Notes under the pieces: generated by a model
Databases searched by the model: none
Seen by the model: the letters and a program-made list of their open reading frames with translations, nothing else
Told to the model about the DNA's origin: nothing
Made by a program: the position numbers and the translations under genes
Assembly: GCF_025833875.1 (NCBI RefSeq)
Contig: NZ_JAOYOD010000001.1
Location: forward strand, 5,119,501-5,183,500
Length of the DNA stretch: 64,000 nucleotides
Direction of reading: 5' to 3'
Origin: Reichenbachiella ulvae
GTDB lineage: Bacteria > Bacteroidota > Bacteroidia > Cytophagales > Cyclobacteriaceae
Part shown: piece after piece, positions 1 to 64,000 of the stretch
Numbering within the stretch: the first letter of the stretch is position 1
Layout of the letters: every line of letters begins with the position of its first letter

Positions 1-2
1 TC

Positions 3-53
3 GCTTCTCCCGATGAGCATCGTCAAGGAATATTATTGGTAGGCCTCAAATGA
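3..53 (+). CDS. C-terminal end of an unidentified protein (partial)
   Basis: Reading from base 3, the frame gives 16 residues ending in GILLVGLK and a TGA stop, directly before a terminator-like hairpin. Alternating hydrophobic residues would fit the last strand of an outer membrane barrel, but this is a guess. Base 1 also gives a short open frame that stops at base 42, so even the frame is not certain. Nothing else about the gene can be said. Confidence 0.35.
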   Translation, partial: ASPDEHRQGILLVGLK

Positions 54-55
54 AA

Positions 56-80
56 AGAGCAAGGCGGAAGGCCTTGCTCT
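56..80 (-). terminator. terminator of recA
   Basis: A perfect 10-bp stem (AGAGCAAGGC pairing with GCCTTGCTCT, 5-base loop) lies 25 bases beyond the recA stop. Read on the minus strand it is followed by a T-rich tail (TTTTCATTT). It may also serve the plus-strand gene that ends at base 53, but the plus-side tail is poor in T. Confidence 0.75.
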
Positions 81-105
81 TAGAATGGTGGTGGTTGTTG
101 AGACT

Positions 106-1125
106 TTAGGCCTCAGCGACTTCTTCTGTCTTTCCACTTATTTTGTTTTTGATGGCGATTTCTAATTCTTCCATCAATTCTGGATTGTCTAGCAGTAGAT
201 TTTTTACCGCATCTCTACCTTGACCCAGTTTGTTTCCTTTGTAAGAGAACCACGAACCGGCCTTGTTGACAATGTTCATCTCTACTCCAATATCTATGAT
301 TTCGCCCACTTTGGAGATACCTTCTCCATACATGATGTCGAATTCTACGACTTTGAATGGAGGAGCAACCTTGTTCTTTACCACTTTCACTCTGGCGCGG
401 TTACCTAATATGTTGTCGGCACTTTCCTTGATCTGTCCGATTCTTCTGATGTCTAGTCGAACAGAAGCGTAAAATTTAAGAGCGTTACCCCCTGTAGTGG
501 TTTCTGGATTTCCGAACATCACACCAATTTTTTCACGCAGCTGGTTAATGAATATACATGAACAACCTGTCTTGTGGATAGCTCCGGTTAGTTTTCTTAA
601 GGCCTGAGACATCAGTCGGGCTTGTAGACCCATTTTACTTTCTCCCATTTCGCCTTCTAGTTCTGCCTTGGGTACCAGGGCAGCTACAGAGTCAATCACT
701 ATGATGTCTATGGCACCTGATCTGATTAGGTGCTCAGCGATCTCTAGTGCTTGCTCACCGTTGTCTGGTTGGGAGATCAATAGGTTCTCAGTGTCAATCC
801 CAAGTTTCTCGGCATAGGATTTATCAAAAGCATGTTCTGCATCGATAAAAGCAGCCATGCCCCCTTGTTTTTGAGCTTCTGCAATACAGTGCATGCTCAA
901 GGTCGTTTTACCCGAAGATTCTGGTCCGTATATTTCAACTATACGACCTTTCGGAATGCCGCCGATCCCCAATGCAATATCAAGGCTAACTGATCCTGTG
1001 GGGATGGCGGGGATATCAACCACGCTTTCATCAGAAAGCTTCATGATCGTGCCTTTCCCGTAGGTCTTTTCTAATTTATCTAGGGTGAGTTGAAGTGCTT
1101 TTTGTTTTTCAGCGTTTTCGCTCAT
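106..1125 (-). CDS. recA: RecA recombinase
   Basis: RecA forms filaments on single-stranded DNA, uses ATP to pair and exchange homologous strands, and triggers LexA-type self-cleavage in the SOS response. The protein has 339 residues, normal for the family. The Walker A motif GPESSGKT is at residues 67-74; the MAW-type segment, the DNA-binding loops ([20 protein letters not shown] with the GNPETTTGG loop) and the acidic C-terminus are all present. It is transcribed alone on the minus strand, divergent from the response regulator gene, and ends at a strong hairpin. No LexA-type box was recognised upstream. Confidence 0.98.
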
Positions 1126-1452
1126 TGTGATGTCGTTTTGTTGTGGAAATGAAGACGTAATTTATAGCTAATTTCACAATTTTTTTCTTATCTCAGAGAT
1201 TTGAAAAGGTAAATATTTTAGCAATTATAGAGTGTTTTAGACATAAATCGAAATTATATGCTAAAAAAATTAGTATTACTGATATTGGATTAGTAATCTA
1301 GTTGATAGTCAGTGGTATAGCTTCGTTATATTTCCCTAATGTTACTATTTTGTTACCGCTTATTTATTCGGCTCATTATTTGAATAAAAATTGTGAGTTT
1401 TGAGGGATTTATTAAGCTTTGGTTAATCCAAAGGATTTAGTGAGAAACACAA
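1126..1452. other. intergenic region between divergent recA and response regulator genes
   Basis: This 327-base, strongly AT-rich stretch must hold the promoters of both recA and the divergent two-component operon. I found no full match to the Bacteroidota TAnnTTTG element on either strand and no convincing inverted repeat. No gene or RNA was recognised. Confidence 0.5.
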
Positions 1453-2136
1453 ATGTCAGGAAATAAGAAAATATTGGTTGTAGATGATGAGGTTGATATT
1501 CTTGACCTATTGAAATACAACCTTGAAAAAGAGGGGTATCAGGTAGAAGTAGCTGAAAACGGGATGGAAGCTGTGAAGCTGGCTAAGAAGTTCGTCCCTG
1601 ATCTTGTCCTATTAGATATCATGATGCCAGGACAGGATGGAGTGGAGACTTGTAGACAGTTGAGAGAATTCAAAGAACTGGCTAATAGTTTTATCATCTT
1701 TTTAACTGCCAGGGTGGAGGAGTACTCTGAGGTAGCGGCTTTTGAGAATGGAGCTGACGACTATCTGACTAAACCGATCAAGCCAAGAGCCCTAATGAGC
1801 CGAATCAATGCGGTTTTCAGGAGGTCCAAGAAAGAAGTAGATCAAGTAGAGAAAGTTTCTGCCGGAGATCTGGAAATAGACAAAGACAGCTACACTGTAA
1901 AAAGAGGTGCTGAAGAATTCTCATTACCGAAGAAGGAATTTGAGCTATTGTATTTTCTTGCTCAGCATCCGGGTAAAGTTTTTAGCCGCGACGAACTCCT
2001 ATATAATATATGGGGTACGGATGTCTATGTATTGGCCCGAACGGTAGATGTTCATGTCAGAAAAGTAAGAGAGAAGATCGGAGATGGCTATATTGCCACT
2101 ATCAAAGGGGTCGGATACAAGTTCGATTTCGACTGA
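1453..2136 (+). CDS. OmpR/PhoB-family response regulator
   Basis: DNA-binding response regulator of 227 residues. The receiver domain (about 1-120) has the acidic pair D11/D12, the phospho-acceptor D55 in LLDIMMPG, the switch threonine in FLTAR and the conserved lysine in LTKPIKP. The C-terminal winged helix (about 130-227) has the typical LLYFLAQHPGKVFSR and TVDVHVRKVREKIG segments. The kinase gene follows after 15 bases, so the two form a cognate pair. Family and architecture resemble PhoB, but there is no phosphate-transport context here, so the signal is unknown. Confidence 0.93.
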   Translation: MSGNKKILVVDDEVDILDLLKYNLEKEGYQVEVAENGMEAVKLAKKFVPDLVLLDIMMPGQDGVETCRQLREFKELANSFIIFLTARVEEYSEVAAFENGADDYLTKPIKPRALMSRINAVFRRSKKEVDQVEKVSAGDLEIDKDSYTVKRGAEEFSLPKKEFELLYFLAQHPGKVFSRDELLYNIWGTDVYVLARTVDVHVRKVREKIGDGYIATIKGVGYKFDFD

Positions 2137-2151
2137 TTCTGAAATCCTGAT

Positions 2152-3192
2152 ATGCTTTTAAATTCCAGAGGTCTTGCGATAATCCTGTCAGGCTGTATAG
2201 CTGCTATTGCATTAGGTAGTTTGTTGCTGTTGCCTGATATTCCGGTCTATGCGTATTGGTTGGTGTTCTTTGTGTCTTTTGGTACGGGATACATTCTGAT
2301 CAACGTCGTATTGGAGTTTCTTTTCTTTCGTGAGTTGAGGAGCATCTATAAGATGTTTGAACAGATTCGTGCCAATGATCTCTCCCAGCTAGAGCCTAAT
2401 AAAAAATTCGGTCACAGTTCGATCAATCAAATCCATCAGGAGATTTACGATTATGCCCATGGCAAGCAAAGTGAGATCGAAGAGTTGAAGCAATTGGCCA
2501 AATTCAGACGCCAATTCCTGGCAGATGTGTCTCACGAATTAAAAACTCCCATTTTCGCTGCCCAAGGCTTTGTTCATACTTTGCTGGATGGTGCGATAGA
2601 TGACAAGAAGAACCGCATGAAGTTTTTGAAACGGGCGGCTAAAAACCTGGATGGTTTGGATATGCTTGTACAGGATCTGCTCACCGTGTCGCACATGGAG
2701 GCAGGAGACATCACCATGCAAAAAGAGCCCGTGGATATCTGTGAAATGATCTACGAGATTTTTGATCAGATGGAAGACAATGCGGAGAAGCATAATATTA
2801 CCCTCAAAATGAATGAGCCGCGCTATGAAGAGATTAAGGTCATAGCAGATCCTCAGCGCATCTATCAAGTGCTGCTCAACCTGATCACAAATGCTGTGAA
2901 ATACTCCGATGAAGGTGGGAGAGTTGAAGTTTCTCTCAATGAGGCAGGTTCTAAACTGGATATTCGAGTCAAGGATAATGGAATTGGGATCCCGTCTGAA
3001 CATCTCAACCGAATATTCGAGCGATTCTATCGAGTAGACAAGAGTAGGTCAAAAGCCATTGGGGGTACAGGTCTTGGACTGTCTATTGTAAAGCATATCG
3101 TAGAGGCACATAAGAGTGAGATTAAGGTGGTGAGTTCGCCAGGACAAGGTTCTACCTTCAGTTTTAGATTGGATAAGTATAAGCCTCAATAG
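2152..3192 (+). CDS. PhoR-like sensor histidine kinase
   Basis: Membrane histidine kinase of 346 residues, partner of the preceding response regulator. Two hydrophobic segments (about 7-27 and 31-55) form a short hairpin with almost no periplasmic domain. A linker leads to the dimerisation domain with H128 in DVSHELKTP and then the ATPase domain with the N box (NLITNAVKYS), G1 (DNGIGIP) and G2 (GGTGLGLSIV). There is no obvious PAS domain. The two-helix N-terminus without a sensory loop suggests sensing within the membrane or through a partner protein; this is inference. Confidence 0.92.
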   Translation: MLLNSRGLAIILSGCIAAIALGSLLLLPDIPVYAYWLVFFVSFGTGYILINVVLEFLFFRELRSIYKMFEQIRANDLSQLEPNKKFGHSSINQIHQEIYDYAHGKQSEIEELKQLAKFRRQFLADVSHELKTPIFAAQGFVHTLLDGAIDDKKNRMKFLKRAAKNLDGLDMLVQDLLTVSHMEAGDITMQKEPVDICEMIYEIFDQMEDNAEKHNITLKMNEPRYEEIKVIADPQRIYQVLLNLITNAVKYSDEGGRVEVSLNEAGSKLDIRVKDNGIGIPSEHLNRIFERFYRVDKSRSKAIGGTGLGLSIVKHIVEAHKSEIKVVSSPGQGSTFSFRLDKYKPQ

Positions 3193-3228
3193 TGGGAAGT
3201 CGTAGTAATTGGCTTTCTTTGCGCTCCA

Positions 3229-3954
3229 ATGAGCAAGGCGTCTAAAAACATCAATATCGAGGATATCAAAGTCTATGAAGATGATCATTATATAGTGATC
3301 AACAAACCTGCTTTTATATCCACCTTGGAGGATAGGAGTGATCCACAAAACATACTTTCCTTATTTAAGGAGCAGTATTCAGATGTTTTTGTGTGTCACC
3401 GATTGGATAAAGAGACCAGTGGAGCACTATTGCTGGCCAAAGACGAGGAATCTTATAGGCATGCTGCGATTCAGTTTGAGGAGAGAAAGGTGGATAAGGT
3501 TTATCACGCACTTGTAGAAGGGAAATTTATGGACGAGACGATTCAGGTAGATATGCCGCTGAGGATTGCCGGTTCGGGTCGGGTAAAAACTGATCCTCGC
3601 AAAGGCAAAGAAGCAGTGACACTTTTTCGTCCTAAAAAATATATGGGCAACTACACTTTGGTAGAGGCTAAACCTGTATCGGGTCGTAGACACCAGATCC
3701 GGGTGCATTTGGGATATTTGGGATTCCCGATTTGTGGGGATACCTATTATAGTGGAAAGCCGATCTTTCTTTCGGCAATGAAAAAGAACTATAAACTGGC
3801 AGAAGGTAGAGAAGAAAGGCCGCTATTTGATCGTGTGGCACTTCATGCGTATAGTTTAGAGTTGGTCGACGGGGCTGGAAAAACGCTCTCAGTGACATGC
3901 GATTATCCAAAGGATATGGATATGATAATGAATAAGATAGAGAAGTTTGGGTGA
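3229..3954 (+). CDS. RluA-family RNA pseudouridine synthase
   Basis: Converts specific uridines to pseudouridine in rRNA or tRNA. The catalytic motif HRLDKETSG contains the active aspartate at residue 60, and GRRHQIRVHL is the second family signature. At 241 residues it lacks the N-terminal S4 RNA-binding domain of RluC/RluD, so it resembles the short RluA/TruC-like members. The target nucleotide cannot be predicted. It lies 36 bases after the kinase gene on the same strand and could be co-transcribed with it. No clear terminator follows; the ribosomal promoter begins about 20 bases beyond the stop. Confidence 0.9.
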   Translation: MSKASKNINIEDIKVYEDDHYIVINKPAFISTLEDRSDPQNILSLFKEQYSDVFVCHRLDKETSGALLLAKDEESYRHAAIQFEERKVDKVYHALVEGKFMDETIQVDMPLRIAGSGRVKTDPRKGKEAVTLFRPKKYMGNYTLVEAKPVSGRRHQIRVHLGYLGFPICGDTYYSGKPIFLSAMKKNYKLAEGREERPLFDRVALHAYSLELVDGAGKTLSVTCDYPKDMDMIMNKIEKFG

Positions 3955-3977
3955 TTCGGACTATTTTCCTGATCCTC

Positions 3978-4009
3978 TTTGCTTTTTCAAAAGTAAACCT
4001 CTATTTTTG
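3978..4009 (+). promoter_or_regulatory. Bacteroidota-type promoter of the rplM operon
   Basis: A TTTG at 3978-3981 (the -33 element) is followed after 20 bases by TATTTTTG at 4002-4009, a perfect TAnnTTTG -7 element. Transcription would start around 4015, leaving a leader of about 45 bases before the GTG start of rplM. Confidence 0.65.
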
Positions 4010-4061
4010 TGTCCCTTTTTGAGGGCAGTAGGATTTTGACTATAAAAATCATAGAAAAACA

Positions 4062-4505
4062 GTGGATTCAATAAGTTATAAAACAGCGATGACCAATAAA
4101 GCCACAGCGGACAAGCAGTGGGTCGTGGTAGATGCTGAAGGAAAAGTATTGGGAAGATTGGCAAGTGAAGTTGCCAAAATGATCAGAGGTAAGCACAAGC
4201 CAGGTTACACACCTAATGTGGATTGCGGTGACAATGTTATCGTGGTTAACTCTGATAAGGTAAAAATGACAGGGAAAAAGTGGACAGACAAGAAGTATGT
4301 GTCTCACACTGGGTATCCTGGAGGTCAGAGAGTTCAAACTCCTAATGAAGTGAAAGCAAAGTCATCTACTATCCTAGTAGAGAGAGCTGTAAGAGGCATG
4401 CTTCCTAAGAATAGATTAGGTAGAGCTTTGTTTAACAATTTATATGTATACGAAGGAGCTGAGCACAAGCACGAAGCGCAAACTCCTAAAGAGGTAAAAC
4501 TTTAA
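4062..4505 (+). CDS. rplM: 50S ribosomal protein L13
   Basis: Early-assembling protein of the large ribosomal subunit, 147 residues. Family motifs WVVVDAEGKVLGRLAS and RGMLPKNRLGR are present. The start is a GTG; it is preferred to the ATG nine codons later because the N-terminus MDSISYKT matches the form usual in Bacteroidota L13. It is the first gene of the operon rplM-rpsI-rpsB-tsf; rpsI starts 5 bases after its stop. Confidence 0.95.
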   Translation: MDSISYKTAMTNKATADKQWVVVDAEGKVLGRLASEVAKMIRGKHKPGYTPNVDCGDNVIVVNSDKVKMTGKKWTDKKYVSHTGYPGGQRVQTPNEVKAKSSTILVERAVRGMLPKNRLGRALFNNLYVYEGAEHKHEAQTPKEVKL

Positions 4506-4510
4506 TCTGA

Positions 4511-4897
4511 ATGGAAGTAGTAAACACCATTGGTAGAAGAAAGACATCTGTTGCTAGGCTGTATATCACTCCTGGTAAAGGTGATTTGAAAATCAATAAC
4601 AGGGACATCAAAGAGTATTTCCCTTTCGAAATTTATCAAACTATCGTTAAGCAGCCATTGGTTTTGCTTGAGGAAGATGGGAATTTTGATCTAAAAGTAA
4701 ATGTATCTGGAGGCGGATACAAAGGTCAGGCAGAAGCAATTCGTTTGGCTATTTCTCGCGCACTTTGCGACATCAATCCTGAGCACAGACCTCCTTTGAA
4801 GAAAGAAGGATGGTTGACAAGAGACCCAAGAATGGTTGAACGTAAGAAGCCAGGTAGAAGAAAAGCGAGAAGAGCGTTCCAGTTCAGTAAGCGTTAA
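4511..4897 (+). CDS. rpsI: 30S ribosomal protein S9
   Basis: Small-subunit protein of 128 residues whose C-terminal tail reaches the decoding centre. It has the N-terminal NTIGRRKTSVARLY, the central GGGYKGQAEAIRLAISRAL and the basic tail KPGRRKARRAFQFSKR, which ends in the conserved Lys-Arg. It is placed directly after rplM, the standard pairing, with 32 bases before rpsB. Confidence 0.96.
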   Translation: MEVVNTIGRRKTSVARLYITPGKGDLKINNRDIKEYFPFEIYQTIVKQPLVLLEEDGNFDLKVNVSGGGYKGQAEAIRLAISRALCDINPEHRPPLKKEGWLTRDPRMVERKKPGRRKARRAFQFSKR

Positions 4898-4929
4898 TAC
4901 AATATTTTATTATATAAGTAAATTTTTTA

Positions 4930-5688
4930 ATGGCTAAACTACAGCACAAAGACTTACTTGATGCTGGTGTCCACTTCGGACACTTGACGAGAAAGTGGGA
5001 TCCTAAAATGGCGCCATACATCTTCATGGAGAAGAATGGTATCCATATTATTGATCTACATAAATCGCTTGAATGCCTCGAAGAAGCATCAAATGCACTC
5101 AAGCAGATCGTGAAATCAGGACGTAAAGTAATGTTCGTCGCTACTAAAAAGCAGGCGAGAGAAATCGTATCTGAAGAAGCGCAAAAATTAAGAATGCCAT
5201 ATGTTACTGACAGATGGCTAGGTGGTATGTTGACTAACTTCGCTACAATCAGAAAATCTTTGAAGAAAATGTCTTCAATGGATAAGATGTTGAAAGATGA
5301 TGCTTTCAAGAATCTTGCGAAAAGAGAGAAGTTGATGATCAGCAGGGAAAAAGTGAAATTGGAAAGAATCTTAGGAGGTATTTCTGATTTGACAAGACTT
5401 CCAGCAGCACTATTCGTAGTGGACATCAAGAGAGAACATATCGCGATCAAAGAAGCTCAAAAATTGAACATCCCTGTGTTCGCTATGGTGGATACTAACT
5501 CTGATCCTAATCAGGTTGACTTCCCGATTCCTGCAAACGATGATGCTTTCAAATCTATTCAATTAATTATCAATCATATTGGTAAAGAGTTGGAAGAGGC
5601 GCTAGCTGAAAGAAAGAAGGACAAGGAAGATGCTAAGGAAAAAGAAGCAATAGCTGAAAAAGCTAAGGCTGACGAGAAGGGCGAGTAA
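4930..5688 (+). CDS. rpsB: 30S ribosomal protein S2
   Basis: Small-subunit protein S2, 252 residues. The start of the mature fold ([19 protein letters not shown]), the [10 protein letters not shown] segment and the VDTNSDP segment are family signatures. The last 35 or so residues are a highly charged lysine/glutamate/alanine tail, longer than in E. coli and likely disordered. A terminator-like hairpin follows 35 bases after the stop, so tsf may be expressed at a lower level or from its own promoter. Confidence 0.96.
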
Positions 5689-5722
5689 TCCTACTTAGAT
5701 TGAAATAGTCTTGAAAATATAG

Positions 5723-5760
5723 AAATTGAATCCCGGTGTTCTGGGATTCAATTTTTGTTT
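5723..5760 (+). terminator. hairpin with T-tract after rpsB
   Basis: A perfect stem of 10-12 bp (AATTGAATCCC with GGGATTCAATT, 8-base loop) is followed by TTTTTGTTT. It has the form of an intrinsic terminator at the end of rplM-rpsI-rpsB. Because tsf follows on the same strand, it may act as a partial terminator. Confidence 0.75.
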
Positions 5761-5830
5761 AAGCCTGCCTGTCCGGTAGGCAGGCCCGCCTGTTCGGCTG
5801 GCAGGTCCTTCCTCGAAGGAGGACTCGCTC
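5761..5830. repeat. GC-rich palindromic intergenic repeat
   Basis: Three adjacent hairpins stand out from the AT-rich surroundings. The first pairs GCCTGCCT (5763-5770) with AGGCAGGC (5778-5785) around a 7-base loop. The second, imperfect, pairs CCTG with CAGG around 5789-5805. The third pairs TCCTTC (5806-5811) with GAAGGA (5815-5820). No reading frame or transposase is present. The layout is that of a dispersed REP-like or miniature mobile repeat. I saw no second copy in this window. Confidence 0.6.
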
Positions 5831-5900
5831 ATCTAAGTTTCTCTCAAGAATCAGATGGGTAAATTAGAATAGAAGTAAAAACATAAAATAATATTTAAAG

Positions 5901-6734
5901 ATGGCAATTACTGCACAAGAAGTAAACAAGCTGCGTCAGATGACTGGAGCTGGTATGATGGATTGTAAAAAAGCTTTGACAGAAGCTGAAGGTGATTTTG
6001 ACAAGGCAATCGAATTGCTTAGAAAAAAAGGACAGAAAGTATCTGCTTCAAGAGCTGATAGAGAGACTAACGAAGGTGTGGTTTTCGTGAAAACTAACGA
6101 AGATGCTACTACTGGTGTAATCGTCGCTTTCACTTGCGAAACTGACTTTGTGGCTAAAAATGATGAGTTCATCGCTTTGGGTGATGCAATCGCTACTGCT
6201 GCTTTCGAAAACAAACCTGCTGATATTGCTGCTTTGAAGGCATTGAAAGCTGGAGACCTTACTTTCGACGAGAAAATCATCGAAATGGTAGGTAAGATCG
6301 GTGAGAAAATGGAAATCGTAGCTTACGAAGTGATGGAAGGTGAAGCCATCGTTCCTTACGTACACATGGGTGGTAAGCTTGGTGTTTTGGTTTCATTGAA
6401 AAATGCTAACGGTGCAGACGTAACTGAAGCAGGTAAGGATGTAGCTATGCAGATTGCAGCTATGAACCCAATCGCTGTTGATAAAGAAGGTGTAGATGCT
6501 ACTGTAGTAGAGAAAGAAATCGAAATCGGAAAAGATCAAGCAAGACAAGAAGGTAAGCCTGAGGCTATGCTTGAGAAAATCGCGCTTGGTAAATTGAACA
6601 AATTCTACAAAGAGAATACTTTGTTGAGCCAGGATTTCGTGAAAGATAACAAAAAGTCTATCGCTCAATACCTTGATGGTGTTAGCAAAGGATTGACTGT
6701 AACAGAGTTCAAACGAATCTCTATCGGAGGTTAA
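5901..6734 (+). CDS. tsf: translation elongation factor Ts
   Basis: Guanine-nucleotide exchange factor that regenerates EF-Tu-GTP, 277 residues. It has the N-terminal UBA-like domain (VNKLRQMTGAGMMDCKKAL) and the EF-Tu-contacting motif TDFVAKN at residues 81-87. The rpsB-tsf order is almost universal, but here 212 bases containing a terminator-like hairpin and a GC-rich repeat separate the two. A strong terminator follows. Confidence 0.97.
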   Translation: MAITAQEVNKLRQMTGAGMMDCKKALTEAEGDFDKAIELLRKKGQKVSASRADRETNEGVVFVKTNEDATTGVIVAFTCETDFVAKNDEFIALGDAIATAAFENKPADIAALKALKAGDLTFDEKIIEMVGKIGEKMEIVAYEVMEGEAIVPYVHMGGKLGVLVSLKNANGADVTEAGKDVAMQIAAMNPIAVDKEGVDATVVEKEIEIGKDQARQEGKPEAMLEKIALGKLNKFYKENTLLSQDFVKDNKKSIAQYLDGVSKGLTVTEFKRISIGG

Positions 6735-6763
6735 TCTCTGAGAAAATTGAAATTGATTACATG

Positions 6764-6793
6764 ACCGCTGGCGTACTGCTAGCGGTTTTTTTG
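6764..6793 (+). terminator. terminator of tsf
   Basis: A 9-bp stem (ACCGCTGGC with GCTAGCGGT, including one G-T wobble, 5-base loop) is followed by eight T. It lies 30 bases after the tsf stop and just before the convergent GH5 gene ends. Confidence 0.85.
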
Positions 6794-6797
6794 TGTT

Positions 6798-7859
6798 TTA
6801 TGGTTTGTCGTAGTTCCTGTTTAGTAGGATGTTTCTTAGATACAGGCCAGATTCTGTCAGATCACTTTCTAGTGGTTTTACTTCTGCTGAAGTACCCGGT
6901 TTGAATATAGAGGCTCCTTCGTCTTTGTCAGAGACGGCCCAGTTGCACCAGGATAGCTGATTGTCATCCATCCATTTCATCCATAATTTGGTCTCTTCAT
7001 AATCAATGTCTCCATCGCCATCGGCATTGATCACCCCGAACTCTGATACAAATAAGCATAAGTTATTTACCATTGCTTTGTCTGCTATTTTTCTTAGGTC
7101 AGCTGTGTGAGTGCCTGCATAGAAATGTAAAACATACGCAACATTAGGATCATTTAAGGGCTTTTCTACTACTTCATCTACTCTTTGAGACCAGGTTCTG
7201 GTACCACACAGGATCAAATTGTCAGGATCATGAGCTCGGATGGCGGCAATAACTTTTTCGCTGTATGGAAAAAGTACGGTTTTCCAGTCGTCCGCCAGGG
7301 GCTCGTTGTAAATCTCGTAAATGACATTTGGGACGTCAGCGTATTTTTCGGCCATCAAGCCAAAGAAAGCTACAGCGGATTGCGGGTCTTTACTGGCTTC
7401 ATGTGAATGATAGTCGATGATGACGTAGATGCCATTGTCAATGGCTGACTGGACTGCATTTTCTACCTTGGCTATTTCTGTTTCTGGGTTTTCGATGTAT
7501 CCACCATGATCTACTCCCATGGCTGCTCGGATGATGTCGATTCCCCATTCCTCTGTTAGCCAACTTATGGTGTTATTGTTGAAATACTTGCCTTGCCACT
7601 GACTCCAAAACAAAGACATTCCTCTCAGTTGAACTACATCACCATCCTTGTCTGTGAGGCGATTGCCTTTGACTTGTAGTGCGCCGTGTCTTTCAATAGG
7701 AGTAGCGTTTGGGTCTTTTTCGTTAGTAGTATTGTCTTCTTCTTCCGAAGGTGTTTTTTCTTGATCGGTTTGTGTTTTGGGTTCTTCGTCTGTCTGTGTA
7801 CTACAGGAGGTGAAAACCAAAAGTAATAGAATAGAGAAAAGAGCGGTAGTTTTTTTCAT
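6798..7859 (-). CDS. GH5 endoglucanase, lipoprotein
   Basis: Predicted endo-beta-1,4-glucanase of glycoside hydrolase family 5, 353 residues. A lipoprotein signal peptide ends at the lipobox FTSC (C19), followed by an acidic Thr/Glu-rich linker to about residue 55, which would tether the enzyme to the outer membrane. The TIM-barrel has the acid/base E186 in IYNEPL and the nucleophile E273 in VSEFG. The segment GMSLFWSQW resembles subfamily 2, which mostly acts on cellulose-type glucans. It is near a GH3 enzyme and SusC/SusD on one locus, supporting beta-glucan breakdown. Exact substrate (cellulose, mixed-linkage glucan) is inference. Confidence 0.92.
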   Translation of the reverse strand: MKKTTALFSILLLLVFTSCSTQTDEEPKTQTDQEKTPSEEEDNTTNEKDPNATPIERHGALQVKGNRLTDKDGDVVQLRGMSLFWSQWQGKYFNNNTISWLTEEWGIDIIRAAMGVDHGGYIENPETEIAKVENAVQSAIDNGIYVIIDYHSHEASKDPQSAVAFFGLMAEKYADVPNVIYEIYNEPLADDWKTVLFPYSEKVIAAIRAHDPDNLILCGTRTWSQRVDEVVEKPLNDPNVAYVLHFYAGTHTADLRKIADKAMVNNLCLFVSEFGVINADGDGDIDYEETKLWMKWMDDNQLSWCNWAVSDKDEGASIFKPGTSAEVKPLESDLTESGLYLRNILLNRNYDKP

Positions 7860-7898
7860 TTTAGTCTAGATGAAACCATGCAACTGATTTTATTATTT

Positions 7899-7906
7899 CA
7901 AAACTA
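7899..7906 (-). promoter_or_regulatory. possible -7 element upstream of the GH5 gene
   Basis: Read on the minus strand the bases are TAGTTTTG, a perfect TAnnTTTG element, 40 bases before the start codon. No TTG is found at the expected distance upstream, so a regulator may be needed, or the match is chance. Confidence 0.35.
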
Positions 7907-7994
7907 AAATGTGAAGACTCACTTTGGCCACTGTGAATCTCCCAAATGCAATAGATAAATGGTCAGAGTAAAGGAGGTGGGGATAAGGAAAGAT

Positions 7995-8024
7995 AGCCAT
8001 TCTACCCGAATGGATAGAATGGCT
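7995..8024 (-). terminator. hairpin after the GH3 gene
   Basis: A perfect 10-bp stem (AGCCATTCTA with TAGAATGGCT, 10-base loop) begins 8 bases beyond the GH3 stop on the minus strand. The tail (ATCTTTCC) is only moderately rich in T, so termination may be partial. Confidence 0.5.
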
Positions 8025-8032
8025 TTTAGTTT

Positions 8033-10330
8033 TTATAGGTTTGGAGCTTTATTCCATTCAAAGTTGGTTTTAATCAAATCTCGAGAGTTTCCACCGATCA
8101 TTACACTGAACAAACCGGGTTCTACTACATAGTTGCCGTCATTGTCATAATAACCCAGATTCTCTTCTGATAAGGTGAATTCTACCATTTTAGACTCACC
8201 TGGAATCAATTGAACCTTTTTGAATCCTTTCAATTCTTTAACCGGCCTTGGAAGACTTGCAACCAGATCTCTGATATAAAGTTGAACTACTTCAGTTCCC
8301 TGAACCTCACCTGTGTTAGTTACCATGGCGCTTACGATCATACCATTGTCATTTGGGTTAACAGTGATCTTGTCATATGAAAAAGTCGTGTAGCTAAGGC
8401 CATATCCAAATGGGTAGAGTGGATCATTGGTTTCATCCGTATAGTGTGACCAAAACACCTCGTTTTTTGGGCCTGGTCGACCTGTGCTAAGGTAGTTGTA
8501 GTAGATCGGGACTTGTCCGTTGCTTCTGGGGAAGGTCATTGGGAGCTTGCCAGAAGGGTTGTGATCTCCATACAATACATCTGCTATGGCATGCCCAGAT
8601 TCACTACCTAAGAACCACGTTTCTAAAATTGCAGTAGCCTCTTCATCCAGCTCAGGTATAGCCAACGGACGTCCGTTCATCAAAACGATGACAACATTTG
8701 GATTCGCTTTTTTAACTGCCTCAAAGAGCTCAAGTTGAAGACCTCTAAGTCCAATATTGGCTTGACTTCTACCTTCTCCAGACTGGTAGCAATCTTCCCC
8801 AATGGCTAAAAGTACGATTTCTGACTTTTTTGCTGCAGCTATTGCTTCTGGGAAACCGGAACGATCTTCTGTATTGAAACTAATTTCACCTGCAAAACCT
8901 CTTTCACTTGTAACTAAATCACAGCCTTTAGCATAGTTGATTTGAGTGTTATCACCAATCTTCGCTTTGATTCCTTCCAGTAATGAAACCGCGGAGTTGC
9001 TGATTGCGGAAGCTCGCCAGTTACCAAGGGGAGCATCTTTGTCATCTGCCAAGGGACCAATAACTGCGATGGATTTCAAATCCTTCTTCAAGGGTAGGAT
9101 GCTGTTTTCGTTTTTGAGCAGCACGATAGATTCTCTAGCAACTTTCAATGCGGCAGCCCTGTTGCCTGGGCTTAGGAGAGTGTTTTTCTCTCTAAGTGTG
9201 TCTGAGTACTTGTAAGGATCTTCGAACAGTCCTAAGCGATATTTGATACGTAAAACGCGTGATACAGCTTCGTCTAAATAGCCCGTGTCTGCCTCTCCTG
9301 ATTCTATCATTTGCTGCAAGTGATTGGCGTAAGCATATCCCTCCATATCCATGTCATTTCCCGCAGCGAAGGCCTTGGAAGCGGCTTCTTTAAGGTCTTG
9401 AGCTGCTCCATGGTCAATCATCTCACCGATACTATTCCAGTCCGATACCACAAACCCTTCAAAGCCCCACTTGTCCTTAAGCAGGTCTCTTTGAATGTAG
9501 CTGTTCGCTGTAGCTGGCACCCCTTGTATGATGTTAAATGAATTCATATAGGTAGCTGCTCCTGCTTCTGTAGCCGCTTTAAATGGAGGTAGGATCACGT
9601 TGTGTAGGGTGCTGTTGCTCACATCTACCGTGTTGTAGTCTTTTCCCGATTCGGCAAAAGCATAGCCTGCAAAGTGCTTGGCACATGCAGCAATGGTGTT
9701 TTTGTCTGACAAATCCTCACCCTGAAAGCCACGCACTCTGGCAGCAGAAAGGACACTACTTAAATAAGGATCCTCGCCAGCGCCTTCCATGACACGACCC
9801 CATCGTGCATCTCTACCTACGTCCATCATAGGTGCAAATGTCCAGTGAAGCCCTGCGGCAGCTGATTCTACAGCTGCGATGGATGCTGAGAGCTCTAAAA
9901 GCCCGGGGTCCCAGGAAGCGGCTTCCCCTAAAGGAACCGGAAACATGGTTTGATAACCATGTATCACATCATAGCCAAAAATCAACGGAATACCTAAGCG
10001 GCTGTTTTCTACAACAAGCTTTTGAGCATTCAGAGTAGCTTCTGCACCAATTACATTGAGCATGGAGCCAACTCTTCCGGATTTTAAGTTTTCTTCATGA
10101 GCTTTAGCATACTCATTGTTAGGTGCGGGGCCTGTCATGTTCCATTGGCTGGTGATTTGATGCAATTGACCTACTTTTTCTTCCAAAGTCATTTTGGAAA
10201 GTAGTTCATTAACAAATCGATCTTCCTCCGAGACCTCTACCTGTGTAGAACCACAGGATTGTATGAAAATAATTAATAGAAATAGTAGGGTGGATGGTAT
10301 GAACAGTCTAGTGTCTTTTGATGTCCTCAT
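8033..10330 (-). CDS. GH3 beta-glucosidase, lipoprotein
   Basis: Predicted beta-glucosidase of family 3, 765 residues from the chosen start. The frame is open 35 codons further upstream, but the ATG used here gives a proper lipoprotein signal ending in IQSC (C26). The N-terminal barrel has KHF (218-220) and the nucleophile D297 in VVSDWNS; the second alpha/beta domain and a C-terminal fibronectin-like domain (SYTTFSYDKITVNPND onward) follow, the BglX layout. It would release glucose from the oligosaccharides made by the neighbouring GH5 enzyme, probably in the periplasm or at the membrane. Activity on other beta-linked sugars is possible. Confidence 0.92.
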   Translation of the reverse strand: MRTSKDTRLFIPSTLLFLLIIFIQSCGSTQVEVSEEDRFVNELLSKMTLEEKVGQLHQITSQWNMTGPAPNNEYAKAHEENLKSGRVGSMLNVIGAEATLNAQKLVVENSRLGIPLIFGYDVIHGYQTMFPVPLGEAASWDPGLLELSASIAAVESAAAGLHWTFAPMMDVGRDARWGRVMEGAGEDPYLSSVLSAARVRGFQGEDLSDKNTIAACAKHFAGYAFAESGKDYNTVDVSNSTLHNVILPPFKAATEAGAATYMNSFNIIQGVPATANSYIQRDLLKDKWGFEGFVVSDWNSIGEMIDHGAAQDLKEAASKAFAAGNDMDMEGYAYANHLQQMIESGEADTGYLDEAVSRVLRIKYRLGLFEDPYKYSDTLREKNTLLSPGNRAAALKVARESIVLLKNENSILPLKKDLKSIAVIGPLADDKDAPLGNWRASAISNSAVSLLEGIKAKIGDNTQINYAKGCDLVTSERGFAGEISFNTEDRSGFPEAIAAAKKSEIVLLAIGEDCYQSGEGRSQANIGLRGLQLELFEAVKKANPNVVIVLMNGRPLAIPELDEEATAILETWFLGSESGHAIADVLYGDHNPSGKLPMTFPRSNGQVPIYYNYLSTGRPGPKNEVFWSHYTDETNDPLYPFGYGLSYTTFSYDKITVNPNDNGMIVSAMVTNTGEVQGTEVVQLYIRDLVASLPRPVKELKGFKKVQLIPGESKMVEFTLSEENLGYYDNDGNYVVEPGLFSVMIGGNSRDLIKTNFEWNKAPNL

Positions 10331-10582
10331 GCTTATTGTATTTAGTGCCGTTTGCCTGAATAGTTTCAGGTAAGTCCAATTAGAATACAATAGTGATGAT
10401 GAATTGTCTGAACTCTTAATAAAGAGCCACATCATTAATACATCAAAGTACTTTACAGGGGCACATCAAAAACACTACATATTGCCTTTAAAAGTGCCTT
10501 TATGTTCTTTTATAGCTGTTTTGTCACGTCTGCTGTATCATTAATTCAAGAATTGTCTAATACATCAATGAAGTTCTATAAG

Positions 10583-13507
10583 TTAGAAACGCCCAATGAA
10601 TTCTGTTAAGTTTATTTCTCTCTGAAGATCCAGTTTTTTTCTTAGTCGATAGCGTGCAATTTCAACTCCACGATTTGTAATGTTCATTAGTTGAGCAATC
10701 TCCTTTGTAGAGAGATTCATTCTAAGATAGTTTGAGAGTTTGACCTCTTGTGGAGTTAGGTTTTTGTATTTGTTTCTTAATCTTTGGGTGAAATCCCCAT
10801 GGACCTGATCAAAATATTGCTGGAAATGTTCCCATTCCTCATCGTGCGTGATGCTCTTGTCTATCTTTTTCATCATGTCTTTCAGAGCTTTGGTGTTTCC
10901 GCTCTTTTTATCCTGACTTAGGATTTGTTGGATGTCATTTTTAAGTCCAGATAACAGCTGATTCTTATCTATCAGGTTCATGGTTGAACTAGCCAGCTCC
11001 TTGTTTTTTGTGTTTATTTCAAATTCAAGCTTCTCATTTTTCAGTTTCATGATTTCAGCCTTAGATTTTTGAGTCTGTTCTTCAAGCTCATTGTCTTTTT
11101 TGATCAGTTCTCGCTTTTGGTTAAGCGTGAGTACTTTCTTTTCTTTTTTGTGTCTCACACTTTGTCTAAAGACGATAGCGAGTACCGTGCCTATCATGCC
11201 CAGAAAATATAAACTGAAGGCCAGGTTGGTCCTGTACCATGGGGCAGTGACCGAAAATTTATAGCTAGCAATGGGGCTTTCTATATTATAGATGTTTTTG
11301 GCTTTGACTTGTAGCTCATAAGAGCCTTCTCTTAGGTTGGTGTATTCCTTTTCTGTATTTTGTGACCATAGAGACCAATCTGAATCGTTACCTTTTAAAT
11401 AATAACTGAATTGTGTTTTTTGATCATCATCTGAAAAGGTAGAACTGAACTGGAAGAGTAAGGAGTTCTCTTCATAAGGGAAAACAGGAATGCTAGAAGA
11501 AGGTTGTTTTTGAATGATTTCTCCATTTTTTACAAAATTCCCTGAAAAAACAGTTCTTTTATTGTTAGTCGAAATGACCCTTCGGATCATGACATTGATT
11601 GGTTTTAAAAGATTAGACGCCTTACTTGGGTTGTAATGTATAAATCCCTCATGAGCCCCGAACATGATATTGTCGTAATCAAGGATACTGATGTTTTCAA
11701 GATCATCATTCAGTCTTCCGTGGATTTTGTTAAAAATCTTCGTATACGTACTATGGCTTTCGAATTTCCCTTTTCTTATCATTCCGGTTGAGTCTCCACT
11801 GATGAAATAAATATCTCCGTTAGGAGCCTGAGCCATTTCTCTTATATGAATACTATCTCCAAATATTTCAGTGAAATATGTACTTAGTTCGAATTGATCA
11901 TTTTTTTTATCATACTGATAAATGCCTTGTTCAGAACAAAACAGGTATTCGTTATTAATTGAAAAAAGATTGATCAGATGAGTTGTGCTAAAACCTTCGT
12001 CTGTACCATAAAATTTAACAGAGTCTACTTGATCATAATGCTTGGATGGATATATTCTGAACACTCCTTTGTATCCATGAGACATCCAAATTGATCCGTC
12101 CATATCCTCTTTAAAAACTCTGGTCGATTCTCTAAGACCTTCGAGTAGACCGCTGCCCTCCCAGCTGTCCCCGTTTTTTTTGTAGACCTGGAGCCCAAGG
12201 TAGCTACCCTCTAAAAGTAATTCTGGATGATTTCTCGGAATGATAAAATCCCATGCCCCAAGTACATTGGACATTATTTGGGGCTTCATGCTATGTTTGG
12301 GGTCAAGCAATGTCGCTCCTTGTGTATGTCCTAGAAGTATTTTGTCTTCTAAACTTTGGATAGAATATACTTGTCCCTCTTCCAGTTTTTTCATTTTTCT
12401 TCCATTCCCTCCCTCCTTAGAAAGAAAAAACAGTCCGCTGTTTGTCCCTAAAAATAAACCGCTTTGATCTGCATAACTACAGTACCCAGCACCCTCTACA
12501 CCGTACTGTTCATTGATATAGGTAAAGGGGGATGAATATTCAATTTTTGCTAATCCGTTATTTTGTCCCACCCATAGGTTGCCATATCTATCTTCAATGA
12601 TTCTAAAAACCTCCTTGTTATTAAATCCTCTGTCTTTATTCAGTTCGTCAGTTATTTGACCATCAGTATCGATGAATACAATTCCGTTATTGCTAGTTCC
12701 CAGTACAATTTGATGATTGCTCAACAGGGTCGAGGTTCTCAAGGTTAGATTCTTTAAATATGAATTGGCAGATACTTCCCATTCTTTAAATTGATTGTTG
12801 TTATAGATGTAAACTCCGTTTGATTGTGTGAAGGCAATGAGGCGATCATTAGAGTATGGAATCAGTCCAATGATTAATTTGTCATTTAATTTTTGACTCC
12901 CAAAAACTGGTATAATGTGGTTTCTTTCAACAAAGATGAGTCCTTGTTCTTCTAATTGTACATAAAGTTGGTTTCGTACCATGAAACTTGATTTGATAGC
13001 AAGGTCGCTAGCAATTCTTTTCACATCCGTACCATTATATAGGAATATTTCTCTCTCTGTAAGGAAGTAAACATCATCTCCTCTAACAAAACAATTCCAG
13101 ACCTCAGCAATGTTTCCTTGTGACTCTGGTAGCATGTCAGATAAAGAGTGATAAGTTAATTCACCTTTTTTATCAGGAAAGTAATAGCCAAACTGGCCTT
13201 GCGCACCGATATAAATTCTGCCATTAGGGTGTTGAGAAACGGCCCTCACTTTTGTGCCATTTATTACTGGATAGAGTCTCCAAGAGGATCCATCATACTC
13301 TAAAAGGCCATAATTATTTCCGATGTATATGATGCCTCTTTGATCTTGGGTAAGAGTGTGATTTTGCATACCCGCATTATACTCACGAGGTAAAAATGTT
13401 CTAATAAAAGGTATTCCTTTATAGTTGCGTGCGGTGATGGTAAATGTATCAAAAAGGGATAGTAAAAATATAAGTCCTAATACAATTGATGTAGTCTTTC
13501 TCGTCAT
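10583..13507 (-). CDS. membrane-spanning sensor regulator: beta-propeller, Y_Y_Y, LuxR-type helix-turn-helix
   Basis: 974-residue regulator. An N-terminal signal segment (about 1-27) leads to a large periplasmic part of two-component-regulator propeller blades (such as GIIYIGNNYGLLEYDGSSW, LWVGQNNGLAKIEYSSP) to about residue 640, then a Y_Y_Y immunoglobulin-like domain, a transmembrane helix (about 765-790), a long charged coiled coil, and a C-terminal LuxR-type helix-turn-helix (LTPQEVKLSNYLRM, STKEIAQLMNITNRGVE). There is no kinase or receiver domain, so it is a one-component regulator that reads periplasmic glycan and binds DNA from the membrane. It is divergent from susC, its probable target. 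Confidence 0.88.
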   Translation of the reverse strand: MTRKTTSIVLGLIFLLSLFDTFTITARNYKGIPFIRTFLPREYNAGMQNHTLTQDQRGIIYIGNNYGLLEYDGSSWRLYPVINGTKVRAVSQHPNGRIYIGAQGQFGYYFPDKKGELTYHSLSDMLPESQGNIAEVWNCFVRGDDVYFLTEREIFLYNGTDVKRIASDLAIKSSFMVRNQLYVQLEEQGLIFVERNHIIPVFGSQKLNDKLIIGLIPYSNDRLIAFTQSNGVYIYNNNQFKEWEVSANSYLKNLTLRTSTLLSNHQIVLGTSNNGIVFIDTDGQITDELNKDRGFNNKEVFRIIEDRYGNLWVGQNNGLAKIEYSSPFTYINEQYGVEGAGYCSYADQSGLFLGTNSGLFFLSKEGGNGRKMKKLEEGQVYSIQSLEDKILLGHTQGATLLDPKHSMKPQIMSNVLGAWDFIIPRNHPELLLEGSYLGLQVYKKNGDSWEGSGLLEGLRESTRVFKEDMDGSIWMSHGYKGVFRIYPSKHYDQVDSVKFYGTDEGFSTTHLINLFSINNEYLFCSEQGIYQYDKKNDQFELSTYFTEIFGDSIHIREMAQAPNGDIYFISGDSTGMIRKGKFESHSTYTKIFNKIHGRLNDDLENISILDYDNIMFGAHEGFIHYNPSKASNLLKPINVMIRRVISTNNKRTVFSGNFVKNGEIIQKQPSSSIPVFPYEENSLLFQFSSTFSDDDQKTQFSYYLKGNDSDWSLWSQNTEKEYTNLREGSYELQVKAKNIYNIESPIASYKFSVTAPWYRTNLAFSLYFLGMIGTVLAIVFRQSVRHKKEKKVLTLNQKRELIKKDNELEEQTQKSKAEIMKLKNEKLEFEINTKNKELASSTMNLIDKNQLLSGLKNDIQQILSQDKKSGNTKALKDMMKKIDKSITHDEEWEHFQQYFDQVHGDFTQRLRNKYKNLTPQEVKLSNYLRMNLSTKEIAQLMNITNRGVEIARYRLRKKLDLQREINLTEFIGRF

Positions 13508-13680
13508 AGTTGGAAAATTAATTTTAATTAACCCTTGCTAAATATGTCCTTTAATGACCGTAAAACCTAATAATTCTCGTCGTTTGATGAGTTTTTGATG
13601 TATTTGGTGAAATGCAATGATGTAGTATTGTGTATACCCCTTATTTAGAGAGTGTCTGCATGTTTATCATAATTGTGACA

Positions 13681-13699
13681 GGTTATATGATGTATAACC
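13681..13699. promoter_or_regulatory. inverted repeat upstream of susC
   Basis: GGTTATA and TATAACC form a perfect 7-bp inverted repeat with a 5-base spacer, 54 bases before the susC start and in the region shared with the divergent regulator gene. It is a candidate operator for the LuxR-type regulator or a hairpin in the susC leader. A second weaker pairing (GAGAG with CTCTC, 13703-13719) follows. Confidence 0.4.
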
Positions 13700-13752
13700 G
13701 CAGAGAGAGACAAACTCTCAGCATGAAATATTACTAAACTAAATATTTAAGT

Positions 13753-16700
13753 ATGATTAAATGTAGACTAATGGACATTAGGCCTATGGGTCTGATGGCA
13801 CTGTCCTTAGCATTACTAATGCTATGGAGCTTCAACTTAAAAGCTCAGGACACAGTTGTGAAAGGTCAGGTGACCTCAACAGTGGGTGAGTCGCTACCGG
13901 GAGTCAGCGTATTGCTGAAGGGTACGACTACCGGTACAGTTACCGATATCGATGGTAACTTTTCAATTTCAGTTTCTTCAGACGATCAAGTTTTGGTTTT
14001 CTCTTTTATAGGGATGAAAGCGCAGGAGGTTGCCGTAGGAGGGCGATCTGTGATTGATGTAGTGATGGAGGATGATGTAACTGCTCTAGAAGAAGTAGTA
14101 GTAGTAGGGTATGGCACAAAGAAAAAAGCCTTAGTAACAGGGGCTAATATTCGTCAGGATGGCGAAACTCTTCGTGCTTTGAATACTGGACAACCCATGG
14201 AGGCCTTGCAAGGTATAACTCCTGGGGTAAGTATTTCCAGAACAAGTGGTCAACCTGGTGCCGGTACTAAGGTAAGAATTCGTGGGGTAGGAACTATTGC
14301 CAACTCTAATCCTCTATATGTAGTAGATGGTGTGCCTGTAGGAAATAATATCGACTATTTGGCACCAGCAGATATTGAGTCCATTGATGTATTGAAGGAT
14401 GCAGCTTCAGCAGCTATATATGGTTCTCGTGGTGCAAATGGTGTGGTTCTCGTAACAACGAGAAAAGGTAAAAAAGGTGCGAAAGCTCAGATTACTTATA
14501 ATGGATATTATGGTGTCCAAAATATGTATCGCAAGCCTCCAGCGCTGAATGCACAGGAGTACATGTTCATAATTGATGAAGGAAGAACAAATGATGGAAA
14601 GGAGCCTACTGATTGGGAAGCTGTAATAAAAAATACTTCAATTGACCCTAATGATGGTAGTACCCAGTACAACGGTTGGTTAGAAGAAACTTACCCTGGG
14701 CAAGGGGTTGAATATGGAGAATATGTTTGGAATAGACTTCAGAATGGTTGGGAAGGAACTGATTGGGTAGATGAAATCTCTCAAGAGGATGCGCCTATTC
14801 AAAGCCATTCCATTAATGTAACTGGGGCATCTGAAGATATGTCTTATTCAGCAGGGTTTTCTTATTTTGATCAAACAGGGATTATCGGCGGTGAAATCAT
14901 CGATGCTGGATACAAAAGGTTGAATGCCAGATTAAATACTGAATTTAAACTGCTTGAGTTTGGAGGAAGAAAAATTCTGAAAGTAGGAGAGAACCTGACT
15001 TATACCAATACGGAAAATAGAAGTACTGGTACAGGAAATATCTACTGGAATGACCTGCACGATGCGATTGTAACCAATCCGCTGATGCCGGCTTACTGGC
15101 AAGGTCCTCATAATGAGTATGGTTTTGCTCCAACTCTAGAGGGAATTAGCCTTGGTCAGACTAACCCAATTGCAACTATGTTTTACCGTCATAATTTTAA
15201 TTATGGAAAGGGTAACAATATAGTAGGTAATGTATATGCAGAATTGGAGCCAATTGAAAAACTAAAAATCCGTTCTTCTTATGGTATTAACTCATGGTTT
15301 GGTCATAGTAGATCTTATTCACCAGCTTACGGCCTAGCTTCTTTATATCAAAGGTTGGAATCTGCTGAATCTATTCAGCAAGATATGTATCATGGTGCAA
15401 ATTCTACATGGACTACTACTGCCTCTTATGAGATGGATTTTGGTCTTCATAATATCGCTGTGTTGGTTGGTAATGAGCAAATCAGATATGACATATTGAA
15501 CTTTAATGTAGGAGGCAACAGGAGAAATCCTTTGTACTCCGATCCAGATTATGCTTATCTGGATAATACAGCGCCTGCTGCTTCTACAGCCGATTTAGGC
15601 GTTTGGGGTCGAGATGTTGCTGCCAATGGCGGTGGTATATTTTCATACATGGGGCGTTTATCATATAACTTCCAAGAAAAATACATTGTTGATTATACCT
15701 TCCGTCGTGATGGTTCATCCAATTTTAGTGAAGGAAATCGATATGGTAACTTCCACTCCGTTTCCGCAGCTTGGAATTTCACTCAAGAGTCAATATTTTC
15801 TAATCTGAACTTTATCGATGACGGTAAGTTACGTGCGAGTTGGGGACAAAATGGTAATCAGGACATTGGGGCTTTTAGGTTCCAAACCAATATTATACCT
15901 GTAGCCCAGGGGTATTATTTCGGAGCAAATAAACTCGCTTCATCTACCACATATGTACCGGAAAATGCACCGAACCCAAATGTGGGTTGGGAAACTTCAG
16001 AACAAATTGATATAGGTTTAGATGCAACTTTTATGAATTCGCGTTTGGCCCTCAATTTTGATTGGTATAAAAAAATAACTAAAGATTGGTTGGTTCGGGC
16101 TCCAGTATTAGGAACTACTGGTGCTGCTGCACCATGGATCAATGGCGGGGACGTAGAAAATACGGGTATCGAAATGGTACTAAGCTGGAAAGATGAATTA
16201 GGTGACTTCAAATATGGTCTTACGCTTAGCGGAGCTACTTTGAAGAACGAAGTGACTCGATTAGCGAATGCTGAAAAATTCATCATCGGACCTTCTGATG
16301 TATTGTCTCAGGGTACTTCTTATGTATCTAGAGTAGAAGTGGGAGAGCCTATTGGATTCTTCTATGGATTTGAGACGGATGGCATATTACAGAATCAAGC
16401 TGAAGTAGACGCTTATGTCGGGCCAGAAGGCAACCCAATGTCTTTCCCTGAAGAATATGGTGTAATTCCTGGCGATTTGAGATTTGTAGATCAGAATAAT
16501 GATGGTGTAATTGATGAAAATGATAAGGTTAATCTAGGAAATCCAATTCCAGATTTCGAATTGGGTATTCAGCTCAATGCGTCATGGAAAGGCGTTTATG
16601 CTAATATGACTTTGGCAGGGAAATTTGGCCACCAGGTGATGAGATCTTATCGTTCATTCGCGGACAATTTTGATCAGAACTATACCACCGAGGTTTTCGG

Positions 16701-17067
16701 TAGATGGCACGGTGAGGGCACTTCAGACCGAATCCCTCGACTTAGCAGTGTTTCACACAGAAATCAGCAATACATTTCTGATGTTTACATGTATGATGCG
16801 GATTATCTACGAATCAATAACCTGACGGTTGGATATGATTTTGGTAGCATGGCACAAAATGCTGGCTGGTTTAGTGCTGCACAAGTATATGTGACAGTAA
16901 ACAACTTACACACCTTTACTAAATATGAAGGTATGGATCCTGAAGTTTCCTTTTCAGGAAATGATGATCCAAATAGTCCTGGATATGCACCATGGGCCTC
17001 AGGTATTGACCTAGGATTGTACCCATTGGCACGAACAGTAATGGTAGGTGTGAATCTCACTTTCTAA
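13753..17067 (+). CDS. SusC/RagA-family TonB-dependent outer membrane receptor
   Basis: Outer membrane transporter of 1104 residues that imports oligosaccharides bound by its SusD partner. After a signal peptide (cleavage near AQD, 31-33) comes a carboxypeptidase-like beta-sandwich (GQVTSTVGESLPGVSVLLKG, about 38-108), a TonB box (EEVVVVGYG, 113-121), the plug (about 130-240, with DVLKDAASAAIYGSRGANG) and the beta-barrel ending in VMVGVNLTF. The susD gene begins 5 bases later. Context with GH5 and GH3 enzymes points to a beta-glucan-derived ligand. An ATG six codons in is a possible alternative start. Confidence 0.95.
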   Translation: MIKCRLMDIRPMGLMALSLALLMLWSFNLKAQDTVVKGQVTSTVGESLPGVSVLLKGTTTGTVTDIDGNFSISVSSDDQVLVFSFIGMKAQEVAVGGRSVIDVVMEDDVTALEEVVVVGYGTKKKALVTGANIRQDGETLRALNTGQPMEALQGITPGVSISRTSGQPGAGTKVRIRGVGTIANSNPLYVVDGVPVGNNIDYLAPADIESIDVLKDAASAAIYGSRGANGVVLVTTRKGKKGAKAQITYNGYYGVQNMYRKPPALNAQEYMFIIDEGRTNDGKEPTDWEAVIKNTSIDPNDGSTQYNGWLEETYPGQGVEYGEYVWNRLQNGWEGTDWVDEISQEDAPIQSHSINVTGASEDMSYSAGFSYFDQTGIIGGEIIDAGYKRLNARLNTEFKLLEFGGRKILKVGENLTYTNTENRSTGTGNIYWNDLHDAIVTNPLMPAYWQGPHNEYGFAPTLEGISLGQTNPIATMFYRHNFNYGKGNNIVGNVYAELEPIEKLKIRSSYGINSWFGHSRSYSPAYGLASLYQRLESAESIQQDMYHGANSTWTTTASYEMDFGLHNIAVLVGNEQIRYDILNFNVGGNRRNPLYSDPDYAYLDNTAPAASTADLGVWGRDVAANGGGIFSYMGRLSYNFQEKYIVDYTFRRDGSSNFSEGNRYGNFHSVSAAWNFTQESIFSNLNFIDDGKLRASWGQNGNQDIGAFRFQTNIIPVAQGYYFGANKLASSTTYVPENAPNPNVGWETSEQIDIGLDATFMNSRLALNFDWYKKITKDWLVRAPVLGTTGAAAPWINGGDVENTGIEMVLSWKDELGDFKYGLTLSGATLKNEVTRLANAEKFIIGPSDVLSQGTSYVSRVEVGEPIGFFYGFETDGILQNQAEVDAYVGPEGNPMSFPEEYGVIPGDLRFVDQNNDGVIDENDKVNLGNPIPDFELGIQLNASWKGVYANMTLAGKFGHQVMRSYRSFADNFDQNYTTEVFGRWHGEGTSDRIPRLSSVSHRNQQYISDVYMYDADYLRINNLTVGYDFGSMAQNAGWFSAAQVYVTVNNLHTFTKYEGMDPEVSFSGNDDPNSPGYAPWASGIDLGLYPLARTVMVGVNLTF

Positions 17068-17072
17068 AAGAC

Positions 17073-18830
17073 ATGATGATGAAAATGATGAAAAAATATT
17101 TTTATACAATAGCAACAATGGTCTTAATAACACCATTGGTCATAGGCCTAACGAGTTGTAACGATGAATTTCTTGATACATCTAACAAGTTTGGCTCGAA
17201 TACGGATACTTTTTACAAAACCAAAGCAGATTTTGATGCTGCTCTAGGTGGTGTATACTACAGTTTATATCTCGAAGGAGGCAATGTCTTCGGCGAGGAG
17301 CACATTACTTCGATGCTACTTAGTGATTTGATGCTGGGCGGTGGAGGCCCTGATGATCAGGGAGCTAAAAATGTAGATGCTTTTACTGATCCTAATGATG
17401 ATACATATAGGGATCTTTGGAGAGAAACCTATAATGGGATTTTCAGAGCAAATAATGTGATAGAGAAGATTGTAGAAGCTGATTTGTCAGAAGATTTTTC
17501 TAGCGCTGCGGAGCAAGAAAGCTACAAAAATCAGGTTTTAGGGGAGATGTATTTCATGAGAGGTTTTCTACTTTTCAGAGCAGCTAAATTTTTCGGAGGT
17601 ATGCCACTTATGGTTTCTTCTACTACACCTATCGATGTGCCTCGTGCTTCGTTCACTGAGACCTTTGGACAAATTGCCTCTGATTTTCAGCAAGGTATAG
17701 AGTTACTTCCCGAAATCGACCCTGCTGCCATTCCTGCTGAAGATTATGGACATGCCAATCATTGGATTGCACAGGCTTATCTAGCTCGAGTATACCTTTT
17801 TTACACAGGGTATATGACCAATATTGAGGAGCAAAGTACTGATGCGTTAACCTTGCCAGATGGCGGTACTATTACCAGGCAAGATGTGATTGATGAACTG
17901 ACCGACTGTGTTCAGAATAGTGGTTATGCTTTGGTAAGTGATTTCAGAAATTTGTGGCCTTATTCGTATATGAATCAGCAAGCAGGTTCTGTGGTTTACC
18001 CTTGGGCTGATACCGAAAACTTATCATGGGCTGGTCAAGATGGATTCGGTAGTACTATTGGAACTGGTAATTCTGAGGTAATGTTTTCTCTTCGGTACTC
18101 ATTTGCAGATTGGAGCTGGGTCAAAGGTCAAAGAACTACCAACAGAGCTTGTTTGTTTTTTGCGCTAAGAGGTAATTCAGGTTTGACTCCATTCGGAGAA
18201 GGCTGGGGCTGGGGTCCTGTTCATACTAGTTTCTTCAATTCATGGGATAATGCCGATGAAAGGAAGTTAGGGTCTGTCCTGCAAGTAGGGTTAGCTGCAG
18301 AGGGTACTGATGGTTACCAGGGCGATAAAGGAGATCACGAAACAGGTCTCTTCAACAAAAAGTACATTCATCTGGAATATGATGGTGGCTCTGGTATGCA
18401 GGGACTATTCAATCATATCTATTCTTGGCCTAATACGGACATGCAGCTACGTCATGCACAGGATTTCTATTATATGAGATTTGCAGATGTATTGCTGATG
18501 CTTTCGGAGCTTACAGAAGACGCTACTTATATGAACCAAGTAAGGAATCGAGCAGGCTTAGCTGATATTGCTTATTCTCCAGAAGCCTTAAAACAGGAAA
18601 GAATGTATGAATTGGCATTCGAAGGACTTCGTTGGTTTGATCTAGTTCGTTGGGGGGATGTAAATAATGCGTCCATGAATTACTTTGACAATGAAATAGA
18701 TGTAAGAAATTCAGGCAGTGCAACCACATACAGTGTTACCTACCGTCCAGAAACCAAAGGTCTGGTTTCTATTCCTGAATCTGAGATTAGACTTTCAGAT
18801 GGATTATATGAGCAAAACCCTGGATGGTAA
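17073..18830 (+). CDS. SusD/RagB-family surface glycan-binding lipoprotein
   Basis: Lid and binding protein of the SusC transporter, 585 residues. A lipoprotein signal ends at LTSC (C29); the TPR-like SusD fold follows, with AEMYFMRGFLLFRAAKFFGGMP and the C-terminal RERMYELAFEGLRWFDLVRWG-like segment (here QERMYELAFEGLRWFDLVRW) typical of the family. The stop codon is 29 bases before the third gene of the operon. It sits on the outer face of the outer membrane and passes glycan to the SusC barrel. Confidence 0.95.
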   Translation: MMMKMMKKYFYTIATMVLITPLVIGLTSCNDEFLDTSNKFGSNTDTFYKTKADFDAALGGVYYSLYLEGGNVFGEEHITSMLLSDLMLGGGGPDDQGAKNVDAFTDPNDDTYRDLWRETYNGIFRANNVIEKIVEADLSEDFSSAAEQESYKNQVLGEMYFMRGFLLFRAAKFFGGMPLMVSSTTPIDVPRASFTETFGQIASDFQQGIELLPEIDPAAIPAEDYGHANHWIAQAYLARVYLFYTGYMTNIEEQSTDALTLPDGGTITRQDVIDELTDCVQNSGYALVSDFRNLWPYSYMNQQAGSVVYPWADTENLSWAGQDGFGSTIGTGNSEVMFSLRYSFADWSWVKGQRTTNRACLFFALRGNSGLTPFGEGWGWGPVHTSFFNSWDNADERKLGSVLQVGLAAEGTDGYQGDKGDHETGLFNKKYIHLEYDGGSGMQGLFNHIYSWPNTDMQLRHAQDFYYMRFADVLLMLSELTEDATYMNQVRNRAGLADIAYSPEALKQERMYELAFEGLRWFDLVRWGDVNNASMNYFDNEIDVRNSGSATTYSVTYRPETKGLVSIPESEIRLSDGLYEQNPGW

Positions 18831-18859
18831 AATTGATTGTGAAAGAAAATCGAAGAAAG

Positions 18860-19684
18860 ATGAAATTATTTAGAAATATTAAATTGATGGCTTTGGGTGC
18901 TGCAGTATTAGTCAGTGCGTGCGAGCCGATCGAAGATAGAGATACGCTAAGCAATAGTTTTGACCCTGACAATATAGAACTTGAAGTGGTACAATCCACT
19001 CCAGGTGGTAATGGGTTGACGCTGAAGATGAATACACCAGGGGTCATTGGCTTTTGGGATTATAATATCAATACAGCGTATACAGATGAAGTAAAGGTGA
19101 ACTATCCAATTCCAGGAGAGCAAACCTTTACATATAGTGTGGCTACAGCATATATGCCCAATGGTGATCCAGGGGAAACAGAGTATATTGAGAAATCAGT
19201 TACTGTTAACATTGAAGTTCTAGATCAACCTTTGCCAGAGGCTTATTATGCTTTGGTAGGACAAGATTTAGGAGGTAAGACTTGGGTATTTGATGGTGGG
19301 CCTGCTGCAGATGGCAGACAGTGGTGGTTCATGTCAGATCCAGGAAACCCATGGGGGATTTGGTGGAATGCAGCAGGTGATTGTTGTCCTCCTGCAGATG
19401 CAGCAGGTAAAATGGTTTTCGATCTAGATAGAGCCGCTAATTTTATCTACTATGCAGATGCTGCTGGAGACCCAGTTACTGGAGGTACGTTTACTTTTAA
19501 TTCTGATTATACTAAACTGACCATTGGTGGAGGCACCAATCTATTAGGAACCATTCCTGGATCTGGTGGAGGAAATGCTGGTGTATACCAAATTGTAGAA
19601 TTGACTGCTGACAGAATGGTTCTTTTTGTTCCTGATGCAGAGTGGGCTACAGGCTGGACCTGGGTATTTGTTCCAGAGGCTTAA
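18860..19684 (+). CDS. third surface lipoprotein of the locus, probable glycan-binding protein
   Basis: 274 residues from the chosen ATG; an in-frame ATG overlapping the susD stop lies 12 codons upstream, but the one used has a purine-rich leader (CGAAGAAAG) and a clean lipoprotein signal with lipobox VSAC (C21). A first beta-rich domain (to about 140) looks immunoglobulin- or PKD-like. The second half has clustered tryptophans (QWWFMSDP, WGIWW, TWVFV) and a CC pair. By position after SusD it is a SusE/SusF-type surface glycan-binding protein. No catalytic motif was recognised, so the binding role is inferred from context. Confidence 0.8.
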   Translation: MKLFRNIKLMALGAAVLVSACEPIEDRDTLSNSFDPDNIELEVVQSTPGGNGLTLKMNTPGVIGFWDYNINTAYTDEVKVNYPIPGEQTFTYSVATAYMPNGDPGETEYIEKSVTVNIEVLDQPLPEAYYALVGQDLGGKTWVFDGGPAADGRQWWFMSDPGNPWGIWWNAAGDCCPPADAAGKMVFDLDRAANFIYYADAAGDPVTGGTFTFNSDYTKLTIGGGTNLLGTIPGSGGGNAGVYQIVELTADRMVLFVPDAEWATGWTWVFVPEA

Positions 19685-19703
19685 TAAAGTTTTTCAATAG
19701 TTG

Positions 19704-19731
19704 AGAGGGTGTATTCAACACCCTCTTTTAA
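19704..19731 (+). terminator. terminator of the susCD operon
   Basis: A perfect 9-bp stem (AGAGGGTGT with ACACCCTCT, 5-base loop) is followed by a short T-run, 20 bases after the last gene of the plus-strand operon. Confidence 0.75.
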
Positions 19732-19790
19732 ATTTTGATTAATGTTTGAATTATGAAATTGCATTAATCATGCTTTTTTTTAAGTAGTAT

Positions 19791-19814
19791 AAAAGGGGGA
19801 GAAGTCCCCCTTTT
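19791..19814. terminator. bidirectional terminator
   Basis: A perfect 10-bp stem (AAAAGGGGGA with TCCCCCTTTT, 4-base loop GAAG) with T-runs in both directions sits between the convergent susCD operon and the methyltransferase gene. It can serve both strands. Confidence 0.8.
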
Positions 19815-19831
19815 TTATTTAAGTTAATTTA

Positions 19832-20410
19832 TTACTTTTTACTACAAATAATCACTCCTGTAGACCACTCCATTTTTGTCATGGTGAGGTCTTCACGGGA
19901 TTGCAGGTAGTCAATCAGTGCGGTGGCTTTTTCGGCGTGTCCCTCAGGCCAATTGGGTTGGGGAGTCATGTCATCGATGACATATAGACCGCCGACTTTC
20001 AGTAGTGCGAGTGTTTCGTCCAGCGCACTGTATTTGCCTGGCCATGCATCTGCAAAGATCAAATCAAAAGACTCTCCCTTGTATTCCTTTATCCATGGAG
20101 TTCCGTCTGCGCAGATCAGTGATATGCGATCATCTGTACTGAAAAAGCCCTTAGCGATTTCGGTCAATTGCGGGTCATTGTCGATGCTGATTAGCTGGGA
20201 TTGACTATCCATGCCATCAATCATCCAGGCAAGTGAAAGACTCATGCCTGTCCCTAGTTCGAGAAAGTTGCCTGCAGGTTTAGAGGCTATCAAAGATTTG
20301 AGCAAGGTGCCGATAAATAGGTCTGAAGGCATGGAGAAGCCAATTTCTTTGCATTTAGCTTCCAGCTTAGGATATACAGCCGGGATATCAGTGATATGGT
20401 TTTGGTTCAT
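19832..20410 (-). CDS. class I SAM-dependent O-methyltransferase-like protein
   Basis: 192-residue methyltransferase with the SAM-binding motif FLELGTGMSLS (49-59), the acidic ribose-binding residue in SIDNDP and the FDLIFADAWPGKY segment followed by GGLYVIDDM. This matches the small O-methyltransferase group that includes catechol-type and tRNA-modifying enzymes. The substrate is not evident. It is the last of four minus-strand genes after an acetyltransferase, a sigma factor and a hydroxylase-type enzyme, and lies 45 bases from the hydroxylase gene. Confidence 0.8.
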   Translation of the reverse strand: MNQNHITDIPAVYPKLEAKCKEIGFSMPSDLFIGTLLKSLIASKPAGNFLELGTGMSLSLAWMIDGMDSQSQLISIDNDPQLTEIAKGFFSTDDRISLICADGTPWIKEYKGESFDLIFADAWPGKYSALDETLALLKVGGLYVIDDMTPQPNWPEGHAEKATALIDYLQSREDLTMTKMEWSTGVIICSKK

Positions 20411-20455
20411 TGGTTTGATAGTTGTTGGTATGGTTTTACTAAGATGTTACTTTTT

Positions 20456-21355
20456 TTAATCTTTACAGCATCCTTTGACTATTGTTGCCGGAAAACGCAA
20501 TTGTTTTAAATATTCATCTTCTGAAGGGTAGATGAAATTAGATTCTTTCACCACTCCCACCTCTTTGACCGAAGTGTCGCTGTTGAAATAGCTACCGAAG
20601 ACCAGATCCCAAAATGGTAATATGTTTCCAAAATTTTTGGCCTCATCTAAAATGACACTGTGATGAAAGTGGTGTAGATGTGGAGTGACAATCAGGTAAT
20701 CTAAGAGGCTTCTTCTCGTCAGTATATTGGCGTGTGAGAGATAGGCGATGACCACATGTAGCACCCCTACTCCAAAAATCACATCCTCATGGAATCCTAA
20801 TAAAAGCAGCGGGACAATTTTGAGGAAAGTATTGAGTAGCATGTTGACAGGGTGCATCCAATTGGTTTTGAACCAATTGAGACCGGTAGGTAAGTGGTGA
20901 ATGGAATGAATTTTCCAAAGAGCTAAGCTGATTAAAGACCTGCTGTTGCCAACATGACTGACGCGATGGTAAAAGTAGGGGAGCAGCTCGCCGATCAGGT
21001 TGGCCAATGCAAAGTTGATCCAAAAAGGTAGATGTTGATTCCATGTTTGGTTGAGATCAAAGAAAGATTGAATATTGAGTATCAATGTTAAGGCCAGTGC
21101 TCGACCCAGGCTATCAAAAATGGCAGTGGAGGCAAAATATTTGAGGTCTATAGATAATGAGGATCGTGTGCTTTTCCATTCCAACTTTTTAGGGATCAGG
21201 CGTTCTAATAAGAATATGTAGCCGGCTGTACTGACAAATATGATAAAAGAGACTAGAGTTAAGTTCCAATTCTGATCAATAGAAAGTGATGCCATGGCAC
21301 CTGCGACGATCAGCCCCAGAGGAATGGCTGCTTTAATTGTAAAGTTGTTTTTCAT
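20456..21355 (-). CDS. sterol desaturase / fatty acid hydroxylase-family membrane enzyme
   Basis: Integral membrane di-iron oxygenase of 299 residues from the chosen ATG (a GTG 13 codons upstream is possible; the ATG has the better leader, AAAGGTAAA). The histidine clusters HRVSH, HSIHH and HLHHFHH are the metal ligands of the family. At least four hydrophobic segments surround them. The family hydroxylates or desaturates lipids; which lipid is unknown. It ends with CCKD, an unusual cysteine pair. It follows the SigZ-like gene by 41 bases and may be co-transcribed with it. Confidence 0.85.
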   Translation of the reverse strand: MKNNFTIKAAIPLGLIVAGAMASLSIDQNWNLTLVSFIIFVSTAGYIFLLERLIPKKLEWKSTRSSLSIDLKYFASTAIFDSLGRALALTLILNIQSFFDLNQTWNQHLPFWINFALANLIGELLPYFYHRVSHVGNSRSLISLALWKIHSIHHLPTGLNWFKTNWMHPVNMLLNTFLKIVPLLLLGFHEDVIFGVGVLHVVIAYLSHANILTRRSLLDYLIVTPHLHHFHHSVILDEAKNFGNILPFWDLVFGSYFNSDTSVKEVGVVKESNFIYPSEDEYLKQLRFPATIVKGCCKD

Positions 21356-21396
21356 TTTACCTTTATAGTCGAATGACCTAAGGAAAGGAGTCACAA

Positions 21397-21954
21397 TTAC
21401 AGAGAAAAGTTCAGTTTTTTCATTTCCTTTTGTAGATCGACGGGCAATTCACAGTCCGTTTTTAGCTCATATTCTACTATCTGACCACTTGAATTATAAT
21501 TAATATCTACACAGTCACTGATCATGGCTCTGAGTTTTTTTCGAGCCCTTTTAATCCTTGATTTGGTAGCACTTAGGCTTAGCTGTAGGCGATCCGCCAC
21601 TTGTTGTTGAGGTATATTCTCTACATCGCTGAGGTAGAGGGCTTGTGCATATGTATCAGGTAAATAATGCTGGATCACAAACCCTACCAAATCACAAGCG
21701 CAGGCTGATGGAGAACTGTTGGAGCTCCATGTTTCGACTGTTCGATTTATTTTGCGATAGTAGTCTGCTATCGTGTTTCTTGTCACTTGATACAACCAGG
21801 CCTTTGGATTGTGGATGGTTCTGTCACGAGCTAGGGCCAGTTTTAATCCCACCTCTTGTAGAATATCAGCAGCATCTTCGTGATCATTCACTTTACTCAA
21901 GATGAATTGATTGATAGAATTTTTGTATTGTTGCCAGAGTTTTTCTGTGTCCAT
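21397..21954 (-). CDS. SigZ-like extracytoplasmic-function sigma factor
   Basis: 185-residue sigma-70 family protein with region 2 (HEDAADILQEVGLKL, NPKAWLYQVTRNTIADYYRK) and region 4 (LQLSLSATKSRIKRARKKL). The C-terminal extension with spaced cysteines (DCVDINYNSSGQIVEYEL, TDCELP) and the CACD motif between the regions are features of the SigZ group. No anti-sigma gene lies next to it. The downstream membrane hydroxylase-type gene may be its target or partner. Cysteines suggest redox or metal control; this is inference. Confidence 0.85.
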   Translation of the reverse strand: MDTEKLWQQYKNSINQFILSKVNDHEDAADILQEVGLKLALARDRTIHNPKAWLYQVTRNTIADYYRKINRTVETWSSNSSPSACACDLVGFVIQHYLPDTYAQALYLSDVENIPQQQVADRLQLSLSATKSRIKRARKKLRAMISDCVDINYNSSGQIVEYELKTDCELPVDLQKEMKKLNFSL

Positions 21955-21997
21955 GCTTCAAATGAATGATCTAATCCTCATACGAGAGAATGAAGCA

Positions 21998-22405
21998 TTA
22001 GTGTTCACCTCCCTGATAAATCCACATAGGTTCGGTCTGGCCGGCACGTTCGAATCCTACTTTCTTGTAGAAGTCGATGGCTTTGCCATCTGCCGTAAGC
22101 ATCTGCATGTGAAAGTCGGCATAGTGCTCTTGCATTTTGTCCATGATCTGCTGACCAATACCCTGTCCCTGATAGTCCGGATGTACCAGGAGGTGGGGAT
22201 AGTACACCATCAGGTAACCATCTGAGATCGCATTGCCTATCCCAACCAATCGATCATCAGCCCAGGCCGATACCAAGGCATGTGAATTCATCAGCGCTTT
22301 GTACAGTAGATCCGGTTTGTCAGCTGCACTCCAGCCATTGGCTCGATACAAGTCGACGATGGAGTCCTTGTTGATGTTTCTGTCTTCTGATATTCTAATA
22401 TCCAT
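21998..22405 (-). CDS. GNAT-family N-acetyltransferase
   Basis: 135 residues from the ATG giving MDIRISED; the frame extends 14 codons upstream without support. The acetyl-CoA motif VHPDYQGQGIGQQIM and the C-terminal AIDFYKKVGFERAG are typical. The substrate is unknown. It is divergent from the J-domain gene and upstream of the SigZ-like gene on the same strand (43 bases between). Confidence 0.88.
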   Translation of the reverse strand: MDIRISEDRNINKDSIVDLYRANGWSAADKPDLLYKALMNSHALVSAWADDRLVGIGNAISDGYLMVYYPHLLVHPDYQGQGIGQQIMDKMQEHYADFHMQMLTADGKAIDFYKKVGFERAGQTEPMWIYQGGEH

Positions 22406-22509
22406 TGCGATTGAATTTATATAAAATAAATAAGCTATCCTGCTCATTCGGATATTGTGAGATAGAATATTTAATTTCCCGGTTTAGATCAATCAAAATT
22501 CCCAACCCG

Positions 22510-23280
22510 GTGCACAATCATTATCTGGATGTACTAGAGCTTCACGAAGGAGCCAGTAAAGCTGAAGTAAAGAAGGCTTATAGAAGACTGTCTAAAGTCT
22601 ACCACCCGGACTTGAATAAGAGCGAGGATGCACAGCAAAGGTTTATTGAGATCACTGAGGCTTACAAATTCCTGATGGATGTGGGGCCGCGTCCTCAGAC
22701 CATTCATCAATCTGAACCAGACTATGGATATGATCCAGATGTGGAAGCCTACCGACAGTGGAGAGAAAAAGCCAAGGCCTATGCCAGACAAAAGCAAAGA
22801 GACGCCATTCGTCGGCAAAACGAACTGATCAAAAATCTCTTGCGATTTTTCAATTATGCCACTTTTGTCATGTTGGGATTTAACATTCTGTTAGAGCTGG
22901 ATCGTTATCTACCTATGGACGAAGCACCTTATGAGGAGTTTGAGTATCATCGCAACCGCGGCTATCATGATTATGTGGAGTTTGCTGAATTCGAAATGAA
23001 ATTTGATCAGGGATTGATCAAGGAGTTTGATGTGGGGCAGCCAGTAGTAGTCAGTTCGACTCCTATCTTTGCTACTCCTGTGTATCTACACTATACCCAA
23101 AAGAGTGGTAAGAAACACACTGCCTATGATAGATACTCGCTAGCAGGCTTTTTCAGTTTTATGATGAAACTCGTGTTTCTTGGCGTACTTCTTTACTTCA
23201 TTACACGCAATCTGGATACGCAACTTTCATTGGCGATTGTATTGATGTTTATCTATTGGTTCGAGTTGATCTTGTTCTAA
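22510..23280 (+). CDS. J-domain membrane protein
   Basis: 256 residues if started at the GTG used here; the frame is open to a TTG 35 codons upstream, but that part overlaps the start of the divergent acetyltransferase and has no family features. The J domain (about 2-65) has the HPD motif at 32-34, needed to stimulate DnaK ATPase. A basic linker, one hydrophobic segment (about 112-130) and two C-terminal hydrophobic segments (about 215-255) follow. There is no zinc-binding or substrate domain of DnaJ, so it is a membrane-tethered J protein that would recruit DnaK to the membrane. Confidence 0.8.
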   Translation: MHNHYLDVLELHEGASKAEVKKAYRRLSKVYHPDLNKSEDAQQRFIEITEAYKFLMDVGPRPQTIHQSEPDYGYDPDVEAYRQWREKAKAYARQKQRDAIRRQNELIKNLLRFFNYATFVMLGFNILLELDRYLPMDEAPYEEFEYHRNRGYHDYVEFAEFEMKFDQGLIKEFDVGQPVVVSSTPIFATPVYLHYTQKSGKKHTAYDRYSLAGFFSFMMKLVFLGVLLYFITRNLDTQLSLAIVLMFIYWFELILF

Positions 23281-23464
23281 TCGGATCATTTTTTCTTTCA
23301 AAAATATTGAACTAATCTAGAGCTTTTGCCCTGTTTTCGGTTCTATTCAATCAGGCATGAATTTTTAGAAAGCAGAATAAATTGGGTTGAATCAGATATT
23401 GTCATGGGGTTACCGACATCAGGACTATTGTAGTTTCTGTGGTGGAAATCCCATTCGCTTTTTT

Positions 23465-23472
23465 TACCTTTG
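23465..23472 (+). promoter_or_regulatory. possible -7 element of the ftsB-like gene
   Basis: TACCTTTG is a perfect TAnnTTTG element 19 bases before the start codon, so transcription would begin only about a dozen bases upstream. No TTG is at the usual spacing. Confidence 0.4.
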
Positions 23473-23491
23473 AGAGGTAAAACACATCCCT

Positions 23492-23779
23492 ATGAGGCAG
23501 TCAATCAAATTTACCAAAAACTTCTACTTCATTGCTACCGTAGTATTTTTGATCTGGATGCTGTTTTTTGATTCTAATGATTTTTACTCCCAGTACCAGT
23601 TGAAAAACAAGGTGGAGGAATTAGAAGATCAAAAAGCTTACTATCAAGACAAGATCAAAGACACCGAGGCAGATCGAGAAGCCTTGCTCAACGATGCGGA
23701 ACTCCTCGAAAAATTTGCCCGTGAGAAATATTATATGAAAAAAGATGGCGAAGAGGTATTCGTCGTGGTAGAAGAATAA
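23492..23779 (+). CDS. FtsB/DivIC-family cell division protein
   Basis: 95-residue bitopic membrane protein: a short cytoplasmic N-terminus, one transmembrane helix (about 12-28), then a periplasmic coiled coil (QLKNKVEELEDQKAYYQDKI) and the family-typical C-terminal segment EKFAREKYYMKKDGEEVFVV. This matches septum formation initiators that link FtsL and FtsQ in the divisome. It is followed after 6 bases by a small outer-membrane-type gene. Confidence 0.88.
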   Translation: MRQSIKFTKNFYFIATVVFLIWMLFFDSNDFYSQYQLKNKVEELEDQKAYYQDKIKDTEADREALLNDAELLEKFAREKYYMKKDGEEVFVVVEE

Positions 23780-23785
23780 TCCCAT

Positions 23786-24355
23786 ATGAAAAAGTTAAGC
23801 CTGTGTTTGTCCTTTGTTTTAGTGTCCCTATTGTCTTTTGCTCAGTCTGAGCATGGCTATACCATAGAAGGGGAGGGAAAAAAAAGAAATTCCAAAAATG
23901 TAGACACGGATTGGACTGAAAATTTCTTTCTGGGAGGAGGAATCAGTGGATTGTATTTTAATCAAAACGAAACTGTTTTTGGATTTGCTGTAAACGGTGG
24001 ATATAGATGGTCTGAGCGATTCATTACAGGTGTTAGTATGGGGTATTATTATCACGGGTTTAAGAACCCTGATTTCCATTATAATATATATTCTCCCCAG
24101 TTATTTGCACAATATCGAATCTATGGGCCCATCAATGCTATGGCGCTTTATGAATACAATTTTTTGAAGAGCAGTATTGGAGATAAGTTCTCCTATGATG
24201 GACTGTTTTTAGGTGGTTCGTACAATCAAAGCATAGGCAGCAATGGGGTGGTCAGTATCTTTGTACTGTACAATGTACTCTATGATGAGTTTGATCAAGA
24301 AAGTGGTTACAGCTCTCCTCTATATTATGGTATGAACTTCATGTTTGGTTTTTGA
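23786..24355 (+). CDS. small outer membrane beta-barrel-like protein
   Basis: 189 residues with a signal peptide (MKKLSLCLSFVLVSLLSFAQ, cleaved after about residue 20) and alternating aromatic/hydrophobic strands (FFLGGGISGLYF, VFGFAVNGGYRW, YYGMNFMFGF) ending in phenylalanine, as expected for an eight-stranded outer membrane barrel of the OmpW/PorT-like kind. No enzymatic motif. The function is unknown; it may be co-transcribed with the ftsB-like gene. Confidence 0.75.
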   Translation: MKKLSLCLSFVLVSLLSFAQSEHGYTIEGEGKKRNSKNVDTDWTENFFLGGGISGLYFNQNETVFGFAVNGGYRWSERFITGVSMGYYYHGFKNPDFHYNIYSPQLFAQYRIYGPINAMALYEYNFLKSSIGDKFSYDGLFLGGSYNQSIGSNGVVSIFVLYNVLYDEFDQESGYSSPLYYGMNFMFGF

Positions 24356-24489
24356 TTACCAGTACCTGTTTCTTATTCTTTCCTTTCTAATTCTACTATA
24401 GAATAGTATAAGTAGGCTCATTAGTTCTATCTATTTCATGTGGAGACATTTAATTTTTACCTAAGAATAGGAGAGAGAGAGAATGGGTG

Positions 24490-24564
24490 ATGAAAAAAAT
24501 CAAGGGATTTATTGTGTTAATTATCAGTGGCTTAGTCTGTTTTAGCTTGTTTGTTTCCGAATGA
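24490..24564 (+). CDS. possible 24-residue hydrophobic peptide
   Basis: An ATG behind a purine-rich run (GGAGAGAGAGAGAATGGG) opens a frame encoding MKKIKGFIVLIISGLVCFSLF plus three more residues. It looks like an isolated signal peptide or a single-helix membrane peptide. It lies in the 279-base gap before the histidine-rich protein. It may be a leader peptide, a real small protein or chance. Confidence 0.3.
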   Translation: MKKIKGFIVLIISGLVCFSLFVSE

Positions 24565-24634
24565 ATGCTTGTGAATCTTTTCATTTTTGGCACAATGATT
24601 GGAAGATTCGGGTTAGAACCAAATTATTAGAGCT

Positions 24635-25081
24635 ATGATGGTACACAAGACAAAACTATTTATCGCGAGTATGATGATCACCCTTTTGGCAGTCGCTCCT
24701 GCAATGGCACAGAAGCATCATCATAAATGTAAGCACCATTGTGACCGACCTAAAAAAGTGAAGTACTGCGGGCCACCATCGTGGGCACCTGCTCATGGTC
24801 ACCGAGCACAGGTCAACCAGCATAGACACATTTACTATCCTGAACATGATGTATACTATGACACGCAAAAAGAAGTGTACATCTATGTAGATCGAGGAGG
24901 ATGGAGAGTGAGTGCTCGTTTGCCTTTGCCACTTCGCAGGATGCACATCGAATCTAGTACCCAGGTAGTATTGGATACACAGACTGAGTGGCCACAGCGA
25001 TACAACGAGACGCACCGAAGACAATATAGACCAACTAGAACGGCATCTTATGGTCGTAGGACTTATTACAGAAACTACTGA
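24635..25081 (+). CDS. small exported histidine- and arginine-rich protein
   Basis: 148 residues. A signal peptide is cleaved near AMA-Q (residue 25-26). The mature N-terminus KHHHKCKHHC could bind metal. The middle (HIYYPEHDVYYDTQKEVYIY, GGWRVSARLPLPL) is a pattern seen in small exported proteins of unknown function in Bacteroidota; the C-terminus is rich in Arg and Tyr. Metal binding is inferred from composition only. It is followed by a strong terminator. Confidence 0.7.
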   Translation: MMVHKTKLFIASMMITLLAVAPAMAQKHHHKCKHHCDRPKKVKYCGPPSWAPAHGHRAQVNQHRHIYYPEHDVYYDTQKEVYIYVDRGGWRVSARLPLPLRRMHIESSTQVVLDTQTEWPQRYNETHRRQYRPTRTASYGRRTYYRNY

Positions 25082-25118
25082 TCCTGCACGATGGGTTAGG
25101 AGTCAAAAACAGCATATA

Positions 25119-25149
25119 ACCGCTTTCCGAGAGGAAGGCGGTTTTTTTG
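25119..25149 (+). terminator. terminator after the histidine-rich protein gene
   Basis: A 10-bp stem (ACCGCTTTCC with GGAAGGCGGT, one wobble pair, 4-base loop) is followed by seven T. Confidence 0.85.
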
Positions 25150-25194
25150 TTATATAAAGTTCAAAGTTTTTTTATGGAGTATAACACATGGTAA

Positions 25195-25854
25195 TCAGTC
25201 GGTGGCAGGAGAAATCTGGATACCAGACAGTCGATCGAAGATGAATACAATGGGCTGCTGGGCCACACTTTGAAATAGAGGAGTGAGGATGCGGTGGGCA
25301 TTGTCTTCAGTCTGAACGAGGATGCCCATTTTTAAGGCTGAATCTTTGATGTTGCTTTCGGCCTCCTTGTAAAGCCGCTCCATAAATGCTTTTCTGTCTT
25401 CACGATTCATGTAGTCGATCTGCAAGTCGTAGATACGGGAGTTTTTCAGATCTAGTTTGAAGTAGCACAGCTCGGGTTTTGGTAGGCGAATGAAAATGGT
25501 ATCCTCCCTGTATACAATATCTTTTTCCGTTACCAGAGTAAGGTCGATGCAGCCAACCGCTTCTCCCTGGGAGATCAATACGGCCTTTGAATCGGGCACA
25601 GGTTTGTATTTGAAGAGGCCCAGATCGATACTTTCCACCACATTTTTAATCTCAGTGACTTCCTGGAAATTGTAACGGGTCAGTTCAATTTTACCCATTT
25701 GTTCCACTTGACTCAGCAGGGTAGATACACGTGTTTCCTGAACCGCCTCACTGTTATCACTAAAGAATTTTTCTTCCACTACCATCCACGATAGGATAAG
25801 CAAGAGTAGCAACCATGGAAGAATTTGCAGAATCGTTCGGATCAATCGTGTCAT
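25195..25854 (-). CDS. DUF4230-type membrane-anchored protein
   Basis: 219 residues with one N-terminal transmembrane helix (about 8-26) and a periplasmic alpha/beta domain. The segment order (LLSQVEQMGKIELTRYNFQEV, ISQGEAVGCIDLT, DTIFIRLPKPEL) matches DUF4230 proteins. The role of this family is not established. The gene is 57 bases downstream of the symporter gene on the same strand and may be its operon partner. Confidence 0.75.
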   Translation of the reverse strand: MTRLIRTILQILPWLLLLLILSWMVVEEKFFSDNSEAVQETRVSTLLSQVEQMGKIELTRYNFQEVTEIKNVVESIDLGLFKYKPVPDSKAVLISQGEAVGCIDLTLVTEKDIVYREDTIFIRLPKPELCYFKLDLKNSRIYDLQIDYMNREDRKAFMERLYKEAESNIKDSALKMGILVQTEDNAHRILTPLFQSVAQQPIVFIFDRLSGIQISPATD

Positions 25855-25911
25855 GATCGGAAATTACAATATTTATTTGGGAATAGGAGGAAGGGGCAAA
25901 AGCTTTCCAAA

Positions 25912-27225
25912 TCAGTTGTCTATTGATACCTCCTTTTTCGTTCGGTAAAACAAACCCAATAGCGACCCCACTAATACTAGAATGGCCAGCGTAGGCTTTG
26001 CCCCAAAGATAATAAGCCCGATGACCAGGCCAGCCACTCCACCAAGGGCACTTCCGATGAATCGCCCTTTGTTTTTATTGCCCTTGATTACATAGATCAT
26101 GGCAACAGCCATTGTCATTCGGAGGGCTCCTCCGACGATGGTGATATCCACAATACTTCTCCAGAAATAAGTCACCACAAAAGCCAGAAGCACTGTAAGC
26201 ACTGTGGCGATTCTGACACCTTTCACTTTCTGATCAGGAGCTATTGATATGCTGGTATGAGAAGCCACCGCAAAGATGGCACTGTCGGCGGTGCTCATGA
26301 GCCCTGCGAAGAATAAAACAAGTAAAAGAGGGATCCAGCTGGCTTCCATGATATGCTGAGCCGCATAGACAAAGACCATATCTGGGTCCAAAGTGCTGTC
26401 TTGCCGATAGACATACAGACCAAGTAGTAAGAGCAGAAAGGCAATCAATAAAACGGGTACTATGGCCAAACCCATACCACGTTTCAGTGAGCGCTCGTCT
26501 TTGGCAGCATAGCACAGCTGGTAGCGATCCGCCAGTCCAAATACAGAAAGCCCACCATAGAGCATCAGTCCGATGATGCTGCCGATGCTCACTTTTTCGC
26601 TGGTAGTGGTGTTGATCAGTTCGTGCCCTTGTCCCTGAACGATTCCATAGACCAGTAGCCCTAAAAAGAATAGTATGATGATGGCTTGAACTACATCAGT
26701 GAGTACCACGGCTTTGTATCCGGAAGCCAGGACATAGGCGAGGACTACTCCTGAGGTAATCAGCAAGGCTACTTCGTACGAGAATAATTGGAAGTAGGAA
26801 ATGACTTTAGCTCCGCCGGCCAGTGAAAGGAGTATCCAGAAGAACTGAACTGCCGTAGTGATGCCATTGGTTAGCCAGGCGGTTTGGACAGAACCCGTGG
26901 TATGGGCTGGCAGATCCCCTTGCGTATAAAATTTTCCAATGGTCGACATTCGAAGGATTCGAGGAGAGGCCCAGAGGGCAAAGAGGAGGTAGCCGATCAC
27001 TGCTCCTAACAGTAGTCCGAACATGCCCGGTCCAAATTTGTAGGCATAGCCGGTATAGCTAATGAGTGTGCTGACCCCTATGGCTCCAGCGAATTTGGAG
27101 AAAAGAATGGTCCAACTGCCGCGATCACGTCCACCTATTAGATAGTCTTCCTGATTAGAAGAACGGGAAAGGTAGAGGGACAATCCAATGATAAAGACAA
27201 CATAAATGAGTAGGTAGATATACAT
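25912..27225 (-). CDS. sodium:solute symporter family protein
   Basis: 437-residue inner membrane protein with about 12-13 hydrophobic helices. It has the family features near the N-terminus (YLIGGRDRGSWTILFSKFAGAIGVSTLISYTG spans the first helices, with GGR and FAGAIG), LASGYKAVVLTDVVQA and LFFAGLMSTADSAIF, where the TADS motif includes sodium ligands. It is shorter than PutP (about 500). The solute cannot be predicted; no catabolic genes flank it. Confidence 0.88.
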   Translation of the reverse strand: MYIYLLIYVVFIIGLSLYLSRSSNQEDYLIGGRDRGSWTILFSKFAGAIGVSTLISYTGYAYKFGPGMFGLLLGAVIGYLLFALWASPRILRMSTIGKFYTQGDLPAHTTGSVQTAWLTNGITTAVQFFWILLSLAGGAKVISYFQLFSYEVALLITSGVVLAYVLASGYKAVVLTDVVQAIIILFFLGLLVYGIVQGQGHELINTTTSEKVSIGSIIGLMLYGGLSVFGLADRYQLCYAAKDERSLKRGMGLAIVPVLLIAFLLLLLGLYVYRQDSTLDPDMVFVYAAQHIMEASWIPLLLVLFFAGLMSTADSAIFAVASHTSISIAPDQKVKGVRIATVLTVLLAFVVTYFWRSIVDITIVGGALRMTMAVAMIYVIKGNKNKGRFIGSALGGVAGLVIGLIIFGAKPTLAILVLVGSLLGLFYRTKKEVSIDN

Positions 27226-27293
27226 AGCAGTCGATTTTCAACGAGCGTGAAAATACAACGACTGTAATGATATTATCAAATTAAGTTGGGCAT

Positions 27294-27325
27294 AAAAAAA
27301 GCATCTGGTTTTACCAGATGCTTTT
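27294..27325 (-). terminator. terminator of the TerB-like gene
   Basis: A perfect 9-bp stem (GCATCTGGT with ACCAGATGC, loop TTT) is flanked by seven A and four T, so it works on the minus strand (end of the caspase operon) and possibly the plus strand. Confidence 0.85.
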
Positions 27326-27369
27326 CTATATTTTGAGACTTTTTTGGACTCGTATCAAGCCGCCTTTAT

Positions 27370-27912
27370 TTACTTCATTTTGTCTTTTACCGTATCTGTG
27401 ATGTCCTGCACATCGCTCACATCAAAGACAGGCATCTCTGTGAGCTTGGCATAGTTGGCATAGAGCTCCTTGAAATAGATATCTGTGAAGCGATCTTTGT
27501 CAATGAACTGAGGGCCTACAACGGGGAATTTTTCTAAAATTTTATCATTTGTAAGTTTGAGTAACACCCTAAGGATTTTTAAGAAGTTTACTTCTTCAGG
27601 CTTGATGGAATCATCAGCTTGCACTGTTTTAATGGCTGATTCAAGAAGTAGAAGTTCTTGCTCTTCGTCCATTTCAATTCTTTTTACTCGCTTGAAATAG
27701 TCATCAAAAAAATCGATTCCACGTCTGTTGACGTGATCGATTAACTCGGCTAATTCATCTTCAATGTTTAGGTCTCCAAAAAGTTTGTCACTTGCGTTTT
27801 CCTTGATCAAGGCTACTTCGTCTTGAGAAATATGTGTATCGCATATCATGAATGCGAATACTGTTTGAAGCAAAAGTCTTTGGAATTCGGTGGGGATTGA
27901 TTGATTTGTCAT
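27370..27912 (-). CDS. TerB-like helical protein
   Basis: 180 residues, no signal peptide or membrane helix. Two segments resemble the acidic helical repeats of TerB-fold proteins: FAFMICDTHISQDEVALIK and AIKTVQADDSIKPEEVNFLK, each with a D-x-x-I-x-x-x-E pattern that may bind a divalent metal. It starts 52 bases after the caspase gene on the same strand and shares its terminator, so it is probably the last gene of that operon. It would be the only cytoplasmic member. Family placement is by pattern, so moderate. Confidence 0.6.
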   Translation of the reverse strand: MTNQSIPTEFQRLLLQTVFAFMICDTHISQDEVALIKENASDKLFGDLNIEDELAELIDHVNRRGIDFFDDYFKRVKRIEMDEEQELLLLESAIKTVQADDSIKPEEVNFLKILRVLLKLTNDKILEKFPVVGPQFIDKDRFTDIYFKELYANYAKLTEMPVFDVSDVQDITDTVKDKMK

Positions 27913-27964
27913 GCTCTTATCTTGGTATTTGGTCGAATTAGTTCAATTTAACAAATAATGAATA

Positions 27965-30940
27965 TTATTTGACCTTTGCCAGTGACAATCTGCTGATTGA
28001 ACTTGGCTTTTGAGTAGTCGGATGCTGTCTTCCTCCAGTCAGTTCTTGTACTCGTTCGGATAGATAGTAATCCAATTCGCGAAGGTAGATGATTCCGTCT
28101 TTTTTCACATCGGCTTTTCCTTCTTGAAGCCCTTCTATGAGTGATAGAGTAAAAGCACCATGGCCCCAATCTGGATGCTCAAGAGAGTATTCATAGCCCG
28201 TAGCAGCAGCCATAATCACTACTCCATACTCTTTGCCAGACAATTCACGAACTGCTTCTGTGTTGCTTAGGCTTTTTTGTCCCATGTTGTTGCCTAGTTG
28301 GCCACTATGACAAGTATCTATGAACAAAACTACTCGCGCAGACATGTTGCCTACCAGATCAGAGAAGTCTCTCCAGTCGATGCAGGATATTCTTGGGTTA
28401 CGTGCATCACCATCGTGGGGTACTATGTAGAAGTTGTCTTCTACATTCATGCCATGTGTGGCAATGAATATGATCACGAAATCGTCGACTGTCGTATACT
28501 CTTCCAGGCGCTGGAAGGTTTTTAGGATTTTTGCTCTCGTGGCATTCTCGTTAGTCAGCTTCAAACTAGTGACACCACTGAACATTTTGTCCTTTTGACC
28601 TTTGAAAAGTTCATCAATCGCATCGGCATCATCATCGGCATATCTAAGGTCCAAACTGGAATCGGCAAATTCAGAAACACCGATCGATACCATATAGAGA
28701 TTACTCTTTTTAACTTTAGTTTCGACCGGATCTAAAGTGAGGGTGGTATTGTCCCTGTTGCCCGCATAGCTTGGAACGTAAGTTTCTGCTGGCTCCTCGG
28801 CAGGCTCCTCATAGGTTTCTACTTCCGTTTCTTCTACTTCTGAAGTTTTTTCTCCCTGATCTTCTTCAATACTCTCAAAAGCAATCATTCTCTCCCCAGA
28901 TAGTACTTTGGACTGTTCGTCCACTGCAAACACAGTAAAGGCGTAGCTTTGATTTGTTCCTTCTGGAAGCTCTACATCCAATTCAATTTTTTCCGCATAG
29001 CCATCTCCGGAAATAGACAAATCAGATTCGTGATAGATAGGTCTACCGTCTGCCAAAAGCTTCAATTGGCTTACAGGAGAGTGGGATTGAATAGTGAAAG
29101 AGACAGAAGTTTTATTTCCTTTTACGATCAGGTTAGGTTCTGTAATCCATTTGATGACGGGTGGATCGATTTTCTCGGCTGGTTTGTCCGTAAGGTTCAA
29201 TTGAGAAGCAACTGCATCATATGACTTTAAATCCAAAATAGCCTTGATTACATCCGGCCTATGATAAAAGGTGCTGAAGGCAGATACATCGTGAAATTCT
29301 GCAAGGGAATTTCGCCCCATGTTGATGTGCCAGCCTATGTATTTTTCTCCTCCGGCAGATGCTTCATAAAAACCCTGTGGAGTCCAAATTACCCATTCGT
29401 TGTCTGATGCAACAAAAAGAGTAACCAGATTTTCTCCAGTCTGATTGTTCCATATTTTGATGGTCTGATCGTTGCTTGCGGATAGCAGTAGGTTCTCTGA
29501 TGCGAAATCAGTTAATGCCCAAACTTCTCCTTCATGACCATCAAAAGAACCAAGTAAACTTCCATCAGTTTTAAATTTTTTCAAGGAATAGGTTGAACCT
29601 ATGGCAATAGCCTGACCATCATTGAGGTAAGTGAAGCTTCTAAGATCACCATCTTTTTGTTCATCCAAATTGATCGTTCTACCTCCAGCTAATAGGGAAG
29701 AAGAGGAGGATTTTTCCAAAGTCATGCCCCCTTTTGACAGAGTGGCTGTGTGAAACTCGGTTAAGGATTCAGGCGTTTGATTCAGAAGAAGTTCATCAAG
29801 ATCAAATACCTTTTCTAATTTGACATCATCTAATAAACCTGTTAGGTTACTTTGACTGAAGGCAATTTCATTGCTTGCTTCATTCACACCGATTCCAAAT
29901 ACACTTTTTCCTTTACCTACTAAGTTTCTTTCGAGCGTCCCGGATTTGGTTTCCCAGATTAATATATTCTTATCATCGCCACCTGCAGAAGCTACATAAT
30001 TTCCTTGCTTTCCTTCGAATTGGGCGAATGAAGCACTGGTGATCGCACTGACTGCATTGGTGTGGTAATCAAATTTAGAAATTGGGCTTTGTGTGCTCAG
30101 GCTATAGACCAGACCAACTCGGCCCATGGCAGTCAGGTATTGACCATCGGCAGATCCCTCCAGTACATTGACCGCTCCAGGTAATTCATCAAATGCCCCC
30201 ATGAATTTGCCTTCTTCGGTCCATTTGATGATCTGACCATCCTCACCTGCAGAGTAAAGATTGCCACCGACATAACATACATCTCGAATCGCATCCGAGT
30301 GTACTTTGAATTTGCTGGATGCACTGCCACTTGTGGCCCAGGTTCTAATATATCCATCCACATCGCCTGCAGCAATATTGGCTCCATTTTCGCTGATATC
30401 AATGGCACTGACTATAGATGGAATACCGCTGATGGTTTTGATTTTAGAAGGTGCTCGTGGCGAGGTGATGTCCCAAACGATAATGGATTGGTCAGCAGCT
30501 ACACTGATGAGCTTAGAACCATCTTTGGAGACTACCATGTCCAGAACTACATTAGAATGCCCCTTGAATGGAGTAATTAATTTTTCGTTGATCAAATCCA
30601 ATACTCTGATCTCTCCAATTTTTTCTCCCTCTCCATTTTCGTGATCGAAATAACCACCCAAAAACAAGTAATGCTGGTCCTTAGAAAGAGCAGCAGCATA
30701 GATCCTACCATTCACTCCTCCTTCAGTTTCGAATCGGTAGGTTTTGGCCAGTGTACCACTGGCTACATCCCAAACTCTAACCGTTTTGTCTTCAGATACA
30801 GAAAGTAATTTTTGGCCATTCTCAATAAATTCTAAATCGTGAATCAAACCTGCGTGCCCTTGATTGTCGATGCTTAATTGTTGTGCATTGGCTTGAGTCA
30901 AGAAACACGTAAGTGTAATTACAGTCAGTAAGATTCTCAT
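27965..30940 (-). CDS. exported WD40-repeat caspase-like peptidase (C14)
   Basis: 991 residues. A signal peptide (cut near ANA-Q, about residue 19) exports it. WD40 blades fill about 25-520 (for example GHAGLIHDLEF with KTVRVWD, GHSNVVLDM with SIIVWD, GHEGEVWAL with TIKIWN). A segment WVIWTPQGFYEAS precedes an immunoglobulin-like region (about 590-685), an acidic linker (about 690-745) and the caspase domain (746-985). The dyad is intact: H829 in IATHG and C877 in DTCHSG; a second pocket motif is GYEYSLEH. Bacterial caspase relatives usually cut after Arg or Lys. It lies in an operon with LPP20/DUF4384-type exported proteins. Substrate unknown. Confidence 0.92.
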   Translation of the reverse strand: MRILLTVITLTCFLTQANAQQLSIDNQGHAGLIHDLEFIENGQKLLSVSEDKTVRVWDVASGTLAKTYRFETEGGVNGRIYAAALSKDQHYLFLGGYFDHENGEGEKIGEIRVLDLINEKLITPFKGHSNVVLDMVVSKDGSKLISVAADQSIIVWDITSPRAPSKIKTISGIPSIVSAIDISENGANIAAGDVDGYIRTWATSGSASSKFKVHSDAIRDVCYVGGNLYSAGEDGQIIKWTEEGKFMGAFDELPGAVNVLEGSADGQYLTAMGRVGLVYSLSTQSPISKFDYHTNAVSAITSASFAQFEGKQGNYVASAGGDDKNILIWETKSGTLERNLVGKGKSVFGIGVNEASNEIAFSQSNLTGLLDDVKLEKVFDLDELLLNQTPESLTEFHTATLSKGGMTLEKSSSSSLLAGGRTINLDEQKDGDLRSFTYLNDGQAIAIGSTYSLKKFKTDGSLLGSFDGHEGEVWALTDFASENLLLSASNDQTIKIWNNQTGENLVTLFVASDNEWVIWTPQGFYEASAGGEKYIGWHINMGRNSLAEFHDVSAFSTFYHRPDVIKAILDLKSYDAVASQLNLTDKPAEKIDPPVIKWITEPNLIVKGNKTSVSFTIQSHSPVSQLKLLADGRPIYHESDLSISGDGYAEKIELDVELPEGTNQSYAFTVFAVDEQSKVLSGERMIAFESIEEDQGEKTSEVEETEVETYEEPAEEPAETYVPSYAGNRDNTTLTLDPVETKVKKSNLYMVSIGVSEFADSSLDLRYADDDADAIDELFKGQKDKMFSGVTSLKLTNENATRAKILKTFQRLEEYTTVDDFVIIFIATHGMNVEDNFYIVPHDGDARNPRISCIDWRDFSDLVGNMSARVVLFIDTCHSGQLGNNMGQKSLSNTEAVRELSGKEYGVVIMAAATGYEYSLEHPDWGHGAFTLSLIEGLQEGKADVKKDGIIYLRELDYYLSERVQELTGGRQHPTTQKPSSISRLSLAKVK

Positions 30941-30966
30941 AAGTTCTAGTATTGTAGTTTTTGGAA

Positions 30967-32493
30967 TTACCTACTCATGGTAGTGATGTTGAGCCGAGCT
31001 TCTGCTTTTAACTCTTCAGTTTTTCGAGATACTTTGAAGCCTCTTGTTTTTTGAATGATAGCTTCTGCATCTTCCTGGATAAACTTATATCCATATTGTT
31101 CTTTAGTAGCTAGTGGAGGGAAAGGCTCGCTTTGAGCATTGAGTTGCAAGATTTCGAACCCAAAGGGTTGCGTACATTCGAATATTTCTGGCAGCTGGTA
31201 GGCTTTATTGACATACTCACGACCCAGGTAATAATCATCAAGCAACAAAACTTTACTGCCATCTGCCAGGTGATAGATGAACCTGATGTAGCATTCCTTG
31301 TTCGCCTTGATGAATAGCTTCAATTCTTCTCCTTCTGTGTAGATGAGGTTGTCTTTTCCTTTGTTGGTGAATACTTCTACTTTCAGTCCGCCACCTGTGA
31401 TTTCATTTTTGGCAAACTGCTTCATGCTCACCAGCGCATCTTCATAGTTTTCCGGCTTATAGGCAACTTGTAGATCGTCGAGGGCTTGTGTGGATAGATA
31501 GCATTCAGCACTTGCGACTGCCACAGAGTTTTTTTGCTCTCTTGTAAGCGTACTGATTTTTAGCTTTCCTGGTTCTTCCCAGTAGGTTCCGTTCAGAATC
31601 AAAGCATCTTGATCCTGGCTTCCTTCTGTAGCTACTTTGAATCCTTGCTGAATTAGTTTTTGCTGAAGACTGGAAGTCATTCTTCTGGAGAATGGACTAG
31701 TCATTGGGGTATCTTCAAAAGTGAAGTTGTTGATGCGAATGATTTTGTCTACCTCACCAATGGTGAGTTTCAACGAGTGAGCAATGGCAAACGCTGCATC
31801 ATCAATACTGCTTTGTTCAGTGCTTCTGAGTTCACTTAATTCCTTATCTATGTTGACCTTGTGTCTGTTGAACAAGTCACGTTTTACTGCTGGGTGATTA
31901 TAGTCTCCAGTCAATGTGATGAGCATGGTGATGTTTTGCTCAATGTTTTTTAGTGTGGTTTGCATTTCGTAAAGGCCTTTCAGCGCTTTGTCTTTTTCAC
32001 CACTGTTTAGTTGGTTTTGAATGATGGCAAATTTGGTATTGACCTGATCGAAGTACTGGTTCGTCTCATTGCTGTACTGATTGATCACGTCATCTTTCTT
32101 AGCATAGGCAAATGCATAACCTACCTTTTTTCTTTTGTCATAGAAGGTTTCAAATTTCATCCCAGCAATACTCGCATTACTTACTGAGGTGCTGCTTCGT
32201 TTGAAATCTTCATGAGTATTGGCATTTACATTATGAATGTTAAGTGTGCTGATACTTTGAATATCAACCAAAATACTTTCTACCAATTGGTCCTGACTAT
32301 ATCCCTTCAGTCTATTGAGTAGATCGGCTTCAGGTTCTTCGTTTAAGTTGCGTTCGGACATAAACCCAATGAGGTATTCTGATTGGGGGTAATTGGCATT
32401 TCTGTATACAAAATTAGTCCAGGCAGGTGCTTGTCCTAATGCAACGAATAGTGGCAGTAGTATGAAAGAAATAGTAATAAAATGGGTTTTCAT
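30967..32493 (-). CDS. exported LPP20-like / DUF4384-like protein
   Basis: 508 residues from the ATG used (a TTG three codons earlier is less likely). A signal peptide ends near LGQ-A (about 21). The N-terminal part (PAWTNFV, YLIGF, then RLKGYSQDQLVESI) resembles an LPP20 domain, a helical middle part follows, and the C-terminal part (GGGLKVEVFTNKG, YTEGEELKLFIKANKECYIRF-like, LLLDDYYLG) resembles DUF4384, a beta-sandwich often found next to or fused with caspase domains. The gene ends 26 bases before the caspase gene. Both calls rest on pattern recognition; a scaffold or adaptor role for the caspase is inference. Confidence 0.7.
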   Translation of the reverse strand: MKTHFITISFILLPLFVALGQAPAWTNFVYRNANYPQSEYLIGFMSERNLNEEPEADLLNRLKGYSQDQLVESILVDIQSISTLNIHNVNANTHEDFKRSSTSVSNASIAGMKFETFYDKRKKVGYAFAYAKKDDVINQYSNETNQYFDQVNTKFAIIQNQLNSGEKDKALKGLYEMQTTLKNIEQNITMLITLTGDYNHPAVKRDLFNRHKVNIDKELSELRSTEQSSIDDAAFAIAHSLKLTIGEVDKIIRINNFTFEDTPMTSPFSRRMTSSLQQKLIQQGFKVATEGSQDQDALILNGTYWEEPGKLKISTLTREQKNSVAVASAECYLSTQALDDLQVAYKPENYEDALVSMKQFAKNEITGGGLKVEVFTNKGKDNLIYTEGEELKLFIKANKECYIRFIYHLADGSKVLLLDDYYLGREYVNKAYQLPEIFECTQPFGFEILQLNAQSEPFPPLATKEQYGYKFIQEDAEAIIQKTRGFKVSRKTEELKAEARLNITTMSR

Positions 32494-32511
32494 CTTGAGC
32501 AATTTAAAAAG

Positions 32512-32537
32512 GAGGGGAAAACACCCGTTTTCCCCTC
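32512..32537 (-). terminator. hairpin between the two LPP20-like genes
   Basis: A perfect 11-bp stem (GAGGGGAAAAC with GTTTTCCCCTC, 4-base loop) lies in the 75-base gap. On the minus strand it is followed by CTTTTTAAATT. It has terminator form, but as genes on both sides look like one operon, partial termination or RNA processing is likely. Confidence 0.65.
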
Positions 32538-32568
32538 GATTGATATTAAGGTCTTCGGTTTGATCTTT

Positions 32569-33225
32569 TTAGAAGTTCATCAACTTATCCAGTTTTTCTC
32601 TGGTTACGTTGGTTTTGTCTTCTAGCTCTTGCTGAATCACTTCTTTGGCAGCTTGCTTTGCCAATTCCTGGCTATAAGCCACTCTGATTTGACATTCGTA
32701 GTTTTTGTCTTGCTTTCTGTACAGTTCAGTCAAAGGAATTACTCTTGCCAATTTCTGAGAGATTACTTCAGTAGAAGCAGAAACAGTTTGCTGGATAGTA
32801 GCAGCATCTTCAGCACTTAATTGCTCTGTAGAGATATTTGTCTCTATCAAAGAAGCGATGCTCGAGCTAATTCTACCTGCCAGGTCTTGCTTAGCGATAG
32901 TCGAAGCTTGTAGCTTGGCAGCTGACTGTGTTCCTGCCAGGGCACTACCTGATCCCACAAAGTATGCAGGGAAACCATAGTCGTCTACTTCTGCTTCTTT
33001 CATCCATGCTCTTTCGATTTGTTTGTCTAAAGGCATCGTGCCTGGCTGTGTATACCAGTCATCTTTTTCAATTCTTTTCGCTTCTTTTCTAGCATCTTTG
33101 ATTGCTTTGTCTTTTAGCTCTTTTTTTAGGGCTTTTATGTCTTTTTTGTCCTGCTGTGCTTCTGCGGAAAATACAATAAGGCATGCAAATAGCAGGCTTA
33201 AAAGAGATAGGTTTCTAGTTTTCAT
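32569..33225 (-). CDS. exported LPP20-like protein
   Basis: 218 residues from the ATG giving MKTRNLSLL; the frame is open 12 codons further without support. The signal peptide is cleaved near AEA-Q (about 24) and there is no lipobox cysteine at the cleavage site, so the mature protein is probably soluble in the periplasm. A lysine/aspartate-rich stretch follows, then a domain with FVGSGSALAGTQSAAKLQAS and YECQIRVAYSQELAKQA, as in LPP20-type proteins. It is the first gene of the apparent caspase operon. Confidence 0.7.
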   Translation of the reverse strand: MKTRNLSLLSLLFACLIVFSAEAQQDKKDIKALKKELKDKAIKDARKEAKRIEKDDWYTQPGTMPLDKQIERAWMKEAEVDDYGFPAYFVGSGSALAGTQSAAKLQASTIAKQDLAGRISSSIASLIETNISTEQLSAEDAATIQQTVSASTEVISQKLARVIPLTELYRKQDKNYECQIRVAYSQELAKQAAKEVIQQELEDKTNVTREKLDKLMNF

Positions 33226-33284
33226 GATATTTTGATTTAAAGCATTATTTAATGGTTCCAAGATAGATGCAAAGGCACCATATT

Positions 33285-33292
33285 CAAAAATA
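33285..33292 (-). promoter_or_regulatory. possible -7 element of the caspase operon
   Basis: Minus-strand TATTTTTG is a perfect TAnnTTTG element 60 bases before the first gene. No TTG is found 17-23 bases upstream, so support is partial. Confidence 0.4.
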
Positions 33293-33399
33293 ATTCGATG
33301 AATTAAACATCCCCACCGTTGACCATCATATTTTAATAGAGGAACACTATAAACAAAAAATACATCAATTAAAGATTGGAAAAGTTAAATTTGCCGGCA

Positions 33400-34419
33400 A
33401 TGGAAGAAGTGTACGAAGAAGGAGAATTGCATGAACACTACCGAATTGTGGTAGATCCGAAACAGGATTTGCTTCGTTTGGACAAGTTTCTCATGGATAA
33501 ACTGCCCAATATTACCCGAAACAAACTGCAAGAGTTAATCAAGGATGGTTTTGTAAAGGTGAATGAGGCTAAAGTTAAGCCGAACTATAAAGTCCATCCG
33601 GAGGATGTGGTTTTGGTGGAGCTGCCGGAACCCCCGAGAGATACGGAAGTAGTACCAGAAGAGATTCCTTTGAATATCGTATATGAGGACGAGCATCTGC
33701 TGGTAGTCAATAAGGAGGCCGGTATGGTTGTCCACCCTGCTCATCAGAATTGGTCGGGCACACTGGTCAATGCCCTGACCTGGCATTTCCAGAATTTACC
33801 AACCATGCCTGACAATGATGGCCGACCTGGGTTGGTTCATCGAATCGATAAGGATACATCGGGACTGCTAGTGATTGCCAAAACAGAACTAGCTATGAAT
33901 AGCCTGGCCAAGCAGTTTTTTGATCACAGCATCGAGCGAACCTATTATGCGTTGGTTTGGGGAGAACCAGAAGAAGAAAAAGGAACGATCAATGTGAATC
34001 TGGGTAGAAGCCTGAAGGACCGAAGAGTTACAGCCCCTTTTCCAGAGGGGGATTTTGGTAGAACCGCTATTACACATTACGAGGTGCTGAAGAACCTGCG
34101 CTATGTTTCTTTGATCAAGTGCAATCTGGAAACGGGAAGAACCCATCAGATTCGTGCGCATCTCAAATATTTGGGGCATCCCTTGTTTAATGATGCTACC
34201 TATGGCGGAGATCGAATTATCAAAGGGACAACCTTTACAAAATACAAACAATTTGTCGATAATTGCTTTAAGATAATTCCTCGGCAGGCACTACACGCCA
34301 AATCACTTGGCTTTGTACATCCCGCCACTAAAGAATTTGTTCAATTTGATTCTGAATTGCCTTCCGATTTTCAGTCAGTGATTGAAAAATGGGAGAACTA
34401 TGTTAATACTGTTGACTAA
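33400..34419 (+). CDS. rluD: RluD-type 23S rRNA pseudouridine synthase
   Basis: 339 residues from the first ATG; a TTG eight codons upstream is open but less likely. It has an N-terminal S4 RNA-binding domain (LRLDKFLMDKLPNITRNKLQ), the catalytic HRIDKDTSG with the active D150, and GRTHQIRAHLKYLGHP. This full layout fits RluD, which modifies helix 69 of 23S rRNA, although RluC has a similar layout. The stop overlaps the next gene's ATG (TAATG), indicating translational coupling. Confidence 0.9.
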   Translation: MEEVYEEGELHEHYRIVVDPKQDLLRLDKFLMDKLPNITRNKLQELIKDGFVKVNEAKVKPNYKVHPEDVVLVELPEPPRDTEVVPEEIPLNIVYEDEHLLVVNKEAGMVVHPAHQNWSGTLVNALTWHFQNLPTMPDNDGRPGLVHRIDKDTSGLLVIAKTELAMNSLAKQFFDHSIERTYYALVWGEPEEEKGTINVNLGRSLKDRRVTAPFPEGDFGRTAITHYEVLKNLRYVSLIKCNLETGRTHQIRAHLKYLGHPLFNDATYGGDRIIKGTTFTKYKQFVDNCFKIIPRQALHAKSLGFVHPATKEFVQFDSELPSDFQSVIEKWENYVNTVD

Positions 34420-35663
34420 TGCAAATATTTAGGTATCTATGGTACTACTCCTTTTGGTTATACGTTCGTACCTGTCTTCATTTTTATTATAAGAGAATTA
34501 AAGTAGTTGGGTACGACAAGGTGCCCAAAGGAGTGCCCATCATTTTTGGAGCGAATCATCAAAATGCTTTGGTGGATCCACTGCTGATGACTACACATAT
34601 TTATCAAATGACGCATTACCTGGTAAGGGCAGATGTGTTTAAGAATCCCATCGTTAGACGTTTCCTGAATTCTCTAAACCTGATGCCAGTCTATCGTGCG
34701 CGCGATGGGGTGAATTCTATCAAGGCAAACCAGCAGATATTTAAAGCTTGCTTTGATGCTTTTAAGGTAGGGGAGTCTTTGATGCTTTTTCCAGAAGGTA
34801 CACATGATGATCGATGGGTAGAGAAACCCATGAAGAAAGGAATCGCAAGAATAGCACTTGGAGGTCTGAGCCAGCCAGATTCTGTAAAGGAGCTTTACAT
34901 AGTACCTATCGGATTGACTTATTCAGGAATGAAGAGCTTTAGGTCGTCTATGGTGCTGCACTATGGCGAGCCCATCAAAGTGGAAAAGCAGGAGGAGATT
35001 GCAGAAAATATAGATCGACTGAAAAATCAATTTGAGTCATCACTCAAGCACTATCACGCGGCATTGCCCGAAAAAGGCTATGATTACTTAGAGAAAGTGT
35101 TTTTTCATAATCAGGACGGAAAGACACTGATAGAAGACTACCAGACGATCAATGAACAGTCGCGAATCATAGATGAGCGAGCCACCGATGAAGAAAAGCA
35201 AGAAATTCTGACCTTATCAAAAGAATTGGAAAAGGGAGGGTTGAAATTTCCGTTTCCTAAAAGGAAGTCTCCAATTTTGAATGCGCTTTTTGCAGCTTTA
35301 TTGAGTCCATTGGCATTGGTGGGGTTCATCCTCAATCTTCCCATTTTATTTGTGCCATGGAAGATCATGAAAGGGATCAAAGACAAGGTATTTGTCGATA
35401 CGATCTATTTTGGTGTAGGACTGGTAGGTTTTCCCACTCTTTGGTTGATTTATGCAGGCATTGCCTATAGTCAGACGTCTATGTGGCAATATGCCTTAGG
35501 TGCTTTAATTGCATCACCCCTGTCTTTGTTGGCTTTTGGTCGCTTTCGCTATGAATGGGATATCTATCAGCGCAATGCTGCATTCAATCGTTCAGAGCAA
35601 TTGAAACAGACTTACGATAAGTTTCTGAAAAGTATAGAGCATCTCAAAGCTTACACCTCTTAA
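34419..35663 (+). CDS. PlsC-type phospholipid acyltransferase
   Basis: 414-residue membrane-associated acyltransferase. The active-site block is NHQNALVD (H47 and D53, one residue more than the usual HX4D spacing, as in the NHPNSLLD-type branch), followed by RA-DGVN and the glycerophosphate-binding PEGTH. Two or three C-terminal hydrophobic segments (about 285-370) anchor it. It probably acylates glycerol-3-phosphate or lysophosphatidate. Its start overlaps the rluD stop by one base and its stop overlaps the convergent prmC stop by four bases. Confidence 0.87.
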   Translation: MQIFRYLWYYSFWLYVRTCLHFYYKRIKVVGYDKVPKGVPIIFGANHQNALVDPLLMTTHIYQMTHYLVRADVFKNPIVRRFLNSLNLMPVYRARDGVNSIKANQQIFKACFDAFKVGESLMLFPEGTHDDRWVEKPMKKGIARIALGGLSQPDSVKELYIVPIGLTYSGMKSFRSSMVLHYGEPIKVEKQEEIAENIDRLKNQFESSLKHYHAALPEKGYDYLEKVFFHNQDGKTLIEDYQTINEQSRIIDERATDEEKQEILTLSKELEKGGLKFPFPKRKSPILNALFAALLSPLALVGFILNLPILFVPWKIMKGIKDKVFVDTIYFGVGLVGFPTLWLIYAGIAYSQTSMWQYALGALIASPLSLLAFGRFRYEWDIYQRNAAFNRSEQLKQTYDKFLKSIEHLKAYTS

Positions 35664-36514
35664 ATCAACTGTGCAGAAGCAAAACGGTCTTTTTGATTAA
35701 GGTCTTGATGAATTGTGACATGCTGGTACCCGAGTTCGGTCAATAGGTCAGCAGTGGCTTTGCCATATTGCTCATTGATTTCAAAGAAAAGATACCCTTG
35801 CTTTTTTAAGCTATTCTTGGCCTTTTGGGCAATGACTTCATAAAAAAGTAAAGGGTGTTTGTCTTCAACAAAAAGGGCCAGATGAGGTTCGAATTCTAAA
35901 ACATTTGAATGCATGGCTTCTTTTTCTGAATCTAAAACATAAGGTGGGTTACTTACGATGATGTCGAAGTAATCAAGCGGTAAGGATTCAATCAAAATAT
36001 TTAATTGTCGAAATTCAATCTTACAGTTAAGTCGTGAAGCATTGCTTTGTGCAACTTCTAAAGCCCCCTTGCTAATATCGAAGGCCAATACCTGGGCAGT
36101 GTCGATTTCATGGTAGAGCGTGCAGGGAATGCAGCCTGAGCCTGTCCCTACATCGGCAAGGGTGACTTGATTCCATGGCTGGGTTTCTTTGATCAACTGG
36201 ATCAATGACTCGGTTTCCTGGCGAGGTATTAGTACCTCTTGATTCACTTTGAATTTGCGGCCATAAAAATCTGACTCACCTATTATGTATTGTATGGGTT
36301 CGTGTTTAAGCAGGCGGTTTTCATAGTCATTGAGGTCTTTTAGCTTATCGGAATCGATAGTAGTTGAGCGATTGATAATGTAGCTAGTCGTATTCCATTC
36401 AAATAGGTGCTCTAGGGCTATTTTAGCAATGGCTTCCGCTTCATTTTGATCATAAATAGATTGTAGTTGGGAGGATAGCTTTTCCAGAGCACTTTTGGGA
36501 AATACTTGAGTCAT
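35660..36514 (-). CDS. prmC: peptide chain release factor glutamine methyltransferase
   Basis: Methylates the glutamine of the GGQ motif in release factors RF1 and RF2. 284 residues with an N-terminal helical domain, the QYIIGESDFYGRKF segment, the SAM motif ADVGTGSGCIP and the catalytic NPPY in IVSNPPYVLDSE. It is divergent from ribD with only 37 bases between the start codons, and convergent with the acyltransferase gene. Confidence 0.95.
   Translation of the reverse strand: MTQVFPKSALEKLSSQLQSIYDQNEAEAIAKIALEHLFEWNTTSYIINRSTTIDSDKLKDLNDYENRLLKHEPIQYIIGESDFYGRKFKVNQEVLIPRQETESLIQLIKETQPWNQVTLADVGTGSGCIPCTLYHEIDTAQVLAFDISKGALEVAQSNASRLNCKIEFRQLNILIESLPLDYFDIIVSNPPYVLDSEKEAMHSNVLEFEPHLALFVEDKHPLLFYEVIAQKAKNSLKKQGYLFFEINEQYGKATADLLTELGYQHVTIHQDLNQKDRFASAQLI
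36467..36497 (+). promoter_or_regulatory. probable promoter of ribD
   Basis: TTG at 36467-36469 and CACTTTTG at 36490-36497 are separated by 20 bases; the second differs from TAnnTTTG by one base. It lies within the start of prmC on the other strand and about 55 bases before the ribD ATG. Confidence 0.4.
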
Positions 36515-36551
36515 GGGGACAAAAATATGGAAAGAAAACTATCTTTATCTC

Positions 36552-37586
36552 ATGGATCATCCGACAGATTTGACTTACATGCGCCGTGCCCTGGAGCTGG
36601 CTTCTATTGGTTCGAAGGACGCTAGTCCTAACCCCATGGTGGGCTGTGTAATAGTGCATAATGGGAAGATAATAGGTGAGGGCTGGCATCAGAAATATGG
36701 AGGTCCACATGCAGAAGTCAATGCTGTTGCTAGTGTTGAAGATCAATCCTTGTTGTCAGAGTCTACCGTTTATGTTACCCTTGAGCCCTGTGCTCATCAT
36801 GGTAAAACACCGCCATGTGCAGACTTATTAGTGGAGCATAAAGTCAAGAAAGTGGTGATTGCCAATGAAGACCCTTTTCCATTGGTCAATGGAGGAGGAA
36901 TAGAAAAACTCAAAGCTGCCGGTATCGAAGTACAGATAGGTCCCCAAAATAAGGATGGGCTAAATCTGAATAGGCGATTTTTTCATGTTCAAAAAAAGAG
37001 GAGGCCATTTGTGGTTTTGAAGTGGGCACAAACCGCAGATGGCTATGTGGCACGCGAAAATTACGATTCCAAATGGATCAGTAACGCATACTCTAGAAAA
37101 CTTGTGCACAAATGGAGGGCGGAGGAAGATGCCATTTTGGTAGGCAAAAATACTGTCAAATATGATGATCCAGCGCTGACTGTTCGTGGATGGGAAGGAG
37201 ACCATCCTTTACGTGTCTTTATCGACAGGAATCTGGAACTGCCTAATGAGTTGAAGCTGAAGGACGGAGCGCTACCTACGATTTGCTACAATCTTAAAAA
37301 GTCGGAGACTTTAGATAATTTGGAGTATGTCAAATTGCCCAAAATTGACTTTATGAAATCTTTGTTAGAGGATTTATTTAGAAGAAAAGTTCAATCTGTA
37401 TTGGTCGAAGGCGGGAGTGCAATCCTTCATGATGTGATTGATTCACGATTATGGGATGAGGCTAGAATATTTATTTCGGAGAATGAATTTAGAGTTGGTA
37501 TCCCTGCACCGAGATTAATCGGAAATCAAATTTCCACTCAAAATATAGAAGGAGATAAGCTGATGGTTTTTAAGCCTTATGCATGA
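36552..37586 (+). CDS. ribD: bifunctional riboflavin deaminase/reductase
   Basis: Carries out the second and third steps of riboflavin synthesis: deamination of the pyrimidinone and reduction of the ribosyl side chain. 344 residues from the ATG used (an ATG 13 codons upstream lies inside the prmC start and has no family match). The deaminase part has zinc ligands H53, C80 and C89 and catalytic E55 in GGPHAEVNA and LEPCAHHGKTPPC. The reductase part starts near residue 150 (FVVLKWAQTADGYVA) and has VEGGSAILHD. Its stop abuts the toxin gene's stop on the other strand. Confidence 0.94.
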   Translation: MDHPTDLTYMRRALELASIGSKDASPNPMVGCVIVHNGKIIGEGWHQKYGGPHAEVNAVASVEDQSLLSESTVYVTLEPCAHHGKTPPCADLLVEHKVKKVVIANEDPFPLVNGGGIEKLKAAGIEVQIGPQNKDGLNLNRRFFHVQKKRRPFVVLKWAQTADGYVARENYDSKWISNAYSRKLVHKWRAEEDAILVGKNTVKYDDPALTVRGWEGDHPLRVFIDRNLELPNELKLKDGALPTICYNLKKSETLDNLEYVKLPKIDFMKSLLEDLFRRKVQSVLVEGGSAILHDVIDSRLWDEARIFISENEFRVGIPAPRLIGNQISTQNIEGDKLMVFKPYA

Positions 37587-37919
37587 TCAATATCTGAGTA
37601 TGTCATCGAGACATCTTTTAACTTGGTTGATTTGATCATTTTCAATTTTGCCGATTTTCTTTTTTAGTCTCGTTTTGGATACAGACCGAATGTGAAAAGT
37701 TAATATTTCGGATTGTGTGGTTAGCCCATTTTGTTCATTCGGTTCTAAAACCACATTCCCTTTATAGTTTTTGACTTGAGTAGTCAATGGGCATACGATA
37801 ACCACTTGTAGATGTTGGTTGAGTAGATTACCACTAATGATGACCGCTGGTCTTCTACCTGATTGTTTACTTCCCTTAGTTGGATCAAGATACAGCTCCC
37901 ATATTTCACCCTGGTGCAT
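37587..37919 (-). CDS. MazF/PemK-type endoribonuclease toxin
   Basis: 110 residues with the N-terminal GEIWELYLDPTKGSKQSGRRPAVIIS, where the RRP segment and the following strand are family signatures, and the VCPLTTQ strand. MazF toxins cut mRNA at short sequences when their antitoxin is degraded. The gene overlaps the antitoxin gene by 14 bases, which couples their translation. The conserved residues look intact, so it should be active. Confidence 0.88.
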   Translation of the reverse strand: MHQGEIWELYLDPTKGSKQSGRRPAVIISGNLLNQHLQVVIVCPLTTQVKNYKGNVVLEPNEQNGLTTQSEILTFHIRSVSKTRLKKKIGKIENDQINQVKRCLDDILRY

Positions 37920-38154
37920 TTGAGTCGGATAGATTCGATAAATAGTCCACCATACCTTCTTCTGCGATCATCATGATGTCCTCATCCTGACCTGCTAGCT
38001 TGTATGACTTAGTATATTCTGCTCGGTTGATTTGATCAAGATAGAGGTCTAATGCTCTTTCTATCAACTTGTTTTTTGGAAGCTTCAATTTTTGAGCTGT
38101 ATCGTTCAAACGATCCAAAAGAGCAGAAGGTAATGAGGATGTAAAAGTCGTCAT
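37906..38154 (-). CDS. antitoxin of the MazF-type pair, ribbon-helix-helix-like
   Basis: 82 residues. The N-terminal part (TTFTSSLPSALLDRLNDTAQKL, PKNKLIERALDLYLDQ) fits a ribbon-helix-helix DNA-binding domain; the C-terminal half is acidic (DEDIMMIAEEGMVDYL) and would bind and block the toxin. Such antitoxins repress their own operon; a perfect inverted repeat sits 4 bases before the start codon. Confidence 0.82.
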   Translation of the reverse strand: MTTFTSSLPSALLDRLNDTAQKLKLPKNKLIERALDLYLDQINRAEYTKSYKLAGQDEDIMMIAEEGMVDYLSNLSDSNAPG

Positions 38155-38158
38155 AACT

Positions 38159-38183
38159 GTATATTTATGCTTTGTAAATATAC
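38159..38183. promoter_or_regulatory. inverted repeat, likely autoregulatory operator of the toxin-antitoxin pair
   Basis: GTATATTTA (38159-38167) and TAAATATAC (38175-38183) form a perfect 9-bp inverted repeat with a 7-base spacer directly upstream of the antitoxin start. The right half, read on the minus strand, is also close to a -7 element (TATATTTA), so binding here would block the promoter. Confidence 0.6.
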
Positions 38184-38215
38184 GAGATTTTACAGAGCTT
38201 GTTGATTTAAAGCTA

Positions 38216-38250
38216 TAAAAAAAGCCTCTAACCAGTTAATGGTCAGAGGC
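38216..38250 (-). terminator. terminator of nrdBA
   Basis: Stem GCCTCT/AGAGGC extended by ACC/GGT with one mismatch, 7-base loop, followed on the minus strand by seven T. It is 26 bases beyond the nrdA stop and isolates it from the toxin-antitoxin pair. Confidence 0.8.
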
Positions 38251-38276
38251 TTTGGTCTTTTTATGTAGTACTGCGA

Positions 38277-40631
38277 TTAACTACCGCATCCAACACATTC
38301 GAAATCTGAATTGGCTTGACCTTCTCTATCAGTAAGCGCAGCTGCTTCAGATACTTTGTTCGAATCTTTCTTTACAGTGAACTTAATCGCGTCTGCGGCT
38401 GCCTTCGTTCTCAGGTAATACATCCCCGTTTTCAGACCTTTTTCCCATGCATAGAAGTGCATAGAGGTCATTTTTCCGAAGTTAGGCTCTTGCAGGTGAA
38501 TGTTCAAACTCTGGCTTTGGCAGATGAATGCACCTCTATCTGCAGACATGTCAATGATTGCCTTCTGAGAGATTTCCCAAACCGTCTTGTAGATTTCTTT
38601 GATCTCTTGTGGTATCTCAGCGATGTTTTGAATAGAACCATTGGCTTCCATGATTCTGTTTTTCATGCTGTCATCCCAAAGATTTAATTCGATCAAATCT
38701 TTCATCAAATGCTTATTCACTACAGTGAACTCTCCAGACAATACTCTTCTCAAATACATGTTGGAAGTATAAGGCTCGAAACATTCATTGTTTCCAAGGA
38801 TTTGAGAAGTAGAAGCGGTAGGCATTGGAGCCAATAAGAGAGAGTTTCTTACCCCGTGTTTCTTTACCTCTTGCTTCAATGATGTCCAATCCCAACGATC
38901 TGTTGGAGTCACATTCCACATGTCATATTGGAATATTCCCTTAGATACTGGAGAACCTTTGAAAGTTTCGTATGGTCCATCCACTTTAGCCAAATCTTTC
39001 GAAGCAGTCATAGATGCAAAGTAGATCGTTTCGAAGATCTCTTTGTTCAATTTTCTTGCTTCTGGAGAGTCGAATGGCATTCTCAACTTCATGAAAGTAT
39101 CAGCCAAGCCCTGTACTCCAATACCGATTGGTCTGTGTCTCATGTTTGAGTTTTTCGCCTCTGGTATTGGGTAGTAATTGATGTCAATTACTTTGTTCAG
39201 GTTCTTAGTGATCACATAGGTGATATCATAAAGCTTCTGATGATCAAATTCATTAGTTTCTTCATCGATATACATCGGCAGTGCAATAGAGGCCAAGTTA
39301 CAAACAGCCACTTCGTCTGGAGACGTATACTCAATAATCTCAGTACATAGGTTACTAGATTTAATAGTACCCAGGTTCTTCTGATTTGATTTTTTGTTAG
39401 CAGAATCCTTGAACAGCATATATGGCGTACCCGTCTCGATTTGAGATTCAAGGATTTCAAACCAAAGGTCTTGAGCCTTTACGGTTTTTCTTCCTCTTCC
39501 TTCAGACTCATACTTAGTATATAGCTTTTCGAATTCTTCGCCATGTACTTCAGCAAGACCAGGGCATTCGTTTGGACACATGAGCGTCCAATCGCCATTT
39601 TCTTTTACTCTTTGCATGAAAAGGTCAGGAGTCCAAAGCGCATAGAACAAGTCTCTTGCTCTTAGCTCTTCCTTACCATGATTCTTTTTCAAATCCAAGA
39701 AGTCAAATATGTCGGCATGCCATGGCTCAAGGTAGATCGCGAAGCTTCCCTTTCTTTTTCCCCCTCCTTGATCTACGTATCTGGCAGTCATGTCAAAGTT
39801 TCTCAACATTGGCACGATTCCATTAGATACTCCGTTAGTTCCTTTGATGTATGACCCTGTCGCTCTTACATTGTGAATGCTCAATCCTATTCCCCCTGCA
39901 GATTGTGAAATTTTAGCAGTTTGCTTCAGTGTGTCATATATCCCGTCTATACTATCATCCTTCATTGTGAGTAGGAAGCATGAAGAAAGCTGTGGTTTTG
40001 GCGTACCTGCATTGAATAATGTAGGTGTCGCGTGTGTAAACCATCTTTCAGATAGAAGGTTATAAGTTTGAATGGCTGACTTGATGTCTTCTTTATGAAT
40101 ACCAACAGCTACTCTCATGAGCATGTGCTGTGGTCTTTCTACGATCTGACCATCTAGTCTCATCAAATAGGATCTCTCCAGTGTTTTGAATCCGAAATAG
40201 TCATATCCGAAATCTCTATCATAAATGATAGATGAGTCCAGTAATGCAGCGTTTTCTTTAATGATACCATATACGTCCTTAGCGATGAGAGAAGCGTTCT
40301 CTCCAGTTTTAGGATCGATGTAGGTATACAGTCTCTTCATCGTATTAGAGAAGGACTTGCTTGTTGTCTTGTGTAGGTTAGATATTGCAATTCTAGCAGC
40401 TAGCTTAGCAAAATCTGGGTGAATGGTTGTCATTGAAGCTGCAGTTTCAGCAGCCAGGTTGTCCAACTCTACGGTTGTTACTCCATCATAGATACCATTG
40501 ATTACCTTTTTGGCAATGTCAATAGGTTCGATAAACGAAGTGTTGAGACCATAGCAGAGTTTTTCGATACGGGCGGTCACTTTGTCGAATTTCACGGATT
40601 CGCGGCGACCATCTCTTTTCATTACTAACAT
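38277..40631 (-). CDS. nrdA: ribonucleoside-diphosphate reductase, alpha subunit (class I)
   Basis: Catalytic subunit that reduces ribonucleoside diphosphates to deoxy forms. 784 residues: an N-terminal ATP-cone ([21 protein letters not shown]), the ten-stranded barrel with the cysteines in SSCFLLTM and SNLCTEI and the NLASIALP segment, the [14 protein letters not shown] segment, and the C-terminal redox pair in CVGCGS. The sequence style is close to eukaryotic R1, as is common in Bacteroidota. It follows nrdB by 32 bases. The ATP-cone implies allosteric dATP inhibition. Confidence 0.96.
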
Positions 40632-40663
40632 AGGGCGATAGGGAATAAGGGGTTATCTAATAA

Positions 40664-41653
40664 TTAAAAATCTTCATCTAAACTAAACTTCGGTGAATCG
40701 TCATTTTTCTCATTCATGACGCCCGCTTTCTGATATTCGGCCACTCTCTTCTCAAAGAAGTTTGTTTTGCCTTGGAGAGAAATCATCTCCATAAAATCAA
40801 ACGGGTTTTCTGCATTATATACTTTGTCGCACCCCAGCTCCATGAGCAATCGGTCTGCAACAAACTCTATGTACTGACACATCAACTCTGCATTCATACC
40901 GATCAATTTTACCGGGATAGCGTCAGTTACAAATTCTTTTTCAATAGTCACCGCATCGCAGATGATCTCCTGTACAGTTTCTTCTGATAGTTTATTAACC
41001 AAATGATTGTTGTAAAGCAGGCATGCGAAATCACAGTGAAGACCTTCGTCTCTTGAGATCAATTCGTTGGAGAATGTCAGTCCTGGCATCAGGCCTCTTT
41101 TCTTTAACCAGAAAATAGAGCAGAAACTACCAGAGAAGAAAATCCCTTCTACAGCAGCAAAAGCAATTAATCTTTCAGCAAATGATCCATTATCAATCCA
41201 TCTAAGTGCCCAATCAGCTTTCTTGCCTACGCAAGGGATGGTTTCGACAGCATGGAATAATTTATCTTTTTCTTTTGCATCCTTTACATAAGTGTCGATA
41301 AGTAAAGAATACGTTTCAGAGTGAATGTTTTCAATTGCGATTTGAAAACCGTAGAAAAATTTGGCTTCTGTATATTGTACCTCAGAAACGAAGTTTTCCG
41401 CCAAATTTTCATTGACGATCCCATCACTTGCTGCAAAAAAGGCCAACACATGTGTGATAAAATGCCTTTCCCCATCATTTAGGTTGTTCCAGTCTTTGAG
41501 GTCTTGACTTAGATCGATTTCCTCTGCTGTCCAAAAACTAGCTTCTGCCTTTTTATAGAACTGCCAGATGTCATTCTTTTCAATTGGGAAAAGAACAAAG
41601 CGATCCTTATTTTCTTTTAAGATAGGTTCGTTTTCAATGTTTTGATTTGCCAT
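40664..41653 (-). CDS. nrdB: ribonucleoside-diphosphate reductase, beta subunit (class I)
   Basis: Di-iron radical subunit, 329 residues. It has the ligand-bearing segments [19 protein letters not shown] (here [20 protein letters not shown] region), [14 protein letters not shown] with the expected radical tyrosine, and the second EGIFFSGSF and DEGLHCDFA pair. The C-terminus ([12 protein letters not shown]) is the tail that docks on NrdA. It is the first gene of the operon. Sequence is of the eukaryotic R2 kind, consistent with the NrdA partner. Confidence 0.95.
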
Positions 41654-41830
41654 TACTCTTTTCTTGCTCTCTCTTTTTTTGTTGTTTAAAACTAGCTCCC
41701 TAGAATCAAAACAAACTAAAGCATTTTCCGGCCCATTCTTATGGATCGGTAAATGAATAGTTGGTGACTGTATACTTTTCTAAAGGGTGACCTGATCTAT
41801 TGGTATGAGTAGTCCTTTGATCAAGCGGTA

Positions 41831-41861
41831 CAAATATGAAAAAAACGCCTCAAAAAATCAA
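41831..41861 (-). promoter_or_regulatory. probable promoter of nrdBA
   Basis: On the minus strand a TTG (41859-41861) is followed after 20 bases by CATATTTG (41831-41838), one base off TAnnTTTG. Transcription from here would give a leader of about 170 bases before nrdB. Confidence 0.4.
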
Positions 41862-42045
41862 TGTTGTGAAGGTGTCCGAGACCCTAAAATGGGATGTCTT
41901 GAAAATTTCTTTAACTGTCTGATAGGCAGTGTGATTAAGGGTGTTTTTTAATAATCACTTTACCTTAAAACGGGCGTTTTGGAGGGGTCGAAAAAAGTGA
42001 AAAAAAAATAATTTTTTTTATTCGGTGAAATTGCTATTGTCTGGC

Positions 42046-42076
42046 TTGGCTTTAAGTCTATATAATGTTAGTTTTG
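42046..42076 (+). promoter_or_regulatory. Bacteroidota-type promoter of rplU-rpmA
   Basis: TTG at 42046-42048 is followed after 20 bases by TAGTTTTG (42069-42076), a perfect -7 element. The start site would be near 42083, about 30 bases before the rplU ATG. Confidence 0.65.
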
Positions 42077-42111
42077 CACTCCAATTTTTTATAAGGCATA
42101 TTTAATACATT

Positions 42112-42420
42112 ATGTACGCAATAGTAGAGATAGCAGGAAAGCAGTTCAAAGTAACGCAAGACCAATTCGTCTACGCTCCAGGTTTGGAGGGCGAAGAGGG
42201 CGCTTCCGTAGAGTTTGACAATGTATTGTTAGTGGATAACGATGGCAAGGTCAAAGTAGGTACCCCAACTGTAAAGGGTGCGAAAGTAACAGGTAAAATC
42301 CTTTCTCAGGAGAAAGACGATAAAGTGATCGTTTTCAAAAAGAAGAGAAGAAAAGGATATAAGAAGAAAAATGGTCACAGACAGCCTTTGACCAAAGTAT
42401 TGATAGAGACGATTAAATAA
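42112..42420 (+). CDS. rplU: 50S ribosomal protein L21
   Basis: Large-subunit protein of 102 residues, normal length. It begins MYAIVEIAGKQFKV and has the basic KKKRRKGYKKKNGHRQPLT block that contacts 23S rRNA. It is followed after 9 bases by rpmA, the standard pair. Confidence 0.97.
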   Translation: MYAIVEIAGKQFKVTQDQFVYAPGLEGEEGASVEFDNVLLVDNDGKVKVGTPTVKGAKVTGKILSQEKDDKVIVFKKKRRKGYKKKNGHRQPLTKVLIETIK

Positions 42421-42429
42421 TAATATACC

Positions 42430-42690
42430 ATGGCACATAAGAAAGGAGCAGGTAGTTCTAAAAACGGAAGAGAGTCGCATAGTAAACGACTTGGAGTTAA
42501 GATCTTTGGCGGTGAGAAAATCGTAGCAGGTAACATCATCGTAAGACAAAGAGGAACCAAGCACCACCCAGGTGAAAACGTAGGGATGGGTAAAGACCAT
42601 ACTTTGTTTGCACTGAGTGACGGTGTAGTGGAATTCAAAAAAGGAAGACAAAACAGATCTTACGTATCTGTAGTGACTGCTGAGGCTTAA
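42430..42690 (+). CDS. rpmA: 50S ribosomal protein L27
   Basis: Large-subunit protein of 86 residues near the peptidyl-transferase centre. The N-terminus [20 protein letters not shown] and [19 protein letters not shown] are family signatures. There is no cleavable N-terminal extension as found in Firmicutes. A strong terminator follows. Confidence 0.97.
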
Positions 42691-42708
42691 TCCTGAGTAG
42701 TATATATC

Positions 42709-42747
42709 AAAAAGGCCGATCAGATATTCTGGTCGGCCTTTTTGTGT
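42709..42747 (+). terminator. terminator of rplU-rpmA
   Basis: Long stem AAAAAGGCCGATCAG with CTGGTCGGCCTTTTT (one wobble, 5-base loop) ends in a T-run. The A-run before it could also allow termination of the convergent minus-strand gene that ends at 42766. Confidence 0.88.
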
Positions 42748-42765
42748 TTCCTATCATTTCGAAGG

Positions 42766-43683
42766 TTAATGCTTTTCTTCCAGCTTCTGAAAGCTGAATT
42801 CTTTTAAGAATTTTTGAGCTTCTTGTAGATTTTGGAATTCATATTTTTTAATATCTCCCTCACTGCTGTGAATATCGATTTTTACAAAGACCACTCGTTT
42901 GTTCCCTTTTAGATCAACGAAGCGAGTGTTTTCATTCACTTGAAAATCCTGCTCTGTTTTCTTAGCAGAGATTTTAACTGTTTTTCTTTTGATGCGTTTG
43001 CAATAGGAGCATTTGTAGTGCTTGATCAATTCTCCATCTTCGGTGTCTTTGACCTCTTTGGTTATTTCTTCTTTTTCTAGTTTAAGTGTCTGGAAACCAC
43101 AGCGGTCACACTGCATGGCGCTGAGTCTGCCTTCGTACTTTTCTATTTGGGTATATCCAGTCTCTACGTCGATCCATACGTCGTAATCGACCGAAAAAAC
43201 ATCTTCCTCAGCTTGCATCCCTTCATCTAGATATACATCTTCCTCTTCTTCGCTGAGTAGCTTCATTTCATTACCAGTTTCAGGATTGGTGCGTGGAGTG
43301 TAGCGATACTTTTTCAGCCTTTTGGCTTGAACACTCGGGTAATAGTACTTGAGCATGAGAAAAGCAATGTATCCATATAACACTCCCAGACATATGGAAA
43401 TAAAGAAGCGGATAAAAAACCAAACGAAACTGAGTAAAACAGCTTCCTGTTTATAGGTGTTGGCAATAAAAAAAACTCCTAAAGCAATTAGACTGTGTGT
43501 TAAGAAGAGGATTTTAAATTCTAATTTGCTTACAAAATCATGCTTAGCCTTAAGGCTTTTTTTTGCGCCTAATATTATTTTGTAAAAAATGTAAATGAGA
43601 ATGCCTAGCCCTACCGATGAAGGGGCTAAAATGAACATGATCTTTTGCCATTCGGTGATAAAGTTGATTAAGCCTTCGCTCAT
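42766..43683 (-). CDS. membrane protein with a cytoplasmic zinc-ribbon-like domain
   Basis: 305 residues, family not recognised. Three or four N-terminal hydrophobic helices (about 12-35, 52-75, 80-115) are followed by a basic segment, an acidic stretch (EEEEDVYLDEG) and two cysteine pairs (CDRCG near residue 192 and CSYCK near 226) spaced like a zinc ribbon. The C-terminal 70 residues are charged and helical. The arrangement suggests a membrane-anchored nucleic-acid- or protein-binding module; no function is assigned. Confidence 0.65.
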   Translation of the reverse strand: MSEGLINFITEWQKIMFILAPSSVGLGILIYIFYKIILGAKKSLKAKHDFVSKLEFKILFLTHSLIALGVFFIANTYKQEAVLLSFVWFFIRFFISICLGVLYGYIAFLMLKYYYPSVQAKRLKKYRYTPRTNPETGNEMKLLSEEEEDVYLDEGMQAEEDVFSVDYDVWIDVETGYTQIEKYEGRLSAMQCDRCGFQTLKLEKEEITKEVKDTEDGELIKHYKCSYCKRIKRKTVKISAKKTEQDFQVNENTRFVDLKGNKRVVFVKIDIHSSEGDIKKYEFQNLQEAQKFLKEFSFQKLEEKH

Positions 43684-43847
43684 GGTTTAGATTTTTTTGG
43701 TTATTTGTCTTTTTGTTTCAGTCACTTAGGAATAAATATATGAGAGATTACGTTATAGTAGAACCAATACTCTAAAAATCTCCGTTTATATATGATTTCG
43801 GCCTTTGGTTGATTGTCTAGTCACAAGGGTTAATTTAGGTCATATCA

Positions 43848-43855
43848 TATATTTG
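43848..43855 (+). promoter_or_regulatory. possible -7 element of the TPR lipoprotein gene
   Basis: TATATTTG is a perfect TAnnTTTG element 84 bases before the start codon. No TTG at the usual distance. Confidence 0.4.
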
Positions 43856-43939
43856 TACCGACACGAGACTTGATTAAACTTTTCAGGTTTCAAAACCTAA
43901 ACTATATTACGATTGACACCAACTAATGAATTTTTAATA

Positions 43940-44941
43940 ATGAAAAAAGTTACTACATATCTGTTCTTAATTATGATTGTCTTCCAATCTTGTCTCAAGA
44001 TTGAAAGTGCGGATAGTGGTGATTCCGATAATTCAAATGAGTTTTTAAGTGATACAGAGGCTGTTTCGGCAGACTCAAATAAGATCGTGTCTTTAACGGG
44101 TAAGATGTTAGATGCCCCAGATATGGATCGTTGGACTAAGCTGAAGTTTGAAGAGAAACTGGAAGAGGCCTACACTGACTATCAGCAATATCCAGATAGT
44201 TTGGAAGTGATTGCCTGGTATGGACGAAGACTTTCGCATTTATACCGTTATCACGCATCTATTCAGGTTTTTACCGAGGGGTTGAAAAAGTTTCCTGATT
44301 CATTTGAGCTATATCGGCATAGAGGTCATAGGTATTTGACCATTCGTCAAGTGGATCATGCTATAGATGATCTGGAAAAGGCCGCCTTTTACATGAGAAA
44401 CGAACCTGTGGAAATTGAAGAGCCTTCTATTCCAAACTCCCGAAATGTACCCAGAAGTTCAATTCAATTCAATGTCTGGTATCATTTGGGCCTGTCATAC
44501 TATATCAAAGGGAATTTTGATAAAGCCGTTTCTGCCTATAAGAAATGCCTGTCACTGGCAAATAATCATGATATGTTGGTGTCAGTTACGCATTGGTTAT
44601 ACATTACCTATCATAAGATTGGTAATGTTGACGCTGCTGAAAATTTGCTAGCACCCATAGAAGAAAAAATGAATGTGATTGAGAATTTTCAGTATCACAA
44701 ACTGCTATTACTCTACAAAGGACTGCTGAAACCCACTGAACTTTATGATGAATCTACTACAGATGGGTCAGTTAATCAGTTGACACTCGGATATGGAGTA
44801 GGTAGCTGGTATTACAACAATGGTTCTAAAGACAAAGCGCTACAAACCTTTAACAAAATGTTAGAAAGCCCATATTGGCAGGCTTTTGGATATTTGGCAG
44901 CCGAAATGGAGATTGCTAGTAGGAGCGCAATCGCGGGTTAA
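43940..44941 (+). CDS. TPR-repeat lipoprotein
   Basis: 333 residues from the ATG used; the frame opens nine codons earlier at a TTG without support. A lipoprotein signal ends at FQSC. TPR-like helical repeats follow, including YRHRGHRYLTIRQVDHAIDDLEKA and WYHLGLSYYIKGNFDKAVSAYKKCL-like blocks. It is probably a protein-binding scaffold at the membrane. The last codon and stop overlap the stop of the convergent oxidoreductase gene by four bases (TTAA). Confidence 0.85.
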   Translation: MKKVTTYLFLIMIVFQSCLKIESADSGDSDNSNEFLSDTEAVSADSNKIVSLTGKMLDAPDMDRWTKLKFEEKLEEAYTDYQQYPDSLEVIAWYGRRLSHLYRYHASIQVFTEGLKKFPDSFELYRHRGHRYLTIRQVDHAIDDLEKAAFYMRNEPVEIEEPSIPNSRNVPRSSIQFNVWYHLGLSYYIKGNFDKAVSAYKKCLSLANNHDMLVSVTHWLYITYHKIGNVDAAENLLAPIEEKMNVIENFQYHKLLLLYKGLLKPTELYDESTTDGSVNQLTLGYGVGSWYYNNGSKDKALQTFNKMLESPYWQAFGYLAAEMEIASRSAIAG

Positions 44942-46029
44942 CCCACTTCAACTTCGATTCCTTCGGATGCTGCATGACCTACACAGAGCAGAACATATCC
45001 CTGTGCCTTTTCTCCATCAGTCAGTCCATCTGCATTTTCATTTTCGACTTCTCCGCTTACTACTTTTGCTCTACAGGCAGTACATAGTCCGCTTTGGCAA
45101 GAATACGGCATGTCGATTCCTGCATCCAGACCCGCTTCTAAAATAGGAGTGCCTGCAGGTACAAGAACTTCATGTGTTTCGCCATCCAAATTAATTTTTA
45201 CAGTTTGATCACTCGATGCATCTGAAGCAGCGGCAGGTTCTGTTGTATTAGTAGGGGTGAAACTTTCTTTATGAAAGTGATCCATGTTGATGCTCAAAGA
45301 CTCTAAAGTCTCTGTGACAATGTTCATCATCGGCTCAGGACCACAGGTCATGTAATGGACAGTAGAAAACGTCTCATCTTTTGTCTTGTCAAGCGATTCT
45401 TTGATCGCATCATAAGTCATGTAACCCGTGTAGCCAGACCAATCTGCAGGTGCATTTTCCAGGAAATGGATGACTTCTAATCTCTCACCAAATTCTGATT
45501 GCAATTCTTCTAACTTGGATTTGAATATGATCGATTTTTCATCACGATTGGCATAGAGTAAGGTGACTTTACTTTCTGCTTCAGTTTTTAGGACGGTTTT
45601 AGTGATAGACATCAAAGGAGTGATACCACTACCTCCTCCAAAAAGGTATAGATGCTTTTTGATTTCAGGTTTGATCTCGATCACAAAGGAGCCCATAGGC
45701 GCCATGACTTCAATTGTCTTGCCGGCCTCAAAGTTGGTGTTGACATGGTTGGACATCAGGCCGTTTTCGACACGTTTGACGGTTACTGTAGGGTTTTCCT
45801 GTAAAGCAGGGCTACTGCTCAGTGAGTAGGCACGTCTTACTTTCTTGCCATCGATCGTGTCGATCAAAGTCAAGTATTGTCCTGGCTGATACTGAATCGG
45901 TCCAGATTCGGGTTCTTCAAAAACAATACTCACTGCATCATCTGTCTCTTTCACCACTTCTTTGATAGTGAGCTGAAGGTTAGTAGAATCAATAGTGTTT
46001 TTTTTCTTCTTTTTGAATAATCCGAACAT
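44938..46029 (-). CDS. ferredoxin-type FAD-dependent oxidoreductase (PaaE-like)
   Basis: 363 residues with three modules: an FAD-binding barrel (PGQYLTL, RAYSLSSSP), an NAD(P)H-binding domain (GGGSGITPLMSI, TCGPEPMM) and a C-terminal plant-type 2Fe-2S ferredoxin (CQSGLCTACRAK with a final cysteine in LLCVG). It passes electrons from NAD(P)H to an oxygenase or other acceptor. A short linker rich in Ala/Ser/Thr joins the ferredoxin. No oxygenase gene is nearby. It has its own promoter upstream. Confidence 0.9.
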   Translation of the reverse strand: MFGLFKKKKKNTIDSTNLQLTIKEVVKETDDAVSIVFEEPESGPIQYQPGQYLTLIDTIDGKKVRRAYSLSSSPALQENPTVTVKRVENGLMSNHVNTNFEAGKTIEVMAPMGSFVIEIKPEIKKHLYLFGGGSGITPLMSITKTVLKTEAESKVTLLYANRDEKSIIFKSKLEELQSEFGERLEVIHFLENAPADWSGYTGYMTYDAIKESLDKTKDETFSTVHYMTCGPEPMMNIVTETLESLSINMDHFHKESFTPTNTTEPAAASDASSDQTVKINLDGETHEVLVPAGTPILEAGLDAGIDMPYSCQSGLCTACRAKVVSGEVENENADGLTDGEKAQGYVLLCVGHAASEGIEVEVG

Positions 46030-46051
46030 AATGAATTGTTTTTACCAGCCG

Positions 46052-46081
46052 CAAAAGTAAGCACACGCGACCATATTTCAA
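46052..46081 (-). promoter_or_regulatory. Bacteroidota-type promoter of the oxidoreductase gene
   Basis: On the minus strand TTG (46079-46081) is followed after 19 bases by TACTTTTG (46052-46059), a perfect -7 element, 23 bases before the start codon. It overlaps the gap after the small FeoB-associated-type gene. Confidence 0.6.
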
Positions 46082-46086
46082 GTGAT

Positions 46087-46224
46087 TTATTGTTGTTGTG
46101 CTTCTCCGCAGTTGTTACAGCCTTTGGCACAGCCTGTATCCTTAGGTGATTTGAAAAGATACCTTCTGGCGATGTAGCCTATGGCGGCCAAAAATAATAG
46201 AATGACAAGGATATTCTGAATCAT
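46087..46224 (-). CDS. FeoB-associated-type cysteine-rich membrane protein
   Basis: 45 residues. One N-terminal transmembrane helix (about 4-18, NILVILLFLAAIGYIA) is followed by a short basic segment (RRYLF), a lysine-rich part and a cysteine cluster (GCAKGCNNCG, three cysteines). This matches the small proteins that accompany the ferrous iron transporter FeoB. No feoA or feoB is in this window, so its partner is elsewhere or it has another role. It begins 7 bases after suhB on the same strand. Confidence 0.78.
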   Translation of the reverse strand: MIQNILVILLFLAAIGYIARRYLFKSPKDTGCAKGCNNCGEAQQQ

Positions 46225-46231
46225 AATGCAA

Positions 46232-47020
46232 TTACCAATACTTTTTGATTACGTCCAAAAACTCTGCATGGATGTGTCCTGCGGCGACTATTTCTCTTTT
46301 GAAAAGAAAATCTTTTCCGCCTGAAAAATTGGTGACAGTTCCGCCAGCTTCCTGTACGATGAGTGCTCCGGCAGCTACGTCATATGGCTTCAAGTCGTAT
46401 TCGAAAAACCCTTCGTAGCGCCCCATTGCAGTATACACCAAATCCACGGCTGCACTTCCCATTCGTCTGAGTCCATGGGATTCTTTCATCAAATCTTTAA
46501 GTGCTGCCAGGTAGGCATCCATTTTATCAAAATTGGTATAGGGGAAACCGGTTGCAATTAAACTTTCTGAGATCGTCCTGGCCTTTGATATTTCTATTTT
46601 CTTGTCGTTGCAGTAGGCACCTCCACCCAAATAGGCATGGAAGCAGTCGTAGTGATTGATATCGAAGACCACTCCTACTAAAAGTACTTCTCCTTTGGCC
46701 AGTGCAATACTGGTAGAATAGCTGGGAAGGCCGTGGATGAAATTGGTGGTGCCGTCAAGTGGGTCTATGATCCATTTGAGTTCTTTGTCTTCCTCTTCAG
46801 CCACCGTGTTTTCTTCGGTGATGAAACCGGCTTCTGGCAATATCTTTTTTAGCCCTTCTACAATTCTTCTTTCAGATTCTTTGTCGACATAGCTCACCAG
46901 GTCATTTTTTCCTTTGTGTTCTATTCTCTCACTGTCAAAGCTTCTACTTTCTGTTCTGATGAATTCTCCTACCTGGATGGATAGTTTGACTACCTCTTCT
47001 GTGATGTGTGCTAAATTCAT
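46232..47020 (-). CDS. suhB: inositol monophosphatase family protein
   Basis: Mg-dependent phosphatase, 262 residues. Metal-binding motifs are TEENTVAEEED (glutamate ligand), WIIDPLDGTTNFIHGLP (both aspartates) and PYDVAAGALIVQEAGG. Substrate may be inositol phosphate or another sugar phosphate such as NADP-related nucleotides. Its start overlaps the rsmI stop by four bases (ATGA), a sign of one operon. Confidence 0.9.
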   Translation of the reverse strand: MNLAHITEEVVKLSIQVGEFIRTESRSFDSERIEHKGKNDLVSYVDKESERRIVEGLKKILPEAGFITEENTVAEEEDKELKWIIDPLDGTTNFIHGLPSYSTSIALAKGEVLLVGVVFDINHYDCFHAYLGGGAYCNDKKIEISKARTISESLIATGFPYTNFDKMDAYLAALKDLMKESHGLRRMGSAAVDLVYTAMGRYEGFFEYDLKPYDVAAGALIVQEAGGTVTNFSGGKDFLFKREIVAAGHIHAEFLDVIKKYW

Positions 47021-47694
47021 TTTCCTGCTACTACTACTACGATTTCTCCTTTGATTTTCCTGTCTCCAAAATGAGCGATGAGTTCTTCTAGTGAACCTCT
47101 GGCTGTTTCTTCATGCAACTTAGATATCTCTCTACTGACTGATGCCTGACGGTCGGCTCCAAAATGCTCTGCAAATTGCCCCAATGCCTTGACAAGACGA
47201 TGCGGAGATTCATAAAAGATCATGGTTCTACTTTCTTCTTCGAGTGACTCGAGTCGGGTTTTTCGGCCTTTTTTCTGTGGTAAAAAACCCTCGAAGGTAA
47301 ACTTGTCCGAGGGAAGACCCGAATTGACCAGAGCGGGAACAAAAGCAGTTGCGCCAGGAAGGCATTCTACTTTCAGATCCTCTTGTATGCATGCACGAAC
47401 CAATAGGAATCCCGGGTCGCTAATGGCGGGTGTTCCTGCGTCTGAAATCAAGGCCATTTTCTGTCCTTGTTTCATGCTGTCGGTCAGTTGCTCGATCAGT
47501 TTGTGCTCGTTATGAATGTGGTAGCTTTTGAGCGGTTTTTTGATCTCAAAATGCTTCAAAAGCACACCGGAGGTGCGTGTGTCTTCTGCCAAAATCACGT
47601 CCACACTTTTGAGGGTCTCCAGGGCCCTGAGGGTGATGTCCTGCAAATTGCCGATAGGAGTGGGGACGAGATAAAGCGAAGATTCCAGATTCAT
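47017..47694 (-). CDS. rsmI: 16S rRNA 2'-O-methyltransferase (C1402)
   Basis: SAM-dependent tetrapyrrole-methylase-fold enzyme that methylates 16S rRNA. 225 residues, lacking the C-terminal extension of the E. coli form (286). Family motifs LVPTPIGNLQDITLRALETL, ILAEDTR, SDAGTPAISDPG and FYESPHR are present. It is co-transcribed with the pterin dehydratase gene (6 bases upstream) and suhB. Confidence 0.95.
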   Translation of the reverse strand: MNLESSLYLVPTPIGNLQDITLRALETLKSVDVILAEDTRTSGVLLKHFEIKKPLKSYHIHNEHKLIEQLTDSMKQGQKMALISDAGTPAISDPGFLLVRACIQEDLKVECLPGATAFVPALVNSGLPSDKFTFEGFLPQKKGRKTRLESLEEESRTMIFYESPHRLVKALGQFAEHFGADRQASVSREISKLHEETARGSLEELIAHFGDRKIKGEIVVVVAGK

Positions 47695-47700
47695 AAGAGG

Positions 47701-47928
47701 CTATAATTCATCGATGGCATCAGCCAATGCCCGATCCTTGTCTGTGATCACATCTCCAGCGTCATGCGTGCTGAGTTTGATCGTGACTTTGTTGTAGACA
47801 TTGCTCCATTCTGGATGGTGATCCATCTTTTCTGCAACAATAGCGACTTTGGTCATGAAGCCAAAAGCCTCTGTAAAGTTTTTGAAGGTGAATATCTTGA
47901 CTAGTTTGTTTTCTTCTTCGTACCACAT
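47701..47928 (-). CDS. pterin-4a-carbinolamine dehydratase
   Basis: Small enzyme of 75 residues that dehydrates 4a-hydroxytetrahydropterin. The active-site block [18 protein letters not shown] and STHDAG contains the three conserved histidines. It is slightly shorter than usual (about 95-110) at the N-terminus. No phenylalanine hydroxylase is nearby; related proteins also act in molybdopterin or transcription contexts. It begins 12 bases after dctM. Confidence 0.88.
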
Positions 47929-47940
47929 AGGATTAAGTGT

Positions 47941-49260
47941 TTAGTTGTTCAAATTTGGGAGAAATGAGACAATCTCCGGAAAGACGATGACCATTATCAA
48001 TAAAATTACTTGAATTATAACAAAGGGCACAATTCCTCTGTACAATTGGCTGGTTTTGATCTCTGGCGGAGCGACCCCCTTGAGATAGAATAGCGCAAAG
48101 CCAAAGGGTGGAGTGAGAAATGAGGTCTGTAGATTAAGTGCAATCAATATGCCTATCCATACCAAATCGATACCCATGGCCGAAAATATCGGGGCGGCTA
48201 CTGGTACGATGATAAAGATGATTTCGATAAAATCGATGAAGAAGCCTGCGACAAAAACAACCAACAACACTACGATCAAAAACATATTAGGCGACAGGCC
48301 AGCCTGAGTGATCATGTCTGCCAATATTTTGTCTCCCCCCATGGCTCGAAATACCAAAGAAAAAGAAGTAGCGCCTACCAGGATCATGAAAACCATACAA
48401 GTCAGGAAAGTCGTGTCTCTCATGACCTCTTTCACAATCCCAAAGTTCAATTTTTTCTGAAGTGCCGTCAGTCCTATGGCTCCCAATGCACCCACAGCAG
48501 CAGCTTCGGTAGGGGAAGCTATACCTGTGAAGATGGATCCCAATACCAGCAGGATCAGTGCAAAGGGCAGAACGAAAGCATGAATGATTCTTTTCCAAGC
48601 CCCTTCTGACCAAAAGTGATCACTTTCTTCCTGTGTGATGCCGGGTGCAGATTTTGGGTTGAGTTGGGCCTTGATTACGATGTAGAGAATATACATCACC
48701 ACTAGTAATATGCCTGGGATCAATGCTGCGGTAAATAAATCACCGACTGAAACATTGAGAACGCTACCCAGCAAAACCAGCACTACCGAAGGAGGGATAA
48801 TTTGACCAAGAGTCCCGCTGGAGGCAATGGTGCCAGTGGCTAGTTCAGGAGAATACCCTTTCTTCAGCATCGTAGGCAAGCTGATCAGACCCATGGTGAT
48901 GACGGTCGCGCCGACGATCCCCGTCGAGGCGGCCAGCATGCCTCCAACGATCACTACGGAGATAGCCAATCCACCTTTTAATCTCCCGAATAGATGCGAC
49001 ATGGTTTCCAAAAGGCTTTCTGCCAGCCCGGACTTTTCCAGCATGATGCCCATGAATACAAACAGCGGGACTGCCACCAGTACAAAATTGTGCATGGTGC
49101 CGTAGATTCGAAGAGATAGCAGGTAAAAGAAGTCCAAATCATAGATAATGACACCTGCTAGCACGGAAAGCCCACCAAGCGTGAAAGCCACGGGGTAGCC
49201 AAAAAGGATCAGTACAAAAACAAGCGCAAATAGGAGTAGTGGTAGGTAGTCGCTGATCAT
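47941..49260 (-). CDS. TRAP transporter large permease (DctM type)
   Basis: Large membrane subunit of a tripartite ATP-independent periplasmic transporter, 439 residues, about 12-13 helices. Typical segments are FALVFVLILFGYPVAFTLGG at the start, SSGTLGQIIPPSVVLVLLG and GFFIDFIEIIFIIVPVAAPI. Sodium-driven uptake of an organic acid or similar is expected. Its start overlaps the dctQ stop by four bases. No periplasmic binding protein gene is adjacent. Confidence 0.92.
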   Translation of the reverse strand: MISDYLPLLLFALVFVLILFGYPVAFTLGGLSVLAGVIIYDLDFFYLLSLRIYGTMHNFVLVAVPLFVFMGIMLEKSGLAESLLETMSHLFGRLKGGLAISVVIVGGMLAASTGIVGATVITMGLISLPTMLKKGYSPELATGTIASSGTLGQIIPPSVVLVLLGSVLNVSVGDLFTAALIPGILLVVMYILYIVIKAQLNPKSAPGITQEESDHFWSEGAWKRIIHAFVLPFALILLVLGSIFTGIASPTEAAAVGALGAIGLTALQKKLNFGIVKEVMRDTTFLTCMVFMILVGATSFSLVFRAMGGDKILADMITQAGLSPNMFLIVVLLVVFVAGFFIDFIEIIFIIVPVAAPIFSAMGIDLVWIGILIALNLQTSFLTPPFGFALFYLKGVAPPEIKTSQLYRGIVPFVIIQVILLIMVIVFPEIVSFLPNLNN

Positions 49261-49760
49261 GAGTGCTTTTTCAGGATTTGAGAGAGGGAAAATAGTGTCA
49301 ATGAGATGGCTTGAATGAGTAAAAGAATTGCGCCAATTGGGATGGTAGATTTTACCAGAAATCTATGCGGAAGCCCTCCCGGTTCAGCGCTGGACTCGGA
49401 TATTTGCCATGCATCTATGACGAATGGGATTGAGGTCCAGATGATGACCAGACAAAAGGGAATGAGAAAGATTACAGTGCCTATGAAATTGACCCAGCCT
49501 TTTTGCGATTCAGAAAACTGCGAATAGAACAGGTCTACCCGGACATGCTTGTCGTGACGGAGTGTGTAGGCTGCTCCTAGTAGGAACAAAGCCGCAAACA
49601 GATGCCATTCTAATTCCTGATTAGCAGAGCTGGTCCAATTGAATAGATACCGCAGCGCCACGTCCACACCGATAAGTAAAACGAGAGCCAAACTGAGATA
49701 TGAAACAGCACGGCCGCTCAGATCAGTGAACCGATCGATTGTAGTAATCGCTTTCTTCAT
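49257..49760 (-). CDS. TRAP transporter small permease (DctQ type)
   Basis: 167 residues with four transmembrane helices; the DVALRYLFNWTSSANQELEWHL region and the HVRVDLFYSQFS segment are family features. It pairs with the DctM protein encoded directly downstream. The sequence after the third helix (SSAEPGGLPHRFLVKSTIPIG) is typical. Confidence 0.9.
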   Translation of the reverse strand: MKKAITTIDRFTDLSGRAVSYLSLALVLLIGVDVALRYLFNWTSSANQELEWHLFAALFLLGAAYTLRHDKHVRVDLFYSQFSESQKGWVNFIGTVIFLIPFCLVIIWTSIPFVIDAWQISESSAEPGGLPHRFLVKSTIPIGAILLLIQAISLTLFSLSQILKKHS

Positions 49761-49798
49761 GTCGGAAAATTAGACAGAAACGCAGGGAAATGAAATCT

Positions 49799-51025
49799 TT
49801 ATTTGATTCTAAGCGAGCGAGACTGACGAGCCGCTCGGATAGAGGGCTGGATGGAGGCCAGAAAAGTGATCAGAATAATGCTGATGGCACTGAAAAGAAA
49901 ATCGCTTGGAACGATTTTGACTGGGTAGGATTGCATTACTGCGGATGCTACTCCCATCTTAACCAAACCAAAATTGGCCTGCACCCAAACTACGAGGAAC
50001 CCTAGCAGCAATCCACTGCCAGCCCCAATTAGGGCGATGAGGGTGCCTTCCGTCAAAAAGATCTTTCGAATCAATGATGGAGTAGCTCCCATGGCGAATA
50101 GCAAACTGATGTCCGGCTTTTTCTCGGTAACCAGCATAGAAAGAGAGAAAAAGATGTTGATAGAGGCTATGGCTACTACTAGAGACAAAGTGATGAATAC
50201 GAAGAGCTTTTCAATCTTCAAGGTTTTGTAAAGATCCTCATGCTGTTGGTCAGCATTTCTAATATTGAATCGATCCCCAATGGCTGCTTTTAGTTGGTTT
50301 TGAATTTCCGGGATTCGTTCTGGGTCCTCTATTGAAAGTTCCAGAGCAGTACGTTTGCCTTTGTAATCGAGAAGGTTTTCGGCAAAAGCGATAGGGACAA
50401 ATACATAGTTGTCGTCATAGTGCTGCTCTAGAGCAAAGACACCTCCGGGCAATAGGATGGAATGAGTGTAATATTTGGAAGGGTCTATGGTGCCGGGTCT
50501 CACATTCTTGGGGTAGTAAAACTCCATGAAGGCGAATTCATTTCTCAAAGATATACCCAGCTTGAACTGAATGCCTCTGCCCACGATGGCAAGTGGTCTG
50601 TCACCGTCATAGAAGGCCAATTTACCCTGTCGGACTGCACCTTCCATTCTTTTTTCTTTGATGAAATCGTCACTCAAGCCTTTGATTCGTACGATCATTT
50701 GAGCATCATGGTATTTGAGCAGTGCGATGTCCTCAATCACCTCAGTGATTCCCATTACCCCATCTATCGAATTGATTTTATATTTGAGGTCGTCTGTGAG
50801 CTCGAATGATTTTCCTTCTTTGAGCGTGATCTGTATGGGTGCATCAAATTCCCCATAAATAGACCGCAATAGGTCCTCCATGCCGTTGAATACCGAAAGC
50901 ACAATGATTAACGCAGCTGTCCCAATAGACACTACCAGCATGGAAATGATGGCAATGATATTGATGAAGTTTTTCTTCTTTTTGGAGAAGAAATAGCGAC
51001 GGGATATGAACAGCGGTAATTTCAT
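49799..51025 (-). CDS. LolC/LolE-type ABC transporter permease
   Basis: 408 residues from the ATG used (a TTG three codons earlier is open). One N-terminal helix (about 22-47) after a basic stretch RRYFFSKKKKNFIN, a large periplasmic MacB-like domain (about 48-270), and three C-terminal helices (about 275-400) with the FtsX signature FFSLSMLVTEKKPDI. The family extracts lipoproteins from the inner membrane or exports other cargo with a separate ATPase, which is not in this window. It follows rbfA by 108 bases. Confidence 0.88.
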   Translation of the reverse strand: MKLPLFISRRYFFSKKKKNFINIIAIISMLVVSIGTAALIIVLSVFNGMEDLLRSIYGEFDAPIQITLKEGKSFELTDDLKYKINSIDGVMGITEVIEDIALLKYHDAQMIVRIKGLSDDFIKEKRMEGAVRQGKLAFYDGDRPLAIVGRGIQFKLGISLRNEFAFMEFYYPKNVRPGTIDPSKYYTHSILLPGGVFALEQHYDDNYVFVPIAFAENLLDYKGKRTALELSIEDPERIPEIQNQLKAAIGDRFNIRNADQQHEDLYKTLKIEKLFVFITLSLVVAIASINIFFSLSMLVTEKKPDISLLFAMGATPSLIRKIFLTEGTLIALIGAGSGLLLGFLVVWVQANFGLVKMGVASAVMQSYPVKIVPSDFLFSAISIILITFLASIQPSIRAARQSRSLRIK

Positions 51026-51133
51026 CTTTGGCAAAATCGGCAGTCTTTAGGCACTAAAAGGGAAGTTAGAGATTTGAATTTAAACGAAGTAATATCGCTA
51101 GGTTAAAATCTTCCAGAACTAACCTGACCGTAC

Positions 51134-51517
51134 CTATTGATCTTCGTTTTTGTCTTGGTCTGGATCTTTTGGAATGTTGAGACGAGAGAGGATGCTTTCT
51201 ATTTTTTGCGCATGCTCCTGGGTCTCGTCCAATACAAAGTGTAATTCTGGTACGATGCGGACTTGTTTGCCTATTTTCAATCCCAGGGCTTTACGAATTT
51301 CTGGTTTTTTCTCCTTCATCAGTTCGATGAATCCTGCTGGGTCATCCACCATCATCAGACTCACATATACTTTGGCAAAGCTCAAGTCAGGGCTGACCTT
51401 GACCTCTGTAATCGTAATGAAGGCATTGCCAAACCAGTGTCGGCTATCGCGCTGAAAAATCTCACTGAGGTCTTTTTGTATCAGACCTGCATATTTTAGT
51501 TGTCTCGTACTACTCAT
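51134..51517 (-). CDS. rbfA: 30S ribosome-binding factor A
   Basis: Late 30S maturation and cold-response factor with a KH-like fold, 127 residues. It has IQKDLSEIFQRDSRHWFG, ITEVKVSPDLSFAKVYVS and LRIVPELHFVLD-like (here RIVPELHFVLDETQEHA). The acidic C-terminus (DPDQDKNEDQ) is short. Position before the LolC/E-like permease is a common arrangement in Bacteroidota. Confidence 0.92.
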   Translation of the reverse strand: MSSTRQLKYAGLIQKDLSEIFQRDSRHWFGNAFITITEVKVSPDLSFAKVYVSLMMVDDPAGFIELMKEKKPEIRKALGLKIGKQVRIVPELHFVLDETQEHAQKIESILSRLNIPKDPDQDKNEDQ

Positions 51518-51614
51518 ATCTTGAGTGCAAATATCCCGATTAAGTTTAACATATATTTAATTAATGCGGTAATTTCGTTTTTTTCGATGGATCACAGATT
51601 AAACAGCTACTGAA

Positions 51615-53030
51615 TTGCTTTCCTATTTCAAAGCCAATGACCCTTATCGACTTCTCGGCGCATTTATTCTATTGCTGATCATTCGTGTCCCGATTTTAGT
51701 AAGTGGTGTGCCATTGATCGGCCCAGAGCTGAAATGGCTACTGATTGGGGACCGATTGGGTGATGGTGGTCTGGTGATGTACAAAGATCTCTGGGACTAC
51801 ACTGGCCCGCTAGCAGCGACGGTGTACAAATCTGTTGATTTTGTATTTGGTCCTTCACGACTGGTGCATCAGCTACTTTCTACGCTTTTGGTGATTTTTC
51901 AAGCCGCTATTTTTAATCGTCTGATGATTAAAAACAAAGCTTACCCTTCTCCCAGCTACGTGCCAGCTCTGGTCTATGTGATCGGGATGAATATGAGCTA
52001 TGATTTTCTGACCTTGTCTCCAGTACTGATGAGCATGACATTCGTTTTGCTTGCGCTCAACAATTTGTTCAAGCGCATGGATAACCAGACGCAAGATGAA
52101 TTGTTTGTATTCACTGGAATATTTCTGGGGATTGCAGTTATGTTTTTCTTGCCGATGATCATGTATGTAGTAGTCACCTTTCTGGCTTTGATCCTCTATA
52201 CGGGTTCTATTTTTAGGAGGATCATGTTGATGATATACGGACTGCTTTTGGTCTTTTTTCTGAGTGGGTTGTATTACTTCTGGCATGATGGCTTTTTGGT
52301 CTACAACCATCATTTCTTCAAATCTCTTTGGGTGGTAGATGCTACCTGGTGGATGGATGGACAAGGCTTGGGACTGGCGCTGCTGTTGCCTTTCGCGATA
52401 TTGTTTTTCAGTATCTATAGGACCTATACGCAGGGGAAGTACATCAATTTTCAGAGTAAAATCCAAAGTGTGATGTTGATGTTTTTGTTGTCTGGATTCT
52501 TGGCTTTTTTCTTGATGAAGGAAAAAGTAGTTTATCAAATGATATATCTGGTTCCCGTTTTTGCCTTTTTTGTTAGTCATCATTTGTTAGTGGTCAAAAA
52601 CTGGATTTTAGCGGAGGCTACCACTGCTCTGGTGTTGATGCTGGTGCTGATGAACCTACTGTTTCCGTTCAACAACTGGCTCTATATCAATGAGCTTGTT
52701 CGTCAGGATCAGCTAGTAGTGAAGGAAAGTCCTTATTCGGCTTTGGTGAATGACAAACGGGTGCTCGTGATTGGCGATGATCTCGACCACTATCAGGGTG
52801 CCTCGTTGGCTACTCCTTATTTGGATTGGCAATTGTCTAGTTTGCTTTTAGATCACCTCAATTACTTTGATAACAACGAACAAGTCTATCTGAATTTCAA
52901 GAAAGATATGCCAGAGGTGATAATCGATCAAAAGGAGGTAGTGCCTACACTTTTTGAACGAATGCCGACAATAGGCGCTCATTATCGGGCTCATCCAAGC
53001 TTCAAAGGAGTCTATCTGAGGCGAGAATAA
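51615..53030 (+). CDS. multi-spanning membrane protein of unknown function
   Basis: 471 residues with about ten hydrophobic helices and short loops. It begins at a TTG (MLSYFKANDPYRLLG); no later ATG would keep the conserved-looking first helix. The periplasmic-looking loop after the first helix (GDRLGDGGLVMYKDLWDYTGP) resembles the loop of GT-C glycosyltransferase-type membrane proteins, including a D-x-W-D-Y-T motif. The last 100 residues form a soluble tail. Function is not assigned; a glycan or lipid-linked sugar role is a guess. Confidence 0.7.
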   Translation: MLSYFKANDPYRLLGAFILLLIIRVPILVSGVPLIGPELKWLLIGDRLGDGGLVMYKDLWDYTGPLAATVYKSVDFVFGPSRLVHQLLSTLLVIFQAAIFNRLMIKNKAYPSPSYVPALVYVIGMNMSYDFLTLSPVLMSMTFVLLALNNLFKRMDNQTQDELFVFTGIFLGIAVMFFLPMIMYVVVTFLALILYTGSIFRRIMLMIYGLLLVFFLSGLYYFWHDGFLVYNHHFFKSLWVVDATWWMDGQGLGLALLLPFAILFFSIYRTYTQGKYINFQSKIQSVMLMFLLSGFLAFFLMKEKVVYQMIYLVPVFAFFVSHHLLVVKNWILAEATTALVLMLVLMNLLFPFNNWLYINELVRQDQLVVKESPYSALVNDKRVLVIGDDLDHYQGASLATPYLDWQLSSLLLDHLNYFDNNEQVYLNFKKDMPEVIIDQKEVVPTLFERMPTIGAHYRAHPSFKGVYLRRE

Positions 53031-53140
53031 AAGGCCCATTCTGCGACAATTCAATCCAATTGCTGCATTAAGCCATAGGGCTCTTCTTTTTTCATTGATC
53101 GTTTTTTTCTAACTTTTATCTAGAATCAAAGCTATAGTCT

Positions 53141-53857
53141 ATGGAAAAGTTAGATCCGAATTGGTTAACAGAACACCTGATTGATTTTGAATACAAGAAA
53201 TATACCTTGCTGGCTTATCTCAAATCAGTGAAGGAAAAGTTTCATCATCAGCTGCTTTATCCTCAGTTAGGAGAGTTGATTTTTCATTACAGAAATTTGC
53301 TTCGCATTAAGGAAAACAAATCGATCATCTATGATCAGTTTCCTAAACTACCCACCCACGTGGATTTAGAAAACCTCAGTATCAACTATCAGAAACTGGT
53401 TGATGATGATGAGTTGATGAAGGAGCTGTCAGACATTATCGAGTTTTCTTTACCCAATATTGACCGAACAATTCAGTATGGAAGGGAGCTTTATGATTTC
53501 GTGGAGGAGAACCTTATCATCAGTGATGTCGGTCTGATGCCGATCTATCGACACGAGGGCTACATGCTATTGACAGAGGAGGACAATAGACAACTCAAGG
53601 TCTTTCGCTACAAAGTCTCGCTGATCGAGCGTGAAAAGGAAAACTGGACGCGGGTGGATACGACTTTCATCGCCACGGAGATCAAGTCGATCACCAATAC
53701 AGTCAATAAAATCAAACTAAAGTTGATCGAGCAGGTGCAAGAGCTGCCCAATCCTGCGACTTATCTCTTTACGAGCAAGTGGAATTTCCCTATCGAAGAG
53801 ACGGTTTTGCCGATTGCCAAACGTTGGCTGATCAAAGAAGTGGGGAGAGCGGCTTAA
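53141..53857 (+). CDS. conserved-looking protein of unknown function
   Basis: 238 residues, soluble, no signal peptide or membrane helix; rich in charged residues and helical in composition. Recognisable segments are YKKYTLLAYLKSVKEKFHH, the middle ISDVGLMPIYRHEGYMLL and YLFTSKWNFPIEETVLPIAK near the end. I do not recognise the family. Codon use and composition resemble its neighbours, so it is a real gene. The toxin gene on the other strand ends one base after its stop. Confidence 0.65.
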   Translation: MEKLDPNWLTEHLIDFEYKKYTLLAYLKSVKEKFHHQLLYPQLGELIFHYRNLLRIKENKSIIYDQFPKLPTHVDLENLSINYQKLVDDDELMKELSDIIEFSLPNIDRTIQYGRELYDFVEENLIISDVGLMPIYRHEGYMLLTEEDNRQLKVFRYKVSLIEREKENWTRVDTTFIATEIKSITNTVNKIKLKLIEQVQELPNPATYLFTSKWNFPIEETVLPIAKRWLIKEVGRAA

Positions 53858-53858
53858 T

Positions 53859-54191
53859 TTATTTTTTTCTGTCTTCTAACTTTTTAGGATCTTGACTAGT
53901 ATGAAATACATCAGTGATAATGATGAAATTACTATCTGAGTGGTATTCGTAAATTAGTTTGTAACTGGCTATAATAAGATATCTACTTTCTTGTCCAATT
54001 TCTAAAAGAAGGGGTTCTATTTGACCAGATTCAGGAAAATCTAGAAGTTGATTGACTCTTTTGAAAATATCGTCAACTAATTTAATTGCCGGAGAACTGG
54101 ATTTTTCTCTGAATGAGATGTACTCATAAATTTCATCAAGACAGCCTAAAGCAAATGGAGTCCATTTTATAGAAAGCCTATGATTGGGCAT
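53859..54191 (-). CDS. ParE/RelE-family toxin
   Basis: 110 residues with the family pattern: an N-terminal strand-helix (LSIKWTPFALGCLDEIYEYI), a second helix (KLVDDIFKRVNQLLDFPESGQ) and C-terminal strands (RYLIIASYKLIYEYHSD, IIITDVFHTSQDPKKL). ParE members poison gyrase, RelE members cut mRNA; the sequence does not decide, but the arginine in the R-Y-L-I strand is present. It overlaps the antitoxin gene by 14 bases. Confidence 0.85.
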   Translation of the reverse strand: MPNHRLSIKWTPFALGCLDEIYEYISFREKSSSPAIKLVDDIFKRVNQLLDFPESGQIEPLLLEIGQESRYLIIASYKLIYEYHSDSNFIIITDVFHTSQDPKKLEDRKK

Positions 54192-54429
54192 GTTTACTTT
54201 TGAAATACTCCTGAGCTTCTTCTTGAGTGATTAATTGATTATCTCTTATGGCTTCTTGTGAGTAGCTGTTGCGCTTAAGAAACTCCTCTTTTGTGAATGG
54301 TCTTAACTTATTCTCATAAGTTTTGGCTTTTCCTAGCGACAGAAGATTTTTGATAGCTTCAACTAGTTGGGCATCATCCAGTTTATCAATTTCAGATTTT
54401 ATGAATTCTTTTTCTGACTCAAGATTCAT
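54178..54429 (-). CDS. antitoxin of the ParE/RelE-type pair
   Basis: 83 residues, charged and mostly helical (SEKEFIKSEIDKLDDAQLVEAI), with the C-terminal half (FTKEEFLKRNSYSQEAI, ITQEEAQEYF) likely wrapping the toxin. It resembles small antitoxins common in Bacteroidota. A DNA-binding part is not obvious. It is called antitoxin mainly by position directly upstream of and overlapping the toxin gene. Confidence 0.75.
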   Translation of the reverse strand: MNLESEKEFIKSEIDKLDDAQLVEAIKNLLSLGKAKTYENKLRPFTKEEFLKRNSYSQEAIRDNQLITQEEAQEYFKSKHAQS

Positions 54430-54496
54430 TGTTAATAGTTTTTAATAAAGATAACCAAACTCACTCAATTAAAACTTACTTCAAAAGTCGGTAACA

Positions 54497-54526
54497 AAAA
54501 AGCGCAACAATCTGTCGCGCTTTTCT
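54497..54526 (-). terminator. terminator of glyA-tatC-rpiB
   Basis: Stem AAAAGCGC with GCGCTTTT, extended by ACA/TGT after one mismatch, with a T-run on the minus strand. It is about 30 bases beyond the rpiB stop. Confidence 0.75.
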
Positions 54527-54556
54527 AATGTCTCTTTTATGGAATCTTGCCGCTAA

Positions 54557-54988
54557 TTAAGAACAGCTGATCTTGTTGACTCTGGTTTGGTGCCTTCCTC
54601 CTTCGAATTCGGTAGTAAGGAAAGTGTCGATCATAGCGGTAGCTTTTTCGAGAGAAACGAATCGTGCAGGAATACAGATGATGTTGGCATCATTGTGCAA
54701 ACGGATCAGTTCTGCTACTTCCACTTCCCAGCATAGTCCAGCACGGATGCCCTGGTGTTTGTTGGCCGTGATGGCTACTCCGTTGGCACTGCCACAGATG
54801 AGAATGCCATATTCGTTTTTGCCTCCCTCGATAGACTCTGCCAATGGGTGTACTTGATCTGGGTAATCTACAGAGTCTGGTGAGTTAGGACCAAAATCCT
54901 GTACTTCATGACCAAGCTCCTGTAGATGCTTTACCAGGTCTCCCTTATATTCAAATCCGGCGTGATCACCGCCAATTGCAATTTTCAT
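54557..54988 (-). CDS. rpiB: ribose-5-phosphate isomerase B
   Basis: Interconverts ribose-5-phosphate and ribulose-5-phosphate. 143 residues with the N-terminal IAIGGDHAGFEYK, the catalytic cysteine C65 in ILICGSANG and the basic residues in GIRAGLCWEVEVA. The C-terminus GRHQTRVNKI is typical. It is the last gene of an operon with tatC (11 bases upstream) and glyA. Confidence 0.93.
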   Translation of the reverse strand: MKIAIGGDHAGFEYKGDLVKHLQELGHEVQDFGPNSPDSVDYPDQVHPLAESIEGGKNEYGILICGSANGVAITANKHQGIRAGLCWEVEVAELIRLHNDANIICIPARFVSLEKATAMIDTFLTTEFEGGRHQTRVNKISCS

Positions 54989-54999
54989 TTTATCTTTCT

Positions 55000-55851
55000 T
55001 TATGCTCCGAACAATTCTTTTTCTCTCTTCTTATACGCTCTTTTAGATACTGCGATGCTGATTTGGTACAAACCTATCAGCGGTATCGCGATCAAGACCT
55101 GACTGAAAGGATCAGGGGGTGTCAATAACGCTCCAAGGAAAAATATCACTACTACTCCATGTTTTCTATAGGTCTTCATGAGTTGAGGAGTGATAATTCC
55201 CGATTTAGTCAAAAACATTACCACCATAGGTAGCTGAAATAGCAATCCGCAAGCCAATACCAAAGTGGTGACGGTTGACACATAAGATACGATATCAAAC
55301 TCGTTGAGGATACTAGGGTCAATTTGGTAATTGGATAAGAAATTGACACTAAGGGGGGTCAGGATCAAATACCCGAAGGTTACTCCAATCATAAATAGCA
55401 AACTCACCCAAAATACAGCCCCTCTGGCGACTTTTTTCTCATTGATGTATAAACCGGGACTGATAAATCGCCAGATCTCCCAAAAGGCGTAAGGGAAAGC
55501 AAAAACTATCCCTACCGCAAAAGAGGAGACGATGTGCATGGTGAACTGACCAGTCATCTGTCTACTCTGTAGAATAAAAGGAAGCTCGTCTATGCATATC
55601 GCCTGGGTATCCAGAAGTTCTCCGAGTTGACAAAGCCACTGATAAGTCCAGAAATCCACTCTGGATGGTCCTAGTATGATCATACCGAAGACGACCTCTT
55701 TAGATAGAAAAGCTGCGATGGTAAATATCGCAATGGCTACAAAAGCCCGGATGATGTGCCAACGCAACTCTTCGAGATGATCGAGGAAGGACATTTCTAT
55801 CACATCCTTCTCATCATCTTCATTCCTTTGATCCAATGGGAGGTTTGACAT
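55000..55851 (-). CDS. tatC: Sec-independent protein translocase subunit TatC
   Basis: Membrane receptor of the twin-arginine export pathway, 283 residues with six helices. Conserved features are MSFLDHLEELRWHIIRA at the start and FAFPYAFWEIWRFISPGLY with the key F-P-x-x-x-x-E-x-W pattern. An extra 60-residue periplasmic loop after helix 1 (CQLGELLDTQAICIDELPF) is typical of Bacteroidota TatC. No tatA or tatB is in this window. Confidence 0.95.
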   Translation of the reverse strand: MSNLPLDQRNEDDEKDVIEMSFLDHLEELRWHIIRAFVAIAIFTIAAFLSKEVVFGMIILGPSRVDFWTYQWLCQLGELLDTQAICIDELPFILQSRQMTGQFTMHIVSSFAVGIVFAFPYAFWEIWRFISPGLYINEKKVARGAVFWVSLLFMIGVTFGYLILTPLSVNFLSNYQIDPSILNEFDIVSYVSTVTTLVLACGLLFQLPMVVMFLTKSGIITPQLMKTYRKHGVVVIFFLGALLTPPDPFSQVLIAIPLIGLYQISIAVSKRAYKKREKELFGA

Positions 55852-55854
55852 GTT

Positions 55855-57144
55855 TTATACCAAAGAAGCCAACTGAGTGTAAAGAGGGAATTCTTTCATC
55901 CAGTTGTTTACCTCTGCCTTTACTTCAGTGATTTTGTCTTCATTATCCAGGTTCATCAATACCGTATCGATCAACTCTACCACGCGATCCATTTCAGTTT
56001 CTTTCATACCTCTAGAAGTGATCGCAGCTGTACCTACGCGGATACCTGAAGTAACGAATGGAGAACGCTCGTCGAATGGAACCATGTTTTTGTTCACAGT
56101 AATCTCAGCTTTAACTAAGCCGTTTTCAGCATCTTTACCAGTGATTCCTTTTGATCCTAGATCGATCAGCATCAAGTGGTTGTCTGTACCACCAGAGATG
56201 AGGTTGTAGCCTCTCTTAACGAAGGCTTCAGCCATTACAGAAGCGTTTTTCTTCACTTGCAGTACATAGTCCATGTATTCATCAGAAAGCGCCTCGCCGA
56301 AAGCAATAGCTTTAGCTGCAATGATATGTTCCAAAGGTCCACCTTGAGTACCTGGGAATACGCCTGAATCCAGGATTGATGACATCATTCTAACTACTCC
56401 TTTTGGAGTTTTCAATCCCCATGGGTTCTCAAAATCTTCGCCCATCAAGATCATGCCGCCTCTAGGGCCTCTTAGCGTCTTGTGAGTCGTAGTAGTCACG
56501 ATGTGGCAGTGTGGCATTGGGTCAGCAAGTAGACCTCTCGCGATCAACCCAGATGGGTGGGAGATATCTGCTAATAGCAAAGCGTCCACTGAGTCAGCGA
56601 TTTCTCTGAATCTCTTATAGTCCCAATCTCTTGAGTAAGCCGAAGCTCCACAGATGATCAGTTTAGGTTGTACTTCTTTGGCTTTTGCTTCGACTTTGTC
56701 CATGTCGATTAGGCCAGTTTCTTTTTCTACACCGTAGAAGTTGGCATTGAAGTACTTGCCAGAAATATTCACAGGCGAGCCGTGAGATAGGTGACCACCA
56801 TGAGACAGGTCAAATCCTAAAACAGCATCACCAGGCTTAAGGCAAGCCAAAAACACAGCTGCATTGGCTTGAGCCCCAGAGTGAGGTTGTACGTTGACCC
56901 ATGCAGCACCGAATAGTTCTTTCGCTCTTTCTCTTGCTATATCTTCGATCGTATCGACCACTTCGCATCCACCATAGTATCTTTTACCAGGGAGTCCTTC
57001 GGCATATTTGTTGGTCAGAACCGTGCCAGCCGCTTCCATTACCTGTGGCGAAACAAAGTTTTCTGAAGCGATAAGTTCGATACCGCTTTCTTGTCTTTCT
57101 CTTTCTTTTTCGATTAGGTTGAATACCTCAAGATCTCTCTGCAT
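55855..57144 (-). CDS. glyA: serine hydroxymethyltransferase
   Basis: PLP enzyme that interconverts serine and glycine and loads tetrahydrofolate with one-carbon units. 429 residues from the ATG used; the frame runs 18 codons further, but those codons overlap the promoter. It has [13 protein letters not shown], the PLP lysine K222 in [14 protein letters not shown] and [12 protein letters not shown]. tatC begins 3 bases after its stop. Confidence 0.96.
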
Positions 57145-57167
57145 GATATATTGATTTCTATGAGGCG

Positions 57168-57198
57168 CAAATTTAGAAGAAGCCCTGATATTAAGCAA
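57168..57198 (-). promoter_or_regulatory. Bacteroidota-type promoter of glyA-tatC-rpiB
   Basis: On the minus strand TTG (57196-57198) is followed after 20 bases by TAAATTTG (57168-57175), a perfect -7 element, 23 bases before the glyA ATG. This supports the shorter glyA start. Confidence 0.65.
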
Positions 57199-57410
57199 AG
57201 AATTGAGCTACAGTGGGATGATTTAGATGGATAAAATATTTCAGTCTAAAATTGTGAATCTAGCATTTATGGCTTAGTCTTATAACAATTTTTTAAATAG
57301 CACAGGCAACGTTTAATTCTACGAGATAAAAGTTAATCAGCGATAGTTGGTTTAATTGGTTTTTTCCCTTCCAACAAGGCTATTTAAAATGTGATTCTTG
57401 ATATGTACAG

Positions 57411-59744
57411 ATGACTCCAGTGGACGCGAAATATAGTCTTTTAAAGATTGTAAAGGATCCCATCTTGCGGATAGCCCGTGATGGGGAGGTGCTGGAATTT
57501 CATTTTCATGAAAATGGAGATCCTGCATTGATTGCTTTGGATTTTGGGGAAAAGAAATTGTCAGAGCATTTTTTCCTAGAAGAGATGATGGAGGCCGTGG
57601 AGGTCTGTCTGGAGACTGGTGAGTCTCAGTCTGCTTATTTTACATTGACCCACTTGGGCAGCAGAAAGCACTATGAAGTTCTCATAGAGCAGCATGATGA
57701 AGATGAGGTCCTGGCCATTGTCAAGGAGATCACAAAAAAGAAGCAAAGAGAAAATGAACTCATAGAGTATTATGACCTGCTTCAGAATATCTATGAAGGC
57801 ACAGCCACTACTACTGGTACGGATTATCTCGACCAGCTTACTCATCAGCTATCTAAGGCATTAAAAGCTGACTATACGGCTATCTGCCTAATTGATACCA
57901 GAAAGGACCTGCTTGAAACCGTATCCATCAATTTTGCTGGCAGCAAGGTTGATAATGTGGTTTGGGATTTGGAAGATTCTCCCTTCGAGCAGGTTTTGGA
58001 ACATTCTTATTTGGAGATCAAGCAAGGATTCAAAAATAAATTCCCAGAGTTCGAATTGAACAAGGGACATATTTTTAACGGCTTCATCGGTGTACCGCTT
58101 TATTACAATCATATGTTTGGTGAGCCGATTGGATTTATGTTCGCCCTGTATGAGCAAGCTCTGGTACTTGGTAAACACAATGAAAAGATTCTTCAGATTT
58201 TCTCAGCACGAGCTGCTGCAGAGCTCGAAAGAGTAGAAGGCCAGAAGAAATTAGAGTATAGTGAAAATAGATTCAAGGCACTCTATAACAATACGCCGGC
58301 ATTTTTCAGTTCTACTAACAAAGTAGGAGTTGTGATTGAAGTAGGAGACTATTTTCTGGAGAAAACCGGATATATCCGGCGCGAAGTGATTGGCAGAAAG
58401 GCCATTGAGTTTTTGACTCCACAGTCTCAAAAGGTTGGTCTCAAGATACTTCCAAAGTTTATAAAGAGGGGATATTGCAAAGATGTCGCCTTGGAGTTTG
58501 TGAAGAAGAATGGACAGATCATGGAGATGATGATGTCTGCCACTACTATTCGTGACGATCGAGGAAGGTTTGTCAAAAACATCATGAATCTCAACGATGT
58601 GACTCATCTGCGAAGGGTGGAAAGAGAACTTCGGAAAAGTGAGGAGCGAGTCATTCATGCTGCCAACCGATACCAGTCCTTATTTGATAACTCACCAGTT
58701 GGGATCATCATACATACAGACGGCATCATCAAACATGTCAATGCGGAAACCATTCGCCTGGCCAGAGGTAATAGCATTTATGATTTCATTGGCAAAAAAG
58801 CTTTAAGTTTTGTACATCCAGAGTCCAAAGCTGTGGCTCAAGAACGGATTGACAAGATCTACCAAACCAAAAGCCCACATCGTAACGAGCAAAAGTTTTT
58901 GTGTGTGGACGGTTCTGTAATCGAGGTGGAGGCCATGGGTACTCTGATTGATTATGAGGGGAAACCGTCTGTGCAAATTGCCTTTTATGATATTTCGGAT
59001 AGGAAGAATGCTGAAAGGAGGATTCTCGAAAGGGATAAAGAGTTAGAAAGGCTGAATGAAAGTTTGGCACGGCAGAACAATCAATTGGAAGAATTTGCAC
59101 ATATCGCCTCTCACAATCTGCGAGCTCCAATTACCAATATGCTTTCCCTGATCAAAATCAGGGAGGTAGACCCAAGTCTAGCGACTCAGGAATTTGTGTG
59201 GGACAATCTGGGTAAAACCGTGAGAAATCTGGATGAAACGATCATAGAATTAAACGATGTAGTCAAGACTTCCTGGGAACTGGATAAACAGAGGAAAGAA
59301 TTGCATTTTCAAGAGGTTCTTGAGCGAATTCTTAATAATATTGTCGACCAAATCGCAAAGGCCAATGCGGAGTTTGTAATTGACTTTACTTTGTCTGCGA
59401 TCTTTTACCCAAAGATATATCTGGAGAGTATTCTGCAGAATTTGGTGACCAATGCCATCAAGTATCGTGATCCAAAAAGAAATGCTGTGATTAAGATAAA
59501 CACTTGGGAAAAGAATGGACGAGGTTATCTTTCAATCGAGGATAATGGGCTTGGGATTGATTTGGATATGCATGGTTCTAAACTATTTGGGTTGAGAAGG
59601 ACATTTCATGCTAATTCTGATGCGAGGGGTGTTGGATTGTTTATTACTAAAGCTCAAATCGAATCCTTGGGAGGTGGTATTAAAGTGGAAAGTCAAGTAG
59701 GGAAGGGGACTAAGTTTATTATTGATTTTGGGACATTAAGTTGA
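57411..59744 (+). CDS. PAS/GAF-domain sensor histidine kinase
   Basis: Cytoplasmic multi-sensor kinase of 777 residues, without transmembrane helices. Order: an N-terminal region with PAS-like features (1-110), a GAF domain (about 125-275), two PAS domains (about 285-400 and 415-530, with NSPVGIIIHTDG and IAFYDISDRKNAE), a coiled coil, the phospho-acceptor H568 in IASHNLRAP and the ATPase domain (NLVTNAIKYRD, DNGLGIDL, RGVGLFITKAQ). The HNLRAP form is common in Bacteroidota kinases. A single-domain response regulator follows after 36 bases and is the likely phosphate acceptor. The signal is unknown. Confidence 0.9.
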   Translation: MTPVDAKYSLLKIVKDPILRIARDGEVLEFHFHENGDPALIALDFGEKKLSEHFFLEEMMEAVEVCLETGESQSAYFTLTHLGSRKHYEVLIEQHDEDEVLAIVKEITKKKQRENELIEYYDLLQNIYEGTATTTGTDYLDQLTHQLSKALKADYTAICLIDTRKDLLETVSINFAGSKVDNVVWDLEDSPFEQVLEHSYLEIKQGFKNKFPEFELNKGHIFNGFIGVPLYYNHMFGEPIGFMFALYEQALVLGKHNEKILQIFSARAAAELERVEGQKKLEYSENRFKALYNNTPAFFSSTNKVGVVIEVGDYFLEKTGYIRREVIGRKAIEFLTPQSQKVGLKILPKFIKRGYCKDVALEFVKKNGQIMEMMMSATTIRDDRGRFVKNIMNLNDVTHLRRVERELRKSEERVIHAANRYQSLFDNSPVGIIIHTDGIIKHVNAETIRLARGNSIYDFIGKKALSFVHPESKAVAQERIDKIYQTKSPHRNEQKFLCVDGSVIEVEAMGTLIDYEGKPSVQIAFYDISDRKNAERRILERDKELERLNESLARQNNQLEEFAHIASHNLRAPITNMLSLIKIREVDPSLATQEFVWDNLGKTVRNLDETIIELNDVVKTSWELDKQRKELHFQEVLERILNNIVDQIAKANAEFVIDFTLSAIFYPKIYLESILQNLVTNAIKYRDPKRNAVIKINTWEKNGRGYLSIEDNGLGIDLDMHGSKLFGLRRTFHANSDARGVGLFITKAQIESLGGGIKVESQVGKGTKFIIDFGTLS

Positions 59745-59780
59745 TAAGTACAGACCATTAATTTATATTAGAATCACATT

Positions 59781-60173
59781 ATGGGTAAATTAAAGAAGGT
59801 AGCAGTAATAGATGATGATCAGGTATTTCAATTGATTATCAAGAAGCAGATCGAAATGAACAATTTCGAGTGTGAGATTCTTAGCTTTTTCAATGGTCAG
59901 GAGGCTTTTGATTTTTTTCAACAGAATGTTGGGAATGAAGAAGCACTGCCAGAGTTAGTGATGTTGGATGTGAATATGCCCGTGAAGAACGGATGGGATT
60001 TCTTGCAGGATTATCAAACCCTGCCTTCAGAAATGCGATCTAAAATCAAGCTTTACATGGTTACTTCCTCAGTAATCCAGTCTGATATTGATAAGGCAAA
60101 CGACAATGAAAATATTATTTCTTTTGTCAGTAAGCCTATCACTAATGAGAAGTTAGCAGAGATATTTGTTTAA
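59781..60173 (+). CDS. single-domain response regulator
   Basis: 130-residue receiver with the acidic cluster IDDD (10-13), phospho-acceptor D63 in MLDVNMPVKNGW, the TSS switch and K118 in FVSKPI. There is no output domain, so it acts by protein contact or in a phosphorelay with the preceding kinase. Its stop overlaps the stop of the convergent nucleoid-protein gene by four bases. Confidence 0.92.
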   Translation: MGKLKKVAVIDDDQVFQLIIKKQIEMNNFECEILSFFNGQEAFDFFQQNVGNEEALPELVMLDVNMPVKNGWDFLQDYQTLPSEMRSKIKLYMVTSSVIQSDIDKANDNENIISFVSKPITNEKLAEIFV

Positions 60174-61195
60174 CTCTCTTCGTGAAAGTACAGGGTGTAA
60201 TAGTTTAGCTTCTTTTCAGGATCAAAGCCTTTGATGATCTTTTCACGATTGCCATGTACATAAACGTGAAAATTCTTGTCAAGCTTGATGACTGAGCGAA
60301 TGAATCTTTTTGTGTTTTTGATGGCAGGCTTGGAGATGTCGAATTGATCAGCATCCATGTCTGGATTTTCTTCTACTTTTCTTTCCTGAAAATTCTCAAA
60401 ACGATCGATTAGCTCGGGGCTTTGGAGCACTTTTTCCTCAAAATCCTGTTGATTGAAGAAGTTGTTTTCCTTTAGGTAGTCGATAGATTCATTTACAAAG
60501 GATAGCTTATCTGGCTTTTCCTGAGGTTCAAAAGCCTCTTGCGCAAATTCCTGGATGTTGTTGATTAGGTTTTGAGTGTGAAAGTATTCGTCTCTGATTT
60601 TCTCAAGCCCCAAGAAGTCGTTTTGCCAATATTGGGCACTGCTCTTTTTGTTGGTGATGTCAACCATTAGCACTCTATAGCCGCTTTCCTTTTCGGTATT
60701 AAAAATCAATACTCCTTTGTCCAGTTTGTTGATGCTGATTCCTTCATCCGAAATAATGTTGAAATCATTGCCCTGGCCCATGATTTTGATATAGGTCTCT
60801 TTATTTTCAACCTTGAACATGCCGATGACATCAGTCACTTCATCATCAATTACACAATCCTCAAAGTGACAAACCAAAAAGTCACCCTCTTTGATGTTTT
60901 GATGCTGTGATTGTGCAGATAGAAAAGATGCCAGCCTGATAGAATGGTCATAGAGTCTTTCTGGATTGTCGAAAATCTCCCCGACTAATCGATATACTTC
61001 ATTCTCTTCTTCCTCTTTTTCAGTTAGGAATTGATAGCGCTCCTCTTCTTTGAACGATTTGAAGAAATATTTTACTAATAGTTGATTCAAATCATCATCT
61101 AGGGAGTCTATGCTCCCTGTAGATGTAATTAAACCTTCATCGGCAATTTTGTGAATGACCAGTTGGCTGAGTTGTACTTCAGAAGAAATGACCAT
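60170..61195 (-). CDS. nucleoid-associated protein (NdpA/YejK-like)
   Basis: 341 residues. The N-terminal VIHKIADEGLI segment, the FLVCHFEDCVIDDEVTDVIGMFKVEN block and the acidic interior match the nucleoid-associated NA37/YejK family. The middle QYWQNDFLGLEKIRDEYFHTQNL is typical of Bacteroidota members. It binds DNA in the nucleoid; its exact role is unclear. It stands between the signalling pair and the sugar operon. Confidence 0.8.
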   Translation of the reverse strand: MVISSEVQLSQLVIHKIADEGLITSTGSIDSLDDDLNQLLVKYFFKSFKEEERYQFLTEKEEEENEVYRLVGEIFDNPERLYDHSIRLASFLSAQSQHQNIKEGDFLVCHFEDCVIDDEVTDVIGMFKVENKETYIKIMGQGNDFNIISDEGISINKLDKGVLIFNTEKESGYRVLMVDITNKKSSAQYWQNDFLGLEKIRDEYFHTQNLINNIQEFAQEAFEPQEKPDKLSFVNESIDYLKENNFFNQQDFEEKVLQSPELIDRFENFQERKVEENPDMDADQFDISKPAIKNTKRFIRSVIKLDKNFHVYVHGNREKIIKGFDPEKKLNYYTLYFHEES

Positions 61196-61231
61196 AATTC
61201 GTAATTAATTTTCACGAAGATAGCCGAAAGA

Positions 61232-62257
61232 TTATTTTCTGTATTCTCCAGTTCGAATGTTTTCCATCCACTGACCATTTTCAAGATACCAATCTACTGT
61301 TTTGGCCAGACCTTCTTCGAATTGAACAGATGGTTTCCAGTCTAATTCTTTGGAGATTTTGGTAGAATCAATGGCATATCTCATATCATGCCCAGCCCTG
61401 TCTTTTACAAAGGTGATGAGCTTCTCAGAGTGTCCTTTTTCTCTGCCTAGTTTCTCATCCATCACTTTGCAAAGTGTTTTTACCAGATCAATATTCTTCC
61501 ACTCATTGAAGCCGCCTATATTGTAGGTGTCGCCTCTTTTTCCCTTGTGAAAAATTGCGTCAATAGCTGTCACATGGTCGTGAACAAAAAGCCAATCTCG
61601 CACGTTGACCCCCTCTCCGTATATTGGAAGCGGCTTCTCATCTAGAATGTTTTGAATACATACCGGGATTAGCTTCTCTGGAAATTGATTAGGGCCGTAA
61701 TTGTTGGAGCAGTTAGATACTACTATCGGCAATTTGTAGGTATTGGCATAGGCTCTAACGAAGTGGTCTGAGCTTGCTTTAGATGCTGAATAGGGCGACT
61801 GAGGATCGTAAGATGTGGTTTCCAGAAAGAATTCGCCGTCTTTTAAAGATCCATATACTTCATCAGTGGATACATGATAGAATAGATGAGCATCTAAATC
61901 ATCTGCCCAATATGATTTGGCCGCATTTAATAAATTCACGGTCCCTATTACATTTGTGTTTACAAATGCCAGAGGATCCTCAATAGATCTATCTACATGA
62001 GATTCTGCTGCAAGGTGAATTACGTCTGTGATTTGCTTATCCTTGAATAATGCATCAATAAATGTGGCATCACAAATATCACCTTGTATGAACTCATAAT
62101 TGCTGTTAACAATATCTGAGATATTCTCTTTATTGCCTGCGTAAGTAAGTTTATCCAGATTGATTATTTGATAATCAGTGTATTGATTTGAGAAATACCT
62201 CACTACATGTGATCCGATGAATCCAGCACCACCTGTGATTAGGATTGATTTTTTCAT
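61232..62257 (-). CDS. rfbB: dTDP-glucose 4,6-dehydratase
   Basis: Makes dTDP-4-keto-6-deoxyglucose for rhamnose and other deoxysugars. 341 residues with the NAD motif GGAGFIGSH (9-17), the catalytic TDE at 131-133 and Y156/K160 in SPYSASKAS. It overlaps the galE stop by four bases. rfbA, rfbC and rfbD are not seen in this window and would lie elsewhere. Confidence 0.95.
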   Translation of the reverse strand: MKKSILITGGAGFIGSHVVRYFSNQYTDYQIINLDKLTYAGNKENISDIVNSNYEFIQGDICDATFIDALFKDKQITDVIHLAAESHVDRSIEDPLAFVNTNVIGTVNLLNAAKSYWADDLDAHLFYHVSTDEVYGSLKDGEFFLETTSYDPQSPYSASKASSDHFVRAYANTYKLPIVVSNCSNNYGPNQFPEKLIPVCIQNILDEKPLPIYGEGVNVRDWLFVHDHVTAIDAIFHKGKRGDTYNIGGFNEWKNIDLVKTLCKVMDEKLGREKGHSEKLITFVKDRAGHDMRYAIDSTKISKELDWKPSVQFEEGLAKTVDWYLENGQWMENIRTGEYRK

Positions 62258-63267
62258 TTAGATAAAGTTTTTTGCCAATTCCATGCGTCTTTTAGCGCAT
62301 CGGACATACTAAGTTTAGCTTCCCAGTTCAGCAGTGTTTTTGCTTTTTTGGGAGCTGCATACACAGCTTCTACATCGCCACTTCTTCGCTCGCCTATTTC
62401 ATAATTGAGTTTGACGCCAGTCGATGATTCAAATGAATGGATTAGTTCTAACACGCTAGCTCCTTTGCCTGTTCCGACGTTTACAGATTCGCATATTTTG
62501 CTTTCTTGTGCGAACAAATATTCAAATGCCTTAACATGTGCGTCAGCCAGGTCCACTACGTGAATAAAGTCTCTTATACAGCTACCGTCAGGGGTATTAT
62601 ATGTGTTTCCAAAAACTGTTAGTTTTTCTCTTAGTCCTGCAGCAGTTTGCGTGATGAAGGGTACCAAGTTGCTAGGGACTCCTAAAGGTAATTCTCCTAT
62701 AAGAGAACTCGAATGCGCACCTATTGGATTGAAGTACCTTAATAATACACTTTTGTAATTGTTACTCGCATTTACAAAATCCTGAATTATTCTCTCACAA
62801 AAAATTTTGGTTGAGCCATAAGGAGATTCGGCTTGCTTTATTTCAGCAGACTCATCAACAGGAAGCTTGTCAGGTTCTCCATAAACTGTACATGAGGAGG
62901 AGAAGACAAGATTGTTACAGTCATTTTTTTGGGATACTTCAAGAACTGAAAGAAGACTATTGAGGTTGTTGTGATAATACTTCATCGGATTCTGAACCGA
63001 TTCTCCAACAGCCTTGTTTGCAGCAAAATGAATAATCCCTGCTATTTTATTCTCTTCAAATATTCGTTGAAGAAGAGATTTGTCAGAGCAATCTCCTTGA
63101 TAAAATGGGATTTCTTGATTTGTTATTTGGTTTAGGCGGTCTTTGATCCAGATTTCTGAGTTGTCTAGGTTGTCAACAATAATAGGTAGAAATCCAGCTT
63201 CACAAAGTGCCACGCAGGTATGGGATCCTATGTATCCCATACCTCCGGTCACTAATATGTTCTTCAT
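62254..63267 (-). CDS. galE: UDP-glucose 4-epimerase
   Basis: Interconverts UDP-glucose and UDP-galactose. 337 residues with GGMGYIGSH (8-16), the SSSCTVYGEP segment, the active YGSTK and GTGKGASVLELI with the RRSGDVEAVYA substrate-binding segment. It starts 2 bases after the UDP-glucose dehydrogenase gene's stop, forming an operon that supplies nucleotide sugars for surface polysaccharide. Confidence 0.95.
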   Translation of the reverse strand: MKNILVTGGMGYIGSHTCVALCEAGFLPIIVDNLDNSEIWIKDRLNQITNQEIPFYQGDCSDKSLLQRIFEENKIAGIIHFAANKAVGESVQNPMKYYHNNLNSLLSVLEVSQKNDCNNLVFSSSCTVYGEPDKLPVDESAEIKQAESPYGSTKIFCERIIQDFVNASNNYKSVLLRYFNPIGAHSSSLIGELPLGVPSNLVPFITQTAAGLREKLTVFGNTYNTPDGSCIRDFIHVVDLADAHVKAFEYLFAQESKICESVNVGTGKGASVLELIHSFESSTGVKLNYEIGERRSGDVEAVYAAPKKAKTLLNWEAKLSMSDALKDAWNWQKTLSK

Positions 63268-63269
63268 AT

Positions 63270-64000
63270 TTAATTTTTAACAGCGGCTCTACCGATACTG
63301 TAGTAGGTAAAACCTAATTCAGCCATTGTTTCTGTGTTGTAAAGGTTACGACCATCAAAGATTACATTCTCCTTAAGAAGTGTTTTGATCTTGTCGAACT
63401 CTGGAGTTCTAAATACAGGCCACTCTGTCATAATTAGGAGTGCGTCAGCACCTTCTGCTGCAGCATATTCATCTTCACAGAACTCGATTGAATCACCGAG
63501 TTGACCTTTTACATTCTCCATTGCCTCAGGGTCGTAAGTTTTCACTTTTGCACCTGCGTCTAATAGAGCTTTGATGTTAACCAAAGCTGGAGCTTCTCTG
63601 ATATCGTCTGTATAAGGTTTAAATGCAAGTCCCCACACTGAGAAAGTTTTACCTTTGATATCACCAAAATGATCTTTGATTCTATCGATCAACTTAGTTT
63701 TTTGTGTTTCGTTTTTGGACATTACTGCATTGAGAATTTCAAAGTCATAATTGACTTCTTTAGCAGACTTTGCTAAAGCCTGAACATCCTTAGGGAAGCA
63801 GCTACCTCCGTATCCAATACCCGCGAAAAGGAATCTTTTTCCAATTCTTGAATCAGTACCAACCCCTTTTCTCACCATGTCTACATCTGCACCTACAAGC
63901 TCACACATGTTGGCGATTTCGTTCATGAAAGTGATTTTGGTCGCAAGGAAAGAATTAGCAGCATATTTAGTAAGCTCAGCAGACTTTTCATCCATTGTGA
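63270..64000 (-). CDS. UDP-glucose 6-dehydrogenase, C-terminal part (cut by window edge)
   Basis: Oxidises UDP-glucose to UDP-glucuronate. 243 residues are visible; the frame is open to the window edge, so the N-terminal NAD-binding half is missing here. Visible parts are the central helix (SAELTKYAANSFLATKITF), the catalytic cysteine in GYGGSCFPKD and the C-terminal UDP-binding domain (SVWGLAFKPYTDDIREAP, IFDGRNLY). UDP-GDP-mannose-type dehydrogenases share this fold, but the sequence fits the glucose type best. Confidence 0.9.
   Translation of the reverse strand, partial: TMDEKSAELTKYAANSFLATKITFMNEIANMCELVGADVDMVRKGVGTDSRIGKRFLFAGIGYGGSCFPKDVQALAKSAKEVNYDFEILNAVMSKNETQKTKLIDRIKDHFGDIKGKTFSVWGLAFKPYTDDIREAPALVNIKALLDAGAKVKTYDPEAMENVKGQLGDSIEFCEDEYAAAEGADALLIMTEWPVFRTPEFDKIKTLLKENVIFDGRNLYNTETMAELGFTYYSIGRAAVKN

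Follow-up and report, generated by a model that had tools for sequence, protein, structure and literature searches.

Genomic organization of the locus

The locus lies in a 64,000-nt stretch of DNA (hereafter the window, whose coordinates are used throughout) and carries four closely spaced open reading frames (ORFs) on the minus strand, all of them present as the original prediction had claimed, with gaps calculated from the coordinates of 78, 26 and 52 nt from the first gene to the fourth. The genes and their features are as follows:

32569..33225, minus strand: LPP20-like protein, predicted to be exported, 218 aa from the ATG at 33225
32512..32537, minus strand: hairpin resembling a terminator, with CTTTTT after it, in the gap from the LPP20-like to the DUF4384-type gene
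30967..32490, minus strand: DUF4384-type protein, predicted to be exported, 507 aa, with a probable LPP20-like N domain, long helices, an LpoB-like domain and an Ig-like DUF4384 domain
31486..31812, minus strand: LpoB-like domain of the DUF4384-type protein (residues 227-335)
30970..31395, minus strand: Ig-like domain with the DUF4384 match, DUF4384-type protein (residues 366-507)
27965..30940, minus strand: WD40-(Ig)-caspase, predicted to be exported, 991 aa
27965..28705, minus strand: caspase (Peptidase_C14) domain (residues 746-991; PF00656, 1.2e-15)
28628..28630, minus strand: codon of D771, invariant across 13 aligned domains and aligned with an Asp of MALT1
28454..28456, minus strand: codon of the catalytic H829
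28316..28318, minus strand: codon of D875, invariant across 13 aligned domains and aligned with an Asp of MALT1
28310..28312, minus strand: codon of the catalytic C877
27370..27912, minus strand: TerB-like protein (PF05099) without a signal peptide, a neighbour rather than part of the module core

The ORF of the LPP20-like gene starts at a TTG at 33261, not at 33292, and has an ATG at 33225. Both the LPP20-like and the DUF4384-type protein had their best matches in Reichenbachiella. The 5.56 Mb genome holds one further Pfam caspase, also with WD40 repeats and with a start that by eye resembles a signal peptide, about 2.9 Mb away from the genome's single LPP20-like and DUF4384-type genes. A hairpin between the LPP20 and DUF4384 genes was found in all six Reichenbachiella loci that have them, with differing sequences (weak in G002, z -0.96) and with a T run following it in the window locus; it may uncouple expression of the LPP20 gene from that of the rest. 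The DUF4384-type and caspase genes are separated by 22-27 nt in four of the five Reichenbachiella loci measured, and in the fifth they overlap as delimited by the ORF caller.

Folds of the LPP20-like and DUF4384-type proteins

The small protein was matched by modelling to the LPP20 fold, so that the predicted LPP20-like assignment held for the fold and not for the family, Pfam LPP20 (PF02169) being absent from the matches listed for this protein. No lipoprotein box was seen by eye in it or in its congeners. A relative in another genome (G010, locus L072) has a Cys that could belong to such a box. For the second protein, the predicted likeness to DUF4384 was carried by the homologs (29 of 29 aligned sequences matched at E<=0.1, best 3.2e-9), while the window protein itself stayed below the cut-off of PF14326 (19.9 bits against 27). 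Its N-terminal part gave Foldseek probabilities of 0.98-1.00 to HP1454 and Tip-alpha, Pfam LPP20 was matched by five of the 29 homologs (best E 0.0041), and profile-profile comparison with hhalign returned no significant link between this part and the LPP20 family; judged by the model, it is probably an LPP20-like domain. The middle domain is modelled as TolB-N/LpoB-like and the C-terminal part as Ig-like, which sets it apart from the C domain of FlgT, an SH3-like domain.

These predicted folds recall the H-ring and basal-disk proteins FlgP, FlgT and FlgO, which have the LPP20 (SHS2-like) fold, and Pfam FlgO was matched by three of the 29 DUF4384-type homologs; the domain order of FlgT, LPP20-like and then TolB/LpoB-like, is probably also that of the DUF4384-type protein. 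The window system differs from them in its Ig-like C domain, its caspase partner and a genome in which neither flagellin nor FlgI was matched. From LpoB, the activator of PBP1B, the DUF4384-type protein differs in its extra domains, its 9% identity and, by eye, the absence of a lipoprotein box. At the level of the models, both the LPP20-fold and the DUF4384-type protein share folds with known proteins of the outer membrane or the periplasmic side.

The caspase: domains, catalysis and conservation

Profile matches identify the third protein as a predicted cysteine protease of the caspase type, in which the dyad is intact and the protease domain stands behind a repeat propeller. Two parts of the proposed WD40-immunoglobulin-caspase architecture were recovered with Pfam, namely WD40 (3.9e-32) and Peptidase_C14 (PF00656, 58.3 bits against a cut-off of 21.4, E 1.2e-15), whereas the Ig domain had no match of its own among the best 25 of 43 Pfam families for this protein and is suggested by a homolog (L056) with Big_7 at the place matching the Ig region. 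H829 and C877 do occupy the dyad positions, as had been claimed. The solved structures nearest to the caspase profile were MALT1 (3v4o, 1.3e-9) and metacaspase-4 (6w8s, 3.3e-9), which are eukaryotic, and the invariant D771 and D875 fall at places where MALT1 has an Asp. Acidic S1 pocket residues of this type presumably confer a preference for a basic P1 residue, as in meta-, para- and orthocaspases. These eukaryotic enzymes are cytosolic and are not known to have a propeller.

Across five Reichenbachiella orthologs, 57% of the caspase domain is invariant (139/246 residues), compared with 37% of the WD40 part, 19% of the Ig region and 7% of the variable, 55-residue linker that precedes the caspase domain. 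In the Campylobacter motor, as described in the available part of PMC12222027, concentric rings are made of FlgP, which has the fold common to Lpp20 and FlgT and touches PflC, a protein with an HtrA-like fold and an atrophied triad; a ring of LPP20-fold protein has thus recruited a protease fold before. By analogy the window caspase could be structural and its catalysis dispensable; this we consider improbable, given that its dyad is kept, unlike the triad of PflC, that His and Cys were retained in 75 of 75 aligned caspase domains (69 distinct) and that the caspase domain is the most conserved part of the protein.

Export signals

Putative export signals were borne out for the caspase and for both of its partners, LPP20-fold and DUF4384-type. 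Using our own heuristic rule rather than SignalP, and counting de-duplicated ORFs, a signal-peptide-like start was detected in 62 of 69 distinct sampled caspases and in 31 of the 33 lying no farther than 6 kb from an LPP20-like gene, as well as in LPP20-like (36/38), DUF4384-type (68/73), CsgG-type (12/13) and layout-C middle proteins (17/17; layouts are defined below), compared with 0/5 TerB-like proteins and 262/704 other ORFs. The duplicates removed were L015=L046, L016=L050, L087 in L047, L116=L037 and L117=L038; with these retained the counts are 64/71 for caspases, 70/75 for DUF4384-type proteins and 278/722 for the background. L052, cut at a contig end, was scored as having no signal peptide, ORFs starting at a locus edge were left out, and some ORF starts will be wrong because a simple longest-ORF rule was used for calling. 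Export thus appears common among the caspases of these bacteria, so that the oddity the original prediction saw in an exported caspase was overstated; N-terminal signal-type helices had also been reported in 2012 in the part of PMC3501461 available to us.

Secretion past the outer membrane, as a degradative or interspecies enzyme, would also account for the caspase signal peptide, and Bacteroidota secrete proteases in number. This seems rather unlikely here, since the caspase domain reaches the C terminus, no sorting-domain family is among the NCBIfam matches listed, and an envelope-bound role better suits a protein that is constantly found with partners of LPP20 and LpoB fold.

Gene order in relatives

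The LPP20-DUF4384-caspase order is found in six of the eight sampled Reichenbachiella genomes, in one of which (G002) the caspase is preceded by a TPR gene; the other two (G004 and G005) are without LPP20-like and DUF4384-type genes. In a family sample of 245 genomes, 34 strong LPP20-like genes occur in 33 genomes, and for 27 of the 34, from 12 genera, Pfam finds a same-strand caspase no more than 6 kb away, against 0.14 expected under uniform placement and independent genomes. Since the genomes are related, the binomial tail (4e-58) should not be read as a real probability. Conservation of the LPP20-caspase pairing in relatives was supported. The DUF4384-type profile matched at least 17 of 392 sampled Bacteroidota genomes (match counts of the genome searches, that of the family sample included, are lower bounds, part of the first-look candidates having been scored). 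Of the 31 named loci retrieved through the DUF4384-type protein alone, 18 are without a caspase inside 6 kb and 13 have one (11 on the same strand), and no caspase was found in about 120 kb of total flank farther out; for the phylum sample, a caspase lies near the DUF4384-type gene in two of ten.

Three layouts recur. Layout A, that of Reichenbachiella, is LPP20-DUF4384-WD40 caspase. Layout B is WD40 caspase-LPP20-DUF4384 (about 600 aa), known from seven loci, with WD40 confirmed in the three checked by Pfam (L093, L095, L104) and a CsgG-type gene adjoining in five of the seven. Layout C, with 12 loci, is LPP20-300 aa gene-caspase of about 750 aa; a pattern search found WG repeats in 11 of the 12, and of the three checked by Pfam, L073 and L092 had them; L108 had none by either method. 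Homology of the 300-aa middle gene to the DUF4384-type protein is unsupported, one of four such proteins having matched DUF4384 weakly. Behind two further LPP20 genes come the 300 aa gene and a WG-repeat protein of which the contig, ending there, includes just the first part. The gene orders of G467 and G478 are unusual, and in G583 (L111) a caspase about 1 kb upstream scored 54.7 bits by hmmscan and is absent from the genome search listing. No caspase was found near the LPP20-like genes of G017, G468 and G531:C65, and that of G475 is at a contig edge.

The TerB-like protein was predicted to be a cytosolic member of the unit. Its family assignment stands (PF05099, 27.6 bits against a cut-off of 24.4) and a signal peptide is absent, but its membership found no support: TerB follows the caspase in four of six Reichenbachiella loci, a fifth has a longer TerB-like gene on the opposite strand, two genes further along, and TerB went unmatched in the other loci fetched.

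Caspase lineages at the same place

In a quick tree of 68 caspase rows, the window protein belongs to a starred set whose 13 rows each have an LPP20-like gene for a neighbour (five of layout A, seven of layout B and G467), and layout C caspases form a separate lineage, while the LPP20 tree, likewise a quick one, instead groups B with C, plus five other rows. The groups were chosen and named after the loci had been viewed, and many similar WD40-caspases exist outside the sample. The caspase tree omits L015, L016, L087, L116, L117, L037 and domains <150 residues, the constraint tests also omit L067, L068 and one domain each of L109 and L110, and the LPP20 tree omits matches weaker than 1e-30. 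Forcing the caspases of A, B and C together cost 30.5 log units (p 0.016), and forcing those of A and B together was not rejected (p 0.196). For G002, grouping the caspase with those of its congeners was rejected (p 1e-60); its LPP20 gene does group with theirs. The TPR-plus-caspase pair of G002 resembles a pair that in G001 lies apart from LPP20.

As read from these trees and gene orders, the caspase slot is occupied by different lineages, and relatives hold the same kind of pairing even with a protease of another lineage. A chance neighbourhood of unrelated genes might be argued from the TerB and downstream genes, which are not conserved across layouts; it is hardly credible, being already disfavoured by linkage (27/34 against 0.14 expected) and by the presence of different caspase lineages at the same place.

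Proposed role of the module

Our data suggest, tentatively and with slightly less than even confidence, that the locus is an envelope module of three exported proteins in which the caspase cuts an envelope client, the likeliest purpose being processing or turnover and not cell death. The LPP20-fold and DUF4384-type proteins would assemble on the periplasmic side of the envelope, much as FlgP does in the motor of Campylobacter. The propeller, which consists of WD40 in the window protein, of WG repeats in other genera and of TPR in some others, may select the client or dock on the assembly, and the caspase domain, on its variable 55-residue linker, would cleave the client, a protein of the periplasm or outer membrane, behind an Arg or Lys residue, possibly triggered by a change in the state of the assembly. 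Such cleavage would most likely serve envelope protein processing or turnover, in remodelling or a damage response, rather than cell death. The Lpp20 fold alone is no proof of a needed scaffold, since in Helicobacter pylori HP1456 (Lpp20) interacts with FlgP and its deletion left flagellation and motility as in the wild type, according to the available part of PMC11756786.

A self-destruction switch, with periplasmic activation of the caspase leading to death or lysis of the cell, would be in keeping with the caspase family and with a Bacteroidetes metacaspase fused to amidase and lipase domains that is on record in the accessible part of PMC3501461. We regard it as unlikely: the genes that recur in layouts A-C are LPP20-like, DUF4384-type or 300-aa, caspase and CsgG-type, with no lytic enzyme or toxin, the sole lytic enzyme among the minority of neighbours scanned with Pfam was an SLT transglycosylase at a distant locus (L031), and the site is flanked upstream by the same set of genes in five of six Reichenbachiella loci.

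Bacterial caspases also serve as effectors in conflict systems (PMC7159879, accessible part), and PADLOC matched a caspase model (2.1e-5) and, over the WD40 part, a HEAT-ARM one (5.1e-13). Anti-phage defence is nevertheless very improbable. The NCBIfam model caspase_w_EACC1 reached 72 bits, below its cut-off of 140, no known partner set was detected by PADLOC beside the caspase (four genes and ten neighbours), and the ten flanking genes gave one marginal match and one clear one (mad2, 1.6e-16), to a methyltransferase-like gene that is presumably the housekeeping prmC. The signal peptide also places the caspase protein, by prediction, outside the cytosol. The conflict systems resemble the locus in using a caspase-like peptidase as a variable effector domain, and differ from it in being NTP-dependent and in having vWA, MoxR or STAND-type partners, as far as the available part of that survey describes them (PMC7159879).

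Relation to known systems and significance

Parts of the proposed envelope module have been described before. Prokaryotic metacaspases/orthocaspases with Peptidase_C14 and WD40, N-terminal helices that are likely signal peptides, and operon neighbours of cell-surface function were reported in 2012, and the neighbours named in the part of PMC3501461 available to us are OmpA, flagellar proteins, surface antigens and transporters, not LPP20, DUF4384 or LpoB-type partners. DUF4384 has been described inside orthocaspases of cyanobacteria and alphaproteobacteria (PMC8283722, PMC6426788, PMC7475262, each in its available part). WD40 and signal-like helices in prokaryotic metacaspases were thus already known, and our literature search found no account of a caspase with LPP20/LpoB-type partners. 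It is conceivable, though less likely than not, that the locus represents an undescribed Bacteroidota envelope machine composed of an LPP20/LpoB-fold periplasmic scaffold, an exchangeable caspase and an exchangeable propeller, which would carry out regulated, site-specific proteolysis outside the cytoplasm in a housekeeping rather than suicidal role.

Bacterial caspase homologs are numerous, and from the parts of surveys available to us their place of action and partners are known for few. A conserved, partner-linked caspase with predicted export offers a concrete, testable case, with defined partners and a predicted site and specificity, in cultured marine bacteria. If it does prove to be an envelope processing protease, caspase-type proteolysis in bacteria would not be just a matter of death or defence.

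Genomic Context of the Module and Related Caspase Loci

Downstream of the gene for the TerB-like protein, the window carries the following:

25195–27225: a sodium:solute symporter-type (SSF) gene and a DUF4230 gene

In the remaining Reichenbachiella loci that were read, the genes found 3′ of the module differ from this SSF and DUF4230 pair. The genome of the window also encodes another WD40-caspase, predicted to be exported (L083:7028–10234, on contig C1 at about 2.247 Mb), and in the caspase tree, a quick tree of 68 caspase domains from which some rows were left out, caspases from six of the seven other sampled Reichenbachiella group with it. LPP20-like and DUF4384-type genes were both absent from the 14 kb fetched around this second caspase.

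At a locus from a Saprospiraceae MAG, a DUF4384-type gene and the gene for a WD40-type caspase have immediately upstream of them a gene for a papain-family peptidase that bears a DUF4384 domain of its own (L044:4618–6162). Two further ORFs (L067:6889–8526 and L068:7192–8850) each match both caspase and DUF4384-type profiles and adjoin a further caspase; the former has a very long branch in the caspase tree and an odd active-site context. At three loci (L037, L038, and L115), a DUF4384-type gene is accompanied by a divergently oriented caspase gene (product about 620 aa) and by a gene for a protein of 864–872 aa, the L037 copy of which had no Pfam match. The LPP20-like gene is present in two copies in one sampled genome (G531; L101 and L102): one copy belongs to the layout that includes a caspase of the WG type, and the other to a DUF4384/CsgG layout without a caspase.
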